Notes: generated by a model not told the origin, from the letters alone. DNA of 64,000 nt from Actinomycetes bacterium (GCA_024276425.1 JAJRXF010000188.1:69545-133544), one strand, 5' to 3'; numbered from the stretch's first letter, positions 1-64,000 are shown. A program made the numbers and translations.

Positions 1-50
1 GTCCGGGGCCAACCTGTTGTAATTATCCCCATAGCAACGGGAGAATTGTC

Positions 51-920
51 ATGCGTAGGGCAGCCACACTTTTGATAGCCGCCACCACCTGTCTTTTGGT
101 GTTAACCAACCCTGCCGGGGCAACCTGGTCTGTCGTTGGTGTTGACCCTGAGACCGGAGAGGTTGGCGTCGCCGTTGCCTCCTGCGTCTCGGTATCAGCC
201 TTGGACCAAGGCAAACCCTCGGAACCACTCGTTCTTGTCGCACTCGTTCCCGGTGTTGGTGCCGGAGTGTCCCAAGCTGCTGTCAACCTCGAGGCACCAC
301 CTCAGATAGCTGCCCTGCTAGAGCTCGGAAAAACGGCGGATGAAGTGATCGCTGGCGTATCCGAGAAGAGTTTCGATGACCAACCCCAACTTCGCCAGCA
401 CGGTGTCGTCCGCCTAGACGGCAACGCCAGCGGTTTCACTGGAACCGAAAACGACGCGTTTGCCGGTGACATACAGGACGCCAATGTCACGGTGCAAGGA
501 AATATTCTTGTCAGTGAAACAGTTATCGAAGATGCCTTGACTGCCTTCAATTCCGCCTCGGACCTTCCGCTGGCGGATCGCTTGGTAGCAGCTCTGGTAG
601 CTGGATCTGAGGCCGGTGGTGATTCTCGATGCGTGGAAACGGCGCTCTTTGCCCACCTAGCTGTGGCCAGCCCCAGTGACGATCCCACGAACCCGACGGT
701 GTTGCTGACCTACGGCAGCATGTCAGACGGCGACAATCCGGTACTGGCTTTAAGCCAGGACTTCGCTAACGGCGCTCGCCAGAAAGTCGTGACCCCTCCC
801 GCCGGCACATCGTTCGTGAAGCCTGTTGGATTCGCTATCGGTGCGTTACTCCTCTTGATGCTCGTACTCAGATGGCGCAAGCGTCAGAGCAACCTCACCT
901 TGCCGGATCGTGGTAACTGA
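51..920 (+). CDS. DUF1028 family protein with signal peptide and C-terminal TM anchor (copy 1)
   Basis: ATWSVVGVDPETGEVGVAVASC motif typical of DUF1028; hydrophobic N-terminus; C-terminal TM followed by RWRKRQ. Confidence 0.85.
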   Translation: MRRAATLLIAATTCLLVLTNPAGATWSVVGVDPETGEVGVAVASCVSVSALDQGKPSEPLVLVALVPGVGAGVSQAAVNLEAPPQIAALLELGKTADEVIAGVSEKSFDDQPQLRQHGVVRLDGNASGFTGTENDAFAGDIQDANVTVQGNILVSETVIEDALTAFNSASDLPLADRLVAALVAGSEAGGDSRCVETALFAHLAVASPSDDPTNPTVLLTYGSMSDGDNPVLALSQDFANGARQKVVTPPAGTSFVKPVGFAIGALLLLMLVLRWRKRQSNLTLPDRGN

Positions 921-928
921 GTTCCGGT

Positions 929-1036
929 TTACTGGGTCCCGAGGGCTACTCGGATCTCGGCGGCTGCCTCTTCGTCTAGGGTCAAGGTCGGCATGGTCTG
1001 GATCTCCAGTTTCTCGATCTTCTCCAGGTCGTGACC
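929..1036 (-). pseudogene. C-terminal remnant, arylsulfatase-like (copy 1)
   Basis: Minus-strand peptide EKIEKLEIQTMPTLTLDEEAAAEIRVALGTQ, matching the copy downstream of the second DUF1028 gene; no upstream body of the gene. Confidence 0.4.
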
Positions 1037-1056
1037 CCCGAATAGGACCACAGCCG

Positions 1057-1605
1057 TTAAGCCACAAATCCCCTCGACTGATTCGACCCTGGCCCCGTGG
1101 TTGTGTCCCGTCTCCTGCCAGCCAGGGCCGCAACCAGGCTGATGACCAGCAGCAACAACCCAACCGGCAGGGCTGCGAAGACAACCAAGCCAGCCCCAAT
1201 ATTGGCCCCAATGCCGGGAGCGGTCAGAATATGGCTCGCCAGCCCCAAATACGCAGCGGCAACGAAGCCTGGTCCCCACATTCCGATGGTCCGCCATGGC
1301 CCACGATTGCTCCGAGCCAGCTTGAGCAGGCTAACCAGCCCCCACAAAGCCAATACCAGAGCCAGACCACCAATGGCGTGGGCGAGGGCACGGGGAACTT
1401 GTGGAGGTGGAATGACATAGTCCGGGTCAATTATCCAGTCGTTACTGCGGTCAAGGCGGCCCAGGACCCACCAGGTGGCCGGGGCAGATGAGGCCATGCC
1501 TGCAACGATCGGAACCCGCCTCAACAAACCCGATTCATGCTTGTTGTCTATCTGTCGGTTCTCGGTTGTGGGCCCAAAATGATCAACCGGGTTACGTGGA
1601 GCCAT
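1057..1605 (-). CDS. Hypothetical multi-pass membrane protein
   Basis: 182 aa ORF with several hydrophobic helices. Confidence 0.6.
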   Translation of the reverse strand: MAPRNPVDHFGPTTENRQIDNKHESGLLRRVPIVAGMASSAPATWWVLGRLDRSNDWIIDPDYVIPPPQVPRALAHAIGGLALVLALWGLVSLLKLARSNRGPWRTIGMWGPGFVAAAYLGLASHILTAPGIGANIGAGLVVFAALPVGLLLLVISLVAALAGRRRDTTTGPGSNQSRGFVA

Positions 1606-1840
1606 AGCCGCGCCTCACACAATCATCTGTTGCTGCCATCGGAGACTTAACCTAGCGAAGTTGCAGAAATGTCCGATCTTTGCTGACGAGGACCGCATTC
1701 TCACCGATGGCCTGCTCGATGTCAAGCCCAGTCGGAGTGTGAGTCTCGGTCTTTCGACCAAGACCAAGTCTAGTCTTTCGACTAAGAAACAGTCGGAGGC
1801 CGATCTGCTGTAATGATCGCCCTGCAACGGGAGAAGAGAC

Positions 1841-2710
1841 ATGCGTAGAGCAACCATACTTTTGATAGTCGCAACCGCTTTTCTTTTGGGGCTCGCTGGC
1901 CCCGCCGGGGCAACCTGGTCGGTCGTTGGTGCTGATCCTGAAACCGGGGAGGTTGGCGTCGCCATTGCCTCCTGCGTCCCGGTATCGGCCGTGGTGCGGG
2001 ACAAACCCTCAGAACCACTCTTTCTTGTCGCTCTCGTGCCCGGTGTTGGTGCTGGAGTATCCCAAGCCGATGCCAACGACGAGGCACCGCCTCAGATGGC
2101 TGAACTTCTTGAACTCGGAAAGACGGCGGAGGAAGTCATCGCTGAGGTATCCGGCGACAACTTCGATGACCGACCCCAAGCCCGCCAGCATGGTGTTGCT
2201 CGTCTAGACGGCGACGCCAGCGGCTTCACCGGAACCGACAACGGCGCGTTTGCTGGCGACAAGCAGGACGCCAATGTCTCGGTGCAAGGAAACATTCTTG
2301 TCAGTGAAGCCGTTATCGAAGACGCCTTAACTGCGTTCAACTCCGCCTCGGACCTTCCGCTGGCGGATCGCCTGGTCGCTGCGCTGCTAGCTGGATCTGA
2401 GGCCGGTGGTGATTCTCGATGCGCGGAGACGGCCCTGTTTGCCCACCTGGCCGTGGCCAGCCCGGGTGACGATCCCATGAACCCGACGGTGTTGCTGACT
2501 TACGGCAGCATGTCAGACGGCGACAATCCGGTCCTAGCGCTGAGCCAGGACTTCGCCAGCGGCGCGCGCCAAAAAGTCGTAACGCCTTCCGCAGGCACCC
2601 CGTTCGTGAAGACCATTGGACTCGCTATCGGTGCCCTACTCATCTTCATACTCGTATTCAGATGGCGTAAGCGTCAGAGCAGTCTCACTTTGCAGGATGG
2701 TGGCAACTGA
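1841..2710 (+). CDS. DUF1028 family protein with signal peptide and C-terminal TM anchor (copy 2)
   Basis: Gapless alignment with the 51..920 product, 237/289 identical by hand count. Confidence 0.85.
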   Translation: MRRATILLIVATAFLLGLAGPAGATWSVVGADPETGEVGVAIASCVPVSAVVRDKPSEPLFLVALVPGVGAGVSQADANDEAPPQMAELLELGKTAEEVIAEVSGDNFDDRPQARQHGVARLDGDASGFTGTDNGAFAGDKQDANVSVQGNILVSEAVIEDALTAFNSASDLPLADRLVAALLAGSEAGGDSRCAETALFAHLAVASPGDDPMNPTVLLTYGSMSDGDNPVLALSQDFASGARQKVVTPSAGTPFVKTIGLAIGALLIFILVFRWRKRQSSLTLQDGGN

Positions 2711-2885
2711 GGGTTCGGGGGTATTGGGTCCCGAGGGCGACCCGAATCTCTACCGCTGCTTCTTCGTCGGGACTCAAAGTTGGCATGGTCTCGATCACCG
2801 ACTTCTCAATCCTGCCCTCAAATGCAAACGGGGCCACATAGGCATCAGACACTCCGGTTGTCGAGCAGTCGGCCAACTTGGGCGT
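2685..2885 (-). pseudogene. C-terminal remnant, arylsulfatase-like (copy 2)
   Basis: TTGVSDAYVAPFAFEGRIEKSVIETMPTLSPDEEAAVEIRVALGTQ resembles the C-terminal end of actinobacterial arylsulfatases (DTGxPVSxxYxxPFxFxGxIxxVxI). Confidence 0.4.
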
Positions 2886-3057
2886 CAGTGTGTTCAAGGA
2901 AACCGGCGAACGCCTCTTGGAGACGGCAGGCAAAACGTTGCTCGGACTGGCTCAGTTAGTCCCATGGCTTGACCCCCGGGTTACGGAGGCCAGCTCGGTG
3001 CCGGGCGGGATGACGCCTATCTCCAGTTGGCGCTTCACGCCATCGTCCTCGATACTG

Positions 3058-4275
3058 CTAGCGATTGAGGTTTACCGGGATGTTTCTTGGGCCGCGGACC
3101 TGGCCGTTGGCCCATTTCGTTTTCTTGGTGGTGTCCAAGGAGTAGTTAGGGAAAGCCCTCAGCCACTCCTGGGTACCGATGCTCATCTCCATGCGCGCCA
3201 GGTTAGAACCGGCGCAGCGGTGAACCCCGAGACCGAAGGCGACGTGACGGTTCTTGGCCCGGTCCAACTGAAATTCGTGAGCATTCTCAAAGACGGCGGG
3301 GTCGTGGTTGGCCGCCGGAAAGGTCAGCAGCATCTGGTCATCGGCCTTAACCGGGCACCCAGAGATCTCAACATCGTTCAGGACCCGACGGGCCATCGTC
3401 ACCGGAGAGTAATAACGAAGCACCTCTTCAATAGCAGTGCCCCACAGCGGATCATCGTTGTCGACAGCCACGAGACGCTGCACCTCGTCGTTGTGCTGGG
3501 CGAAGTGCCACAGCCCAGAACCAAGAGCCGACCAGGTGGTGTCGATACCGGCCACAATCATGAGTCGGATATAGCCAACCTTGAGTTGCCAGTCCACATC
3601 GACGCCGTCGAACTTCGCGACCGCTACCTCGGTGAGCAGGTCGTCCTTGGGGTTCTCTATACGATCGTTCAGGAGTACCTCGATGTACTCGGTCATCTCC
3701 GAGGACACCGCCGCCCTCACCTCATTGTCCTTGGGAGCAAGCTGCAGACTTCGATAAATCCAATCACGGAACTGGTCGGCATCTTCCTCGGGCATACCCG
3801 TAATCTTGCAGATCCCGTGAACGGGGATGTGCTGGGAGTACTGCTCGGCTGCGTCAGCAGTATCTTCCCCGTCTAACTTGGCAATGAGGCTACGGCAGAA
3901 CTCCCTCATCTCGTCTTCCATGGCCGCCATGTTGCGCGGGTTGAACGCCGGCAACAGAAGCCGTCGATGATCCGCATGCTCGGGTGGGTCAGAAGTGATG
4001 GGCGGGGCCGGAGACCTCGGTCCGTCTGGCCTCGTAACACTAATCCAGGCCGAGGAGAAGTTCTCAGTGTCTTTGGCGACGGCCGAGACACCTTCCATCG
4101 TCACCGGCATGTAGGCCCGACCGTAACGATCGGTCGTGGCCACCGGACACTGTTGTCGAACATCGTTCCATATGTTTATGGCGTTCTCTCCCCACTGGTC
4201 ATCGAGCCAGTCCCAGTCGTTGATCCAGTCAGTTACTGGAGGATGATCGTCGTGTTGGCTCATTGTGGATGACAT
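3058..4275 (-). CDS. Cytochrome P450
   Basis: Heme-binding FGLGVHRCAGSNLARME; I-helix AGIDTTWSALG; ExxR EEVLRYYSPV. Confidence 0.95.
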   Translation of the reverse strand: MSSTMSQHDDHPPVTDWINDWDWLDDQWGENAINIWNDVRQQCPVATTDRYGRAYMPVTMEGVSAVAKDTENFSSAWISVTRPDGPRSPAPPITSDPPEHADHRRLLLPAFNPRNMAAMEDEMREFCRSLIAKLDGEDTADAAEQYSQHIPVHGICKITGMPEEDADQFRDWIYRSLQLAPKDNEVRAAVSSEMTEYIEVLLNDRIENPKDDLLTEVAVAKFDGVDVDWQLKVGYIRLMIVAGIDTTWSALGSGLWHFAQHNDEVQRLVAVDNDDPLWGTAIEEVLRYYSPVTMARRVLNDVEISGCPVKADDQMLLTFPAANHDPAVFENAHEFQLDRAKNRHVAFGLGVHRCAGSNLARMEMSIGTQEWLRAFPNYSLDTTKKTKWANGQVRGPRNIPVNLNR

Positions 4276-4506
4276 GGTCTGCTTTCTGGTCGAGGCGGTC
4301 GAGAGGATTTTCGGCTATATGAGTTCACCCTTACCCCAATTGAATGGTGGGTCGTGGAAATCCTTGCAGGAAATCGTCGCCCGGTCGTGGTCACCTGGTT
4401 GCCGGATGGTATTACTTAATCACGTTTTCGACGGCGGGACCCAAAGGGGACCATCGTTGTCTATGGCCACCGACACCGAATGCACCAAGGGCTGGAAGGA
4501 AACACC

Positions 4507-4740
4507 ATGGCTCAAAAACTCAAACTTGATGCCGATCCCGGTCGCGATGACGCCGTCGCATTCATGCTCGCCGCACTCTCCCCCAAGATCGAACTACTCG
4601 GTGTGTCTTGCGTCAACGGCAACCGCCCCGTATGGGAATGCACAGAAAATGCCCTGCGGGTTTGACCTGATCGGTATAGATGTCCCCGTCTACGAGGGAG
4701 CGGCTTTGCCACTGCTTACCCACCTTGATAGAAGGCGCCC
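4507..4740 (+). pseudogene. Nucleoside hydrolase (IUNH family) N-terminal remnant, frameshifted
   Basis: MAQKLKLDADPGRDDAVAFMLAALSPKIELLGVSCVNGN...ENALRV, then LIGIDVPVYEGAALPL in another frame; no downstream catalytic body. Confidence 0.55.
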
Positions 4741-5334
4741 AATTGCCATCCCCGCGTGGCCCCCTGTCCTGTTGAAGGCAGTCTCCCCTTCACCTATGAC
4801 TGGCGCTCCAAGAAAGAACCACTGCTGTGGATCGCTGATGCCATCAACGGATCAATACACGCTCACCTCACCGGTGGTGACCAGACATGGTTCGCGCAAC
4901 TCCAAGCCGGGGACGTACTCGGTCGGGGCCCGGTGTACACGACCTAAAGATGCGGAAGCCCCGGCTCCTGTCCTAGCCGAACACCTTTCGGTGTTCCTCG
5001 GACTGGCACTCCGGGACTTGCGTCTTTGCCACAGAACAGGTACAGCGCCATTTGTTGGTTCGGTCAGGGAGTGTTAACGGTTGTTTCGAGGTGATTATTG
5101 TGGCTGTCACGAGGGACGCCTCATGGGACAGCTTTCACAATAACGACCACCGAGTAGCCACGATGTTTGGAGCGCTAGCGAGAAACTCGGTTAGTGAGGA
5201 GCCCGCTAGGGCGACGAACGGCTGGCCCTTATAGGACAGCTTTCATGCCGCCCGAAGACCTGAGGCCTTGGATGTTTTGGCGCCCCAGCGCCGAAACTCC
5301 GGTTTGAGCTGTCCCGAAGGGATTACTCAATGCG

Positions 5335-5408
5335 TGGAGGTGAGGGGATTCGAACCCCTGGCCTCCTCGATGCGACCGAGGCGCTCTAGCCAACTGAGCT
5401 ACACCCCC
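5335..5408 (-). tRNA. tRNA-Ala (anticodon CGC)
   Basis: Cloverleaf on minus strand GGGGGTGTAGCTCAGTTGGCTAGAGCGCCTCGGTCGCATCGAGG...GGTTCGAATCCCCTCACCTCCA; loop GTCGCAT; G3:U70 alanine identity pair; A73. Confidence 0.93.
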
Positions 5409-5438
5409 AAAAGGGAACCGACGACTGACTGTACCGGG

Positions 5439-5903
5439 TCAGTGTCCGTTCGCAGCCTTAGCAAATGCTGGGGTCTCATTTCGCTCAAGCTTGAGCACGG
5501 TGACCTTCGACCCACGTTCTTGTTGAGCGGCTCCTGCTTTGGCCGCCAAGGCAACATAGCCAACAAAAAGAGCATCGATAACCAGGTTCTGGTAGACGAA
5601 CGGATGCCCCCAGATCACAGCCAAAACCAAGGAAACAACCGCAGCAATTCCTAGGGCGAGAAAGATCTGAAGCCGCCGCTTCCGTGCACTGCGACTTGGG
5701 CCTCGACTCAACCCAGGCTGAAGGCCAACCGGCCGACTGGATCGGCCGGGAGCCGAACCGAGTACGGACATTTCCCGGTTGAAGTGGCCAATCGGGTCTC
5801 GACGGGACCGATCGAAGAGGTTCTGTAGTATCGGTCGGCCGAGAACCCAGATCCACACGGTGGCGAGACCAACAACGATGATCGCTTGAACAGGCAGCAA
5901 CAT
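5439..5903 (-). CDS. Small two-helix membrane protein, GlpR-like (Glp membrane receptor family)
   Basis: N-terminal TM, RRDPIGHFNREMSVLG segment, basic RKRRLQ then two hydrophobic helices ending YVALAAKA; genomic link to moeA/glp and galU. Confidence 0.55.
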   Translation of the reverse strand: MLLPVQAIIVVGLATVWIWVLGRPILQNLFDRSRRDPIGHFNREMSVLGSAPGRSSRPVGLQPGLSRGPSRSARKRRLQIFLALGIAAVVSLVLAVIWGHPFVYQNLVIDALFVGYVALAAKAGAAQQERGSKVTVLKLERNETPAFAKAANGH

Positions 5904-6108
5904 GTCTTACGAGCTTCTTTCCGTGCCAGAACAATTCGTGCCAGAACAATTGATGTCACAGCAACAAGTCGATTTCATGTCACAACAACCTTTCGGCGAG
6001 CGGGCGCTGTCATAACATGACAAAACTACTACGATCCGCGCTGAGCGGCAACCAAGACCGAGAATCTACACCTCTGCTCCCGCTGAGTGCAGCAGCGGGC
6101 AAGTCTGG

Positions 6109-6621
6109 TCAAAGCCCTGACCTTCGGTAGGTGCCCGACCGCCCACCAGTTTTTTCCCACAGTGCGATCTCACCAATTGTCATGGACTTGTCGGCCGCCT
6201 TGCACATGTCATAGATGGTCAAAGCCGCGACCGAAACGGCCGTCAATGCCTCCATCTCGATGCCGGTCCGCTCCACGATGTCAACCTGAGATTCGATCTC
6301 GATGAAATCGGCCTGCACATCAAAGTCAGCCGTCACCGCACCAATCATTACTGGGTGGCAGAGTGGGATGAGTTCACTGGTCCGCTTGGCCGCCTGGATA
6401 CCAGCGATCCGCGCCACGGCCAGAACATCACCCTTTGGCAGACCACCGTGGGTGATTAGGGCGATCGTCTCCGGAGCGAGCATGATTCGGCCCCGTGCCA
6501 CTGCCCGGCGAGTGCTGACATCCTTCTTTGTGACATCGACCATTCGGGCACTACCTGCAGCGTCAAGATGACTGAGTTCGCCGAATGTGGGCCCGGCCTG
6601 ATCCTGGTTTGAACTACTCAC
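6109..6621 (-). CDS. moaC: Cyclic pyranopterin monophosphate synthase MoaC
   Basis: [18 protein letters not shown]...LCHPVMIG...[23 protein letters not shown]. Confidence 0.95.
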
Positions 6622-6665
6622 GAGTTCACTCTAGATGGCCCGGAGCAGGTCAGGAGCCTTAGGTG

Positions 6666-7739
6666 TCAACCACCGAGCTGAGACATCGACTTGGAAGGAC
6701 GGATGAAGTTGACCTGCCCAATCGCATGTCCGGCCCATTTCCGCTCTACCTCACCGGCCACAGCCGCCAATACGTCATCGTCGGACCCGTCGCCTCGGAG
6801 AATCTCCCGCAAATCGACGTGATCCAGCCCAAAGAGACAGTTTCGCATCTGTCCTTCGGCCGAAAGCCTCATCCGGTCACAGGACTGGCAGAACGGCTCG
6901 GTCACGCTGGCGATGATTCCGAATTCGGAGCCGGGAGCGCCGGGCTCAAGGTCGGTAAAGCGAAAACGCTCGGCTGGGGAGGAACCACGCTCCAGAGACT
7001 CGAATTCGAACTCCGACATTGCTTGTTCCAATACTTCCGTGCGGGAAACGACTCGTTCGGCGGTCCACTCCCCCTGGGCATCGAGCGGCATGAACTCAAT
7101 AAATCGAATGGTGACACCCTTGTCTCTGCCCAGCCGAAGAAAGTCAACGACCTCGTCGTGATTGATGCCACGCATCAAGACGGCATTAACCTTGACCGGA
7201 GCAAATCCGGCGGCAACAGCGGCATCGATTCCGGACAGCACCTGTGGAAGTTCGTCGCGTCGAGTGAGTTCCAAGAAGCAATCGCGGTCGAGAGTATCGA
7301 GGCTCACGTTCAGCCGCCGTAGTCCGGCAGCAAACAGATCATCGGCGACAAGAGGCAGGGTGGCACCATTGGTCGTCATCGCCAGATCAATCGGCTCACC
7401 GGTGCCTGGGATGCGGAGACGAGCCAACTTCTCTACCAACAACGGAAGGCGGGCCCGGATCGTCGGCTCTCCGCCAGTGAGGCGGACCGAGCGGACTCCG
7501 GCTCTTGCTACGAGAACCCCCGCAATGCGCTCGATCTCCTCAAAGCTCAACAACTCGCTTCGGTGAACCCATTGCATTCCTTCCTCAGGCATGCAGTAGG
7601 CGCATCGAAAATTGCATCGATCAGTTACTGAAATGCGAAGATCGGAATGCACCCGACCAAATGAGTCCATCAACTCGGTCTGAGGTACGAAAGAAGGAGC
7701 GGTCACGGCCATAACGTTAGCGGTCCTTTGACCTATCAA
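6666..7739 (-). CDS. moaA: GTP 3',8-cyclase MoaA (radical SAM)
   Basis: DRCNFRCAYCMP; second cluster CQSCDRMRLSAEGQMRNCLF; C-terminal GG. Confidence 0.95.
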   Translation of the reverse strand: MIGQRTANVMAVTAPSFVPQTELMDSFGRVHSDLRISVTDRCNFRCAYCMPEEGMQWVHRSELLSFEEIERIAGVLVARAGVRSVRLTGGEPTIRARLPLLVEKLARLRIPGTGEPIDLAMTTNGATLPLVADDLFAAGLRRLNVSLDTLDRDCFLELTRRDELPQVLSGIDAAVAAGFAPVKVNAVLMRGINHDEVVDFLRLGRDKGVTIRFIEFMPLDAQGEWTAERVVSRTEVLEQAMSEFEFESLERGSSPAERFRFTDLEPGAPGSEFGIIASVTEPFCQSCDRMRLSAEGQMRNCLFGLDHVDLREILRGDGSDDDVLAAVAGEVERKWAGHAIGQVNFIRPSKSMSQLGG

Positions 7740-8995
7740 CCCAGGAGTAATACTTTGACCATTCCTCCAGGCCGAATTCCATCGCCATCAGGAACGACGG
7801 CCAGGCCATTTGCCCGGGCCATCGCTGTCAGTTGATGGGACCCCTGGCCACCGGCCGAGCGCGCAAGCCAGGATCCGTCAGGCTCCTGGTCGACCACAAC
7901 GCGAACGAAGTGGATCTTTCCGTCCGGAGGCCGTAGAAAGCCCTCCTCCGCCAGCGCAAGCACGGTCAAACGTTGGGTATCTCTCTTCCCCATCATGGCG
8001 AGGAGAGACGGCCGGGCAAAGAGTTCGAAACTGACCATTGAACTGACGGGATTGCCGGGAAGTCCAAAGATCGGCGTACCCATCAAAAGGCCAAAAGCCA
8101 GCGGTTTTGCTGGCTTGATCGCCACCTGCATCCAGTTCAGATCACCGAGCCGCGAGAGAACCTTCTTTACGAAGTCGAAGTCGCCCATGCTGACTCCACC
8201 GGAGGTGACTAGGGCGTCACAGACGTTGTCTGCGTCTGGGCCGACCGCAGCGACCAGTGCCGCCTCGATCTCCTCCTCATTGTCTGGCAGCCAGCCAAGA
8301 TCCACCGGAATGCAGCCAGACTCTTCCACTAGCGCCAGCAGTGTCGGGCGGTTCGAATCGCGTATCTGGCCCGGTTGAAGCGGGGTGGGTCCACTGATGA
8401 GTTCGTCCCCCGTTGAGAACACACCAACTCGCGGCCGCTTGTGCACGAGCACGCTCTCATAGCCAAGGCTGGCCAGAACTCCTAGGTGGGCAGCAGTCAC
8501 AACCTCACCGGGTGAGAGCACAGTAACTCCCGCTCGAACGTCATCTCCAGCGGGCCGGATGTGATTGCCGCTTGCAACCTCGGCCAACAACTCGATTGAG
8601 GACACATCCGAGGAGGTTGAGTCATCATGACCAGAGGTTGGACGGGTCAACTCAACCATGATTACCGAATCTGCTCCTTCGGGAATCGGAGCACCGGTCA
8701 TGATTCGCATGACTTCCCCGCCAATTAGGGGTCTGGACGCGACCGAGCCAGCAGCAATAGTGGCGACTACCGGAAGTGATATCGGTGTCTCCGGAGAGGC
8801 TCCAGCCGAATCTGCAGCTCGAAGGGCGAATCCGTCCATTGCGGTGTTGGCAAAGGGAGGAATCGCTTCCTTGGCCACAACAGACTCAGCCAGAACCAGG
8901 CCTCGGGCCTCAGCTATGGGCACCGATACGACGGGAAGAGGATGGATATCTCGTTGAATCCGAGCTTGAGCTTCAGCCAAAGGAATCATGGCCAC
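7736..8995 (-). CDS. moeA: Molybdopterin molybdenumtransferase MoeA / gephyrin-like Glp
   Basis: PFANTAMDGFALR; PRVGVFSTGDEL; TSGGVSMGDFDFV; GLPGNPVSSMVSFELF; 4-nt overlap with moaA. Confidence 0.93.
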   Translation of the reverse strand: MAMIPLAEAQARIQRDIHPLPVVSVPIAEARGLVLAESVVAKEAIPPFANTAMDGFALRAADSAGASPETPISLPVVATIAAGSVASRPLIGGEVMRIMTGAPIPEGADSVIMVELTRPTSGHDDSTSSDVSSIELLAEVASGNHIRPAGDDVRAGVTVLSPGEVVTAAHLGVLASLGYESVLVHKRPRVGVFSTGDELISGPTPLQPGQIRDSNRPTLLALVEESGCIPVDLGWLPDNEEEIEAALVAAVGPDADNVCDALVTSGGVSMGDFDFVKKVLSRLGDLNWMQVAIKPAKPLAFGLLMGTPIFGLPGNPVSSMVSFELFARPSLLAMMGKRDTQRLTVLALAEEGFLRPPDGKIHFVRVVVDQEPDGSWLARSAGGQGSHQLTAMARANGLAVVPDGDGIRPGGMVKVLLLG

Positions 8996-9008
8996 AAGCT
9001 ACTGGCAA

Positions 9009-9887
9009 TTACAGCAGTCCTTCGCGTTTGACAGCTTCAACCAAAATCTCTCGGAAAGCTGGAGCAAGGTCTTCCCGCTCAAGTCCGAAATCGACCACCG
9101 CTCGTAGATAGTCGCTCTTCATACCCATATCGTAGCGACCCTTGCTGAAGGTATACCCATATAGCGGTTCGGACGTGAGCAGGGACAGCATCGCATCGGT
9201 GATCTGAATCTCCCCGCCAACACCTGGCTTCGTATTGTCGATTTCGTCGAAGATGGACGGGGTAAACAAATAGCGGCCCATGATGGCTAGGTTCGAAGGG
9301 GCAACCTCAACCGCCGGTTTCTCCACCAGATCGGTGACCTTCACCAGGCTTCCACCAACGGGTTCGGCCGCTGCGCAACCATAGGAACTAATTTCTTGTT
9401 CTGGCACCTCCATCAGGGCCACCACCGAAGACTCATGCTCAGCGTAGGAATCGATCATTCCCTTCAGCACGGGCTCCATCATCACATCATCGCCCAATAA
9501 CACGACAAAGGGCTCATTGCCCACATGGTTCCGGGCCGTACCGATGGCATGCCCCAACCCTAAGGCCTCTCCCTGACGAACGAAGTGAATATCGGCCAGC
9601 TCACCGAGTGCCCGAATCTCCTCTGCCTCTTCAGCTTTCCCTTTCGCTAACAAAACCGCTTCAAGTTCGGCATGACGATCAAAATGATCTTCCATCACCT
9701 TCTTGTGGCGAGAGGTGATAATCAGAATGTCTTCGATACCAGCTTCAACCGCTTCAGTGATGATGTATTGAATAACTGGCCGGTCGATAACTGGCAGCAT
9801 CTCCTTGGGCACAGCCTTCGAAAATGGCAGGAATCTGGTCCCAAGACCAGCGGCGGGAATGACGGCTTTTCTTACTGGTGAAGGCAT
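9009..9887 (-). CDS. galU: UTP--glucose-1-phosphate uridylyltransferase
   Basis: VRKAVIPAAGLGTRFLPFSKAVPKEMLPVIDRPVIQYI; start placed at the internal ATG at 9887. Confidence 0.95.
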   Translation of the reverse strand: MPSPVRKAVIPAAGLGTRFLPFSKAVPKEMLPVIDRPVIQYIITEAVEAGIEDILIITSRHKKVMEDHFDRHAELEAVLLAKGKAEEAEEIRALGELADIHFVRQGEALGLGHAIGTARNHVGNEPFVVLLGDDVMMEPVLKGMIDSYAEHESSVVALMEVPEQEISSYGCAAAEPVGGSLVKVTDLVEKPAVEVAPSNLAIMGRYLFTPSIFDEIDNTKPGVGGEIQITDAMLSLLTSEPLYGYTFSKGRYDMGMKSDYLRAVVDFGLEREDLAPAFREILVEAVKREGLL

Positions 9888-10108
9888 AAGAATTGTTCCT
9901 CGAAAGAGAGTACTCGGTCTAGCAGCAAGGGCGGGGCGTTCCCCTCCCAGTCGGCCCGAAAACGAAAATTGTGAACCATCACCCAAGCAAGTAGACCCCC
10001 AGCGAAGATCATCCCATTGGTCACAGGCAAAGGGCATACCTCGCGCGGCCGATAGCCTCTGGGTTGCCTTAGCTTGTGCGGAGCCAACGGGAAAGCCTGG
10101 AGTCCTGA

Positions 10109-10513
10109 ATGCCGATATATGAATACAAGTGCACCAAATGCGACGAACACTTTGACATCCACCAATCGATCAAAGACGACACGCTGACGTCCCTACCGGG
10201 CCCCGATCACGAGCACAAACTCAAGAAAGTGTTCCACCCCGTTGGCATCTCGTTCAAGGGCGAAGGTTTCTACAAGAACGATGCTCGTCCCTCGTCAGCT
10301 TCGACCGATTCGTCATCGGGTGACGGCGATTCTCCTAGCAAAGACCCGAGCGGCGACTCGAAGAACGGCGACTCTTCCACTGCCTCGGAAAGCTCAACTT
10401 CGGACAGTTCTTCCAAGTCGACCATGACCAAAGAATCTCCGAAGAAATCCGACGCTTCTCCCGCGACTCCAACACCATCGGCCAAGAAAAAGACAGCCAA
10501 GGTCAAAACCTAA
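10109..10513 (+). CDS. FmdB-family putative regulatory protein, second Cys pair missing
   Basis: MPIYEYKCTKCDEHFD...HPVGISFKGEGFYKNDAR, then Ser/Asp/Lys-rich tail. Confidence 0.8.
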   Translation: MPIYEYKCTKCDEHFDIHQSIKDDTLTSLPGPDHEHKLKKVFHPVGISFKGEGFYKNDARPSSASTDSSSGDGDSPSKDPSGDSKNGDSSTASESSTSDSSSKSTMTKESPKKSDASPATPTPSAKKKTAKVKT

Positions 10514-10625
10514 CTCAGTCGAAGACCTGGCCATAACTCAACAGTATCAGCTAGACCAAAACCTCGCAGGCGACGTTCTGCCGACCGCCCCTCCGCTCCT
10601 GCGGATCCTCCGGAAGGACAAGACG

Positions 10626-11291
10626 ATGCGAAACCACCTGCGGTCAGAACCGGCCGCCTCCCTGCCTCGACCGAGCGCTGATAGGCCCAAAACCTTTCCT
10701 GGCCAAGATCGCCTGATTCGGCTTCGCCTCACACTGGACCGACGACGGCTTTCTGGTCTTGCGCTCGCCGCTCTCGTCTCACTTGGCGTGTACCAACTAA
10801 GTCTGAACTCCACCTCAGGAGAACTCGGGCCACTGATCCAGGTGAGTGTCGCCACCAGGGATCTGCCCAGCGGACACCAACTGCGGCCCGAGGACTTGGC
10901 CAGTCGCTGGTGGCCTCGCGACGTCTTACCAAGAGGAGCCACTATCACCTCACCGATTGGCCAAACTCTGGTGTCACCCCTCGCCCAGAATCAGGTTCTA
11001 CTCGAATCCGGCATGGCTCCTGGCTCACTCGGCCTACGAGCAGACGAGGTCGCCGTTACCCTTCCAATACCGCTGGCCCCGCCCCCCTTAGAGATCGGCC
11101 AGAGTGTTCTACTCATCTCAGTCCAGGCGTTTGAAGGCCCCTTCGTTCGCCCTGCAGCGCCAATCGCTACTTCACGAGTAGTGGCTATTGGCGACACCTC
11201 AGCCACTGTGGCCGTCCTGGCCGATGCTGCCAACGACATCATCGGCACCCTCGCCACCGGCGCAATTGAAATGGTAATCCTTCCCGATTGA
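10626..11291 (+). CDS. SAF-domain (CpaB-like) membrane-anchored protein
   Basis: Single TM then VATRDLPSGHQLRPEDLASRWWPRDVLP...GQTLVSPLAQNQVLLES. Confidence 0.7.
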   Translation: MRNHLRSEPAASLPRPSADRPKTFPGQDRLIRLRLTLDRRRLSGLALAALVSLGVYQLSLNSTSGELGPLIQVSVATRDLPSGHQLRPEDLASRWWPRDVLPRGATITSPIGQTLVSPLAQNQVLLESGMAPGSLGLRADEVAVTLPIPLAPPPLEIGQSVLLISVQAFEGPFVRPAAPIATSRVVAIGDTSATVAVLADAANDIIGTLATGAIEMVILPD

Positions 11292-11308
11292 CTCCCGGGA
11301 ATTGCCCT

Positions 11309-12721
11309 TCAAGGCGTAACAGTGAACCCCTTGCGAACCTGTTGGCCCCATTCGGTTCTCCCCCGAAGAAACAGTTGAACGCCCCAGAGTCGCCATATCA
11401 GGGTGAGCGGCCGATAGAAAAGCTGCTCCAGGACTGCATATCCGATGAGAGCAAGGCGAAAGCGCAGTTTGGGATAGGTTCCAAAGGCAATCTCGTCGAA
11501 CAAAAGGGTGAAGATTGTTACCGCCGTTCCCAACCCGAGAATGGCACCAACGAGCCACAACACTGACCAGGGGATCAGTCCGAGAAACAAGCCGATCACT
11601 AGGACAAAAAGTCCGACCACCTCGATTAGTGGAGCCAGGAACTCCACCAGTAGGAAATAGGGCAGCGCCAACATCCCCGCACTGCCATAGCGTGGATTGA
11701 AGATCATTCGTCGATGCCGAGCGAGAACGTCCATGAGTCCTCGCTGCCACCGATTGCGCTGCCGAGCCAGAACCCGTACATCCTCAGGTGCCTCAGTCCA
11801 AGCAACCGGGTCGGGGAGAAACTCAACCCTGGCTCGCTCCCTGTTTTCGTAGGCTTGTCGCCGCAGCCGAACAATGAGTTCCATATCTTCGCCAATCGAA
11901 GAGGTTTCGTACCCACCAATATCCAGCACGGCCTGGCGATTAAAGAGCCCGAATGCTCCGGAGATAATGAGGTTGCCACCGAGTGGGTTCCAGCCAAGGC
12001 GGCCCACGATAAAGGATCGTATGTACTCAACGACCTGAAGTGCGGCGAGGGGCCTGCGAGGAACAACCAAGTTTGTTACATCCGACGCCAGAATCTGAGA
12101 ATCATTCGTGAGCCTCACCGTTCCCCCAACGGCCACGACGTTGTCATGGTCCATAAACGGAGCGACCAACAATTGCAAGGCGTCCGTAGCCACCAGAGTG
12201 TCGGCATCGATGGCGCAAACGAGCTCGCCAGAAGCAACGTTGAGCCCGGCGTTCAAAGAGTCCGCCTTACCGCCGTTGAACTTGTCAACCACCACGAGTC
12301 GAGCTTCCGTGCTCGAAAGATACAAATTCTTGACCGTGGCGGTATCCACTAGCCGTTGGAAGACTGGGTACACCGGGCGAAGGTCAAACCGTTCGGCAAG
12401 CACCTGAACCGTCCGGTCGGGGGATCCATCGTTGATAACCACGATTTCAAGGTTTGGGTAGGACAAGGCCAACAAGCCTTGGACCGTGTCACAAACCGAA
12501 ACCTCCTCATTGAATGCGGGAACTAGAACAGAAATCCGGGGCGCCAACGGGGATGCCATTACCCGACGCCAAACCTGGTGTCGATCACGAAGCCGTATTC
12601 GTCGCAACTCGACTATTGCCGAGGTCAACACCATCAACTGAAGGAACGTGACCAGAATCATCCATCCAGCCGACACATACACAACAATCTCTACCAAATC
12701 GCTTAAGGACCGGCCGATCAT
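11309..12721 (-). CDS. Family 2 glycosyltransferase, processive polysaccharide synthase type
   Basis: VLVPAFNEE, INDGSPD, AIDADT, GEDMEL, QRNRWQRG motifs plus multiple TMs. Confidence 0.9.
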   Translation of the reverse strand: MIGRSLSDLVEIVVYVSAGWMILVTFLQLMVLTSAIVELRRIRLRDRHQVWRRVMASPLAPRISVLVPAFNEEVSVCDTVQGLLALSYPNLEIVVINDGSPDRTVQVLAERFDLRPVYPVFQRLVDTATVKNLYLSSTEARLVVVDKFNGGKADSLNAGLNVASGELVCAIDADTLVATDALQLLVAPFMDHDNVVAVGGTVRLTNDSQILASDVTNLVVPRRPLAALQVVEYIRSFIVGRLGWNPLGGNLIISGAFGLFNRQAVLDIGGYETSSIGEDMELIVRLRRQAYENRERARVEFLPDPVAWTEAPEDVRVLARQRNRWQRGLMDVLARHRRMIFNPRYGSAGMLALPYFLLVEFLAPLIEVVGLFVLVIGLFLGLIPWSVLWLVGAILGLGTAVTIFTLLFDEIAFGTYPKLRFRLALIGYAVLEQLFYRPLTLIWRLWGVQLFLRGRTEWGQQVRKGFTVTP

Positions 12722-13866
12722 CCTGGCCCCCGAATCAAGACTGGAAGGCGCGCTGCTCCAACGTTAGAACTGGAGCGACGCCAAGCCGCCCCGGCTGGGG
12801 GGACGTCACTTGGCAATCCTGGAACCAGGGGAAGACCAGTCTGAGTGGCGCGCGCATCCAAGATTTGACGGGCCATTCCCCGGGCAAAAGGATCTCGATC
12901 ATAGAGATAGTGCCGCAGCAAGAGATGACCTGAAGGACCAAGCCGATCGAGTGCTCGTCCACTGGCTCGCCGAACAGCCCATGACGAGTCTCGAAGGCAG
13001 AGCGCGATGGCAGATACCGAGAGCTCACTCCCTAACATCTCCAACCCTCTTATGGCAGCCACTCGAACCGTTGACTCGTGGTCGGTCAACAAGCCCGTGA
13101 GCAGTTCTGCGGCTCCATGCCCGCCCCCCAGACCAATGGCCGTCGCTGCCATTGTTCTGGTACCCGAGTCTTCTGACCGGCAGAAGCGACTCAGCGGTTC
13201 CATCAATCGAGGGTCCGCCAAGTTGGCCGCCACCTCTAGCCCGTCCAGTTGTGCCTCATTCATCGGGTCCTCAAGGAATTCAATCAGGGCAGGCACAACC
13301 TCATCCCCGACCGACACCAGACGATCCTTGGCCGCTCGCCGCACGATCTCATGAGGCTCGCGAAGTAGTTCAAGCAGTTCAGGCAAGACTTCCTTGGCCT
13401 GTTGGCGGGTGAGGCTTTCCGCCGCGCGAGCCCGGCATAACCGGTGCGAGTCAGAAAGCAACTTGGCCCGGTCATAATTCGAATCGACAATCAGATACTG
13501 CAACTGAGCCGCTTGGATTCTGTTTCGCCAACGGCGGCTCTTGCCAAGGCGCCGAATGTGACGATCCAGGCCGCGAGCTCGAGCCAAGGTTTGCAACCGA
13601 CGACAGGCATCCCCCTCAATGTTTAGGGCCAGCGACTGGATCACGTCGAGCAGGATCCGTTTGGGTAACCGTCCAGCCCTACGGTGAACGGCCTCAGCTT
13701 CAAGGTCGGAGTCGAACAACAACACCGCCAGCTCACGAACCACCTGCTCTCGACGCCGCTGAACCAGAGCCACCCAAATGTCACGAACCGCTCCGACGCC
13801 AACGAATAGGACGATGAGGAACCCGACCAACCCCCAGGCAAGAACGAACGCTTGCTGTGAAGTCAT
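12718..13866 (-). CDS. Membrane-anchored HEAT-repeat protein
   Basis: N-terminal TM; repeated VRRAAKDRLVSVGDEVVPALIEFL and VRVAAIRGLEMLG units. Confidence 0.8.
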   Translation of the reverse strand: MTSQQAFVLAWGLVGFLIVLFVGVGAVRDIWVALVQRRREQVVRELAVLLFDSDLEAEAVHRRAGRLPKRILLDVIQSLALNIEGDACRRLQTLARARGLDRHIRRLGKSRRWRNRIQAAQLQYLIVDSNYDRAKLLSDSHRLCRARAAESLTRQQAKEVLPELLELLREPHEIVRRAAKDRLVSVGDEVVPALIEFLEDPMNEAQLDGLEVAANLADPRLMEPLSRFCRSEDSGTRTMAATAIGLGGGHGAAELLTGLLTDHESTVRVAAIRGLEMLGSELSVSAIALCLRDSSWAVRRASGRALDRLGPSGHLLLRHYLYDRDPFARGMARQILDARATQTGLPLVPGLPSDVPPAGAAWRRSSSNVGAARLPVLIRGPG

Positions 13867-15782
13867 CGATCGAGCGCCCGACGAATTCGATGAAAAAGAA
13901 GAGGTGCACTGAATGGTTTAGAAATGAAGTCATCAATGCCGAGTTCAAACGCGATCCGAAGCTCAGACTCGTTTGTTCTCGGCGACATCAAGATCAGTCG
14001 TACCAGTCCTAGGTGGCCTGCCTCTGACATCAGCCGCAGAAGCTGCATGCCATCGATATCTCGTTGATCGAGGTCCATGAGGACGACTCGTGGAAGAGTC
14101 GTCGATTCGCTGAGCATCTGGAGCGCTTCCAGTCCCGCCGAACAAAGAACCACACGGATTCCCCGACGCTCGAGCCCAGCCACGAGCACCCCACCAACGA
14201 TCGGGTCGGGATCCACAATCATCACGTCAACGGCTTGAGCCTGCCCACTTGTCTCATACGCGCCGGCAACAAAGCGATCCTCAAGCGCTTCCAACTTGGT
14301 CAGGATTAGCTCAGCCTGCTCCAAGGCAAGGTCCAGGGTTCTAGCCTCAGTCGGGCACACGACACAAGCTATGGAGGCTCCGTAGTCAACCAGACCGAGC
14401 TGCTCATACATCCCCAACATTCTCCCGATGAGTGCCTCCCGTCCGATGCCCTCGATTGCAATAACAAGGTGACGGGGATCCAACCGAGTAACGATCACCT
14501 CGCCACGGAACACGCGAGCGATCTCTTGGTCAATCGTCGCTGATGCCTCCCCCAACTGGGTTTCAGTTCTCACCAAGGAGAACCCAACTCCGCGCCGGCT
14601 TCGAATACCTGCCGCAAGCATGCGTTCGATCAACACCGCAGCACTGCCCCAGGGTTCAATCCGTCTACCCCGTTCCCGAGCAGAAAGTGGCTCGGTCTCA
14701 CTGCGCCGAGCTAGTCTCGCCTTGATCAAAACACTCAGTTCATCGAGATCGACCTCAGGTGAAACATAGAGGTCGGCGCCCTTGCGCAAGGCATCATGAT
14801 GACGGATGACATCGACGCTCTCATCGATGAGAACCACGACAACGGACCGAAGCTCTGGATCCGTTCGAATCAGACGCAGGACCGCGTGCCGCTCGATCCG
14901 ATCCACCACATCATGCGGGGTCAAGACAACCGATCGGGTCTGCCCAGACCGAATCGAAGCGAACAAGTTCGTGAGATTGGACTCCCAGGAGGCATCGAGT
15001 CCGCGGTGAGCCAGCCGGTCGCTGAGCCACTGTGCCCCATGTCCAAATACAGTCACTGAACGCGGTTGACGATGCCTCAGTACCGCCCGTTGCACCTCGA
15101 CGATTATCTCCGCCGGCCCCTCCTTTGAATGGTCCAGGATCGTTGTTGCTGATTGGGCCACCGCTATGCGAAGGCCGATCGATGGTGAGGGAAGAACGGC
15201 GACGACAGGCAACGAGGGATGCCGGTGACGTACCCCTTCTATCAACTGCTTGGCCTCTTGCGGGTCCAACTGATCCAGCACGACGACGATTGCGCCAGCA
15301 TCCTCATGACCAAGAACCCCATCACCAACATGTTCAACCACCAAACCCTGACTCGCAGCAGTCCAGATGAGCTCATCCAGAATCGGACTGAGGGATCCAA
15401 CCACCAACAGCCTGAATGCCGTTCGAGGTGCTAGCCGAAGATCCCGTGATGAGATGGCAACCAGCGTTCTGGCATCATCAAGAAGCGAAGCAATGCTGAT
15501 TGCCTCGGAGGGACCGACCGTGCCGGGCCCCAACACGCGTCCAACGTCACGAAGAAGGTCAGCTGCGGGACTAAACCCGAACGTGCCCAACAACACCGCA
15601 ACCTCATCAGCCAGTTCCTTCGCCCTATCCAACTCCAGTGGCTCCAGGACGCGATCATAGAGAACCGAAACCAGCTCTTCGAGTTCTCGCAGAGGTGAAT
15701 CAAGACGCACATGAACCCGACTCCAGACAGAGTCAAGGAGCTCCGATGAGGAGACACGGGAATACTGAGTGGCGGCTGACAC
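13863..15782 (-). CDS. Multi-domain response regulator: N-terminal helical domain, central receiver-like regions, degenerate GGDEF, C-terminal receiver
   Basis: C-terminal VMIVDPDPIV...VVLMDLDQRDIDGMQLL...GIDDFISKPFSAPLL; GGDEF fold with signature replaced by DPRHLVIAIEG. Confidence 0.75.
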   Translation of the reverse strand: MSAATQYSRVSSSELLDSVWSRVHVRLDSPLRELEELVSVLYDRVLEPLELDRAKELADEVAVLLGTFGFSPAADLLRDVGRVLGPGTVGPSEAISIASLLDDARTLVAISSRDLRLAPRTAFRLLVVGSLSPILDELIWTAASQGLVVEHVGDGVLGHEDAGAIVVVLDQLDPQEAKQLIEGVRHRHPSLPVVAVLPSPSIGLRIAVAQSATTILDHSKEGPAEIIVEVQRAVLRHRQPRSVTVFGHGAQWLSDRLAHRGLDASWESNLTNLFASIRSGQTRSVVLTPHDVVDRIERHAVLRLIRTDPELRSVVVVLIDESVDVIRHHDALRKGADLYVSPEVDLDELSVLIKARLARRSETEPLSARERGRRIEPWGSAAVLIERMLAAGIRSRRGVGFSLVRTETQLGEASATIDQEIARVFRGEVIVTRLDPRHLVIAIEGIGREALIGRMLGMYEQLGLVDYGASIACVVCPTEARTLDLALEQAELILTKLEALEDRFVAGAYETSGQAQAVDVMIVDPDPIVGGVLVAGLERRGIRVVLCSAGLEALQMLSESTTLPRVVLMDLDQRDIDGMQLLRLMSEAGHLGLVRLILMSPRTNESELRIAFELGIDDFISKPFSAPLLFHRIRRALDR

Positions 15783-15811
15783 CCCCTCCCTATCGGATGG
15801 AACGCCTAAAG

Positions 15812-15837
15812 ATCGCTAGGCCATGTGGCCTAACGAT
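15812..15837. promoter_or_regulatory. 26-bp near-perfect palindrome upstream of the GT2-HEAT-regulator operon
   Basis: ATCGcTAGGCCA-TG-TGGCCTAaCGAT, flanked by CCCTATCG (15788-15795) and CGATAGGG (15834-15841). Confidence 0.6.
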
Positions 15838-15873
15838 AGGGCAGGGAAAATGAAGCTGATTGCCCCGGGAAAC

Positions 15874-17226
15874 TTAGGATTCACCGGACATCATGACCTC
15901 AGCAATGACAAGGCTCGGCACGGAAGAGCCTGACGGTAGGAAAAGCCGATCAGATCCCAGCATTTTTATGTCGAGCAGCATTCGCTGGAGGGACGAGCCC
16001 AGCGTACATTCGCTAATAGGTTCCGATAGTTGGCCACCACGGATAACCCGGCCCTCAAGCCCTACGGAGAAGTCGCCCGATACCGGATTCACTCCGGAAT
16101 GCAATCCGGCCAGGGAAAAAACAAGAACACCCGCCTCCACACCAGCGATTAGGTCCTCAAGGTTGCCATCTGGACCCGGTTCCACCGCCAAAGCCTGTAC
16201 TCCAGGCGATGGCAGACCCCTCGTCCCCCGAACGGCACTACCAGTCGAGGCCAGACCTGCTCGCCGCCCATTGTACGCGTCATACAAGAATCCTTCGAGA
16301 CGACCGCCCTGGATGAGCTGATTCGTGCGACAGGCCAGCCCTTCTCCATCATGGGTGTCGGCCCCCAGGGAACGGGCGTCGATAGGGTTGTCAGATAGCG
16401 TCAGGACCGGAGCGGCAACCGTTTCGCCTCGACGGTCGGCAAAGGGTGATCGACCCTTGTTCACGCGGTCACCCGTCAGCGTAGAGGCGATGAGTCCAAA
16501 GACCGTGGCCGCCATTCGTTGATCGAGAACCAGATCGACCTTGCGAGTCTTGGGTTTCGTCGCCCCAATCATGCCGACCGCTTGGCCAACCGCTCGTTTG
16601 GCTACACCATCCAGATCCAACTCTTTTGGTTCACGGGCCCCGTCGCCGGAATAGCCCGTCTGTGTTTGATCACCATCCGCGGCTAGCGCCTGGACCCCAA
16701 CGCCGGCCGAGGTGGCTCGTGAGGCCGCCCGAATACCGGCAGTCGAGGCTAAGGCAAAGGATGCTGCACTATCACCATAGGAACTGATTCGCACGCCCGA
16801 AATCCTGGGGTCGCACTCCCGAACCATCCTCTCCAGATCCTGAGCCATAACGATCTTCTGCTCGTTTGTCGTGCGGAGAACACCTTCACTCCACAGGTCA
16901 ATCTCAACTGGATCGACCCCATCGGGCTCCGCCAGGCCCGCGTGTGGGTCGGGTTCGGCAAAGGACGCGTTGTCGCGAGCGTCAGCCAAAGTTTGTTTAA
17001 GAACGGACTCTGCCAGTGTTCCCGCGCTGGCAAATCCCTGCCGGCCATCGGAAATGACACGAATTCCAATACCTTGAGTCTGGGCCGAAGTGAAGGATTC
17101 GATCTCTCCGTCATGCACCCGCACCGTGGTTGATAGCCCCTGAGAAACCGCTACTTCGATCTGCTCATCGCTGTTGGCCTGAGCGACGACCCGTTCGGCT
17201 AGCGCTAGGAGATCCTCAGCGCTCAT
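15874..17226 (-). CDS. tldE: TldE/PmbA metalloprotease-like subunit
   Basis: PmbA/TldD family pattern, lacks HExxxH; adjacent to tldD; start placed at the ATG at 17226. Confidence 0.9.
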   Translation of the reverse strand: MSAEDLLALAERVVAQANSDEQIEVAVSQGLSTTVRVHDGEIESFTSAQTQGIGIRVISDGRQGFASAGTLAESVLKQTLADARDNASFAEPDPHAGLAEPDGVDPVEIDLWSEGVLRTTNEQKIVMAQDLERMVRECDPRISGVRISSYGDSAASFALASTAGIRAASRATSAGVGVQALAADGDQTQTGYSGDGAREPKELDLDGVAKRAVGQAVGMIGATKPKTRKVDLVLDQRMAATVFGLIASTLTGDRVNKGRSPFADRRGETVAAPVLTLSDNPIDARSLGADTHDGEGLACRTNQLIQGGRLEGFLYDAYNGRRAGLASTGSAVRGTRGLPSPGVQALAVEPGPDGNLEDLIAGVEAGVLVFSLAGLHSGVNPVSGDFSVGLEGRVIRGGQLSEPISECTLGSSLQRMLLDIKMLGSDRLFLPSGSSVPSLVIAEVMMSGES

Positions 17227-18611
17227 GAGGCGGTGCCGCCGATCGTGAGTTCTTTGATTCGCAGGGTTGGCACACCGTCTCCAACTGGCACCCCCTGGCC
17301 GTCTTTCCCGCAAGTGCCCGGCGGCCCCATTGCAAAATCGTTGCCGACAGCATCTATGTTGAGCAGAACCTTGGGGCCGTTGCCAATGAGTTGGCCCTCA
17401 CGCAAGGGGCTTGTGATTTTGCCGTTCTCGATCAGGTAAGCCTCAGTCATCCCGAAGACAAAATTTCCCGTAGCCGTGTTGACCTGGCCACCACCGAGTT
17501 TGGCCACATACACGCCTTTCTCGACTCCAGCGATTATCTCCTCGGGGCTTGACTTGCCGGGAGCTAGATAGGTGTTGCTCATCCGAACCATCGGTAGATG
17601 CCGGTAGCTCTGCCGCCTGCCATTGCCCGAACTTTCCCGGCCTTGTTCGCGAGCCCGATTGCCGTCCCACATGTAATCCTTGAGTACGCCTTCCTCGATA
17701 AGCACGTTCCGCTTCGCTGGGTGACCCTCATCGTCGATGGCGAACCGACCCCATTCCTTGGCCATGGTCCCGTCATCAACAAGGGTGACCAATGGCGAAG
17801 CCACCATTTCACCAACCCGCCCGGTAAAGGCCGATGCCCCCTTCTTAACCAGGTCGGCTTCCAGACCATGGCCACAGGCCTCGTGAAACAGAACCCCACC
17901 TGAGCCGGGGCCGATCACCACCACATGGGTTCCCGAGGGTGCAGGGCTGGCCTCCAACTTGGTCAGGGCCCGATTGGCGGCGTCCTTAGCCATCTGCTCA
18001 ACATTGAAACTCTCAAACAGTTCGTAGCCAACGGACAGGCCAGCCGATTCATATCCCGTCTGTAGGCCAGTGTCTGCCTGGGCCACGCAGGTGACGGCGA
18101 AATTCGTGTGAGTCTGCTCGTCGCTGGCTAAGAGTCCCTGGGAGTTGGCTACCAGAATTTTCCGGTAGCTATCACCCACCCTGGCGCTCACCTGAGTAAT
18201 GGATTCACTGACCTCTCGAGCGAACTGGTCGGCCATGCGAACCAGTCGAACTTTTTCCTCTTTGGCTACCGAACTGGGTTTGATGGCAACGGGTCCAGGA
18301 GTACTTGCCTGGGCCCGGATCTCGACAACGACCGGCCCGGCCTCCGGTTTTCTTGCGACGTCAGCCGCGGCTTGGGCCGCCTCCAGCAAACTCCGCTCGG
18401 ATAAGTCTGCGGTGTGGGCAAAACCAGTAGTTTCCCCGGAAATGACTCGGATTCCGGCTCCCTGATCTCGGCTTGAAGAAAGGCTTTCGACCCGCCCATC
18501 GTCGAGACTAACGCCCGTACGAGTGACATCTTCGACGAATACCTCAGCGAAGTCAGCCCCACCCTGCAGTGCCGTTGCCAGTACCCGTTGTAAAATCTCG
18601 GTTTCGATCAC
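17223..18611 (-). CDS. tldD: TldD metalloprotease
   Basis: HEACGHGLEAD (HExxxH), VTLVDDGTMAKEWG, SYRHLPMVRMSNTYL. Confidence 0.93.
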   Translation of the reverse strand: MIETEILQRVLATALQGGADFAEVFVEDVTRTGVSLDDGRVESLSSSRDQGAGIRVISGETTGFAHTADLSERSLLEAAQAAADVARKPEAGPVVVEIRAQASTPGPVAIKPSSVAKEEKVRLVRMADQFAREVSESITQVSARVGDSYRKILVANSQGLLASDEQTHTNFAVTCVAQADTGLQTGYESAGLSVGYELFESFNVEQMAKDAANRALTKLEASPAPSGTHVVVIGPGSGGVLFHEACGHGLEADLVKKGASAFTGRVGEMVASPLVTLVDDGTMAKEWGRFAIDDEGHPAKRNVLIEEGVLKDYMWDGNRAREQGRESSGNGRRQSYRHLPMVRMSNTYLAPGKSSPEEIIAGVEKGVYVAKLGGGQVNTATGNFVFGMTEAYLIENGKITSPLREGQLIGNGPKVLLNIDAVGNDFAMGPPGTCGKDGQGVPVGDGVPTLRIKELTIGGTAS

Positions 18612-18824
18612 CTGGTCGAGGGTAGCCGCCAGTCAAGGGGCCATTGATCTTCGTTCCGGAGACAATAGCTACCTTGAGCCTCTCTCATACCTCTGAGAAG
18701 CTACGAGAGCCCAAGGCAGACTACAGTTTGACGCACGACGAGCATTCCTTCCGATAGCGTTGCCCGCGCACCAGTCATCTGTGCCCCCTGGCACCGCACC
18801 AAGCACTATCTATTAGGTCCCTGA

Positions 18825-20675
18825 ATGATCCTGGAAACCATCAATGGCCCCTCCGACCTGAAGACCCTCACTCCCGCACAACTTGATCTTCTGTGCACGG
18901 AGATCCGAGAGTTTATTGTCGACGCCATCAACCACAGCCCATCGGGCGGCCACCTCGGGTCAAATCTCGGTGTGGTCGAGTTAACGTTAGCCCTTCATCG
19001 GACCCTCGAAACCCCCAATGACGTCCTGTTGTGGGACACCGGCCATCAGACCTACGTTCACAAAATGTTGACCGGTCGAACGGGTAGATTTGAGTCTCTT
19101 CGTCAAGAGGGTGGCCTCTCCGGGTACCCGAGCCAGGCCGAGTCCCCCTATGACTGGATCGAGAACTCCCATGCTTCCACGGTGTTGTCCTACGCCCATG
19201 GTCTAGCGACCGCCTTTGAAACCCAGGGCATCGATGATCGTCGGGTAGTGGCCGTCATTGGTGACGGCTCACTGACTGGGGGGATGGCCTATGAGGGACT
19301 AAACAACCTCGGGCACTCTGGTCGCGATGTCACCGTCATACTCAATGACAACGGCCGATCGTATGCACCAACGGTCTCGCTCCTGTCGGAAAGTCTGGTG
19401 AAAATCCGGAATAATCCGATCTACATGCAGCGGCAACGTCGCTTGGAGGCCTTCACCGAAAAATTGCCGGTAATTGGCAAGGCATCAATGCTTGGCCTCC
19501 AGGCATCCAAGGCGGCAATCCGAGAAGCTCTCGAACCACGACCCTTCTTTGAAACCCTTGGGGTTCGCTATATGGGCCCTTTCGATGGTCATGACATCGA
19601 CGAGATCGAGACTGCACTCGAGAATGCCCTGCAATTCAAGGGACCGGTCGTTGTTCACGTCATGACCAATAAGGGTAGGGGATATGCCCCAGCCGAAAAT
19701 GACCCAATCAAGAACATGCACGACATGGGCGGCATCAAGCCGGGCAGTTATACCGAGGCATTCACCGAGACCATGGTCAAGCTCGGCGAAGAGTTCCCCC
19801 AACTCGTGGCCGTTACCGCCGCCATGCCCGACTCAACCGGGCTCCTCCCCTTCCGGGAACGTTTTCCCGATCGATGCTTCGACGTCGGAATCGCCGAGCA
19901 GCACGCAGTAACGGCCGCTGCCGGGATGGCCATGGGTGGACTTCGCCCGGTCGTGGCCCTCTATTCAACCTTCCTGAGTCGGGCCTTTGATCAGGCAAAC
20001 CTCGATGTTGGCCTCCATGCCCAACCAGTGATCTTTTGTCTCGATCGAGCGGGTGTTACTGGCGATGACGGTCCGTCCCATCACGGGATCCTCGATCTGG
20101 TTTTGCTTTCCAAAGTTCCTGGCATGACCATCTTCTGCCCATCGTCGTATCAAGAACTTGGACAGATGTTGACCGATGCTATGACAATCACCGATGGTCC
20201 AGTTTCTATCCGGTGGCCCAAGACCTCGGCCCCTTCAGTAGAAGAGAGCCGGGTGGGAAGTGGTTTGCGCGGCCGAAAAACTCGCGCCGGGTCTGGCGTG
20301 TGCATCATTGGAATTGGAAAAATGCTCGTAGCGGCCGAAAATGCGGCCGAACTTCTCCTAGCCGATGGAATCGAGGCCACGGTGTGGGACCCTCGGGTGG
20401 TCAAGCCACTACCCCAAGAAATGTTGGACGACGCGGCGGAACACGAACTTGTTGTTTCAATCGAGGACGGCCTGCGCCATGGTGGAATTGGCAACATGAT
20501 TGCCGACGCCGTGCGTGGTTCGGGAACCCAGGTCCGGGTTCTCGGAGTACCCTCGGAGTTCATTCCTCAAGCTAATGCCGACGACATCTTGAGCCAACTG
20601 GGTCTTGATGGCCAGGGGGTAGCGGCCGAAATTCGTCTTCTTCTTGGCCGCAAAAGGGACTCACCGTCCCCCTAA
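18825..20675 (+). CDS. dxs: 1-deoxy-D-xylulose-5-phosphate synthase
   Basis: SGGHLGSNLGVVELTLALH; GDGSLTGGMAYEGLN; DVGIAEQHAVTAAAGMA; GDDGPSHHGILDL. Confidence 0.96.
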   Translation: MILETINGPSDLKTLTPAQLDLLCTEIREFIVDAINHSPSGGHLGSNLGVVELTLALHRTLETPNDVLLWDTGHQTYVHKMLTGRTGRFESLRQEGGLSGYPSQAESPYDWIENSHASTVLSYAHGLATAFETQGIDDRRVVAVIGDGSLTGGMAYEGLNNLGHSGRDVTVILNDNGRSYAPTVSLLSESLVKIRNNPIYMQRQRRLEAFTEKLPVIGKASMLGLQASKAAIREALEPRPFFETLGVRYMGPFDGHDIDEIETALENALQFKGPVVVHVMTNKGRGYAPAENDPIKNMHDMGGIKPGSYTEAFTETMVKLGEEFPQLVAVTAAMPDSTGLLPFRERFPDRCFDVGIAEQHAVTAAAGMAMGGLRPVVALYSTFLSRAFDQANLDVGLHAQPVIFCLDRAGVTGDDGPSHHGILDLVLLSKVPGMTIFCPSSYQELGQMLTDAMTITDGPVSIRWPKTSAPSVEESRVGSGLRGRKTRAGSGVCIIGIGKMLVAAENAAELLLADGIEATVWDPRVVKPLPQEMLDDAAEHELVVSIEDGLRHGGIGNMIADAVRGSGTQVRVLGVPSEFIPQANADDILSQLGLDGQGVAAEIRLLLGRKRDSPSP

Positions 20676-22073
20676 CTACTGGCCGCTAACCCGTTCGCTA
20701 ATTGCTTTGGCCAGCTTCGCTCGCTCGAGGACGCCCCGAAGGTCGCTGGCAATTTCCTCGGCTGGTGCCGGACGGCCGAACAAGAAGCCCTGAATGAGGT
20801 CACAGCCAAGTTCAGCCAATATTTCTGCCTGGTACTCAGTCTCCACCCCTTCAGCTATCACCGCACACTCAAGTTGATGGGCCAGACTAATCAGAGAACC
20901 CACAATGATCTTGTCTTCCTCGGCTAGGCCGAGTCCACCAACCAGAACGCGGGGCAACCGGATCACGTCGAAGCGACAACGTCGCAGAAGGTCCGGAGAC
21001 CCAAAGCCCACTCCAAATCCTTCCAGCGCAATTCCGACCCCTTCAGCCTTGACTTGCTGTAGAGCGGGCCACATTAGATGGAGCTGCACACCAGCCGTCC
21101 CTCCATTCACGTCAATCAGGATCTGGTTCGGCCGGACTCCAAGATCGACGATGGCCGAAGTCACAGAGCGGGCGAATCGAGAGTCCAATACGAAGGACGG
21201 GTCAAGGTTCATGGCGCAAAAGAGATTCGGTTGGCCAAGCTTTCGATCCCACTCGGCTACATGGGCGATTGTTTCCCGCAAAATCCAAGCGTGCAGTGGT
21301 ACGACAATAGGCGATGACCTAAGGGCCTCAAGGAAAAGTCCGGGGCCGATGAGTTCTGCGCCAGCGATGCCAGCATCGGGCGATAGCCAGCGCAGGAACG
21401 ACTCGAATCCAACCAGAGCACCCGTTGGTAGGGAGACAATGGGCTGGAAGAACATCTGGAACTCTTCGTTGTCGAAAGCCTGCTGGAGCCGCACCGCTAA
21501 GACCTCGGGAAGGCGGCTCCGGCCGTAGGATTCCTGCCGGATTACCAGATCAACCGATTCAGCTCTTGCCTCGACCAGGGTGGCCTCAAGATCAACAAGA
21601 AGAACTCGCTCATTCGACTCTGATTCACAAAGCAAACCAGCAACCGTCACCTCAAGGGGAACAACGAATGACTCGAAGGAAACCTGCTCGGGAAGGGCCG
21701 TCGACAACTCATCGGCTACTCGTCGAACGTCATCATTGCCAAATACCCCGGGCCACATGACGGCAAACTCTGAACCAAGATAACGAGCAATCTGACCCCG
21801 ATTGCCAACCGAGGTGGCTAGCGAGTCGGCAACCGCCTGCAGCACCTCATCCCCCACAGCACTGCCGTAACCAGCATTGATCTTGGTCAGGTTGGAAACG
21901 CTAAAAAGAAAGAGTGCGCAACGATCCCCAGTGCGGCGATTGCGCTCAAGTTGGTTCGACAGCCATGTCTCGAACTGCCAACGGTCGGGAAGCCCTGTCA
22001 AGGCATCGATGTGTCTGTCATCTCTGTCTTGAATGGCGAGATGTCCACTCGGTGACGCCCGATGGATGCTCAT
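20676..22073 (-). CDS. GGDEF-EAL tandem protein, both domains degenerate
   Basis: GGDEF fold with LGSEF; EAL fold with FESFLRW, LIDVNGG and LEGFGVGFGS in place of EAL, LEITE and DDFG. Confidence 0.85.
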   Translation of the reverse strand: MSIHRASPSGHLAIQDRDDRHIDALTGLPDRWQFETWLSNQLERNRRTGDRCALFLFSVSNLTKINAGYGSAVGDEVLQAVADSLATSVGNRGQIARYLGSEFAVMWPGVFGNDDVRRVADELSTALPEQVSFESFVVPLEVTVAGLLCESESNERVLLVDLEATLVEARAESVDLVIRQESYGRSRLPEVLAVRLQQAFDNEEFQMFFQPIVSLPTGALVGFESFLRWLSPDAGIAGAELIGPGLFLEALRSSPIVVPLHAWILRETIAHVAEWDRKLGQPNLFCAMNLDPSFVLDSRFARSVTSAIVDLGVRPNQILIDVNGGTAGVQLHLMWPALQQVKAEGVGIALEGFGVGFGSPDLLRRCRFDVIRLPRVLVGGLGLAEEDKIIVGSLISLAHQLECAVIAEGVETEYQAEILAELGCDLIQGFLFGRPAPAEEIASDLRGVLERAKLAKAISERVSGQ

Positions 22074-22206
22074 GACCGCTCCCTTGTCTTCAGTGTCTGT
22101 CTCCTAATGCTTCTCGCTACCCATCGGCTCCGCAGCCCGATCCATGAGGTCAAAGCACTGATCGGGGAGATCCGCACAGCTCCAAAGACTCGGGTCACCA
22201 CTCCAG

Positions 22207-23040
22207 CTAGCGTCGCTCGCTCTTTGGCTTGCGGACTCGCATCAGGACCTCTTGGACAACACTGGCCTTTTGCTCGCCGTCGGCAGAGAAAAGGTTGCCA
22301 ACCGTCAGCCCCCTGGCCCCAACAAGCCCATGACAGTCCACATCGGCCAACAACCAATCGTTGGCATCGATGTCGCGTTGGAAGTAGAGGGAGTGATCAA
22401 GGCTGGCGTTCACGAATGTGGTCCGTGCCAGTCCGCGATCTGTGACGTGAAGTGGGTGAGAGGCACGAACGACGCTTGTGACCACCGAGTCGGAGAAGAA
22501 GGCCGTTGCACAGGCATGAAGTTGGGGGTCATCGGGAAGGGTTTGGCTCAGTCGGATCCAGATTGCGCTATGGCCGGGCTCAAGGGCGGCAACCCGTCGT
22601 TCGATCATGGATCCCCAGCCCAAATCCTCCGCTATGTCTTGGGGCAGGACCAGATTGGGTGGGAGTTGTTGGATCTGGACGTCGGCCTCGTCCTCCTCGA
22701 TCTGAAAACTGCAGGACAGGTTGAGGATCGCGCCGCCGGACTGCCTGGCGACCACGCGTCTGGTGGTAAAGGATCGGCCGTTACGAATTCGGTCCACCTC
22801 GAAGCGAACCGGCTCTTCGTGGGTTCCGCGGCGGATGAAATAGGCGTGGAGTGAATGCACTCGGTGTTCAGGATCAACCGTGTGCTGGGCTGCGCGTAGA
22901 GCCTGGGAAACGACCTGGCCACCAAAAAGTCCACCCCAGGGATAGCGGACGGTCTCGCCAACGAAGGTGTCCGGGCCGTGCGGTTCGAGCCGTAGCAACT
23001 CAAGAAAGGAGATGTCGGAGATCGTTCGTTCGTTAGCCAT
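22207..23040 (-). CDS. Acyl-CoA thioesterase II (TesB-like)
   Basis: LFGGQVVSQALRAAQHTV...HSLHAYFIRRG...RSFTTRRVVARQ; hot-dog double domain length. Confidence 0.88.
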   Translation of the reverse strand: MANERTISDISFLELLRLEPHGPDTFVGETVRYPWGGLFGGQVVSQALRAAQHTVDPEHRVHSLHAYFIRRGTHEEPVRFEVDRIRNGRSFTTRRVVARQSGGAILNLSCSFQIEEDEADVQIQQLPPNLVLPQDIAEDLGWGSMIERRVAALEPGHSAIWIRLSQTLPDDPQLHACATAFFSDSVVTSVVRASHPLHVTDRGLARTTFVNASLDHSLYFQRDIDANDWLLADVDCHGLVGARGLTVGNLFSADGEQKASVVQEVLMRVRKPKSERR

Positions 23041-23140
23041 GATTCCTGATGGATAGCACCAACCGCTAGTGTCTGCCATCATGGTCAGTCCGAGATCCGC
23101 TCGACGCTCATTTTCTCATCCTGGACTGGCTGGGCCAGTA

Positions 23141-24037
23141 ATGGCCTTAACAAAGAAGAAGATGACCAAGAGGGGCCTCCTCGTTGGCGCCGCCCTCTCG
23201 CTTGTTGGCGCGGCCTGCTCCCCCGGCTCAACCCCATTAGCGCAAGAAACCTCTGTCGAGCCAGCGACGACCGCCGCCACCGAGGCTCCAGCGGTAGCGA
23301 CAACCACCACTCAACCGTCGATCACCGGACTCCCGATAACCAGCCCCGACTGGCTTTACACCCGCGTATTGGAGACCACTCCAAACGGGTTCGCGGCGGC
23401 CCAGCCAACCCCAGCAGAACTCATCGATCGAAAGCTTCCACCGCGAGAAATTCTTCCTCTCCCCACATCAGAGGATTTTAAGGCCACAATCAGCCCCTTC
23501 GACGGCGAGCCCCTGGCTCGCTCAACCTGGAATGAGGATTGCCCGGTTAGTTCCTCAGAGCTTCGCTATATCACCGTGACGTTCTGGGGTTTCGATGAGC
23601 GGCCTCACCTTGGCGAGATGGTTCTCAACCAAGACGTCGCTCTCGATGTTGTTCGAGTCTTCCGAACCATCTACGAAGCTCGCTTCCCCATTGAGGAAAT
23701 GCGCATAACCGAGCCCTGGGAACTCGATGCTCCTCCAACCGGAGATGGTAACAATTCGGCCAGTTTCGTATGCCGGGCAGTAACCGGCGGAAACAAGTTC
23801 TCCCAACATGCCTTCGGGCTCGCCATCGACATCAATCCATTTCACAATCCGTATCACAAGAACGACGTCGTTTTGCCGGAACTCGCTACTGCCTATCTCG
23901 ATCGTGACCAACGACTTGATGGCATGCTTTTCGCCGACAGCACACCGGTTGAGGCCTTTGCCGAAATTGGATGGGGATGGGGCGGTCAATGGAACTCACT
24001 GAAGGACTACCAACACTTCTCCAGCACAAACCGCTGA
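23141..24037 (+). CDS. Lipoprotein with M15-family D-Ala-D-Ala carboxypeptidase-like domain
   Basis: Lipobox LVGAAC; SQHAFGLAIDINP; WGGQWNSLKDYQHF. Confidence 0.8.
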   Translation: MALTKKKMTKRGLLVGAALSLVGAACSPGSTPLAQETSVEPATTAATEAPAVATTTTQPSITGLPITSPDWLYTRVLETTPNGFAAAQPTPAELIDRKLPPREILPLPTSEDFKATISPFDGEPLARSTWNEDCPVSSSELRYITVTFWGFDERPHLGEMVLNQDVALDVVRVFRTIYEARFPIEEMRITEPWELDAPPTGDGNNSASFVCRAVTGGNKFSQHAFGLAIDINPFHNPYHKNDVVLPELATAYLDRDQRLDGMLFADSTPVEAFAEIGWGWGGQWNSLKDYQHFSSTNR

Positions 24038-24055
24038 TCTGACCCCATACTGCCC

Positions 24056-25726
24056 CTAGCCCGACAGTTCGGTCATCGACCCATGATTCATCTCAACCGT
24101 TCTGGTAAACCGAATAGCCTCCCGAAATGCTCGATCGTGGGAGACCACTATCAGGGTCCCGTCGAACAGGCCCAAAGCCTCCTCTAATTGTTCTATTGCG
24201 GCTAGATCCAGATGGTTGGTTGGTTCATCAAGAATGAGAGTGTTGACCCCATGCTGTTGAAATTGAGCTAGACAGACCCTGGTCCGCTCACCCGGAGAAA
24301 GCTGACTGGGCGGTCGCTCAACATGGTCGGGCCCCAGACCAAACTTGGCCAGAATTGACCGTGCCTCGCCGACGCGAGCAGCGGTCTGGTCACAAAACTG
24401 TTCAAGCAACGGTCCTGGGCCATCCAGGTTAGTGCGAGCCTGGTCCATCTGCCCAAGGACCACCGAGCGTCCTAAGCGCTGGGTTCCCCGATCGGGGGCC
24501 GATTGTCCGAAGAGGAGGCGAATAAGCGAGGTCTTTCCCGACCCGTTGGGACCGGTGATTAGCAGACGATCGCCAGCCTGGAGGAGCAAGGAGACGGGCC
24601 CAAGACGAAACTCTCCATATCTCACCTCAACCCGGTCTAGTTGGGCCACCAGATCTCCCGAACGAGTGGCGCTACCAATACGAAACTGAAGCTGCCACCT
24701 CCGCCAAGGTTTGTCGACTACCTCGAGTCGATCCATAGCATGGTCCAGCCGGCTCGCCTTTGACATGGTCTTCTCCGTTCGCTCCAGACGGGCATTCCGC
24801 AGCGATTTGTCATTGTCGGGGTGATTCTTGGCCGCGGCAATGCCCTTAGTCATCCGTCGGTCGACCTCCACCCTTTGCCGTATCAAATGGTCTCGTCTGG
24901 ATTCGAACTGTTGAAACTGCTCAGCCTCTCGTCTTTGAGCGACGGCCTTTTGGTGTAGATAGCTTTCCCAATCGCCAAGGAAGAAACTGGCCGAGTGAGT
25001 GTGGGAGTCCAGCTCAATCACCCCATTGACTACAGTCTTCATGAACTTTCGGTCATGGGAGACCACCACGAAGGGCCTATCAATGTCGGTGAGGAACCCT
25101 TCAAGAATCTCAAGCCCTTCGCGGTCCAGGTCATTCGTTGGTTCATCCAACAACAAGATGTCAAAGTTGGAAAGCAGCACGATGGCCAAGCCCACTTTGG
25201 CCTGCTCTCCTCCCGATAGAGATCCAACGAGTCGATCCTGGTCGAGTGCGCCGAGCCCAACCTGGCCAAATACATCCCCACATCGGTGCTCAAGGTCAGC
25301 CCCACCGAGATCTAGCCAGCGCTGCAGCGCTCGGTCATAGCGACTGCTCTGCTTCTCGTTCAAAGGTTCCCCACTGCTCAGGGCCAGGGTTGCCCGATGA
25401 AGTTCTGTTGCCGCAGCTTCAACCCCCGTGCGGGCCCGAATGAGCGACCCCAAACTGAGCCTGTGTTCCTCAGGACCATGCAGAAGCTCTTGGCGAAGAA
25501 GGCCAACGACACACGACGATGGGATGACCACGGCCGAGCCGTTTGATGGTTCGAGGTCCTTTGCCAGGAGCCGGAGAAGAGTCGATTTGCCTATTCCATT
25601 GGGGCCAACCAATCCGAGCCGATCGCCATGACCAATGGTGCGGCTGAACGAACCAACGATCAGTTCGCCGGCGCGGCGAAATTCGAGTGATGTGGCCACC
25701 AGTTGGGCCGCGTGCGAGTAAGCCAT
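24056..25726 (-). CDS. ABC-F family ATPase
   Basis: Two Walker A (GPNGIGKST, GPNGSGKTS), two signatures (SGGEQ, SPGERTR), LLDEPTNDLD / LDEPTNHLD, no TMs. Confidence 0.92.
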   Translation of the reverse strand: MAYSHAAQLVATSLEFRRAGELIVGSFSRTIGHGDRLGLVGPNGIGKSTLLRLLAKDLEPSNGSAVVIPSSCVVGLLRQELLHGPEEHRLSLGSLIRARTGVEAAATELHRATLALSSGEPLNEKQSSRYDRALQRWLDLGGADLEHRCGDVFGQVGLGALDQDRLVGSLSGGEQAKVGLAIVLLSNFDILLLDEPTNDLDREGLEILEGFLTDIDRPFVVVSHDRKFMKTVVNGVIELDSHTHSASFFLGDWESYLHQKAVAQRREAEQFQQFESRRDHLIRQRVEVDRRMTKGIAAAKNHPDNDKSLRNARLERTEKTMSKASRLDHAMDRLEVVDKPWRRWQLQFRIGSATRSGDLVAQLDRVEVRYGEFRLGPVSLLLQAGDRLLITGPNGSGKTSLIRLLFGQSAPDRGTQRLGRSVVLGQMDQARTNLDGPGPLLEQFCDQTAARVGEARSILAKFGLGPDHVERPPSQLSPGERTRVCLAQFQQHGVNTLILDEPTNHLDLAAIEQLEEALGLFDGTLIVVSHDRAFREAIRFTRTVEMNHGSMTELSG

Positions 25727-25789
25727 TGCAAATCCTTCGACGAGAGACGGTCATGGATGGCGCTTACTTCACCCAACAGACCCTAGCCA

Positions 25790-25809
25790 TTGGCGAGGAA
25801 TCCCGCCAA
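25790..25809. promoter_or_regulatory. Short inverted repeat in ABC-F 5' region
   Basis: TTGGCG-aggaatcc-CGCCAA. Confidence 0.5.
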
Positions 25810-25833
25810 GGGGTTTCCGGGGAATCATGTTCG

Positions 25834-25875
25834 TTGGCGCGGTTGCGACCCATGAATGGGTCGCAACCGCGCCAA
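25834..25875. repeat. 42-bp palindrome with perfect 20-bp arms
   Basis: TTGGCGCGGTTGCGACCCAT-GA-ATGGGTCGCAACCGCGCCAA; pairing resumes as GTTC/GAAC (25829-25832 / 25877-25880) after one mismatch. Confidence 0.95.
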
Positions 25876-26068
25876 GGAACTTCTAGATGTGGGCATTTGT
25901 ACATCTCGGATGGCTTGCCACCTTGTGGGGACCAAAGGCCCTAGCACTACCCCAGCGAACCTTTGGTACGCTCTGCCGGGTGCACCGCACTCGCCTCCTC
26001 CGTCCTCCGCAGCTCCATCAACCGCAGTTTTTGACCGCGCAGCTACTGACCGCGTCTGCAGTGGCCCG

Positions 26069-26404
26069 ATGATCAGCGCACAGCTACTAGCCTCCTCCAG
26101 TTTCTCGATCTATCTCGCTGTTTTGGCAGCAGCAGCCATAGCCGTGGTCGTTCTTAGCCCACGGCTACGACGTCCCCATGATCGGCTTGAGACCTCTTGG
26201 CTTGACGCCTGGCTAAAGGCCGGGATCATCATTGTGTTGGTAGTAACAGTCACAGTGGTGATACCAAATGCCGTGCTGACGAGCGGGCCAGTGTCGAAGA
26301 TGGACCGAATTGTCCAAGATATTATTGGAGTTTCGTTCTGGGCTGGTGGCCTTCTCGCTGTGCTCGGCGGGATGTGGTGGGCTCACAAAGAGTCGAGAAT
26401 CTGA
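26069..26404 (+). CDS. Hypothetical membrane protein
   Basis: 111 aa from the internal ATG, three hydrophobic helices. Confidence 0.55.
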   Translation: MISAQLLASSSFSIYLAVLAAAAIAVVVLSPRLRRPHDRLETSWLDAWLKAGIIIVLVVTVTVVIPNAVLTSGPVSKMDRIVQDIIGVSFWAGGLLAVLGGMWWAHKESRI

Positions 26405-26441
26405 ATTCGACCAGCTCGCTCCTGGCTGCCAACATGGCCCG

Positions 26442-27425
26442 ATGATGCGTGCCTGGCAAGTTAGCGAACTCGGAGAACCCGCTGAAGTCTTGAATCTGGT
26501 CGAGCTTGCGACCCCTAGTCCGCGGCCCGACCAAGTTCTGATACAGGTAGAATCCGTGGGCCTGAACTTTCCCGATGGACTCCAGATTCGGGGTGGATAC
26601 CAGGTTCAGGCTAGGTTGCCCTTCACTCCTGGATCAGAGATCTCCGGCACGGTGGTAGAGATCGGGGCCGAGGTTGAGGACTGGCTCCCGGGCGCCCGGG
26701 TTGTTTGGATGGGCAGCGGCGGTCTAGCCCAGTTTGTGACCGCGCCCGCCAAGGAGCTGTTTCCAATACCCGATGCTATGACCTTCGACCAGGCGGCCTG
26801 CCTTCCGTACAACTATGGCACTGGCGTCTACGCCATTGAGAACCGCGCCAATTTGCAATCCGGGGAAACCATGTTGGTCACCGCGGCCGCCGGTGGAGTT
26901 GGGTCGGCTGCGGTCCAATTGGGGAAAGCGCTTGGAGCAAATGTCATCGGGCTAGCCGGTGGACCGGACAAGGTGGCAACAGTGTTTGAACTCGGAGCCG
27001 ATGCCGCATTTGACTACCGTGAGGTAGACATCGTCGATGCCGTTCGTGCCACCACCGACGGTCGAGGTGTCGACGTCTGCTACGAAGCCGTCAGTGGCGA
27101 CACCTTTGATCAGGTTCGTAGATGCATGGCCTGGGATGGAAGACTGCTCATTATTGGCTTCACCAGCGGACGTATCGCCGATGCTCCCACGAATCATATT
27201 TTGCTCAAGAACTACTCGGTCGTCGGCGTGCACTGGGGTGCCTATCTCTCGCGCAGTCCTGAGGCTCCCCGCCAGAACTGGGAGCGAATCTGTGAACTGT
27301 TTCAAACGGGAATGATTGACCCCTTGGTCTCTTCGGTTCGCCCTCTGGCCCAAGCGAGGCAGGGCCTGGTCGATATCGGGTCTCGCAAGACCGTGGGTAA
27401 GGTCGTGATTCGCCCACAGGACTAG
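26442..27425 (+). CDS. NADPH:quinone oxidoreductase family (MDR superfamily)
   Basis: LLVTAAAGGVGSAAVQLGKALGANVIGLAG-type Rossmann region (MLVTAAAGGVGSAAVQ). Confidence 0.9.
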   Translation: MMRAWQVSELGEPAEVLNLVELATPSPRPDQVLIQVESVGLNFPDGLQIRGGYQVQARLPFTPGSEISGTVVEIGAEVEDWLPGARVVWMGSGGLAQFVTAPAKELFPIPDAMTFDQAACLPYNYGTGVYAIENRANLQSGETMLVTAAAGGVGSAAVQLGKALGANVIGLAGGPDKVATVFELGADAAFDYREVDIVDAVRATTDGRGVDVCYEAVSGDTFDQVRRCMAWDGRLLIIGFTSGRIADAPTNHILLKNYSVVGVHWGAYLSRSPEAPRQNWERICELFQTGMIDPLVSSVRPLAQARQGLVDIGSRKTVGKVVIRPQD

Positions 27426-27439
27426 TACGAACTTCTTGC

Positions 27440-27631
27440 CATCCGACAGACGACTTGGCCTTTGCTATCGCCGCCCTCTTCCTTGGGATCGAGATACTGG
27501 GTAGGCTCGACCAGACCAATGAGACAAGCAAACGGCTGTACACCATGCTGAGTTTGCTCGCTGCCTTCTCCGGACCAGTACTCGATTCGCTCTCCGCCCA
27601 ACCCGGTGCCCCAAGTAGCCCAGACAACTAG
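27440..27631 (+). pseudogene. Possible C-terminal remnant of a TetR-type regulator
   Basis: Frame read by eye: DDLAFAIAALFLGIEILGRLDQTNETSKRLYTMLSLLAAFSGPVLDSLSAQPG; no N-terminal HTH. Confidence 0.3.
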
Positions 27632-28270
27632 GGCTGGCGGCCCAACCAGCCAACCAGCTGATCAATCGAGAGGGCCGTGGACGCCACATCAACAACCGGT
27701 CCAAAGGGCACATCATCACCACGCGACTCAGCCGGAAGCCCAAAGCGCATCGTGGCCAGCGCCCCGAGAGCCAGCTCATCGTCCCAATCGACATCGACCC
27801 CAATGGCCGTGGCCAGATCCCAGGTATGGACCAGCACCTCACTGATATAAATGGCTAGGGCGACGCTTCCTGGCAAAGTGGCGAACGGAAGAACAAGAGG
27901 CCGCTTGAGCACGGAATCATCAGCCCAGACCTGTCTTTGTTCTTCCAACCCATGTTCCCAAGCGGATACAAAACCATCAGGCTCAAGCCCGTCTATTTCT
28001 TGTGGCACCGAGAAGGGGTCCAACCCCTCGGCCACCGCCGTAATGCGTCGAATGATGGCAACCAGATGGGCCGCCCACCTGTCCAGCGTCATAGTCGTCG
28101 CACGGGCTTGACCGGCGCAGGTCCGATGGACCCAGTTGGGCCAGGACAAACCCGGCGAGATCAACAGCCTTGGCGAAACCAGGCCGCGGATCGGAGATCG
28201 CTCCTCCATCCATTGGTCCTTCATCGGAAAGCTCAGGTTTGTCAGGATTGATGTTTTTCGTCATGACCAC
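27628..28270 (-). pseudogene. TIGR03086-like (maleylpyruvate isomerase/DinB-type) protein split by a frameshift
   Basis: N-terminus DPRPGFAKAVDLAGFVLAQLGPSDLRRSSPCDDYDAGQ in one frame, VAAHLVAIIRRITAVAEG...VHTWDLATAIG in the next; removing one G near 28073 joins them. Confidence 0.65.
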
Positions 28271-28434
28271 ATTGTGAAGCCTAAAGTGGACACATCACGG
28301 CCACTTTCCAAACTCTGCCTTAACCACTACATACCCCCAGGTTCGGTCCGGAGAGTCGCCGCCTCCTATGCTGTGATCCAAACCAAGGTCGTAGCCCAGC
28401 CGAGCGTATCACGACCCACGACGAGGGAGCACGA

Positions 28435-29562
28435 GTGGTAGAAACCGTCATCACCGGAACGGGCCTGTTCACCCCGGAAGATTCCATCAGCAACGCTGAA
28501 CTTGTTCGCTCACTCACCGAAGCCACCGAAACCTGGAACGCCGAACACGCATCCCAAATCGAGGAGGGCACACTCCTCGCCCGCCAACCTCCAGTCGAAG
28601 AGTTTATTTTCAAGGCCTCCGGAATCAAGTCGCGTTTTGTCATGAACAAGGAGGGAGTACTAGACCCAACCCGGCTCCGACCAATTTTGGAAACTCGCTC
28701 CGAAGATCAGCTCAGCATTCAGGCAGAGATGACACTCCCAGCCATTCAAGAGGCTCTCACTCAAGCGGGCCACAATCCCGAGGATGTCGATGCCATCATC
28801 GTTGGTGCATCCAATATCCAGAGGGCCTACCCCGCAGTGGCCATCGAGATCCAAGAAGCAATCGGTGCGGGCGGCTGGGCTTATGACATGAACGTCGCCT
28901 GTTCTTCGGCGACGTTTTCCATCCAGGCCGCGGTCGACGCCCTAAAGTCTGGATCAGCGAATTGTGTGCTGGTCATTAACCCGGAGATCACTTCGGCTCA
29001 CAACAATTTCGAGCTTCGCGACTTTCACTTCATCTTTGGCGATGCTTGTACCGTCACTGTGCTCGAACGAGCAATCGACGCTGTTGCCAGCGAACAGTGG
29101 GCCGTACTTGGCACCAAACTGGCCACCAAGTTCTCAAACAACATCCGCAACGACTTTGGGTTCATCAACTCCTCCGAGATCGATCAGCGAGACCCCCACG
29201 AGATCGTCTTTCGACAGTCGGGGCAACGAGTGTTCAAGGAAGTGTGTCCAATGGTGTCGGCTCATATTCGAGATCATCTGCAAACTCTGGAGCTTGAACC
29301 GGCCGAAATTCGCCGCTTCTGGCTGCACCAGGCCAACCTGAAGATGAATCAGCTCATCGCCAAAGGAGTGCTTGGTCGGGTTCCCGATACCACTGAGGCC
29401 CCAGTCATTCTGGACACCTACGCCAATACCAGCTCAGCCGGCTCGATCATTGCCTTTCACAAAAACAGAACAGATCTGGACCTCGGAGAAAAGGGAGTGA
29501 TCTGCTCCTTTGGCGCTGGCTACTCGGTCGGGAGCATTGTGGTAGAAAAGACCACTGGGTAG
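28435..29562 (+). CDS. Beta-ketoacyl-ACP synthase III-like
   Basis: NVACSSATFSIQAA active-site Cys, FWLHQANLKMNQLI His, YANTSSAGS Asn; GTG start. Confidence 0.85.
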   Translation: MVETVITGTGLFTPEDSISNAELVRSLTEATETWNAEHASQIEEGTLLARQPPVEEFIFKASGIKSRFVMNKEGVLDPTRLRPILETRSEDQLSIQAEMTLPAIQEALTQAGHNPEDVDAIIVGASNIQRAYPAVAIEIQEAIGAGGWAYDMNVACSSATFSIQAAVDALKSGSANCVLVINPEITSAHNNFELRDFHFIFGDACTVTVLERAIDAVASEQWAVLGTKLATKFSNNIRNDFGFINSSEIDQRDPHEIVFRQSGQRVFKEVCPMVSAHIRDHLQTLELEPAEIRRFWLHQANLKMNQLIAKGVLGRVPDTTEAPVILDTYANTSSAGSIIAFHKNRTDLDLGEKGVICSFGAGYSVGSIVVEKTTG

Positions 29563-29592
29563 AAGACAGCGACCACAGCACAGAAAGACCAC

Positions 29593-31290
29593 GTGAACAG
29601 CAGCCAACAACCTGCGATCTACCCAACCTCGCGGGACGAGACCTTGTCCTGTCTGACCAAAGACGACTTCGACCTTTTGGTTGTCGGCGGCGGTATTACC
29701 GGCGCCGGAATCGCCAGGGAGGCTACCAACTTTGGCATGAAGGTAGCCCTTGTCGAGTCCGACGACTTCGCTTCTGGGACTTCCTCACGATCGTCAAAAC
29801 TCATTCACGGTGGCCTTCGATACCTGGCCATGGGAGAGGTCGGGCTAGTCCGCGAGACCGCCCTAGAGCGCAAGGTCGTTCACGCCATGGCTCCCCATCT
29901 GGCAGAACCCTGTTGGATGGTCGTTCCAACCAAGAATCGAGGCGAGCTTCTTAAGTTTCGTACCGCCATCGGCACCTACGAAAAATTGGGGGCAGTCCAA
30001 GACCAAGACCGTCACCAGAATTGGGATGCTGAAGCTCTCAAGCTCATGGAACCCGCCTTGCGTCGCAACCTCTATCCATATGCTTGTGCGTACCGGGAGT
30101 ATCTCACGGATGACGCTCGGCTCGTCCTTGGGGTCCTCCGCTCAGCATCAGGTCAAGGTGCCATGGTGGCCAGTAGAGTCCGCGCCACCGGCTTTATCCA
30201 CGATGAGAACGGACAGGTCTGTGGCCTTCAAGCAATCGATGAACTCACCGCTACTGCCATCACCATCAACTCCAAGGTGATCGTTAATGCTACCGGCCCT
30301 TGGGCCACCGGGGTGACAAGCCTCGATTGCGAACAAGATCCCGCTTCCTTGCCCCGGCTTCACCTCTCAAAAGGGATCCATGTTGTCGTGCCAATCAATC
30401 GCCTTCCGGCCAAGAACCTGGTGATTCTTGGCACATCGGATCGCCGATCGATTTTCGTTATTCCCCGCGGTCCAGTGATCTATATCGGAACCACCGACAC
30501 CAGCTATGACCCCGATTCGGCTCCCCCTAACCGAACCGCAGACCCCATTCGTTGGCCAACGATTACCGCCCAGGACGTTCAGTACCTCCTCGACCCGGTC
30601 ACGAAATACTTCGACGTCCCCACCATCAATCTGGACGACGTGGTTGCCGCATGGGCGGGTTTGCGCCCCCTCGTGGCGGTCGCTGGAAAACAAGCCAAGG
30701 AAATTTCTCGCAAGGATGAGATCTGGGAGGCCCAAGACGGCCTCCTGACTATCGCCGGGGGCAAGCTGACTGGCTTTGCCAAGATGGCGCAGAGCATCGT
30801 GTCGCGTGTCCGACAGAGACTGCCCGTTAGCCACAGTGACGCAACAGAAAGACTTTCCGTCGTGCTACCGGGCGGAGATTTTGATGGTGACCTCCTAGGT
30901 CTCAGCCGAGATCTGTGCCGGAACCACCCACACCTGAACCAGGCAACAGCCGATCGCCTCGTACGCCTGTACGGCACAGAGGCCACAATCATCGCCTCCA
31001 GAGCCACGAAGTTCGTTACACATCGCACCCAGCACTCAAACCAACACCAACGCTCGCCAAGGGTCCTCACCAGTGAGATCGACTGGGCTGTACAAGTCGA
31101 GGGCGCCCTCACCCTGGAAGACGTGGTCTATCGACGTTTGCGAATCGCCTGGTTTCTACCCCAGGAACGAGAGCTTGCCCTGCGCCCGATCGCTGACCAA
31201 ATGGCGAAACTTTGCGGCTGGGATGAGAGTCGCATTGACGAAGAGATCCAGCAGACGATTTCCTGCTTTGCCGCTGAGGCACCACTATGA
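29593..31290 (+). CDS. glpD: Glycerol-3-phosphate dehydrogenase (FAD)
   Basis: LVVGGGITGAGIAREATNFG; SSRSSKLIHGGLRYL; TTDTSYD; GKLTGFAKMA. Confidence 0.95.
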   Translation: MNSSQQPAIYPTSRDETLSCLTKDDFDLLVVGGGITGAGIAREATNFGMKVALVESDDFASGTSSRSSKLIHGGLRYLAMGEVGLVRETALERKVVHAMAPHLAEPCWMVVPTKNRGELLKFRTAIGTYEKLGAVQDQDRHQNWDAEALKLMEPALRRNLYPYACAYREYLTDDARLVLGVLRSASGQGAMVASRVRATGFIHDENGQVCGLQAIDELTATAITINSKVIVNATGPWATGVTSLDCEQDPASLPRLHLSKGIHVVVPINRLPAKNLVILGTSDRRSIFVIPRGPVIYIGTTDTSYDPDSAPPNRTADPIRWPTITAQDVQYLLDPVTKYFDVPTINLDDVVAAWAGLRPLVAVAGKQAKEISRKDEIWEAQDGLLTIAGGKLTGFAKMAQSIVSRVRQRLPVSHSDATERLSVVLPGGDFDGDLLGLSRDLCRNHPHLNQATADRLVRLYGTEATIIASRATKFVTHRTQHSNQHQRSPRVLTSEIDWAVQVEGALTLEDVVYRRLRIAWFLPQERELALRPIADQMAKLCGWDESRIDEEIQQTISCFAAEAPL

Positions 31291-32723
31291 ACCCCATGGC
31301 GAATCACAGGCCCAGTTCGATGTCCGTACTGACCGCCCTCTCCGACGCCCTAGGCGAGGCCGTGCTATGCGAGCCCCAGCAAACAGAACCGTTCCGACGG
31401 GACTATTGGGTTCGATCCGAGATAGACGAGTGGCGAGGCTCTCCATTACCAAACCCAATGGCCGTTGTCACCCCGACCACCACACAACAGGTGGCTTCGG
31501 TGGTTCAGATCTGCCAAGAATTTGGCACTCCAGTCATTACCCGGGGCGCCGGGTCGGGTGTCGTCGGCGGTGTCTTGGCCCAAGAAGACGGAATCGTCCT
31601 AAGCACACACAAGCTGATCACTCCGTCCTCCATCGACAAGAAAAACCTGCTCGCGACCTTTGGCGCTGGCACCAATGGGCTTGAGGCCGAAGAACTTGTT
31701 CAGGATCACGGACTCACCATTGGTCACTGGCCCCAATCGATCGGCGTCTCCTCCGTTGGCGGTTGGGTGGCTACGCGCGCCTCCGGACAGTTCTCAACCG
31801 CCTATGGAAATATCGAAGACATCCTCTACTCACTGGTTGCGGTTCTCCCCGACGGCTCAATCTATCGTTCAAGGGAAACTCCCCGAGCTGCCGCCGGACC
31901 CGACCTTCGTCAACTCTTTCTTGGCAGCGAGGGAACGCTAGGTGTGATTACCGAAGTGACCTTTTCCCTTCGCACCCAGGCTCCAGACCAAGCCAAACAA
32001 GCTTTTCATTTCGACCGGTTCGACGATGGCCTCGAGGCGATTCGCCGGATAATGGCGGCACGATGGCTCCCCCCGGTTGTTCGCCTATATGACCCACGTG
32101 AATCCCGCCGCAATTTCGCTGAGTCTGTGCCGAAAGGGCGAAGTGTTCTAATCTTTCTTCATGAGGGACCACCCGGATCAGCGCAACTGGAATCTGCTGC
32201 GATCGCAACAACCTGTGCCAACTTGGGTGGTGTCTTGACAGAGTCAACCGCGGTAGAACATTGGTTTGAGCATCGAAACACCGTCCCAACCTGGACCGAA
32301 CTCTTTGAACAGGGCCTCTTGGTAGACACCATCGAGGTAGCAACAAAGTGGTCCAACCTGTCAGGCCTATACCGGGGCGTTGTCGAGGCTGTGTCTGCTA
32401 TACCCTCAGTCATATCCATGACTGCACACTCCTCTCATGCCTACCGGAGTGGGGCGAACCTCTACTTCACCGCCGTAGCGGCTCCTCCCGAGGGCGCCGA
32501 TTACACCGAAATCTATGATCAGATTTGGGATGCTGCCATGACCGCCGCCGACTCCCTCGGTGCGGGCCTCGCGCACCATCACGGAATTGGGAGAGTGCGA
32601 AGAACATGGCTGAACAGCGAACTTGGCGAATCGGGTAGCCAGCTTCTTTCCGCCATCAAAGCGGCGCTCGATCCGAAGGGGTTGTTCAACCCCGGAGTCC
32701 TGATGGAACCAACCCAGCTATGA
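31287..32723 (+). CDS. FAD-linked oxidase, alkyl-DHAP synthase (AGPS)-like
   Basis: TRGAGSGVVGG; GPDLRQLFLGSEGTLGVITEVTF; LAHHHGIGRVR; LDPKGLFNPG. Confidence 0.85.
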   Translation: MNPMANHRPSSMSVLTALSDALGEAVLCEPQQTEPFRRDYWVRSEIDEWRGSPLPNPMAVVTPTTTQQVASVVQICQEFGTPVITRGAGSGVVGGVLAQEDGIVLSTHKLITPSSIDKKNLLATFGAGTNGLEAEELVQDHGLTIGHWPQSIGVSSVGGWVATRASGQFSTAYGNIEDILYSLVAVLPDGSIYRSRETPRAAAGPDLRQLFLGSEGTLGVITEVTFSLRTQAPDQAKQAFHFDRFDDGLEAIRRIMAARWLPPVVRLYDPRESRRNFAESVPKGRSVLIFLHEGPPGSAQLESAAIATTCANLGGVLTESTAVEHWFEHRNTVPTWTELFEQGLLVDTIEVATKWSNLSGLYRGVVEAVSAIPSVISMTAHSSHAYRSGANLYFTAVAAPPEGADYTEIYDQIWDAAMTAADSLGAGLAHHHGIGRVRRTWLNSELGESGSQLLSAIKAALDPKGLFNPGVLMEPTQL

Positions 32724-34186
32724 GCCTGACCGCTGCCATTGACCTGGGTACCAGCAACGTTCGAGCTACCCTGTTTGATCGGTCCGGGGCACCAGTTGGA
32801 CGGTCCCAGCGAGCCCTTAGGCTCTCTTGTCCCAGACCAGGCTGGGTCGAACAAGACCCAACGGAGTTTCAACGCAACACCGAAACCGTGCTCGCTGAAG
32901 CCTTGACCGACTCCGGTCGGGATGCTCAAACAGTTGAATCGGTCGGCATCACATGCCAGCGGGGTACGGTCATTGCGTGGGACTCAGGGTCCGGTCAACC
33001 ATTGGCCCCGGCTATTTCCTGGCAGGATCGTCGAACACTGGATCGAGTCCGGGAGATCCAAGCCCTTGGACTCCCGCTCAACACGATGGCCAGTTGCACC
33101 AAGTTTGAGTGGTTGATCCAGAACAATCCGGACGTCCAGGCCGCACGGCGGGCTGGCACTCTGCGAATGGGGACACCGGATGCTTGGCTGAGTTGGTGTC
33201 TTAGCGGAGGCAGCGCTTTCGTCACCGACCCGTCCAACGCGGGGTCGACCGCTCTGTATGACAGCGCAGCCACGAATGGTCCGGCGGGTGCTGACTGGTC
33301 AAGTGACATCATGGAGTTCTTCAATCAGGACATCGCCGACCATCCGCAAATCGTTCCTTCCGCTGAGATCGTTGGTGAGACACCCAAAGATCTCGTTGGG
33401 AGCCCCATAGCCGTTGCGGCCCGACTCGGAGACCAACAAGCAGCCTGCTTTGGTCACGGCATAACCGAGCAAGGCCAGTCCAAACTCACGTTGGGGACGA
33501 GCGCTATGTTCGATCTTTGTACCGGTGTTTCCCTCCTGAGTCCACCCTCGGGAGCATACGCGTTGCCCCTGTGGAGAATCAGATCCGATTCTCCAGAACT
33601 CATCGAGAGCTTCTGCCTTGAGGGGAGCGTCATGTCTGCGGGGTCGGTCATCGAATGGTTGGTGCAGGTCGGACTGCTCCCCTCGTTGGATGCTCTGGAC
33701 AAGGTCGGGGCCACCTCCCAAGTCGAACCCCAGGAAATGATCAACTTCATTCCGGCCTTGGCTGGACTGGGAACTCCGCACATGGACGACACCGCTTCGG
33801 GCTCCATAGCCGGAATCACCCTGGCCACAACAAGGGGCGATATCGTTGACGCGGCCATCGAAGGAATAGCGCAACGCTGTACCGATGTTATCGAGGTCAT
33901 TCAGCCACCAACCGATGAATGCATACTCGTCGATGGAGGTCTTGCCAAGAGCCACCGCCTTCTCGCCCGCATTGCTGACCTTAGTGGACGCGTGCTCCTA
34001 CCAGCCGCAGATCACGAAGCGACAGTTCGGGGTGTGGCCATGATGGCGGCATTGGCGTGCGGGTCAACAATACCTCCGAGTCGCCACGGCGAGTTGGTCG
34101 AGCCGACTCTGCGCTCAGATGAGCGAATCCAACGACGAGCGAGGTTCGCCGAACTCCTGCCTCCTTGGCCCGAACAGGTGGAGTAA
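32720..34186 (+). CDS. glpK: FGGY-family carbohydrate kinase, glycerol kinase-like
   Basis: AAIDLGTSNVRATLFD; GWVEQDP; TCQRGTVIAWD; LGDQQAACFGHG. Confidence 0.85.
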   Translation: MSLTAAIDLGTSNVRATLFDRSGAPVGRSQRALRLSCPRPGWVEQDPTEFQRNTETVLAEALTDSGRDAQTVESVGITCQRGTVIAWDSGSGQPLAPAISWQDRRTLDRVREIQALGLPLNTMASCTKFEWLIQNNPDVQAARRAGTLRMGTPDAWLSWCLSGGSAFVTDPSNAGSTALYDSAATNGPAGADWSSDIMEFFNQDIADHPQIVPSAEIVGETPKDLVGSPIAVAARLGDQQAACFGHGITEQGQSKLTLGTSAMFDLCTGVSLLSPPSGAYALPLWRIRSDSPELIESFCLEGSVMSAGSVIEWLVQVGLLPSLDALDKVGATSQVEPQEMINFIPALAGLGTPHMDDTASGSIAGITLATTRGDIVDAAIEGIAQRCTDVIEVIQPPTDECILVDGGLAKSHRLLARIADLSGRVLLPAADHEATVRGVAMMAALACGSTIPPSRHGELVEPTLRSDERIQRRARFAELLPPWPEQVE

Positions 34187-34231
34187 CCAGCCCACTCGCT
34201 CTCCTCACACCAGGACCGTAGGCAAAAAATA

Positions 34232-34543
34232 CTATTCCGAGCCTAACGAGGACGGCACATGAAGCTCATCATTGACTGACTCTCCATCTATGTCCTCCCC
34301 TGGATCAGCCAGCCTGTTCGGCCCGACAAAGGGGTTGCGCTGCACAGCCGGCGGAGTCCAATCGTCGATCGCTGGATGGACCGGTTGTGGTTCGACGAAC
34401 CCAACATTGACAGGTTCGTCAAATCCCGTTTCCGGAACGGCCTCATCTGATGTAGAAATTGAAGTGTACAGAACCACCCCGAGCACCACGGCAAGGAACC
34501 CAAGCAACAATGGCTGGCGTCCGGCTAACTTAGTCATCGGCAC
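34232..34543 (-). CDS. Small membrane protein in the pilus operon, PilP-like position
   Basis: One N-terminal TM, RNPF-containing linker, overlaps the pilO stop. Confidence 0.45.
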   Translation of the reverse strand: MPMTKLAGRQPLLLGFLAVVLGVVLYTSISTSDEAVPETGFDEPVNVGFVEPQPVHPAIDDWTPPAVQRNPFVGPNRLADPGEDIDGESVNDELHVPSSLGSE

Positions 34544-35243
34544 CTCCTGGGGCTCGATTCCTCAAGAAGTTCTCGGCGTCATCGCGGAGGTTGTCGAAGT
34601 CCTGGTTCGCGGGAGGGACTTCGATGCCAAGCTCGTCCGAAAGGGCCGAGAAGTCACCGGGTTCACGGCGAGCACCAAAGGGAGTGATCGCGGCCGTGGT
34701 AAAGATCCTCAACTCAACATTGACAGCCAAAAGGGTCTGTTCATCCACACCCGCAGCAATCTCGACTGAGTCGATCAGTGCAAGGCGCTCCAGAGTATCT
34801 ACATCACTGAGGAAACCCAGGAGCCCTTCGTACTCAGCCTCAAAACTGATTCCAATAGATATGGCGGACACCCCAGCAGGCGGGATTATCGTTGGAGGAG
34901 CCGTCTCGCCGTCGTCGATTCGCTGGGGCGAAAGGCTGGTAATCCGAACGTCGTTTCCTCGGGCGACAGTGGACAACTCCTCGACGAAAGATGCCATCTC
35001 AACAGTGGGGGGAATCGCGGTTTCAACCAGCTTGGACTTCCGCTCAATTGTTGGGATGAGTGCTCGCAGTTCCTTCACCTCATTCAAGGTGGTCAACAAC
35101 TCTGCCCGGTCGGTGGCAGCGACATTGATTCGATCCTCTGCCGCGGCAAGAGACCGTTCTGAGGGCCACCACGCAAGACCAAACCAGACTGCGACAACCA
35201 GGATTGCTGGACCACCAATCTGGGCGATCTGTCTTGTCCTCAT
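34530..35243 (-). CDS. pilO: Type IV pilus assembly protein PilO-like
   Basis: N-terminal TM, coiled coil, IPPTVEMASFVEELSTVARGNDVRITSLSP; overlaps pilMN by 4 nt. Confidence 0.8.
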   Translation of the reverse strand: MRTRQIAQIGGPAILVVAVWFGLAWWPSERSLAAAEDRINVAATDRAELLTTLNEVKELRALIPTIERKSKLVETAIPPTVEMASFVEELSTVARGNDVRITSLSPQRIDDGETAPPTIIPPAGVSAISIGISFEAEYEGLLGFLSDVDTLERLALIDSVEIAAGVDEQTLLAVNVELRIFTTAAITPFGARREPGDFSALSDELGIEVPPANQDFDNLRDDAENFLRNRAPGGADD

Positions 35244-36901
35244 GGCATGGGCCATTCATCCAGGAGCTCGGATTGTGGTCTGGCCCCGTCGCTTATCACC
35301 CCGTCAACTGAGAACAACACCCCAGTCCCGGTGGCTACCCCCGGCTCGCCCTCACTCGACTGGCGGAGCCAGATTCCATCTAGAAATTGATTCTGCGCCG
35401 CTCCCTCGACAAAGTCGGCGACACCAGCCAGGTTCGGGGCTAGGCCACTCAAGGAAATGATCCCGGCGGGTTGGGGCGCCACATATCCCATCACTTGTTC
35501 ATCCAGGGTTGCTCGTCGCATCTGAATAGAGACGAGTTGGCTGTCCTCGGGCATCACCACGGCGAGTTCCTGCAGTACGATCGAGAAGCCGATGTCTTGA
35601 CTCAAAATTTGATTTGCCTCTGCGGTCATGCGGGCCAGATTTTGTTGCTGAACGACCGCTTCCTCGTAATCAGAGACCTGCAGACGAACCTGCTCTTCAA
35701 ACTCTGCCGCAGCTATCGCATCGAGGTTGCGTGCTTCGACTTCGCCCCGCTTCGCTAGGGTCGCAGAAAGCAAAACCACCGCCGTCACGGTGGCAGCAGC
35801 TACCCCAATCAAGCGTCGTCTGCGGTCAAGAATGAGCTGTTGTTCTTCGTGAGGAACAAGCGAGAAGGACCGGAAGTCATACGTGCGTCCCGCTTCGGCC
35901 AACACAACTCCGACCGCGGTGGCGAATCTTGACCAGTTCCCTAGGGAGTCCCGCCATCCAAACTGGGGTTGTCCGACCTCGACGGGGACTTCAAGGGTCT
36001 GGGCCATGCTCGATTGCAAGCCAGCGACCTCTGATCGAGAGCCGACGAGAACCAGCCGACCAAGCGCCCGGTGATCCATTTCACTCTGATAGTAGGACAA
36101 GGTGCGACGGACGCCCTCGACCACGGTTGAAACCCCTGCCTGGGCGGCCGAGGCTCGCCGTTCGGAGTCATCCAGTTCGACCGATGGTGAACGATAGCCC
36201 GCTAGGCCTTCCAGTTGAGACTCTAGTTCGTCGGCGATATTGAGGGCGGAGTCGCCTACCCCAGCGGAAAGGGCTCGGGAAAACAGGGTTCCCTTTCGGT
36301 CTCGAATCACCACATCGGATTCGCTCTCGCCCACGTTGACAATGGCAGTGATCCGATCCTCCGAAACTCCATCTTTTTCCGCAACAGCCCGAACGACTGC
36401 CTCGGAAACGAGTTGAACACCGATTGGCTCGAGTCCAGCCGCGTAGGCCGCTCCCATCAGATTGGTTCTGGTGGAGTGGTGAATGGCAACGACGAGGGCC
36501 GACACCCATGGGGCATCGCCCTTTCGTATCGAGTCGATCTCTGCCACATCAAAGATTGCCTCCTCGACGGGGTAGCTGAGTAGCTCCTCGATGTCAAAGC
36601 CAGCCGATCGGCGGAGTCGATCCGGATTTGCCTCTGGAAGAACCGTTCGGCGAACAATGGCCTGTCTCCCATCAACGGCGATGACTAACCGCTTGGTCGA
36701 AAAGCCCGCCTGACGCCAGAGACTCGCCATGGCCAAGCTGACCTGATCGGAGTCCGAGATCGCCCCACCGATAAAGGCAGTGTTCGGAAGATCCACTTCA
36801 CCCGAACGCAGAATGCTCGGGCGCTTGGACCGCCATCGTTTGATTTCTACTGCTCGGATACTGCCTGATTCAATCACCAGCCCGACGACCGAGTCTGTCA
36901 T
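35240..36901 (-). CDS. PilM-PilN fusion protein
   Basis: N-terminal actin-like PilM (VVGLVIESGSIRAVEI...RLRRSAGFDIEELLSYPVEEAIFDV), then FSLVPHEEQQ + TM + PilN-like coiled coil. Confidence 0.85.
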   Translation of the reverse strand: MTDSVVGLVIESGSIRAVEIKRWRSKRPSILRSGEVDLPNTAFIGGAISDSDQVSLAMASLWRQAGFSTKRLVIAVDGRQAIVRRTVLPEANPDRLRRSAGFDIEELLSYPVEEAIFDVAEIDSIRKGDAPWVSALVVAIHHSTRTNLMGAAYAAGLEPIGVQLVSEAVVRAVAEKDGVSEDRITAIVNVGESESDVVIRDRKGTLFSRALSAGVGDSALNIADELESQLEGLAGYRSPSVELDDSERRASAAQAGVSTVVEGVRRTLSYYQSEMDHRALGRLVLVGSRSEVAGLQSSMAQTLEVPVEVGQPQFGWRDSLGNWSRFATAVGVVLAEAGRTYDFRSFSLVPHEEQQLILDRRRRLIGVAAATVTAVVLLSATLAKRGEVEARNLDAIAAAEFEEQVRLQVSDYEEAVVQQQNLARMTAEANQILSQDIGFSIVLQELAVVMPEDSQLVSIQMRRATLDEQVMGYVAPQPAGIISLSGLAPNLAGVADFVEGAAQNQFLDGIWLRQSSEGEPGVATGTGVLFSVDGVISDGARPQSELLDEWPMP

Positions 36902-37046
36902 ACACCAACCTGCTCTCACGAAGAGACGTCTCACTTGATTGAGCTAGTCCAATCCTCGGCCGAAATACTTGTTGCATGAGGTCGTTGCTTGGGTAAATGT
37001 GTCGAATGTTGCTCATTGAATGGAAATCGGGGCCGAAAATGACTAG

Positions 37047-37601
37047 GTGAGGATTCGTTTGTGGTTGCCAGGCACTTACGCTGGACCGAGGGTCGAACCC
37101 AGCCACGCCAAGGCAGCCAGCAAAGACCGCAATGAGCACCGCAATGAGCACGGTCTCAGCCTCGTCGAAATCCTCGTTGCAACCACCTTGCTCGCAATCG
37201 GGATCGTCGGAGCGAGCAGCCTGCTGGCCGCATCCAGTCGGACTATCGCCACTGCCGACCACCGAGCCCAGGCCACCCGACTTGCTGTATCAGAAATGGA
37301 GGCAATTCGGGCCTACCCCTACAGCAGAATCATTGTCGATGGGGGCCAACCGGTCACCGCTCAGGCAGACGCAACAAGCCCCCTCATACCAAAGGAAGCC
37401 CTCACAATTGACGGCACAGAGTATGTCGTTGTGCGGGAGATCGCCTGGGGTTCCATTGGCTCCGGCCCCACGGCTAACGAACAAGCCTACAAAGTCCTAA
37501 CCGTCTCGATCTATTGGAAGGACGCCTCGGGCAACCACGAGATTCGTCATGAGTCCGGCCTATACCCCAGCGCCAGCTTAACTCAGGCCGGTGGGCGATA
37601 A
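37047..37601 (+). CDS. Prepilin-like protein (PilV type)
   Basis: HGLSLVEILVATTLLAIGIVGASS class III signal; start codon uncertain. Confidence 0.8.
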   Translation: MRIRLWLPGTYAGPRVEPSHAKAASKDRNEHRNEHGLSLVEILVATTLLAIGIVGASSLLAASSRTIATADHRAQATRLAVSEMEAIRAYPYSRIIVDGGQPVTAQADATSPLIPKEALTIDGTEYVVVREIAWGSIGSGPTANEQAYKVLTVSIYWKDASGNHEIRHESGLYPSASLTQAGGR

Positions 37602-38212
37602 TGGATTCCCCTGTGTGCAAAACGAGCCGTTTCCAACCAAAGGAGGAGCGGGGGACCACTCTGGCCGAGGTCGTTGTGGCACTGGCAATCGCGGCCGCCA
37701 TCGCCATTCCCATGATGCGAATGCTCACGAGTTCGGCCCGCAATGACGCCGACCAGGCCAGACACATTGCAACCCAAGGCGAAGTGTGGCGAGCCGCAGA
37801 CCGGATAACTCGCAACATCAACGGCGGAACATTCGCCCCCTCGCTACTCCGAACCGGATCACTCGATCAGAATCTTCCTCTCGTGGTCATCAATCGAACC
37901 GGCACGGAAGAACTCATTACCTGGCAGGTGACCAACAGCGGCCTCCAGCAAACCGCCACCAAACCGGTGATTGAGGCTAGGGGCAAACCCACCACCCTGG
38001 CTCCAGAGGTTGTCCCGAACCCCAAGCAACCGACTTTCGTGTACCTAACTACATCAGGGAAGATCATCCCCGCCGATACCGACCCCGCCAAACTGGCCTA
38101 TTGCACCGCCCGAGTGAAAATCTACCTACACACACCATCGGTCCAAGGAGGCCTCGACGTCAACCAGTCCTCGGCCACCTTTCGCCTCAACACAACGGCA
38201 CAGGAATGCTAA
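37601..38212 (+). CDS. Prepilin-like protein (PilW type)
   Basis: ERGTTLAEVVVALAIAAAIAIP. Confidence 0.8.
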   Translation: MDSPVCKTSRFQPKEERGTTLAEVVVALAIAAAIAIPMMRMLTSSARNDADQARHIATQGEVWRAADRITRNINGGTFAPSLLRTGSLDQNLPLVVINRTGTEELITWQVTNSGLQQTATKPVIEARGKPTTLAPEVVPNPKQPTFVYLTTSGKIIPADTDPAKLAYCTARVKIYLHTPSVQGGLDVNQSSATFRLNTTAQEC

Positions 38213-39330
38213 TGACCGGTCTTTCCTCAGGATCTCGGAGAGCCAAACAACCCTCGGTCGGTCCTCATTCTCGACCCAACCGAGCCCAGGCTGCACACTC
38301 CGAATCTGTAGCCGAACACGGCAGCGTCATGATGGCCATTCTGATCATCATGGTCATTACCTTGCTTGGGGCCGCGGCCATGACGGCCAGCCAAAGTTCC
38401 CTGCGCGTCGCCAGGATCGACAATGAGAGGGCCACCGCGCTGGCCGGGGCGGAGCGGGGTTTGGCCGAAGCTCTAGCCCGCCTTGACAACGGAGACCGCC
38501 CACCATTCCGGGGCGGCGGCTCCTTGGCTGAAGGAGAGTTCGCCTACTCCGTGGAGCTAGGCAACGATCAGACCGCGCTGGTCTACGCCGTGGCCAAGGC
38601 CAACCAGTCCAAACAGGCCATCGAGGCCACCATCGCACTAACCAATGTAACCGAAGAGCCATACACCCTCTTGGCCCAGAGTTTCATTGTTTCCGATACC
38701 AACCTTGGTCGGGTCGCCGGTCGGGTCGGAACCAACGGGACCCTGAAGTTTGCTGGCACAGCCCCGGGGGACATACAAGAGCTTTTCTCACCGAATGGAC
38801 TATGCGATGCCTGCCCGAATCCGCTAATTGTTCCGGGCCCGCTGACCCTTCCCGAGCCGAACATTCCTAGGGTTGAAACTCAACCCTGTCTTGACGACCA
38901 ACTTCTCACCGGCCAGGTCGACGGTAAAAGCGGAATCCCAATGGTCTGTATTGGTGGGGTTCGAACAACCTTTCGTGATGACGTAACCATTGTCAACCCG
39001 CCCCTTATTCTCTATGTCGGTCCCAACCGAGACCTGCGTATGACTCTGGCCTCAGTCAACATGTCTGGAGACCCCGACGATCTCCAAATCTATGTCCAAT
39101 CCAAGCCAACAAGCAATGCATTGTTCTACTTCGCCGACACCAAAGCACGGGCCACGATCTATGCCCCCGGCCGGAGCGTGGAGGCAGACCAGTTTGACCT
39201 GACCGGAACCCTTACCGTCGGCAGCTTCACCACTGCGCCGGGTACGCAAGTAAACCTTCGGCCGCCGCCCGCCATCCAAGTGATCGCATCATGGCAGGTC
39301 ATTTCGTGGAAGGTCGTCCCCCCCGCATGA
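38212..39330 (+). CDS. PilX-like pilus assembly protein
   Basis: EHGSVMMAILIIMVITLLGAAAMTASQSSLRVARIDNERATALAGAERG; 1-nt overlap with upstream gene. Confidence 0.75.
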   Translation: MTGLSSGSRRAKQPSVGPHSRPNRAQAAHSESVAEHGSVMMAILIIMVITLLGAAAMTASQSSLRVARIDNERATALAGAERGLAEALARLDNGDRPPFRGGGSLAEGEFAYSVELGNDQTALVYAVAKANQSKQAIEATIALTNVTEEPYTLLAQSFIVSDTNLGRVAGRVGTNGTLKFAGTAPGDIQELFSPNGLCDACPNPLIVPGPLTLPEPNIPRVETQPCLDDQLLTGQVDGKSGIPMVCIGGVRTTFRDDVTIVNPPLILYVGPNRDLRMTLASVNMSGDPDDLQIYVQSKPTSNALFYFADTKARATIYAPGRSVEADQFDLTGTLTVGSFTTAPGTQVNLRPPPAIQVIASWQVISWKVVPPA

Positions 39331-40031
39331 CCGTCACCTTGGGCGTTGGCTTCAGTCCACTTTGGTCCGAGACGACGTTGCCCAAACTCGGGCTCTTTGT
39401 GGTGCTCGGCTGGCTGAGTGCCTTTGCTATCGGCCGCGGTCTCGATTTGTCCGTCCGATCCTATGGCGGCCGGATGCCCCACAAGGCTTGGATTCATGGG
39501 CTCACCCTCATCGTCGCCGTCCTCGTCGGATTCCGACTCGGTCTCAACTGGCTCCTCCCGGCCTATTGGCTTCTTGCTGTGACTCTCATCTCGGTATCGA
39601 TCATCGATTGGAACCAGCATCGCATTCCCAACCTGGTCGTCAAGCCCGCTTTTGGGGCAGGGTTGGCTTCCCTCCTTCTCGCACAGTCGGTGGAGGGCCG
39701 AGGATCGATCCTTCTTGGGCTTCTTGGGGCAGCCGCGTTTGCTGGCGTGCTTGGGCTGATCCATCTGGTCCAACCAGAGGGCATGGGCCAAGGCGATGTC
39801 CGCCTAGCTGGCGTCCTTGGACTCTACCTGGGGTTCGTCTCCAGCAGTTCTTTCGACACTGGCTGGAATTTGGGTCTTGTCCTTCTGCTCGCCTCACTAC
39901 TTGGACTGCTCAATGCCTCGGTTTCAGCTTGGCGGTCATCAACGTCGGGCGCCAAGTTCCGGACCACATCCGTCCCCTTCGGGCCCTCACTTTCGGTGGC
40001 CACTGCGTTGGTCCTCTTTGCCCTGAACTAG
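39327..40031 (+). CDS. pilD: Prepilin peptidase (A24), short form without CxxC methylase domain
   Basis: ISIIDWNQHRIPN and GQGDVRLAGVLGLYLG catalytic Asp motifs; ATGA overlap. Confidence 0.88.
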   Translation: MTVTLGVGFSPLWSETTLPKLGLFVVLGWLSAFAIGRGLDLSVRSYGGRMPHKAWIHGLTLIVAVLVGFRLGLNWLLPAYWLLAVTLISVSIIDWNQHRIPNLVVKPAFGAGLASLLLAQSVEGRGSILLGLLGAAAFAGVLGLIHLVQPEGMGQGDVRLAGVLGLYLGFVSSSSFDTGWNLGLVLLLASLLGLLNASVSAWRSSTSGAKFRTTSVPFGPSLSVATALVLFALN

Positions 40032-40063
40032 ACCCCCCAAGCGGCTGGGTGATAACCCTGCAG

Positions 40064-41779
40064 CTAGGTGATAACCCTATGGAGTTCTTCCAGGCTGGTC
40101 ATTCCCATTGCAACCTTACGCATGCCATCGACCTTTAACGTCAACATGCCTTGCTCAACCGCCAAACGTTCAACCCCTTCAGAGGTTGCCCGACCCAACA
40201 CCATTTGACCGATCTCCTCGCTCATCCCCATCACTTCATGAATAGCAAATCGCCCCCGGTAACCCGTCTGAGCGCAGGCAGAACATCCGACGGGCTGAAA
40301 TACCTGGATCGTGCCCTTGGAATCAAGAAGCTGCTCGGGAACCTCGGCCGCTCGAACCGCCTCGGGGGTTAACTTCACGGGCTTCTTGCAGCTGTCGCAA
40401 AGCCTTCGAGCCAGTCGCTGTGCTACCACCGCGGTTACTGCCGAGGTGACCAGGAACGGCTGGACCCCCATTTCGATCAGGCGCATCGGTGTCGATGCTG
40501 CACTGTTGGTATGCAGGGTCGAGAGCACAAGGTGACCGGTCAAGGACGCCTCAATAGCAATCGTGGCCGTCTCACCGTCTCGGATTTCTCCAATCAACAT
40601 GATGTCGGGATCAGCGCGCAAGAAGGATCGCAGCGCCTTGGGGAAGGTCATGCCAGCCTTGTTGTTGACCTGGACCTGCTTGATCCCATCCATCCGGTAT
40701 TCAACCGGGTCCTCGACCGTAATGATGTTGCGAGTCGAATCTCGCAGTTCCTCTAAGGTGGCGTACAAGGTGGTTGACTTGCCCGAACCGGTTGGACCGG
40801 TCACCAGGATGGCGCCCCAGGGGCGATGAAAGGCTTCAGAGAACTTGGCTGCCTGCTCAGGAAGAAACCCCAGCGTGGTCACACCGCTTCCGGCATGGTC
40901 ATTCTTCAGGATCCGAAGCACAACCGCTTCTCCATGCACGGTGGGCAGGGTCACAACCCGCAGGTCTATGTCCTCGGTCGCAATGGTGATGGTCATTCGC
41001 CCATCCTGCGGGAGACGCTTTTCGGCGATATCGATGTCAGCCATTATTTTCAATCGACTAACGATGCCAGCCTGCAGTGACTTTGGGGGTGACATCGCGT
41101 CATGCAGCACACCATCAACCCGGAAACGTACCCGCAACTCCGTGCCCGTTGGCTCAATGTGAATGTCAGATGCCCGCTCCTGAACAGCCTTGGAGAGCAG
41201 AAGGTTGACGAACTGGATGATGGGCGACTGATCGGAACCAACACCCAAGGATCTTGGAGCTTCCGGGGTGACTTCATCGGGCCGTGATGCCCCAACGGCA
41301 GCCTGGATTGCCTCCTGAACCCGAGAATCGCTCAGGCCGAGCCGATCAAGCAGAGCGAAAATCTGTTCCGCATCGGCCATGACCGGCTGGACCTGACGGC
41401 CCAAAGCGTTACGAATATCGTCAAGCGCCAAGACATCTGCCGGATTGGCCATGGCCACAACTACACGGTCCGAATCCCGCCAAACCGGGACCGCACGATG
41501 ACGACGAGCCAATTGTTGAGGCACCTGCTGGGCAAGTTCCAACTCGATCGTGTGCTCGTCAAGATCGACGAACTCCTGATCGAACTGAGCGGCCAAGGCC
41601 TCAAGCAACTGTCTCGCACTCACTAGTCCGCTCTGTTGCAGCACATCACCAAGGCGCTGCCCGGTCTTGCGCTGTTCGCCGAGCGCCACATCGATATCGG
41701 CCTCGGCCACATAGCCCAACTCGACTAGGATCTCACCCAGACGCCGTCTGGGCATGGTGTGTGCGACAGCCATGCCCAC
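40064..41779 (-). CDS. pilB: Type IV pilus extension ATPase PilB with N-terminal MshEN domain
   Basis: GPTGSGKSTTLYATLEEL, Cys4 zinc motif CDSCKKP...CSACAQTGYRGR; RLGEILVELG / RLGDVLQQSG repeats. Confidence 0.93.
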   Translation of the reverse strand: MGMAVAHTMPRRRLGEILVELGYVAEADIDVALGEQRKTGQRLGDVLQQSGLVSARQLLEALAAQFDQEFVDLDEHTIELELAQQVPQQLARRHRAVPVWRDSDRVVVAMANPADVLALDDIRNALGRQVQPVMADAEQIFALLDRLGLSDSRVQEAIQAAVGASRPDEVTPEAPRSLGVGSDQSPIIQFVNLLLSKAVQERASDIHIEPTGTELRVRFRVDGVLHDAMSPPKSLQAGIVSRLKIMADIDIAEKRLPQDGRMTITIATEDIDLRVVTLPTVHGEAVVLRILKNDHAGSGVTTLGFLPEQAAKFSEAFHRPWGAILVTGPTGSGKSTTLYATLEELRDSTRNIITVEDPVEYRMDGIKQVQVNNKAGMTFPKALRSFLRADPDIMLIGEIRDGETATIAIEASLTGHLVLSTLHTNSAASTPMRLIEMGVQPFLVTSAVTAVVAQRLARRLCDSCKKPVKLTPEAVRAAEVPEQLLDSKGTIQVFQPVGCSACAQTGYRGRFAIHEVMGMSEEIGQMVLGRATSEGVERLAVEQGMLTLKVDGMRKVAMGMTSLEELHRVIT

Positions 41780-41950
41780 AGTCTCGGTCGCTTACAGCCA
41801 AGCTATGACCCCGAACTGGCGGCAAAGGTGATCCCGGAACGCGAACGCCAGCGCTTCACCAAAGTCAAGATCGCCAAGTATGAACCTCACACTGCATCGT
41901 GACAGGTCGAACCTATAGCAACCCCAGGACTACTCAGACGGGAGCGGTAC

Positions 41951-43186
41951 ATGTCAGTGGACGGATGGGCAGGTCTCGATGACGATGGTCGGGCTTTTCT
42001 CAACGAAGCCCTTGGTGCACCCAAGTCTGACACCGATCGCCACGACAGCCCCCCGCTCAATTCCCCGCTGGGCTTTGGCGAGCTCCCGCCCCCAGTCGAT
42101 GCTGCAGCCGAGGCCAACGCCGAACTGGCTGAACTGCTGAATATCACCATTCAGTCCGGCGCATCCGACCTTCACCTTGGGGTCGATGTTCCTCCCCATA
42201 TCAGGGTGAAGGGAGCTCTTCGACCGCTACGCGAACTCGGGCCGCTTGGACCAGACGTGCTGGAACGGCTGCTCCTCAGCCCGCTCAGCCAAGAGCAGCA
42301 GTCGACGTTGCGTTCCTGCGGAGATCTCGACCTAGCCATCGAGTCTGCCGGATCCACCATCACCCCACGACGATTTCGGGCCTCAATCTTTCGTCAATCC
42401 GGCTCCTACGCTGGCGCGTTCCGAGTGGTAGCTCAGGAGATTCCCTCCATCCAAGGCCTTGGTCTCCCACCCGCTATCCAGCACTTGGCCGATCTCACTC
42501 ATGGACTCGTTCTGATCACCGGCAAGACTGGCTCGGGCAAATCAACCACCCTGGCAGCCATGATCGAACACATCAACCAGACCCGTGCCGATCACATCAT
42601 CACCATTGAAGACCCCATCGAATACCGGTACCAGCAAGCCAGATCTGTCATCCAACAACGAGAGGTCGGGGTGGATACCTCATCATTCTCCTCGGCCCTG
42701 CGCCATGCCCTCCGCCAGGACCCAGATGTGATTCTCATTGGCGAACTGCGGGATCTCGACACCATTCGAACCGCCTTAACAGCGGCTGAGACCGGCCACT
42801 TGGTACTAGCCACCCTGCACTCCAGCGATACTGCTGGCGCACTGACCCGGGTGATCGACGTGTTCCCGGGGGATCAGCAGGCTCAAATCCGATCCCAACT
42901 CGCCCTATCCTTGCGCGGCATTGCCACCCAACAACTGGTACCAACCACCAGCGGCGGACTACTCCCGGCAACAGAGATCCTGATCGCCAACGTTGCGGCA
43001 AGAAACCTCATTCGAGAGGACAAGTTGCATCAACTACGGTCCCTGCTCGAAACCGGTGGCGAGGAAGGGATGCGTACCTTCGACCAATCCCTTGCACTCC
43101 TTGTCCGCCAGGGACATCTCACCCATGAAGCAGCCCTCGGAGCCTCTCGGGACCAAGCCAATCTCTCATCCCTGGTGACACCATGA
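41951..43186 (+). CDS. pilT: Twitching ATPase PilT
   Basis: SGASDLHLGVDVPPHIRVKG; GKTGSGKSTTLAAMIEHIN; ALRQDPDVILIGELRDLDTI. Confidence 0.93.
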   Translation: MSVDGWAGLDDDGRAFLNEALGAPKSDTDRHDSPPLNSPLGFGELPPPVDAAAEANAELAELLNITIQSGASDLHLGVDVPPHIRVKGALRPLRELGPLGPDVLERLLLSPLSQEQQSTLRSCGDLDLAIESAGSTITPRRFRASIFRQSGSYAGAFRVVAQEIPSIQGLGLPPAIQHLADLTHGLVLITGKTGSGKSTTLAAMIEHINQTRADHIITIEDPIEYRYQQARSVIQQREVGVDTSSFSSALRHALRQDPDVILIGELRDLDTIRTALTAAETGHLVLATLHSSDTAGALTRVIDVFPGDQQAQIRSQLALSLRGIATQQLVPTTSGGLLPATEILIANVAARNLIREDKLHQLRSLLETGGEEGMRTFDQSLALLVRQGHLTHEAALGASRDQANLSSLVTP

Positions 43187-44517
43187 CAGCTACCCAGACC
43201 AAGCGCCAGAAGGCAGCCCTTTCAGCGAGAGGCAAGACCGATCATCGAATTGATCCTCGACAGCCGTCAGCTAAATCGGTCCCAGCAGAACCGAATTCTC
43301 TAGTCGACTATGAATATGAGGCACTGGACCGGGCGGGCGAACTTGTTAAGGGACACCTGCTTTCAACCTCGGAGGCTGAAGCACTACAGCGAATCCGCCG
43401 ACTGGGATTGCGCCCCGTCGATATTCAACACTCCACGAGTTCGATTCTCAATGCCGAGCTACGAATTCCCGGGTTCGGGCCCAGGGCAAATGATGGAGAG
43501 ATTGCGGTTCTCTCCCGGCAGTTCGCCACCCTTGTTCATGCCGGCGTTCCCCTTCTTCGCAGCCTGTCAGTCCTGATCAAGCAAACCGAAAACGAGTTCG
43601 TGGCAGAAACACTGCGGAGCGTCAGAACCGATGTGGAATCTGGCGACTCCCTCAGCAACGCCTTGGGCCGTCACCCTCGGGTCTTTGATGGGCTCTATGT
43701 TCCAATGGTTCGCGCGGGCGAGAGAGCTGGCTCGCTCGATGAGGTTCTGTCTCAACTGGCAACCACAATGGAACGCTCGGTTGCGTTACGACGAAAGATC
43801 AAGTCAGCGTTGGCTTATCCCCTGGCCGTGCTTGTACTGGTTAGCATTGTGGTTACGGCCATGCTGTTCTTTGTCGTCCCAGTCTTCGCTAGTATCTACG
43901 ACGATCTTGGTGGCACGCTTCCGTTGCCGACGAGAATCCTGGTTCGGGTTTCCGCCGCTCTAACCAACAAGCTGCCAATCACCCTGCTCACAATTGGGGT
44001 TGGCGTCTATGGCATCAGAACCGGATTGGGAACCGAGCAGGGCCGATTGCGTTGGGATCGTACAAAGCTGCGTCTCCCCCTCATTGGCTCCTTGGTCCAC
44101 AAAACTGCAATTGCTCGCCTCACGCGGATTCTCGCCGTTCTTAACCGAGCAGGTATCCCGATCTTGGATGCTCTATCAATTGCGGCCGAGACCGTTGGGA
44201 ACGCTGCCATCGAGGCCGCAATCCTGGAAACTCGCCTTGATGTTCGGCGCGGCGGCGCGATGGCCGGGCATATGGCCACCAACGAACTCTTCCCGGCCAT
44301 GGTAGTCCAACTGGTCGCCATCGGTGAGGAAACCGGAACACTGGACGAAATGTTAGAAACGGTGGCCAGCTCCTATGAGGAAGAGGTCGAGGCGGCAATC
44401 GCTGGCTTTGCCTCCCTGATCGAACCGGTGCTAATGGCCCTCATCGGAGCGGTCGTTGGGGGCATGGTGATCTCGCTCTACCTTCCGATGTTCCGGATTG
44501 TCGACCTTGTTCAGTAG
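43183..44517 (+). CDS. pilC: Type IV pilus inner-membrane platform protein PilC
   Basis: T2SSF repeats: VLSRQFATLVHAGVPLLRSL...MVRAGERAGSLDEVL...LVAIGEETGTLDEML. Confidence 0.93.
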   Translation: MTATQTKRQKAALSARGKTDHRIDPRQPSAKSVPAEPNSLVDYEYEALDRAGELVKGHLLSTSEAEALQRIRRLGLRPVDIQHSTSSILNAELRIPGFGPRANDGEIAVLSRQFATLVHAGVPLLRSLSVLIKQTENEFVAETLRSVRTDVESGDSLSNALGRHPRVFDGLYVPMVRAGERAGSLDEVLSQLATTMERSVALRRKIKSALAYPLAVLVLVSIVVTAMLFFVVPVFASIYDDLGGTLPLPTRILVRVSAALTNKLPITLLTIGVGVYGIRTGLGTEQGRLRWDRTKLRLPLIGSLVHKTAIARLTRILAVLNRAGIPILDALSIAAETVGNAAIEAAILETRLDVRRGGAMAGHMATNELFPAMVVQLVAIGEETGTLDEMLETVASSYEEEVEAAIAGFASLIEPVLMALIGAVVGGMVISLYLPMFRIVDLVQ

Positions 44518-44591
44518 GGAACCCCTTGGTTTGCCCTCATGATCGTTGGCTCCGTCCCGAACCTGTGCTCATCACAGTCAAGGAGATCGTT

Positions 44592-45098
44592 ATGCAGATG
44601 CCCGCGGATAGGTCCGAGGCAGCGACAAGTAATCTCGTCCCTCGCGAAGCTAAAGCGGAGAAGGGTTTCACTCTGGTTGAGGTCATGGTGGTTGTCTTGA
44701 TCATCGGCATCCTCCTTGCGATTGGTGTGCCTACCTTCCTTGGGGCCCGCGGCCGGGCCCAGGATCGCGCCGCCCAGGCCAGCCTTCGGACAGCACAGAA
44801 CACCGCCCTCATCATCTACACCGACAGGGCCAACTTCGCCGATGCCCATGTAACGGCCCTGCGGACGGCCGAACCCCAGTTAACTTGGTGGGGTGCGACC
44901 TCTGCCTCCCGCTCGCCCAACATCATAAGCATCTCCGCCCCACGCACAGGGACCGAATTCGGGGCCGCTGCCCTTTCCGATTCAGGAACATGCTTCTATA
45001 TCCATCTACGAGACAACGGCAGCACCCAGTACGCCAGTTCTACGACAACTGCGTGTACCGGAACCGTGGCGCTCACCGCCACTGGATCGGGTTGGTAA
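44592..45098 (+). CDS. pilA: Major type IV pilin-like protein
   Basis: EKGFTLVEVMVVVLIIGILLAIGVPTFLGARGRAQDRAAQ; two late Cys. Confidence 0.9.
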   Translation: MQMPADRSEAATSNLVPREAKAEKGFTLVEVMVVVLIIGILLAIGVPTFLGARGRAQDRAAQASLRTAQNTALIIYTDRANFADAHVTALRTAEPQLTWWGATSASRSPNIISISAPRTGTEFGAAALSDSGTCFYIHLRDNGSTQYASSTTTACTGTVALTATGSGW

Positions 45099-45123
45099 GC
45101 CAACTCTGCTCAAGCAGTAGCGC

Positions 45124-46347
45124 TCACTTCAGAAGATCTTTGGCGATAGCCACCGTTTGGATTTCGTCGGTACCGGCATAAATCTGAAGCACCTTGGCAT
45201 CACGAGCCAGTTGCTCGACGTGGTACTCCGCCATATATCCGTTCCCACCATGAAGCTGCACAGCCTCCAATGCAACCGCGGTGGCCTGTTGAGCCGAGTA
45301 CAGCTTCATGGCGCAAGCCTCCGCAAATGTCATGGCAGTGTTGGCGGCGGCCAATTCGATCGTTCGGAATACGAGGTTCTGAACATTCATCCGAGCGACC
45401 TCCATCATGGCCAGCTTCTGTTGAATGAGCTGGAAATCGCCGATCCGTTGCCCGAATTGCTCCCGGTCCTTGGCATAGGCAACGGACAAATCGAGACACT
45501 CCTCAATGATGCCAAGTGACATGGCCGCCACCCCGGATCGCTCCTGTTGGAAGGTCGACTTCGCTCCGTCGCGCCCTCCCTTCTTGACTTCTTCGGACTC
45601 GCCTATTAGCCGGTCGCGGCCGACGCGCACATCGTTCAAGAATAACTCACCCGTTGGTGATGAATGCATGCCCATCTTTCGCAAGGGTTTGGACTGGACG
45701 AGGCCATCCATACCCGCATCCAAGACGAAGCTCAGCACCTTACGGTCCTTGCGATCATTGCCCTCGTCCAGCTTACAGATGAAGACAATCGTGTCGGCAT
45801 AGGGACCATTGGTAATGAAAGTCTTGGAGCCATTTAGGACGTACTCGTCGCCATCGCGTCTGGCCGAAGCAAGCATTGAACCAAAGGCATCTGACCCCGA
45901 GTTTGGTTCGGTGATAGCCCATGCCCCAATCTTCTCCATTGTCTGCAACTGCGGCACCCAGCGTTCTCGCTGTGCGATGGTTCCCTTACTGTTGATGGCC
46001 GAAGCCGTCAGACCGACCGAAACTCCCATGGCCGTCACAAGGCCCGGGGACTGACGACACAGTTCGATCGTCGGGATCAGACTGAACGCGGGATCCATCC
46101 CCTCTCCACGCTTAGGCTCAGATGGCTCAACCTCTCCCGCCTCAATCGCCTTGTCATAGGCAATGCGCTTCTCAAAACTGGCGCTAGCCATCTCATCCAT
46201 CCCGAAGGTGGCGAAAAGCTTGCGGAGCAGACCATAAGGAGGGAGATTCCCGTGCTCTAACTCATCTCGGATTGGAACAAGTTCTTTCGCGATGAAGTCC
46301 TTCATCGCCTGTCGTAGCATGTTGTGTTCGTCGGACCATTGATACAT
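45124..46347 (-). CDS. Acyl-CoA dehydrogenase
   Basis: AITEPNSGSDAFGS; QLHGGNGYMAEYHVEQLARDAKVLQIYAGTDEIQ. Confidence 0.93.
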   Translation of the reverse strand: MYQWSDEHNMLRQAMKDFIAKELVPIRDELEHGNLPPYGLLRKLFATFGMDEMASASFEKRIAYDKAIEAGEVEPSEPKRGEGMDPAFSLIPTIELCRQSPGLVTAMGVSVGLTASAINSKGTIAQRERWVPQLQTMEKIGAWAITEPNSGSDAFGSMLASARRDGDEYVLNGSKTFITNGPYADTIVFICKLDEGNDRKDRKVLSFVLDAGMDGLVQSKPLRKMGMHSSPTGELFLNDVRVGRDRLIGESEEVKKGGRDGAKSTFQQERSGVAAMSLGIIEECLDLSVAYAKDREQFGQRIGDFQLIQQKLAMMEVARMNVQNLVFRTIELAAANTAMTFAEACAMKLYSAQQATAVALEAVQLHGGNGYMAEYHVEQLARDAKVLQIYAGTDEIQTVAIAKDLLK

Positions 46348-46446
46348 TTAGGGATTCCTCGCTTCGGCGTTTGACCCTAGTTGGCCGCCAGGTCATGGCG
46401 CGAAGCCACGACAGATTTCTTAACCAGGTCTGCTGCCTTCTCGCCC

Positions 46447-47334
46447 CTAGAAAAACAGGCCAGCCGCGACCACAAAAGTAACTCCGAACCCGAGTTGCTG
46501 AAAGCCGATTACCTTCATGGCCTGAACCTCACGCTGGCCAAGAATCAGATGAATCGCCACCAGTGCGCCGAGGAGGAGAGCAATCGAGCCGGGCAAGACC
46601 CCAACAAGCCAGGCCGCCGCGGCGGTGAGGACTGCACCGAGCTGGAGGGCGACGGCCCAGGCGGTCACTCGACGATCTCCCGAGGCCATCCCTTGGGGTG
46701 CGCCACCACCGCGACGAACCCGGCTGACCTGTGACCGGACAAAGAGTATGGAGGCTACAGATCTCACCGAGATAGCGACCCAGGAACCGATGGCCACCCG
46801 GGTGGAGCCACCTCCGAGGAGCACAACAGAGGGGGCCAGGACCCCCACACCGATCGGTCCAACCAACAAAGGAACCAGGCGTCGTCCCCTGCTCCGCATG
46901 TCATAAGAGAACTCCACCCCGATAAGGGGAATACCCACCAGGAAGGGAATCCACCACCGTCCATGTTCGGCCAAGACAACCACACCAGCCAGCAACAGAC
47001 CAAGTAACGCGACTTCGACTAGAAGGACTTGTTTAGCTCGTGTCGTCCGCTCGAGATGGCGGCCCCGCCAGCGATCAACGAGAACAATCTTTAGCGGAGT
47101 TCGCGCCACGAATGCAAGGAGACCCATGAGGGTTAGGAGAACCCCAGACCAAGACGCCACGATCAACAAGCCAAGAATTGCGGGCTCAAGCGAAAGGCTC
47201 CACCCACCGTGCTCGGTTGGCATCGCCACCGCTCGCAGTTGACCGATTGGTTTCCTGGTGGCGTCAGCGTCGAGCAAGGGGGCACCGCTGGCCTCCTGGG
47301 ACCGGGCGGCTTGTGGGGCGAACTCGCTAGCCAT
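46447..47334 (-). CDS. YwiC-like membrane protein
   Basis: AMPTEHGGWSLSLEPAILGLL start and 8+ TMs typical of the YwiC family; overlaps upstream cytochrome gene. Confidence 0.8.
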   Translation of the reverse strand: MASEFAPQAARSQEASGAPLLDADATRKPIGQLRAVAMPTEHGGWSLSLEPAILGLLIVASWSGVLLTLMGLLAFVARTPLKIVLVDRWRGRHLERTTRAKQVLLVEVALLGLLLAGVVVLAEHGRWWIPFLVGIPLIGVEFSYDMRSRGRRLVPLLVGPIGVGVLAPSVVLLGGGSTRVAIGSWVAISVRSVASILFVRSQVSRVRRGGGAPQGMASGDRRVTAWAVALQLGAVLTAAAAWLVGVLPGSIALLLGALVAIHLILGQREVQAMKVIGFQQLGFGVTFVVAAGLFF

Positions 47335-47881
47335 CACTCGTTGGGGCATCGTCGGCTGGCGTGGCTTCGTCATGGGCGCCATCGGCTGGCGGTTCTTCAT
47401 CATGCTCAGCCGATCCACCCGTGTCCGGCAGTGCGCCCTTTCGCCAGTTCGGATTGGATGGGGCGTCGTCTTCGAGCGACCGGAGGTAGGTGGACAGTGC
47501 TCGAATCTGGGCACTCGTGAGAGGCCCAGCAAAGTCCTGAGAGTAGGCACTCATCGCTGTGCCCGGGATACCGACAGCTATGATCAGTTCGATCTGTTCG
47601 TTGGTAGCCATTTGCAGGAATTCCTTTGAATTCAGCGCCGGAGAATCTCCACCAAGGGCCTGCTCGCCGTGACAGGATGCGCAGTTGAAACTGAAGAGAT
47701 TCGCACCCTCGTCTGCTAGGGACGCTAACTGAGTCGCCCGGGCCTCTTCCCGGTTTGCTGGCTCCAACACTCGATAGAGCGGAAACACAGCCACAAAGGC
47801 AAACATCACGAATAGCCCAACGATCATCACGTTGGTAGTTGAGTTTTCGAGTTCGTCGTCTTCAGCTCCGTAGCGCATCAC
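47327..47881 (-). CDS. Membrane-anchored mono-heme cytochrome c of bc complex
   Basis: N-terminal TM, FSFNCASCHGEQALGG, distal GTAMSAYS. Confidence 0.88.
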   Translation of the reverse strand: MMRYGAEDDELENSTTNVMIVGLFVMFAFVAVFPLYRVLEPANREEARATQLASLADEGANLFSFNCASCHGEQALGGDSPALNSKEFLQMATNEQIELIIAVGIPGTAMSAYSQDFAGPLTSAQIRALSTYLRSLEDDAPSNPNWRKGALPDTGGSAEHDEEPPADGAHDEATPADDAPTSDG

Positions 47882-48384
47882 TCACCCTCCGCGACACACG
47901 ATGGTCCGGTGGGCGCAATGTCATGGAGGTTCTCGCCCGGAGCCGGACCAAGAATCTTGGAACCGGTGTCGATATAGAGCAACCCGTCATCGCCTACCTC
48001 AACCGGATGTTGATCCATACCCCTGGGTGCTGGACCAGTGAGATAGTCGCCCACCCGGTTGAAAGCCGATCCATGACAGGGGCACTCGAACTGGCTCGAG
48101 GACTCACAATAGGGAACACGACAACCAAGGTGGGTGCATTTCTCCGAAAAGGCCACAATCTCCCCGTCGACCTTACCTAGATAGGACCTGGCTGCTGGTA
48201 CTTCGATCACTCCCTCATCGGGAACCGCTCCCGGGGGGATCGAGCGAACCTTCCCACCAAATCCACTAGTGGGCAACGGTTGCAAAAGGTCCCACGAAGT
48301 CAACCCACCGGCGATGGCGACTAGCCCGGCACCAAACTGACCAACCCGGGTTACAAACGCTCGACGTTTCATGTTGTAGCTCAT
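47878..48384 (-). CDS. Rieske 2Fe-2S protein of bc complex
   Basis: CTHLGCRVPYCESSSQFECPCHGSAFN; twin-Arg KRRAFV N-terminus. Confidence 0.93.
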   Translation of the reverse strand: MSYNMKRRAFVTRVGQFGAGLVAIAGGLTSWDLLQPLPTSGFGGKVRSIPPGAVPDEGVIEVPAARSYLGKVDGEIVAFSEKCTHLGCRVPYCESSSQFECPCHGSAFNRVGDYLTGPAPRGMDQHPVEVGDDGLLYIDTGSKILGPAPGENLHDIAPTGPSCVAEGE

Positions 48385-48992
48385 AGTTCTCCGTGCCATT
48401 CCTGCCAAGGCCATACCCAGCCCCAATTGGGGCCACGGAAGGCGAAGCCAACGATTGTCAAAGCAATCCAAACCACCATGAAGGTGGTGAAGGTTGCCAC
48501 CGCCACCTTGCGATGGGAAGCCAAGATGAACACACTTCGATCGATATAGGGCAAGGCCACTAAGCCCAAGATTATCGCTCCGGGGATCAGGACTCCGGCG
48601 ATCAGGGGATGGAAGTGTGCCAACAACTCCTGCAAGGCGGCGAAGTACCACGGGGCCTTCTCCGGGTTGGGCGTGACCGTGGGATTGGCAATGGCCCGCA
48701 AGGGTGCATCAAAGAAGATGGCGACTAGTAACACCAACAACAGGACCGACATGGCAGCAACGGCGTGGCGAACTAGCAGGTGTGGATACACCATCACCAT
48801 GTCATCTTCGGCCGGTTCTTTGCGCTGACCGGCGACCGGCTTCCCCGGCACCATGCCGAGAACTCTCCGACCCTCAAGAAGCGCAGGGTCCTTCCGGCCA
48901 ATAGCCACCGGAGTTGCCGCAGAGGCAGTTGGCGTCTTATCGGTTACCACGTCCTTGGGCGAATTCTTGTTCATCAACTTCTTCTCAGGCAT
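48381..48992 (-). CDS. Cytochrome b C-terminal (subunit IV / PetD-like) protein
   Basis: TVTPNPEKAPWYFAALQELL, three TMs. Confidence 0.88.
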   Translation of the reverse strand: MPEKKLMNKNSPKDVVTDKTPTASAATPVAIGRKDPALLEGRRVLGMVPGKPVAGQRKEPAEDDMVMVYPHLLVRHAVAAMSVLLLVLLVAIFFDAPLRAIANPTVTPNPEKAPWYFAALQELLAHFHPLIAGVLIPGAIILGLVALPYIDRSVFILASHRKVAVATFTTFMVVWIALTIVGFAFRGPNWGWVWPWQEWHGEL

Positions 48993-49740
48993 CGGGCTCT
49001 CCTCGGTCGAAGTCCAACATGGAGTCTTTGCGCCACCGCCAGAGATGGAAGGTCAACATGACCACAATGGCTAAGGGCAGTACGGCGACGTGGAGAACAT
49101 AGAAGCGAAGCAGGGTCGCCTGGCCAACGGTGTTGCCACCCAAGAGAAGGCTCTGCACCCTGTCCCCAACCACGGGAACATAGGCCGCCATTTCAGTGCC
49201 AACGGTGACTGCCCAATAGGCCAGTTGATCCCACGGCAACAAATACCCAGTGAAAGACATCAACAAAGTCAGAACCAAAAGAACAACACCAATTACCCAG
49301 TTGAATTCACGCGGAGCCTTGTAGGCCCCTCGATAGAAAACCTTCGCCATGTGCATGGCCACGGTCAACACCATGAGGTGAGCCGACCAGCGATGAACAT
49401 TTCGGAGATATTGCCCGAACGGAACCTCGGTCTGCAAGGTCTGGATATTGGTGTAGGCCTGCCCCGGCGAGGGAACAAAGAAAAACATCAACCAGACGCC
49501 GGAAACCACCAACGATCCAAAGAGGACGGTCGAAATCACGCCCAGGTACCAGGAGTATTTGAAGCCGAGTTCGGCCTTTCGGACCTTGACCGGATAGATG
49601 TGAAGGGCAAAGCTCGACCAGTGCCCAGCCGCCCGGTCTCTCGGGGTCACTTTCTTCGGTGTCCGCCAGATTGAGCGCCCCACTCGCGTGGCTCGCACCC
49701 GACCCATTAGATCCGATTCACCAGAATTCATCACGTCCAT
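48985..49740 (-). CDS. Cytochrome b6-like (PetB) protein
   Basis: HRWSAHLMVLTVAMHMAKVFYRGAYKAPREFNWVIG; TGYLLPWDQ; paired heme His. Confidence 0.92.
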   Translation of the reverse strand: MDVMNSGESDLMGRVRATRVGRSIWRTPKKVTPRDRAAGHWSSFALHIYPVKVRKAELGFKYSWYLGVISTVLFGSLVVSGVWLMFFFVPSPGQAYTNIQTLQTEVPFGQYLRNVHRWSAHLMVLTVAMHMAKVFYRGAYKAPREFNWVIGVVLLVLTLLMSFTGYLLPWDQLAYWAVTVGTEMAAYVPVVGDRVQSLLLGGNTVGQATLLRFYVLHVAVLPLAIVVMLTFHLWRWRKDSMLDFDRGEPDA

Positions 49741-51569
49741 TCGGGAACTCCCAATCCAGTCCAGATACCCATCGACAGTGCGTCGGGTGGACAACGTTCA
49801 ATACAAAGCCCACAGCGAATGCAGGCCGTTTCATCCAAAAGAAGAGCGGTTCCGCCGACCTCACCCACGTCGATTTCTTCCGAGGGAACCAGGGAGATCA
49901 CATCCACGGGACAGACATCGGAACAAAGCGCACAAAGCACGCACTTCTGCGGGTCTAGGAGAATATTGGCGAAGCAGCGGAGGCAGCGTTTCGCTTCACA
50001 GCGTGCCTGCTCCTCGGTGAATCCAAGTTCTACTTGCGCCAGGCCGGTACGGCGGCCAGTCTCAAGGACTGGGACGCTCAAGCGGTCAAATCGGTCGTAG
50101 TTGTCGTCAAGGCGATGAAACTGTTTGAGCCGGACCATCTTGCCTGGCTTCTCAGATTCGATAACACCACCAAAGTATCGGTGTATTTCCGCCGCGGAGG
50201 TCCGTCCATCGGCAATCGCTGCGATCAGGGTTCGTGGACCCTTGGCGGCGTCGCCTCCCGCCCAGACTCCATCCATGGAAGTCGCCCCGGTTGCCATGTC
50301 AATCCCGATGGTTCCTCGAGGCCCCTCATCAGGTCCGTTCTCACCAAGCACTTCGAGTTCAATGGCTTGACCAATGGCCAGGACGACCGTGTCAGCTTTC
50401 AGAACCTGAATATCGTCCTCATCAAACAACGGGCTAAAGCGACCCTCGGAATCGAAGACCGACGTGACTCCAATGGTTTTAAGTCCTACGACCTTTCCGT
50501 TCTCGACCATGATGGCCTTCGGCCCACGTCGATTGACGAACTGGATTTCCTCGTGCTCGGCCTCTTCGATTTCAAAGTCGTGGGCTGGCATCTCCTCACG
50601 AGACTCCAGAGACATGATCGTCACCTCTCGACTGCCGCGACCGGTCAGGCTACGAGCCACATCGAAGGCCTCTGTCATCGGGGAACGATCGTCCACAGCG
50701 AGAGCTAGCGCTTCTGCCCTCTTGGCGTCATAATCGTCACCTCGAAGTGCAGTGCGGGCAGCATCCATCGCCACGTCACCACCGCCGACAACAACAACGT
50801 TCTCTCCCACATCGACCTGAAACCCTCGATTCATGTTGATGAGGAACTCAATGGCGGTGATCACCCCATCGGCATCGACGTTGTCAATCGGAATTTTGCG
50901 GCCAAGGCCAGCTCCGATGGCCAAGAACAACGCGTCGTGGCGCTCCCGTAGTTGTTCAAAGCTGACGTCGACCCCAAGCTTGGTGTTGTACTGGACGTCG
51001 ATCCCGAGGTTGACGATCTGGTCAATGTCGCCCTGCAGAATCCCGCGGTCTAAGCGGTACTCGGGGATGCCCAGCCACATGGCCCCACCAAGCTTGTCCG
51101 TGGCTTCATACACGGTGACCTGATACCCCCAGCGTCGCAAGTCATGAGCTGCGCCCATCCCTGCTGGCCCGCCACCGACAATTCCGATGCTCTGCGGGCG
51201 TTCCACGTTCGGGGGGGCGACTACCCTGTTCCAGACCTCACTTCCCTCCTCGGCCGTTCCCGATTCGGGCCCAAACTGTTCGGTTACGAAACGCTTGAGT
51301 GCCCGAATTGCAATCGGGCGATCGATCTGGCCTCGGCGACAGGCATCTTCGCAAGGAGCGGCACAAACGAGGCCACAAACCGATGCGAAAGGATTGGGCA
51401 TCCTGGCCGTGAGGTAGGCCTGCTCATCGTCACCATCCGCGATTGCCGCCACATACATACCGGCGTTGGTATGTACAGGACATGCCGCCAGACAAGGAAT
51501 ATTGTGGTCAAAGAAGGCAAGTTCATTCGCCTCAGAGGTTCCAGCGGGTTGGGAGGAGTTTGCAGACAT
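49731..51569 (-). CDS. GltD-like FAD/Fe-S oxidoreductase with C-terminal 2x[4Fe-4S] ferredoxin domain
   Basis: CLAACPVHTNAGMYV...CGLVCAAPCEDACRRGQIDRPIAIRALKRF; IVGGGPAGMGAAHDLRRWG; CVLCALCSDVCP and CIRCGLCIERCP. Confidence 0.9.
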   Translation of the reverse strand: MSANSSQPAGTSEANELAFFDHNIPCLAACPVHTNAGMYVAAIADGDDEQAYLTARMPNPFASVCGLVCAAPCEDACRRGQIDRPIAIRALKRFVTEQFGPESGTAEEGSEVWNRVVAPPNVERPQSIGIVGGGPAGMGAAHDLRRWGYQVTVYEATDKLGGAMWLGIPEYRLDRGILQGDIDQIVNLGIDVQYNTKLGVDVSFEQLRERHDALFLAIGAGLGRKIPIDNVDADGVITAIEFLINMNRGFQVDVGENVVVVGGGDVAMDAARTALRGDDYDAKRAEALALAVDDRSPMTEAFDVARSLTGRGSREVTIMSLESREEMPAHDFEIEEAEHEEIQFVNRRGPKAIMVENGKVVGLKTIGVTSVFDSEGRFSPLFDEDDIQVLKADTVVLAIGQAIELEVLGENGPDEGPRGTIGIDMATGATSMDGVWAGGDAAKGPRTLIAAIADGRTSAAEIHRYFGGVIESEKPGKMVRLKQFHRLDDNYDRFDRLSVPVLETGRRTGLAQVELGFTEEQARCEAKRCLRCFANILLDPQKCVLCALCSDVCPVDVISLVPSEEIDVGEVGGTALLLDETACIRCGLCIERCPPDALSMGIWTGLGVPEWT

Positions 51570-52147
51570 TGGGTTTTAGGTCCGTAAATAGTGGCGATGC
51601 ACCCGCACCTTGCTCAAGCAGACTTGAGCCATGCGGATCGGGCAGCACGGGGTGAGGTGTCCAGTTCAAGGAGGTGCAGGACCCATAGACCGCCGATCCA
51701 GAACCCGGACCCGATCAGGTTCTGGACCGACTGGTCGGAATGAGCACCCGGTCGACAGCTCAGGGGAGAACCGTGGGCCGGAGCCGTGACTTTCAACTCG
51801 ATGTTTCGAGCAATGAGGTGTGAAACGATCTCGTCCTCGTTCGTCCTTGGGTCGTGAGTGGTTCGTCGTTGGGTCGTGAGTGTGGAGTTACGCTCACCCC
51901 GAAACCTAGGGGCTATGGACTTCTGGCTATTAGGGCCCTTGGTCCCTATTTGCCCTCTGGGATTATCGCGAGAGTGAGACATCTTGGATCCAACCGCTGT
52001 ACCGATGCCAGCACGACCATGGCTAGTACTACCACCATGGCTAGTACTTTCGGGTTCGCAGTGTGAGCGAGCAAAAGCAAGCGTTCGGCTGGTTGGATTT
52101 CATCACGAATCGCTGGAGCCGACGGCAACTCGCGGCACCACAGAATC

Positions 52148-52181
52148 GGGTGGAGCGGTCAGAGGTGGATCCGCTCCACCC
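52148..52181. promoter_or_regulatory. Perfect 11-bp inverted repeat
   Basis: GGGTGGAGCGG-tcagaggtggat-CCGCTCCACCC. Confidence 0.85.
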
Positions 52182-52244
52182 TTCTCAGTCCTGCCGTAGT
52201 CCTGCCCCTGTCCTACTCCTGTCCGCCCTGGACCGGCGGGCTAC

Positions 52245-52274
52245 CACCCTGGGTGCTCATCGCCACCCAGGGTG
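52245..52274. promoter_or_regulatory. Perfect 11-bp inverted repeat
   Basis: CACCCTGGGTG-ctcatcgc-CACCCAGGGTG. Confidence 0.85.
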
Positions 52275-52289
52275 CCCCAAACGAGACCA

Positions 52290-52307
52290 TGTTAATAACA
52301 CTTAACA
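52290..52307. promoter_or_regulatory. Candidate CRP/FNR-family operator upstream of nar operon
   Basis: TGTTAA-TAACAC-TTAACA, 6-bp arms with 6-bp spacer, ends 57 bp before the GTG start at 52365. Confidence 0.6.
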
Positions 52308-52364
52308 CTTTCTCGGGTCCTTCTTCCCTATCGACAGATTGCCCCAAAGTGAAGACTGCTCGAC

Positions 52365-53270
52365 GTGAGTCCTCAGACCGAACCAGACGCTGGACGGCCC
52401 AGACCCAAGCACGAAAAGACTGACAGGCGTGGCAGGCGCCGGGCCGTCATTCCCATTCTTGTGCCAATCCTGTTGCTGCTGGGCAGCGCGGCCCTCTCCC
52501 TTCTGGCCAGTCCGACTCCAGTCGAGGCCCAGGACAACAACGCCCAAGGTGCTCAGCTCTTTAACGCCAACTGCGCCTCGTGCCACCAGGCTGGCGGGAT
52601 TGGCATACCGGGGACCTTCCCTCCCCTGGCGGGCAACGAACGTGCGGCCGATCCCGCCTACGTCGCCGATGTCATCCAGAACGGACTGACGGGCCCATTG
52701 ACCGTCGATGGAGTCGACTACGACTCGGCGATGCCCGCGATCGGGGCGTTGAGCGGAGCAGACCTAGATGCTGTGGTCAACTATGTGGTCGGCATCGCGA
52801 GTGTCGAACAACCGAGCGCGCCAGCGACGCCGGTCGATGAGCCCATCGTCGGTGACCTCGCACGAGGCCGAGACCTCTTCCGTGGATCTGAACGCCTCGG
52901 CAACAGCGGACCAGCCTGTGCCGCCTGCCATACCGCTGGATCCGTCTCCAATCTCGGAGGCTCCAGCCTTGGACCAGATCTCACCAACGTTCTCGACACA
53001 CTCGGTGGCGAGGCTGGATTCATCGGATGGATGGCCAATCCACCCTCTCCAACAATGGCACCACTTTTCGAGGACAAGCCACTGTCGGATCAAGAGATAG
53101 CCGACCTTGCGTCCTACTTAAACGACACACCAAACCAAGACCAACCAAGTGGACCTGACCGACTGCTGCTGGCCGCTCTCGGAGGCCTGGTCATTCTGAT
53201 CGGCGGCATGGCGTTCTTCTGGCGTGGCATGCGTCAAACATACGTGGAGTTGCTGAGGAGCAAACGATGA
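52365..53270 (+). CDS. narC: Diheme cytochrome c, NarC-like, with N- and C-terminal TMs
   Basis: CASCHQAGG and CAACHTAGS heme motifs, C-terminal TM, 4-nt overlap with narG. Confidence 0.8.
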   Translation: MSPQTEPDAGRPRPKHEKTDRRGRRRAVIPILVPILLLLGSAALSLLASPTPVEAQDNNAQGAQLFNANCASCHQAGGIGIPGTFPPLAGNERAADPAYVADVIQNGLTGPLTVDGVDYDSAMPAIGALSGADLDAVVNYVVGIASVEQPSAPATPVDEPIVGDLARGRDLFRGSERLGNSGPACAACHTAGSVSNLGGSSLGPDLTNVLDTLGGEAGFIGWMANPPSPTMAPLFEDKPLSDQEIADLASYLNDTPNQDQPSGPDRLLLAALGGLVILIGGMAFFWRGMRQTYVELLRSKR

Positions 53271-56200
53271 GCCAGTGGATTAAGGAGTCGGTCGACCCGG
53301 CCGCTCGAAAGTGGGAAGAGTTCTACCGGAACCGCTTCCAACACGACAAGCGAGTGCGTACCACTCATGGCGTGAACTGCACCGGTAGCTGCTCTTGGGA
53401 AGTCTTTGTCAAGGACGGAATCGTCACTTGGGAACTTCAGGCGACCGACTATCCGCAACTAGAAGAGGGACTTCCCCCCTATGAGCCACGGGGCTGCCAA
53501 CGGGGAATCTCCTACTCTTGGTACCTCTATTCCCCTATCAGAGTGAAGTATCCATACGCCCGAGGCGTTCTGGTCGACCTCTACCGAGAAGCAAAGCAGG
53601 AGTACCTGGGAGACGCCGTCGCTGCCTGGGGCAGTATCCAAGAAGACGCCGACAAGCGCGCCCTGTACCAGACCGCCCGAGGCAAGGGCGGGTTCCGGCG
53701 AATCACATGGGAAGAGGCCCTTGAGATGGCGGCCGCATCCACCGTCTACACCATCAAAACAAAGGGCCCAGACCGGGTGGCTGGCTTCTCACCAATCCCC
53801 GCCATGTCCCAGGTTAGCTACGCCGCTGGCAGTCGTTTCATGTCTCTCATTGGCGGAGTTGTCATGAGTTTCTACGACTGGTATTGCGACCTCCCGCCCG
53901 CCTCACCCGAAGTTTGGGGTGAACAGACCGACGTGCATGAGTCTGCCGACTGGTACAACGCCCGGTTCATTGCCGTCATGGGCGCCAACCTCAACATGAC
54001 CAGAACACCAGACGCCCACTTCATTTCCGAGGTACGCCACGCCGGAGCAAAGCTAACCGTCTTTAGCCCCGACTTCTCCCAGGTTGCGAAGTTCGCCGAC
54101 TGGTGGATCCCCTCCAACCCGGGGCAAGACACCGCATTTTGGCTGGCGGTCAACCATGTTCTGCTAACCGAGCGGTACCACCAACGAAAGGTGGCCTACT
54201 TCGAGGACTACTCCCGCCGCTACACCGACCTACCCTTCTTGGTCGAGGTCACAGACGGCAAGGCAGGTCAATACCTTCGAGCTAACCGGCTCCAAACCTA
54301 CGCCGGCACCCAGAACGGAGACTGGAAGCTGCTGGTTTGGGACGAGGAAGCCAACGAGCCCCGCATGCCTAACGGCGCCATCGGCGACCGATGGGCCGAT
54401 GCGTCCCTCAATACAGACGGCAAGGCCCACTGGAACCTGGAGATGCATGATTCGGTACTAGGGGCCGACATATCACCCGGCCTAAGCTTCATTGACAACA
54501 ACGACAGCTCGGTCTCAATCGATTTCGACCTTTTCGGCGAGGGAGGCTCGGTACGACGTTCTGTCCCCACCCGAACAATTCAAACCGAAGGTGGCCCGGT
54601 TAAGGTCACCACTGTTTTCGACCTACTCAACGCTCGCTTTGGAGTCGAACGAGGACTCGCTGGCTCGCACGCGCTTGACTACGACGACGAGTCAGCCGCC
54701 TATACCCCGGCCTGGCAAGAGAAGTACTCCGGTATTTCACGCGACACGGTCATCACCTTCGCCCAAGAGTGGGGTCGCAATGGCGAACTCACCTCGGGCA
54801 AGAACATGATCATCATTGGTGCTGGGGCCAACCACTGGTACCACAACAACCTGCTCTATCGGGCGGGCATCACCGCCCTCATGCTGACCGGTTCCGTCGG
54901 CAAAAGCGGTGGTGGTCTGGCCCACTACGTCGGGCAAGAGAAGTTGGTGGCCCACGCCTCCTGGGGCGCCATTGCCTTTGGGGCTGACTGGGGCATGGCT
55001 CCCCGTCATCAAAACACCCCCTCGTTCCACTACGTTCATTCCGATCAGTGGCGTTATGAGCGGGGCTATCGTGACTACGACTCCCTTCCCGAGGATCACC
55101 CCGAACGATTTGATCACACCCTGGACCACCAGGCTCGTGCGGTCCGCCAGGGCTGGCTCCCCTTCTTCCCTCAGTTCTCCGAAAGCCCACTAGACACCGC
55201 TCTTCGGGCCCGCCGTGGCGGTGCAGACAACGATGCCGAGGTCTCCGACTCAATTCGAGACCGCCTTGTTTCGGGCGAACTCGAGTTCGCCATCGATGAT
55301 CCTGATGCTCCAGAAAACTGGCCTCGAACCTGGTTCATCTGGCGGGGCAACGCCATTGGCACCTCGGCCAAAGGGCACGAATTCTTCATGCGTCATTACC
55401 TTGGCACCCACTCAACCGCGATTGCCAAAGAGCCCCAAGACCATGGGGTAACCGAGGTCCGCGTTCGAGACGAGGCCCCGATTGGCAAGATGGATCTAGT
55501 CGTCGACCTCAATTTCCGGATGGACACCACGGCCTTGTACTCCGACATCGTCCTGCCGGCGGCAACCTGGTATGAGAAGGACGATCTCAATACCACCGAC
55601 ATGCACTCCTTCTTCAACCCGATGCAGGCCGCGGTACCGCCAGCGTGGGAATCAAAGGCCGACTGGGACATCTTTGTCAGGATTGCGGCCAAGGTCTCCG
55701 AACTCTCCGTTGGAAACCTTCCAGCGGTGGCCGAAGACATCGTGATGCAACCCCTGGTGCATGATTCAGCCGATGAAATTGCGCAACCCAAGGTTGGAGA
55801 TTGGCGCAAGGACGAGGTCGAGGCCATTCCGGGCAAGACCATGCCCAAGTTCAAGGTAATCAAACACCACTACCGCAAGCTTGAAGAACAAATGACCTCA
55901 CTTGGGCTTGGTATTCGCAACAATGGGGTCGGCGCTCATGGTTTGAGAATTCAGGTCGAGGATTTCTACGACGAGCTAGCTCGCAAGCAGCCATACCGAC
56001 CAAGTGTTGGTCCCGACCAGACCCTGCGTCCATCATTGCATGCTGGCCGCGAAGTGGCCGAAGCCATCCTGGCCCTGGACCCTGCATCCAATGGCGAGCT
56101 GGCTCATCGGGCCTTCCTGGCCGAAGAAAAGAAGACTGGGCTTGATCTAACTCATATCGGAGCTGGTCAACGCGATACTCGCATTACCTTTCGCAACCTC

Positions 56201-56902
56201 ATCTCTCAACCCCGTCGCATCCTGACCACTCCGACCTGGAGCGGCAAAGTTGGAAAAGGTCGAGCGTACGCCCCCTTCACCCTCAATGTCGAGGATCTGA
56301 TCCCCTGGCGAACCCTTACCGGCCGCCAGCACTTCTACCTCGATCATGAGCAATACCTGGCCTGGGGCGAGCATCTCCCAGTCTACAAGCCCCGCCCAGA
56401 TCACGCGATGCTGTCCGAAACGGAGGCCTCGCTGGCCGAAGGGCAAGACGGTGTTTTGTTCAACTACATCACCCCGCATGGAAAGTGGTCCATCCACTCG
56501 ACCTACTCCGAGAACGAACGGATGAAGACCCTGTCGCGAGGTGGATACCCAATCTGGTTGAACAACAAGGACGCAAAGGCCCTTGGTATCAAAGACAATG
56601 ATTGGGTTGAACTCTTCAATGACAACGGAGTCTTTGTCCAGCGGTGCGTAATATCGGCCCGGATCCCCCGCGGAACGGTTTTTGTTTACCACGCCACGGA
56701 ACGGACCGTTGGTGTCCCAATTTCGCCCAGGCGTAAAACCCGCGCCGGGATGAACAACTCCCTTACCCGAACCAGACTCAAGCCGGTGCTCATGAGCGGC
56801 GGCTACGCCCAGTTCAGCTATGCCTTCAACTACTGGGGCCCAACCGGTGTCAACCGAGACACCTTTGTTTATGTCCACCGCATTGACCGTCCCGACTACT
56901 AA
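53267..56902 (+). CDS. narG: Nitrate reductase alpha subunit NarG (NarG/NxrA clade, no Tat signal)
   Basis: HGVNCTGSCSWEVFVKDGIVTWE; SFYDWYCDLPPASPEVWGEQTDVHESADWYN; TRTPDAHFISEVRHAG. Confidence 0.95.
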   Translation: MSQWIKESVDPAARKWEEFYRNRFQHDKRVRTTHGVNCTGSCSWEVFVKDGIVTWELQATDYPQLEEGLPPYEPRGCQRGISYSWYLYSPIRVKYPYARGVLVDLYREAKQEYLGDAVAAWGSIQEDADKRALYQTARGKGGFRRITWEEALEMAAASTVYTIKTKGPDRVAGFSPIPAMSQVSYAAGSRFMSLIGGVVMSFYDWYCDLPPASPEVWGEQTDVHESADWYNARFIAVMGANLNMTRTPDAHFISEVRHAGAKLTVFSPDFSQVAKFADWWIPSNPGQDTAFWLAVNHVLLTERYHQRKVAYFEDYSRRYTDLPFLVEVTDGKAGQYLRANRLQTYAGTQNGDWKLLVWDEEANEPRMPNGAIGDRWADASLNTDGKAHWNLEMHDSVLGADISPGLSFIDNNDSSVSIDFDLFGEGGSVRRSVPTRTIQTEGGPVKVTTVFDLLNARFGVERGLAGSHALDYDDESAAYTPAWQEKYSGISRDTVITFAQEWGRNGELTSGKNMIIIGAGANHWYHNNLLYRAGITALMLTGSVGKSGGGLAHYVGQEKLVAHASWGAIAFGADWGMAPRHQNTPSFHYVHSDQWRYERGYRDYDSLPEDHPERFDHTLDHQARAVRQGWLPFFPQFSESPLDTALRARRGGADNDAEVSDSIRDRLVSGELEFAIDDPDAPENWPRTWFIWRGNAIGTSAKGHEFFMRHYLGTHSTAIAKEPQDHGVTEVRVRDEAPIGKMDLVVDLNFRMDTTALYSDIVLPAATWYEKDDLNTTDMHSFFNPMQAAVPPAWESKADWDIFVRIAAKVSELSVGNLPAVAEDIVMQPLVHDSADEIAQPKVGDWRKDEVEAIPGKTMPKFKVIKHHYRKLEEQMTSLGLGIRNNGVGAHGLRIQVEDFYDELARKQPYRPSVGPDQTLRPSLHAGREVAEAILALDPASNGELAHRAFLAEEKKTGLDLTHIGAGQRDTRITFRNLISQPRRILTTPTWSGKVGKGRAYAPFTLNVEDLIPWRTLTGRQHFYLDHEQYLAWGEHLPVYKPRPDHAMLSETEASLAEGQDGVLFNYITPHGKWSIHSTYSENERMKTLSRGGYPIWLNNKDAKALGIKDNDWVELFNDNGVFVQRCVISARIPRGTVFVYHATERTVGVPISPRRKTRAGMNNSLTRTRLKPVLMSGGYAQFSYAFNYWGPTGVNRDTFVYVHRIDRPDY

Positions 56903-56914
56903 GAGGCCCCTCCC

Positions 56915-58438
56915 ATGAGAATCCGCGCTCAGATGAGCATGCTCTTCCACCTCGACAAGTGCATCGGTTGCCATACCTGCTCCGTCGCCTGTAAGAACCT
57001 ATGGACCGACCGCGAAGGCGCCGAGTACATGTGGTGGAATAATGTCGAGACCCGACCCGGGACGGGCTACCCCGTGGGGTGGGAAGACCAGGACCATTAC
57101 AAGGGTGGCTGGAGGCGGGACAAGAAGGGTCGGCTGAAACTTACCTTGCACTCCAAGGGAGGTGGAATCGCCAAGGCCTTCTATAACCCACATCTTCCCG
57201 CACTTGAGGACTACTACGACCCCTTCACCTTCAAGTATGGAGACCTGTTCACTGGCCCTGCCTCCGAACAACAGCCAACCGCCATTCCAATCTCCAAGAT
57301 CACTGGCAAACCGATCGAGATCAACAGTGGCCCCAACTGGGACGACGACCTCGGTGGTTCCGACCTGTATGCCAACAATGACCCCTCGATGGAGGGCGTT
57401 ACCCAAGAGGTTCGCTCCCAGATGGATGAGTTGGAACGGGTAGTTATTAACTACCTACCCCGCATTTGCAACCACTGCCTCAACCCCTCATGTGTTGCCG
57501 CCTGCCCATCAGGGGCTATCTACAAACGAGCCGAGGACGGGGTTGTTCTGGTCAATGAGGACAAGTGTCGCGGCTGGCGCCAGTGCGTCTCAGCCTGCCC
57601 CTACAAGAAGGTTTACTACAACTGGACTACGGGAAAGTCCGAGAAGTGCATTTTGTGCTTCCCTCGGATGGAGACCGGCCAGGCCCCGGCCTGTGCTCAC
57701 TCCTGTGTCGGTCGAATCCGCTATATGGGTGTCTTGCTCTATGACGCCGACCTGATCGAAACCATGGCTTCCAGCCCCGAGGATGAACTATTGGACGCTC
57801 ACCTCGACATGATTCTCGACCCCCATGACCCCAAGGTGATCGCCGCCGCCAAGGCGTCCGGAATCGACGATGGCTGGATCGATTCGGCTCAGCGCTCCCC
57901 GGTCTATCGCTTCGTCAAAGAATGGGGCATGGCACTACCGCTCCATCCGGAGTACCGAACCGGCGCCATGATGTTCTACATCCCGCCGTTGTCTCCCATT
58001 GTGAGCACCATCGAGGATGGATTGGTTAGGCTTGACCTTCCGAGCGAGCGTCGTGACTTTGAACTCCTCGACGAGTTGGACAAGGCCCGAATGCCGGTCC
58101 AGTACCTGGCCAACTTGTTTTCGATTGGAGACCAGGAGCCGATCCGTAAGGTTCTCAAGATCATGCTGGCCGTGCGGAGCTTCAAGCGGCGACAAAGTGT
58201 CGACTTTGTCGAGACCGGCTCCATTGATGACTCAACCACCAAAATGCTCAGCTCCGCTGGCCTTGATGAGCAAACGGCCGAGGAAATCTACCGTCTGACC
58301 ACCCTACCAACGATCGAAGATCGGTTCGTTTTCCCTCCTTATCACCGCGAGGTTGCGATCGAAGAACTGAACGACCCGCTCAGCGCCAAAGGCGAAGCCG
58401 GATTTGGCTATCGCCAGTCACCCCAGCGAGGGGCCTGA
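56915..58438 (+). CDS. narH: Nitrate reductase beta subunit NarH
   Basis: CIGCHTCSVACK; CNHCLNPSCVAACPSGA; CRGWRQCVSACPYKK; CILCFPR. Confidence 0.95.
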   Translation: MRIRAQMSMLFHLDKCIGCHTCSVACKNLWTDREGAEYMWWNNVETRPGTGYPVGWEDQDHYKGGWRRDKKGRLKLTLHSKGGGIAKAFYNPHLPALEDYYDPFTFKYGDLFTGPASEQQPTAIPISKITGKPIEINSGPNWDDDLGGSDLYANNDPSMEGVTQEVRSQMDELERVVINYLPRICNHCLNPSCVAACPSGAIYKRAEDGVVLVNEDKCRGWRQCVSACPYKKVYYNWTTGKSEKCILCFPRMETGQAPACAHSCVGRIRYMGVLLYDADLIETMASSPEDELLDAHLDMILDPHDPKVIAAAKASGIDDGWIDSAQRSPVYRFVKEWGMALPLHPEYRTGAMMFYIPPLSPIVSTIEDGLVRLDLPSERRDFELLDELDKARMPVQYLANLFSIGDQEPIRKVLKIMLAVRSFKRRQSVDFVETGSIDDSTTKMLSSAGLDEQTAEEIYRLTTLPTIEDRFVFPPYHREVAIEELNDPLSAKGEAGFGYRQSPQRGA

Positions 58439-58974
58439 TGGACCACACCGACTTCTCTCTGCATCCCGCCTTGGCCCTTGCGCTGGGCTTTCACTACCCG
58501 CGACCCGGTTCGAGCCAAGCATTGGGCGATGCAACCACCGCCACCCACGGCATCGTGCAGCGCCACCTACAGCTCTTTGTCGAAGAGGTCGCAGAGCTGT
58601 CTCTGGCGAAGTGGGAAGAGCTTCACACCGAAACCCTCGACCTTTCTCCCAAGTTTATTCCCTACGTCGGACATGTCATGTGGGGAGACAACTATCGGCG
58701 AGGTGAGTTTATGGCCGATCTAAAAGGGGCTATGAGAGAGACAGGCACGGTTCTCAACGGGGAACTTCCCGACCATCTCGAACCAATTCTCCGCTACCTG
58801 GCGGCGACCGATGAGCCTTTAGAAGATCTCGTCGATGTTCTACCCGGTGCAACAACAACCATGAAAAAGACCCTCAAGGCAGAGTCGCCGGGCAATCCAT
58901 ATCTTCATCTGTTGGATGCCACCGTGGCTTTTGTCGCTGATCTGCGCCCCCTCACGATTGGAACCAGGCGATGA
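58438..58974 (+). CDS. narJ: Nitrate reductase assembly chaperone NarJ
   Basis: Position between narH and narI; acidic helical protein, FVEEVAELSLAKWEELHTETLDLSPKFIPYVGH. Confidence 0.85.
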   Translation: MDHTDFSLHPALALALGFHYPRPGSSQALGDATTATHGIVQRHLQLFVEEVAELSLAKWEELHTETLDLSPKFIPYVGHVMWGDNYRRGEFMADLKGAMRETGTVLNGELPDHLEPILRYLAATDEPLEDLVDVLPGATTTMKKTLKAESPGNPYLHLLDATVAFVADLRPLTIGTRR

Positions 58975-59720
58975 CGAGCAACGACTTCCTCTTCGGTGTG
59001 ATCCCATACGCCGTAGCCCTCTTGGCCCTTATTGTCACTGTGCTGAGATGGAAGATGCATCAGTTCACGGTGTCCTCACTCTCGTCCCAGCTCTTGGAGA
59101 GCCGCAAGCTTTATTGGGGCTCGGTGCCCTTTCACTGGGGCCTCTCCATCATCTTGACCTTCCATATTCTTGCCCTCGTTGTCCCGAGGGGGTTCGAGAT
59201 CTGGAACGGTTCACCGCTTCGCCTCTATCTGCTAGAAATCACCGGCCTTGCCCTTGGATTCTGGGCCCTGTTCGGAATCAGCGCCTTAATCTACCGCCGG
59301 TACTCCGAGCCACGAATCCGCAAGGTCACCTCCAAGATGGACATCGTGGTCTTAGCCGTCGTGGCGGTGCAGATCATTACCGGGGTCTGGATTGCTCTTG
59401 GGTACCGCTGGGGCTCGTACTGGGGCACAGCGGTCTTCGTTCCCTATATGTGGTCACTCTTTCGCTTTCAACCCAACCCTGACCTGGTGGAAGCTCTTCC
59501 TTGGGTACTGAAGACCCACGCCTTGGCCTTCTTCGTCTTCCTCGGAATCTTCCCCTTTACTCGCCTGGTCCACATCATCACCCTGCCCCTGCAATACATC
59601 GGTAGACCATGGCAGAAGGTTGTCGCCAACCGAACCCCCTCAATACCGGACTTCGAGCCGAACACTACGGGTGGAGACCGTCCACCCGTAGTCGTCGGAG
59701 CGCAACACAAAAGCAACTAG
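58971..59720 (+). CDS. narI: Nitrate reductase gamma subunit NarI
   Basis: Five TMs; FHWGLSIILTFHILALV; KTHALAFFVFLGIFPFTRLVHIITLPLQYIGRPWQ. Confidence 0.93.
   Translation: MTSNDFLFGVIPYAVALLALIVTVLRWKMHQFTVSSLSSQLLESRKLYWGSVPFHWGLSIILTFHILALVVPRGFEIWNGSPLRLYLLEITGLALGFWALFGISALIYRRYSEPRIRKVTSKMDIVVLAVVAVQIITGVWIALGYRWGSYWGTAVFVPYMWSLFRFQPNPDLVEALPWVLKTHALAFFVFLGIFPFTRLVHIITLPLQYIGRPWQKVVANRTPSIPDFEPNTTGGDRPPVVVGAQHKSN
59664..59692. other. Perfect 12-bp hairpin inside the narI 3' end
   Basis: ACTACGGGTGGA-gaccg-TCCACCCGTAGT. Confidence 0.85.
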
Positions 59721-59787
59721 TTCCTCACGCCCCAACCCTGGACTGGATTAGGTCCCCCAACGGGACTGGACAGGAGAGAGCTCAGCC

Positions 59788-61383
59788 ATGAGCGACACCG
59801 ATACATCACGCAATCAAGGAAGTGGATCAGCCGTCGAGGAGGGCCCCCCCAAGCTCCTCGCCTTCAACCAAGAACGTATTCGGGTGTTGCACTACACCTG
59901 GATCGCCTTCTTCATGACGTTCTATGTCTGGTTCAACCTTGCACCCCTGGCAACAACCATTCTGGACTCGGTTGGTGGACTAACCAAGGAGCACATGAAG
60001 ATCCTGGCCATCTCCAATGTTGCCCTCACCATCCCCGCTCGGATTGTTATCGGCGCTCTCATCGACCGCTATGGATCACGGATTGTCTTCTCCGCTCTCA
60101 TGGTTGTGATGGCCATTCCAACAATCGTCTTTGCCTGGGCCGATGGATTCACCCAAATGCTGATCGCCCGCCTGGTACTCAGCTCCGTCGGAGCCGGATT
60201 TGTTGTTGGTATCAAGATGGTTTCTCAATGGTTCCCGCCCAAGTACATCGGGCGGGCAGAGGGCTTCTACGCCGGCTGGGGGAACTTTGGTTCTGCTTTC
60301 GCTGCCATGACTTTGCCTTGGTTTGCTCTCACGGTCTTCGAAGATTGGTTCAATCTTGGCGTAGATTCGTGGCGCTGGGCCATGACCCTCAATGGCCTGG
60401 TCATGGGGGTGTATGGAGTTATGTACTACTTCCTGGTCAAGGACGTACCAGAGGGGAAGACCCTTCACAAGTCAAAGAAGACCGAACCGATGATGGTGAC
60501 GTCCTATGGTGACCTGGCTCAGTATCTTGCCTTGTCTGTCCCGCTGGTCGGAGCCTTGGGGGTCCTCGCCTGGCGAGTCTCCAACGTCGAAGTCGATGGC
60601 TCCGCCGTCATGTCAAAGGAGTTTCTGTACCTGATCTATGCGGTGCTCACCGCGGTCTATATCGGCCACGCGGCCAAGACACTGCACATCAACCTCCCCT
60701 ATCTGAAGGCTGGGGTCCCGGAAGAAGACAAGTACCACTTTGGGTCTGTGACCGCCCTCAACTCAACCTACTTCGCCAACTTCGGCGCCGAGTTGGCCGT
60801 CGTCTCGATGCTGCCCGCCTTCTTCCAAAATACCTTTGAGGGTCTGACCAACAGCTCCGGAGGACATATCGTTACCGCCACCGTTGCCGGCCTGGTTGCC
60901 GCCTCTTTCGCTTTCGTCAACCTCGTGGCCCGACCGCTTGGAGGCCTCTTGTCCGACCGGTTCGAGAGCCGCAAGAAGACCATGCTCATCTACATACTCG
61001 GCATCTCCATCGGCTTCTTGGGTATGGCCATGATTGGCAAGTGGGGCACCGACTCCGAAGGGGCCCGAGCCATTGTCCCCATGTTCAACAGTGTCTGGTG
61101 GTTGGTGATCGCCGTCATCATCACCGTCTTTGCATCGGTTTTCGTCCAAGGGGCCGAAGGATCAACCTTCGCGGTAATCCCAACCGTCAACAAGAAGATG
61201 ACCGGTCAGATTGCTGGTATGGCGGGAGCCTACGGCAATGTCGGAGCCGTCATTTATCTGGTCGTGTTCTCCCTTGTTAGTTCCCGATCCTTCTTCTTCA
61301 TCCTTTCCGCTGGCGCTGCCATCAGCTTTGTCATCACCTGGCTCCTGCTGGAGGATCCGAAGAACTCACACGCCGAGGTCTAG
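59788..61383 (+). CDS. narK1: NarK-type nitrate/nitrite MFS transporter (first copy)
   Basis: 12-TM MFS; ARIVIGALIDRYGSR; FFQNTFEGL...ASFAFVNLVARPLGGLLSDRF; GAEGSTFAVIPTVNKKMTGQIAGMAGAYGNVG. Confidence 0.9.
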   Translation: MSDTDTSRNQGSGSAVEEGPPKLLAFNQERIRVLHYTWIAFFMTFYVWFNLAPLATTILDSVGGLTKEHMKILAISNVALTIPARIVIGALIDRYGSRIVFSALMVVMAIPTIVFAWADGFTQMLIARLVLSSVGAGFVVGIKMVSQWFPPKYIGRAEGFYAGWGNFGSAFAAMTLPWFALTVFEDWFNLGVDSWRWAMTLNGLVMGVYGVMYYFLVKDVPEGKTLHKSKKTEPMMVTSYGDLAQYLALSVPLVGALGVLAWRVSNVEVDGSAVMSKEFLYLIYAVLTAVYIGHAAKTLHINLPYLKAGVPEEDKYHFGSVTALNSTYFANFGAELAVVSMLPAFFQNTFEGLTNSSGGHIVTATVAGLVAASFAFVNLVARPLGGLLSDRFESRKKTMLIYILGISIGFLGMAMIGKWGTDSEGARAIVPMFNSVWWLVIAVIITVFASVFVQGAEGSTFAVIPTVNKKMTGQIAGMAGAYGNVGAVIYLVVFSLVSSRSFFFILSAGAAISFVITWLLLEDPKNSHAEV

Positions 61384-61416
61384 GCCTTACCAACCGAATA
61401 CTGAGAGGAGTCCCTG

Positions 61417-63030
61417 ATGGCTGACATTGTCGAGTGGGACGTAGAGAACGAAGAGTTTTGGGAAAGCACCGGCAAGAAGGTGGCCTCCCGCAACCTCTGG
61501 ATATCGATCCCGAGCCTGCTCGTAGGTTTCGCGGTCTGGCTCTATTGGGGAATCATTACCGTCCAGATGCTCAATCTAGGCTTTCCCTTTGAGAAGGCCG
61601 AACTGTTCACCATCTCAGCCATCGCCGGTTTCACCGGCGCCACCCTGCGAATTCCAAACTCGTTCTTCATCCGGCTAGCAGGCGGCCGAAACACTATCTT
61701 CCTCACCACGGCGTTGCTAATCGTCCCGGCGATGGGTACTGGCATTGCGTTAACCAATCCCGATACTCCCCTGTGGGTCTTTCAACTGTTGGCCTTCCTC
61801 AGCGGTATGGGGGGCGGAAACTTCGCCTCCTCGATGTCTAACATCAGCTTCTTTTATCCCAAGAGAATGCAGGGTTATGCACTGGGCATGAATGCTGGCC
61901 TAGGCAATGCTGGGGTGACCACCATGCAGATCCTCATCCCACTGGTGATGACTCGGGCCATGTTCGGCGGAGCAGGCCTAACTCTCCAGAAGACCTCCGG
62001 AACCTTGCTGGGAAAGATCCCAGAAGGAACGACCACCTATATCCAGAATGCTGGTTTCGTCTGGATGCTTTTCCTTGTCCCACTTGCCTTCGCAGGCTGG
62101 TTCGGAATGAACAACATCAAGGCTGCTCACGTGTCGCCCAATATCGGTGGCACGATTCCAGCCTTTTCCAAGATACTCCTGATGTTAGGTCTGACCCTGC
62201 TTCCGGCCGCGGCGGGACTGTGGGTTATTCTGCCGAAACCAACCGGACTCGGGGCCCCATCAATAGCCAAGTGGCCAGTCATTGCCGCGGTGTTGGTGGC
62301 CACTGTTTTCCTACTGAAACTGATACCAGGTGAGGTTCACGACAGCCTGGAGCGCCAGTACAAGATTTTTGGACACAAACACACCTGGATCATGAGCATC
62401 ATCTACACCATGACGTTCGGATCTTTCATCGGCTACGCTGCCGGGTTTGGGCTGGCCATCAAGGTAGTTTTCGGTTTCATGCATGGTGATATCGCTGCTG
62501 CCAGCACCGAAGGTGTTCATGAGCTAGCCAACCCCGACGGGCCCTCGGCACTGACCTACGCGTGGATGGGTCCATTTATCGGGGCTCTGATTCGTCCAAT
62601 CGGTGGCATCATTGCGGACAAGGTAGGCGGAGCACGGGTGACCCAGTGGGTGGCCATTGTGATGACCGTGAGTGCTTTGGGAGTGGCTTACTACCTGAAG
62701 CAGGCCTACCAGACCGATACGCCCCAGGACTACTTCGTCCCGTTCTTGCTCCTATTCCTAATTCTTTTTGCGGCCACCGGCATCGGCAACGGTTCGACCT
62801 TCCGTACCATCTCCCAGGTGTTCAACAAGGAACAGGCAGGCCCGGTGCTCGGTTGGACCTCCGCCGTTGCCGCCTACGGAGCATTCATCATCCCGGCCGA
62901 ATTCGGCAACCAAATCACAGCAGCATCCCCCGAAAAGGCCCTCTTTGCCTTCGCCATCTTCTACCTGATTTGTGCTGGGCTCAACTGGTGGTACTACCTC
63001 GGACCAAAGGCTGAATACCAGAACCCATAG
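61417..63030 (+). CDS. narK2: NarK-type nitrate/nitrite MFS transporter (second copy)
   Basis: GGGNFASSMSNISFFYPKRMQGYALGMNAGLGNAGVTTMQ; FIGALIRPIGGIIADKVGGARVTQW. Confidence 0.9.
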   Translation: MADIVEWDVENEEFWESTGKKVASRNLWISIPSLLVGFAVWLYWGIITVQMLNLGFPFEKAELFTISAIAGFTGATLRIPNSFFIRLAGGRNTIFLTTALLIVPAMGTGIALTNPDTPLWVFQLLAFLSGMGGGNFASSMSNISFFYPKRMQGYALGMNAGLGNAGVTTMQILIPLVMTRAMFGGAGLTLQKTSGTLLGKIPEGTTTYIQNAGFVWMLFLVPLAFAGWFGMNNIKAAHVSPNIGGTIPAFSKILLMLGLTLLPAAAGLWVILPKPTGLGAPSIAKWPVIAAVLVATVFLLKLIPGEVHDSLERQYKIFGHKHTWIMSIIYTMTFGSFIGYAAGFGLAIKVVFGFMHGDIAAASTEGVHELANPDGPSALTYAWMGPFIGALIRPIGGIIADKVGGARVTQWVAIVMTVSALGVAYYLKQAYQTDTPQDYFVPFLLLFLILFAATGIGNGSTFRTISQVFNKEQAGPVLGWTSAVAAYGAFIIPAEFGNQITAASPEKALFAFAIFYLICAGLNWWYYLGPKAEYQNP

Positions 63031-63066
63031 GCCGCGGGCGTCTCATCCATCACCGAACGAGAACGA

Positions 63067-63993
63067 CTACCAGTATTCTTCATAGTGGATATTGCCCGGT
63101 TGTTTGCGCCGGTCAAGAGTAAACCCTCGTTCGCTAAGCAACTGGACCACGCCAACAGTTTCGGGAAAGATTTCCTCACCCTCCTTAGACTCCGGCAGTC
63201 CAATCATCGCTGGATTACCACACAAAAAGACGTCGGTCCGATCGGGGTCCAGCCGGACGCCAAATCGTTTCTCGAGTACATTGTTGATAATGAGATCCTG
63301 AAGATACTGCTTGGGAATGTCGTCTTCTCTGGTTGGTAGCGGCAGGTAGTGATAGTTCTGGTGGCGACGCTCCAGCGTTCGATGGTGCTCGGCATAGCCA
63401 AGATCAGCCCACTTGCGAACAGTTACCGCCGAGACGATAGGACCAGAATGCCCCTTCCGCAAGAGCTCGATGATCATGGCGTTCTGAGGGGCCTCTCCCG
63501 TCCCCGTTGAAAAGAAAACCACGGTCTGTTCAGGATCGGTAACCGTCTCCAAGGTGTAGCGGCCAGCCACCTTTGGCCCAAGATAGATACGGTCCCCAGG
63601 ACGCATCAGGGCCAGCCTTGGTGTGAGGGCCGGGATGTTGTCCGGCGTCGGTGGCACCAGAACAATGTAAAACTCCAACTCATCGGTGACTGATACATCA
63701 ATGAGATAGCCATGCTCGTCAAACATGGGGCTGGAGATCGAGTACGACCGGCGGATCAGCTTTTCCCACTTGGCCTCAAGGTCGGGATCCTCAGCGTCGT
63801 CGATGCGCTCTTCCCAATAGCCCAAGCCAAGGGAGGCATACTGGCCAGCCTTGTGGTTGGTGTCTCCATGATCGGGACGAACCCGCAGAACCCAAAGATC
63901 TGAGTGGGTTGGCTCAAAATGGGTGATGGTCGCGTTGTAGTACTCATCGCGCAGTTCCGATATTTCTGAGGTATGCCTGCGACGCTGCGCCAC
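63067..63993 (-). CDS. Ferredoxin/flavodoxin--NADP+ reductase-like (possibly N-terminally partial at window edge)
   Basis: RRSYSISSP FAD motif; FFSTGTGEAPQNAMI NADP region; VFLCGNPAMIG; C-terminal aromatic. Confidence 0.85.
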   Translation of the reverse strand: MAQRRRHTSEISELRDEYYNATITHFEPTHSDLWVLRVRPDHGDTNHKAGQYASLGLGYWEERIDDAEDPDLEAKWEKLIRRSYSISSPMFDEHGYLIDVSVTDELEFYIVLVPPTPDNIPALTPRLALMRPGDRIYLGPKVAGRYTLETVTDPEQTVVFFSTGTGEAPQNAMIIELLRKGHSGPIVSAVTVRKWADLGYAEHHRTLERRHQNYHYLPLPTREDDIPKQYLQDLIINNVLEKRFGVRLDPDRTDVFLCGNPAMIGLPESKEGEEIFPETVGVVQLLSERGFTLDRRKQPGNIHYEEYW

Positions 63994-64000
63994 ACCAGTC

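Follow-up and report, generated by a model that had tools for sequence, protein, structure and literature searches.

Architecture of the locus

The window—the whole analyzed stretch of 64,000 nucleotides from an Actinomycetes bacterium (GCA_024276425.1 JAJRXF010000188.1:69545-133544)—belongs to a genome assembled in 203 contigs. It contains a trio of genes that is transcribed in the order REG, HEAT, and GT2. Its features are listed in Table 1. The three open reading frames, their coordinates, and both 4-nt overlaps had been described in an earlier note on this DNA and were borne out. The same note took the overlaps to imply a fixed stoichiometry, which does not follow, since such an overlap, or translational coupling, gives no information on stoichiometry. 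Moreover, the trio contributes two of at least nine neighboring pairs of long open reading frames in the 64-kb window that share 4 nt. Hence, the trio overlaps by themselves say little.

Table 1. Genes, overlaps, domains, and motifs of the trio, in positions of the window.
Feature	Position	Strand	Description
REG	13863..15782	minus	regulator, 639 aa, GTG start; pseudo-HPt/pseudo-REC/pseudo-REC/signature-less GGDEF/REC
REG 12-117	15432..15749	minus	four-helix bundle, HPt-like
REG 124-238	15069..15413	minus	first receiver-like domain; no recognizable phospho-Asp
REG 242-361	14700..15059	minus	second receiver-like domain; phospho-Asp lost
REG 375-511	14250..14660	minus	GGDEF-fold domain without GG(D/E)EF
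REG 519-638	13869..14228	minus	C-terminal receiver; D570, S600, and K622 present, P525 at the second acid-pocket position
REG/HEAT overlap	13863..13866	minus	4 nt; same length in 12 of 16 loci measured
HEAT	12718..13866	minus	382 aa; N-terminal membrane helix at about 6-24, then HEAT repeats at about 135-315
HEAT/GT2 overlap	12718..12721	minus	4 nt; same length in 13 of 16 loci measured
GT2	11309..12721	minus	470-aa processive-type glycosyltransferase
GT2 DAD (D172, D174)	12200..12208	minus	nucleotide/metal motif; invariant in 44 relatives
GT2 GED (E278, D279)	11885..11893	minus	catalytic-base motif; invariant in 44 relatives
GT2 QRNRW (Q321-W325)	11747..11761	minus	processivity-associated; Q321, R322, R324, and W325 invariant in 44 relatives

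The glycosyltransferase GT2

GT2 combines all elements of the processive GT2 fold class, namely a GT2 domain, the DxD, ED, and QxxRW motifs, and membrane helices. The motifs named in the earlier note (DAD, GED, and QRNRW) are indeed present, with their key residues unchanged among the relatives. The predicted structure has a mean pLDDT of 93, and the alignment behind it contains no plasmid rows. Herein, helix 2–48 is followed by the catalytic domain, helix 315–335, and the C-terminal helices 343–380, 385–413, and 419–452. The nearest solved folds are those of hyaluronan synthases (E 2e-16), then those of cellulose and chitin synthases. Judged by model and motifs, the natural reading is that GT2 is most likely a processive, exporting synthase.

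GT2 scores below every curated equivalog cut-off. The best match is PgaC/IcaA (TIGR03937) with 151.6 versus 422.3 bits, and the CelA score is 67 versus a cut-off of 699. No PilZ domain was matched in GT2. The earlier note had asked whether GT2 might be orthologous to a characterized synthase; no such orthologue was found. Escherichia coli YaiP was considered for this role and rejected, as it reaches 60 bits on the profile, compared with 695 for the GT2 of the window, and is not accompanied by a HEAT gene. The genome has a second strong GT2 (L002), which scores 32 bits on the profile and was likewise rejected as a paralogue of the unit.

The HEAT-repeat protein

The second protein matches PF13646 with 83.4 bits (cut-off 27.7), and both the repeats and the N-terminal hydrophobic helix were found, as expected for the HEAT-repeat membrane protein that the earlier note had described. 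One such helix per protein is present in 65 of 72 relatives. Because of the basic residues that follow the helix, the solenoid is predicted to be cytosolic. A role as coupler between synthase and regulator is plausible and makes HEAT a candidate for this task.

The regulator REG

In the predicted structure of REG, a four-helix bundle is followed by two receiver folds, then by a GGDEF fold and, last, by another receiver. The pTM of the model is 0.54, so the arrangement of the domains is uncertain. Among solved structures, PleD matches best (E 4e-14, about 470 columns) and shares the REC-REC-GGDEF fold; differences in domain placement keep the TM-score of the whole chain low. The description of REG as a multi-receiver regulator with a signature-less GGDEF domain was thus confirmed, with the addition of the N-terminal four-helix domain that had gone unmentioned. 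The C-terminal receiver matches PF00072 (60.8 versus 30.2 bits) and had been called intact on account of two acidic residues and a lysine. D570 and K622 hold, but Pro525 occupies the second acid-pocket position, and Ser600 stands in for the Thr. Hence, the full set of acidic pair, phospho-Asp, Thr/Ser, and Lys is incomplete at P525.

Residues were counted in 22 members of the Acidimicrobiales clade and in 12 full-length relatives outside it. The phospho-His of the HPt domain is absent from the clade (0/22 versus 10/12 outside), where the column reads E, D, N, S, Q, or R. The same holds for the Asp of the second receiver (0/22 versus 10/12) and for GG(D/E)EF (0/22 versus 3/12). In the last receiver, the second acid-pocket residue is kept in none of the clade members (P in 18/22, G or S in the others) but in 11/12 outside, and Thr occupies the switch position in 0/22 versus 11/12. 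The phospho-site of this domain is Asp in 7/22 and 10/12 and Glu in all others (15 and 2), and the Lys is retained throughout (22/22 and 12/12). D570 is present in the window and in its congener. On the GT2 tree, about five changes are needed to account for the Asp/Glu state at this position, and the Asp may have reverted in the genus of the window. The RxxD pattern, which in cyclases makes up the site of inhibition by c-di-GMP, occurs in an I-site–like position in 20/22 clade members; the window reads R426-G-E-V429 and the congener R-D-D-A.

Outside the clade, the first domain of many regulators is a Pfam HPt domain with its histidine, and GGEEF or GGEEI is intact in the regulators L065, L067, and L070. 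In the GT2 tree, the rows with dead regulators lie on one side of a branch with a support of 100, and the adjoining rows carry an intact HPt domain and GGEEI. Hence, the losses trace to one branch. By its sequence and predicted fold, REG is a descendant of a phosphorelay-controlled HPt-REC-REC-GGDEF-REC cyclase. In Acidimicrobiales, it is probably a structural or binding subunit—a pseudo-regulator. This is the simplest account of a lineage in which the chemistry and the kinase are gone, whereas the REG gene, its place, and an active synthase are kept.

Conservation of the gene set

Within the family (Acidimicrobiales), full-length REG relatives were found in 19 of 39 genomes and 8 of 11 genera, at 21 loci in total. 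The order REG-HEAT-GT2 is the same at 16 of these loci, the window counted; in one of the 16 (L041), the assembled GT2 reading frame is interrupted. The remaining five comprise one locus whose contig stops within REG and four loci, all from one genus, with a degenerate third gene. One genus possesses an additional cassette with a catalytically dead GT2. The trio lies either in the tldD-pmbA / galU-moeA interval, where the window has it, or among unrelated genes. With at least two contexts, its conservation is that of a unit and does not stem from the neighborhood. Members of the family share 51–77% identity with the window in GT2, 24–52% in REG, and 29–48% in HEAT.

For a wide sample, the GT2 alignment was scanned against one genome per species, which yielded 80 loci in roughly a dozen phyla. 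The gene directly upstream of GT2 matches HEAT_2 in 70 of 72 relatives. As the loci were picked by GT2 similarity alone, this association does not result from the selection. The regulator position, upstream of HEAT, holds a receiver in 55, a GGDEF domain in 26, and a Pfam Hpt domain in 24 of the 56 loci where a gene at this position was callable; neighbor genes of distant loci were called mechanically. The phyla include Actinomycetota, Gemmatimonadota, Acidobacteriota, Myxococcota, Neomarinimicrobiota, Cloacimonadota, Bacillota, Bacteroidota, and Pseudomonadota, among others. An even sample of the phylum of the window contained GT2 in 43 of 247 genomes, and HEAT adjoins it at 27 of 29 fetched loci, the two exceptions being short contigs. 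The unit is also found on annotated plasmids of Deinococcus, Mesorhizobium, Erythrobacter, Legionella, and Haloarcula; the haloarchaeal plasmid arrangement is response regulator, HEAT, and GT2. The viral contigs searched contained no relatives of GT2.

The trio is, therefore, a real and conserved GT2+HEAT+receiver unit of many bacterial phyla and some archaea, and not a peculiarity of this genome, a case the earlier note had set against its own reading. In line with that note, which knew of no characterized system with this set, NCBIfam, the PDB, and the open literature yielded no characterized equivalent. No description of the gene set turned up in the open-access literature searched, where absence is weak evidence because only open papers were covered.

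Genomic neighborhood

Five of nine relatives tested from other phyla have a kinase of the hybrid or membrane type next to the unit, and several relatives with such neighbors have an intact regulator. In the window, none of the examined genes next to the trio (galU, fmdB, SAF, and pmbA; further out a moaA-like and a GGDEF-EAL gene) is a kinase. Membership of galU in the operon was rejected, as two genes on the opposite strand lie between and galU is absent beside the unit in other contexts. YaiO/TPR outer-membrane proteins account for 16–17 of 50 further neighbors tested; 16 of the 50 match YaiO, and 7 resemble the PgaA porin. Such an exporter is a frequent addition in diderms, and a YaiO outer-membrane protein joins the unit on diderm plasmids. 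In Bacteroidota, a sulfatase/LTA-synthase–like domain is fused or adjacent. The YaiO barrel (PF19413) had no match in the genome of the window (G000), with a positive E. coli control, and no accessory polymer genes lie beside GT2 in the window. This genome contains more than 20 GGDEF matches and one weak PilZ match.

Proposed mechanism and alternatives

We consider it reasonably probable that the trio represents a widespread synthase-dependent exopolysaccharide module with a HEAT partner, in which REG serves as a non-enzymatic subunit in Acidimicrobiales. The GT2 of the unit is very probably an exopolysaccharide synthase. It would polymerize sugar from an activated nucleotide sugar at the cytosolic side and extrude the polymer, carrying the channel helices itself; the product would be an exported polysaccharide. 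HEAT would be its obligate partner, with the membrane helix beside GT2 and the cytosolic solenoid docking both synthase and regulator, so that the three proteins may form a complex. Its role would be comparable to that of PgaD- or BcsB-like subunits. In other phyla, a neighboring kinase would pass phosphate to the REG relative, which would then produce c-di-GMP in the vicinity of the synthase. In Acidimicrobiales, the receivers of a non-enzymatic REG would rest in one fixed, possibly active-like state, and the leftover control may consist of protein binding or, in most relatives, of c-di-GMP binding to the RxxD site that these retain. More tentatively, and with some doubt, GT2 plus an obligate HEAT protein could define an undescribed class of exopolysaccharide machine, whose cyclase was turned in Acidimicrobiales into a dead, permanently-on or c-di-GMP–sensing scaffold.

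It is rather unlikely that REG acts mainly as a c-di-GMP receptor, binding the nucleotide through RxxD of the signature-less GGDEF domain and activating the synthase via HEAT. RxxD persists in nearly all of the clade even though GGDEF is lost in all, and the many GGDEF matches of a genome with a single weak PilZ match, together with a GT2 free of PilZ, would suit such a receptor. However, the copies of the window and its congener deviate from the motif, and its D can persist for structural reasons. Phosphorylation of the last receiver by an unlinked kinase, gating the synthase via HEAT, is distinctly unlikely. D570, S600, and K622 would permit it in the window, an orphan kinase or acetyl phosphate might still phosphorylate the receiver to some degree in a genus that retains D570, and both intact receivers and neighboring kinases occur among relatives from other phyla. 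Against this stand the P, G, or S in the acid pocket of the whole clade, the Glu at most of its phospho-sites, and the absence of a kinase among the adjacent genes examined in the window. Since the HPt His, the second receiver Asp, and the acid-pocket residue are lost in all 22 members, the Glu is present in 15, and an adjacent kinase is missing, the phosphorylation gating that the earlier note had proposed for its exopolysaccharide machine is unlikely here, whereas an exopolysaccharide synthase is very probable.

GT2 could instead be a single-transfer enzyme acting on lipid or protein, the cassette modifying the envelope, which we regard as unlikely. Hyaluronan or cellulose synthases have more membrane helices than the four long membrane-type helices predicted in GT2, and the window offers no accessory polymer genes beside it; the fold ranking, QRNRW, and the outer-membrane exporters linked to the unit in diderm relatives favor a polymerizing enzyme. 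A decaying cassette devoid of present function is highly improbable. It would fit the fast divergence of REG and HEAT within the family and the additional cassette with a dead GT2, but GT2 keeps its identity and motifs, and open frames and overlaps are kept across several genera. The preferred reading remains the exopolysaccharide module with a HEAT partner.

If this holds true, a HEAT-partnered type of polysaccharide synthase that is apparently uncharacterized is common to many bacteria and some archaea. It is directly testable in cultured carriers of the unit, namely Bacillus, Solirubrobacter, Vreelandella, Mesorhizobium, and Haloarcula. The pseudo-regulator is the particular twist of the Acidimicrobiales lineage, and the series found there offers a natural experiment in which a signaling enzyme became the pseudo-enzyme subunit of an operon whose other products are still active.

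Comparison with known systems

The poly-N-acetylglucosamine synthase PgaC/IcaA is, like GT2, a processive inner-membrane GT2, and its system shares the TPR outer-membrane porin with diderm relatives of the trio. It further resembles the trio by its small membrane partner and its link to c-di-GMP. It differs in the nature of this partner, which is a HEAT protein in the trio, and no PgaD- or PgaB-like gene was seen beside GT2. With BcsA and the hyaluronan synthases, GT2 shares the catalytic fold and motifs but not the PilZ domain, and it has fewer helices. REG 124–511 has the same fold as the PleD-type REC-REC-GGDEF cyclases; it differs by lacking GG(D/E)EF and the phospho-Asp in the first two receivers and by the extra HPt-like and C-terminal receiver domains. 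The E. coli YaiO-YaiP region resembles the diderm relatives in having a YaiO-type outer-membrane protein near a GT2; unlike the trio, it has no HEAT gene next to YaiP.

A further example is E. coli NfrB, an exopolysaccharide synthase that is served by a directly binding, dedicated diguanylate cyclase, DgcJ (PMC8669469). NfrB detects c-di-GMP through its own MshEN domain, the cyclase is active, and a HEAT partner is not mentioned (PMC8669469). The likeness lies in a dedicated cyclase serving a synthase, and the difference in the MshEN sensing and in the activity of the cyclase. As a set, the trio is undescribed in the curated families tested or the literature found; its components are familiar, and it belongs with the synthase-dependent exopolysaccharide systems.

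Cassette copies with a motif-less third gene

Four species of a single genus (L052, L053, L057, and L058) share the tldD-pmbA/galU site, at which the genes of the multi-receiver regulator (REG) and the membrane HEAT-repeat protein (HEAT) are followed by a GT2-like third gene that lacks all three glycosyltransferase motifs (DAD, GED, and QxxRW). The frames of these genes are open, their products are 35–46% identical between species, and two of the four genomes contain a second, normal cassette at another locus. This genus seems to have retained an entirely non-catalytic version of the REG–HEAT–GT2 system.

Features of the cassette loci and the window
Feature	Location	Strand	Context
Motif-less GT2-like gene	L052:5404-6612	-	
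Motif-less GT2-like gene	L053:12605-13909		
Motif-less GT2-like gene	L057:12230-13480		
Motif-less GT2-like gene	L058:4770-6035		
GT2 fused with sulfatase/LTA-synthase-like domain	L132:8010-11429		Kaistella genome
SAF-domain, CpaB-like protein	window 10626-11291	+	convergent with GT2
GGDEF-EAL protein	window 20676-22073	-	adjoins dxs

Associated genes and domains

The whole genome of the window's organism contains more than 20 GGDEF matches as opposed to one weak PilZ match, which argues that the majority of its c-di-GMP receptors are unrecognized. The GGDEF-EAL/dxs gene order is kept across several genomes of the family.

Several relatives also have the SAF-domain gene in this position, with galU/fmdB on one side and the cassette on the other, although its product is only 29–42% identical.

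In addition to the fusion in L132, a sulfatase/LTA-synthase-like gene adjoins GT2 or stands close by in two other genomes (L119 and L143); together, these arrangements hint at decoration of the putative GT2 polymer.
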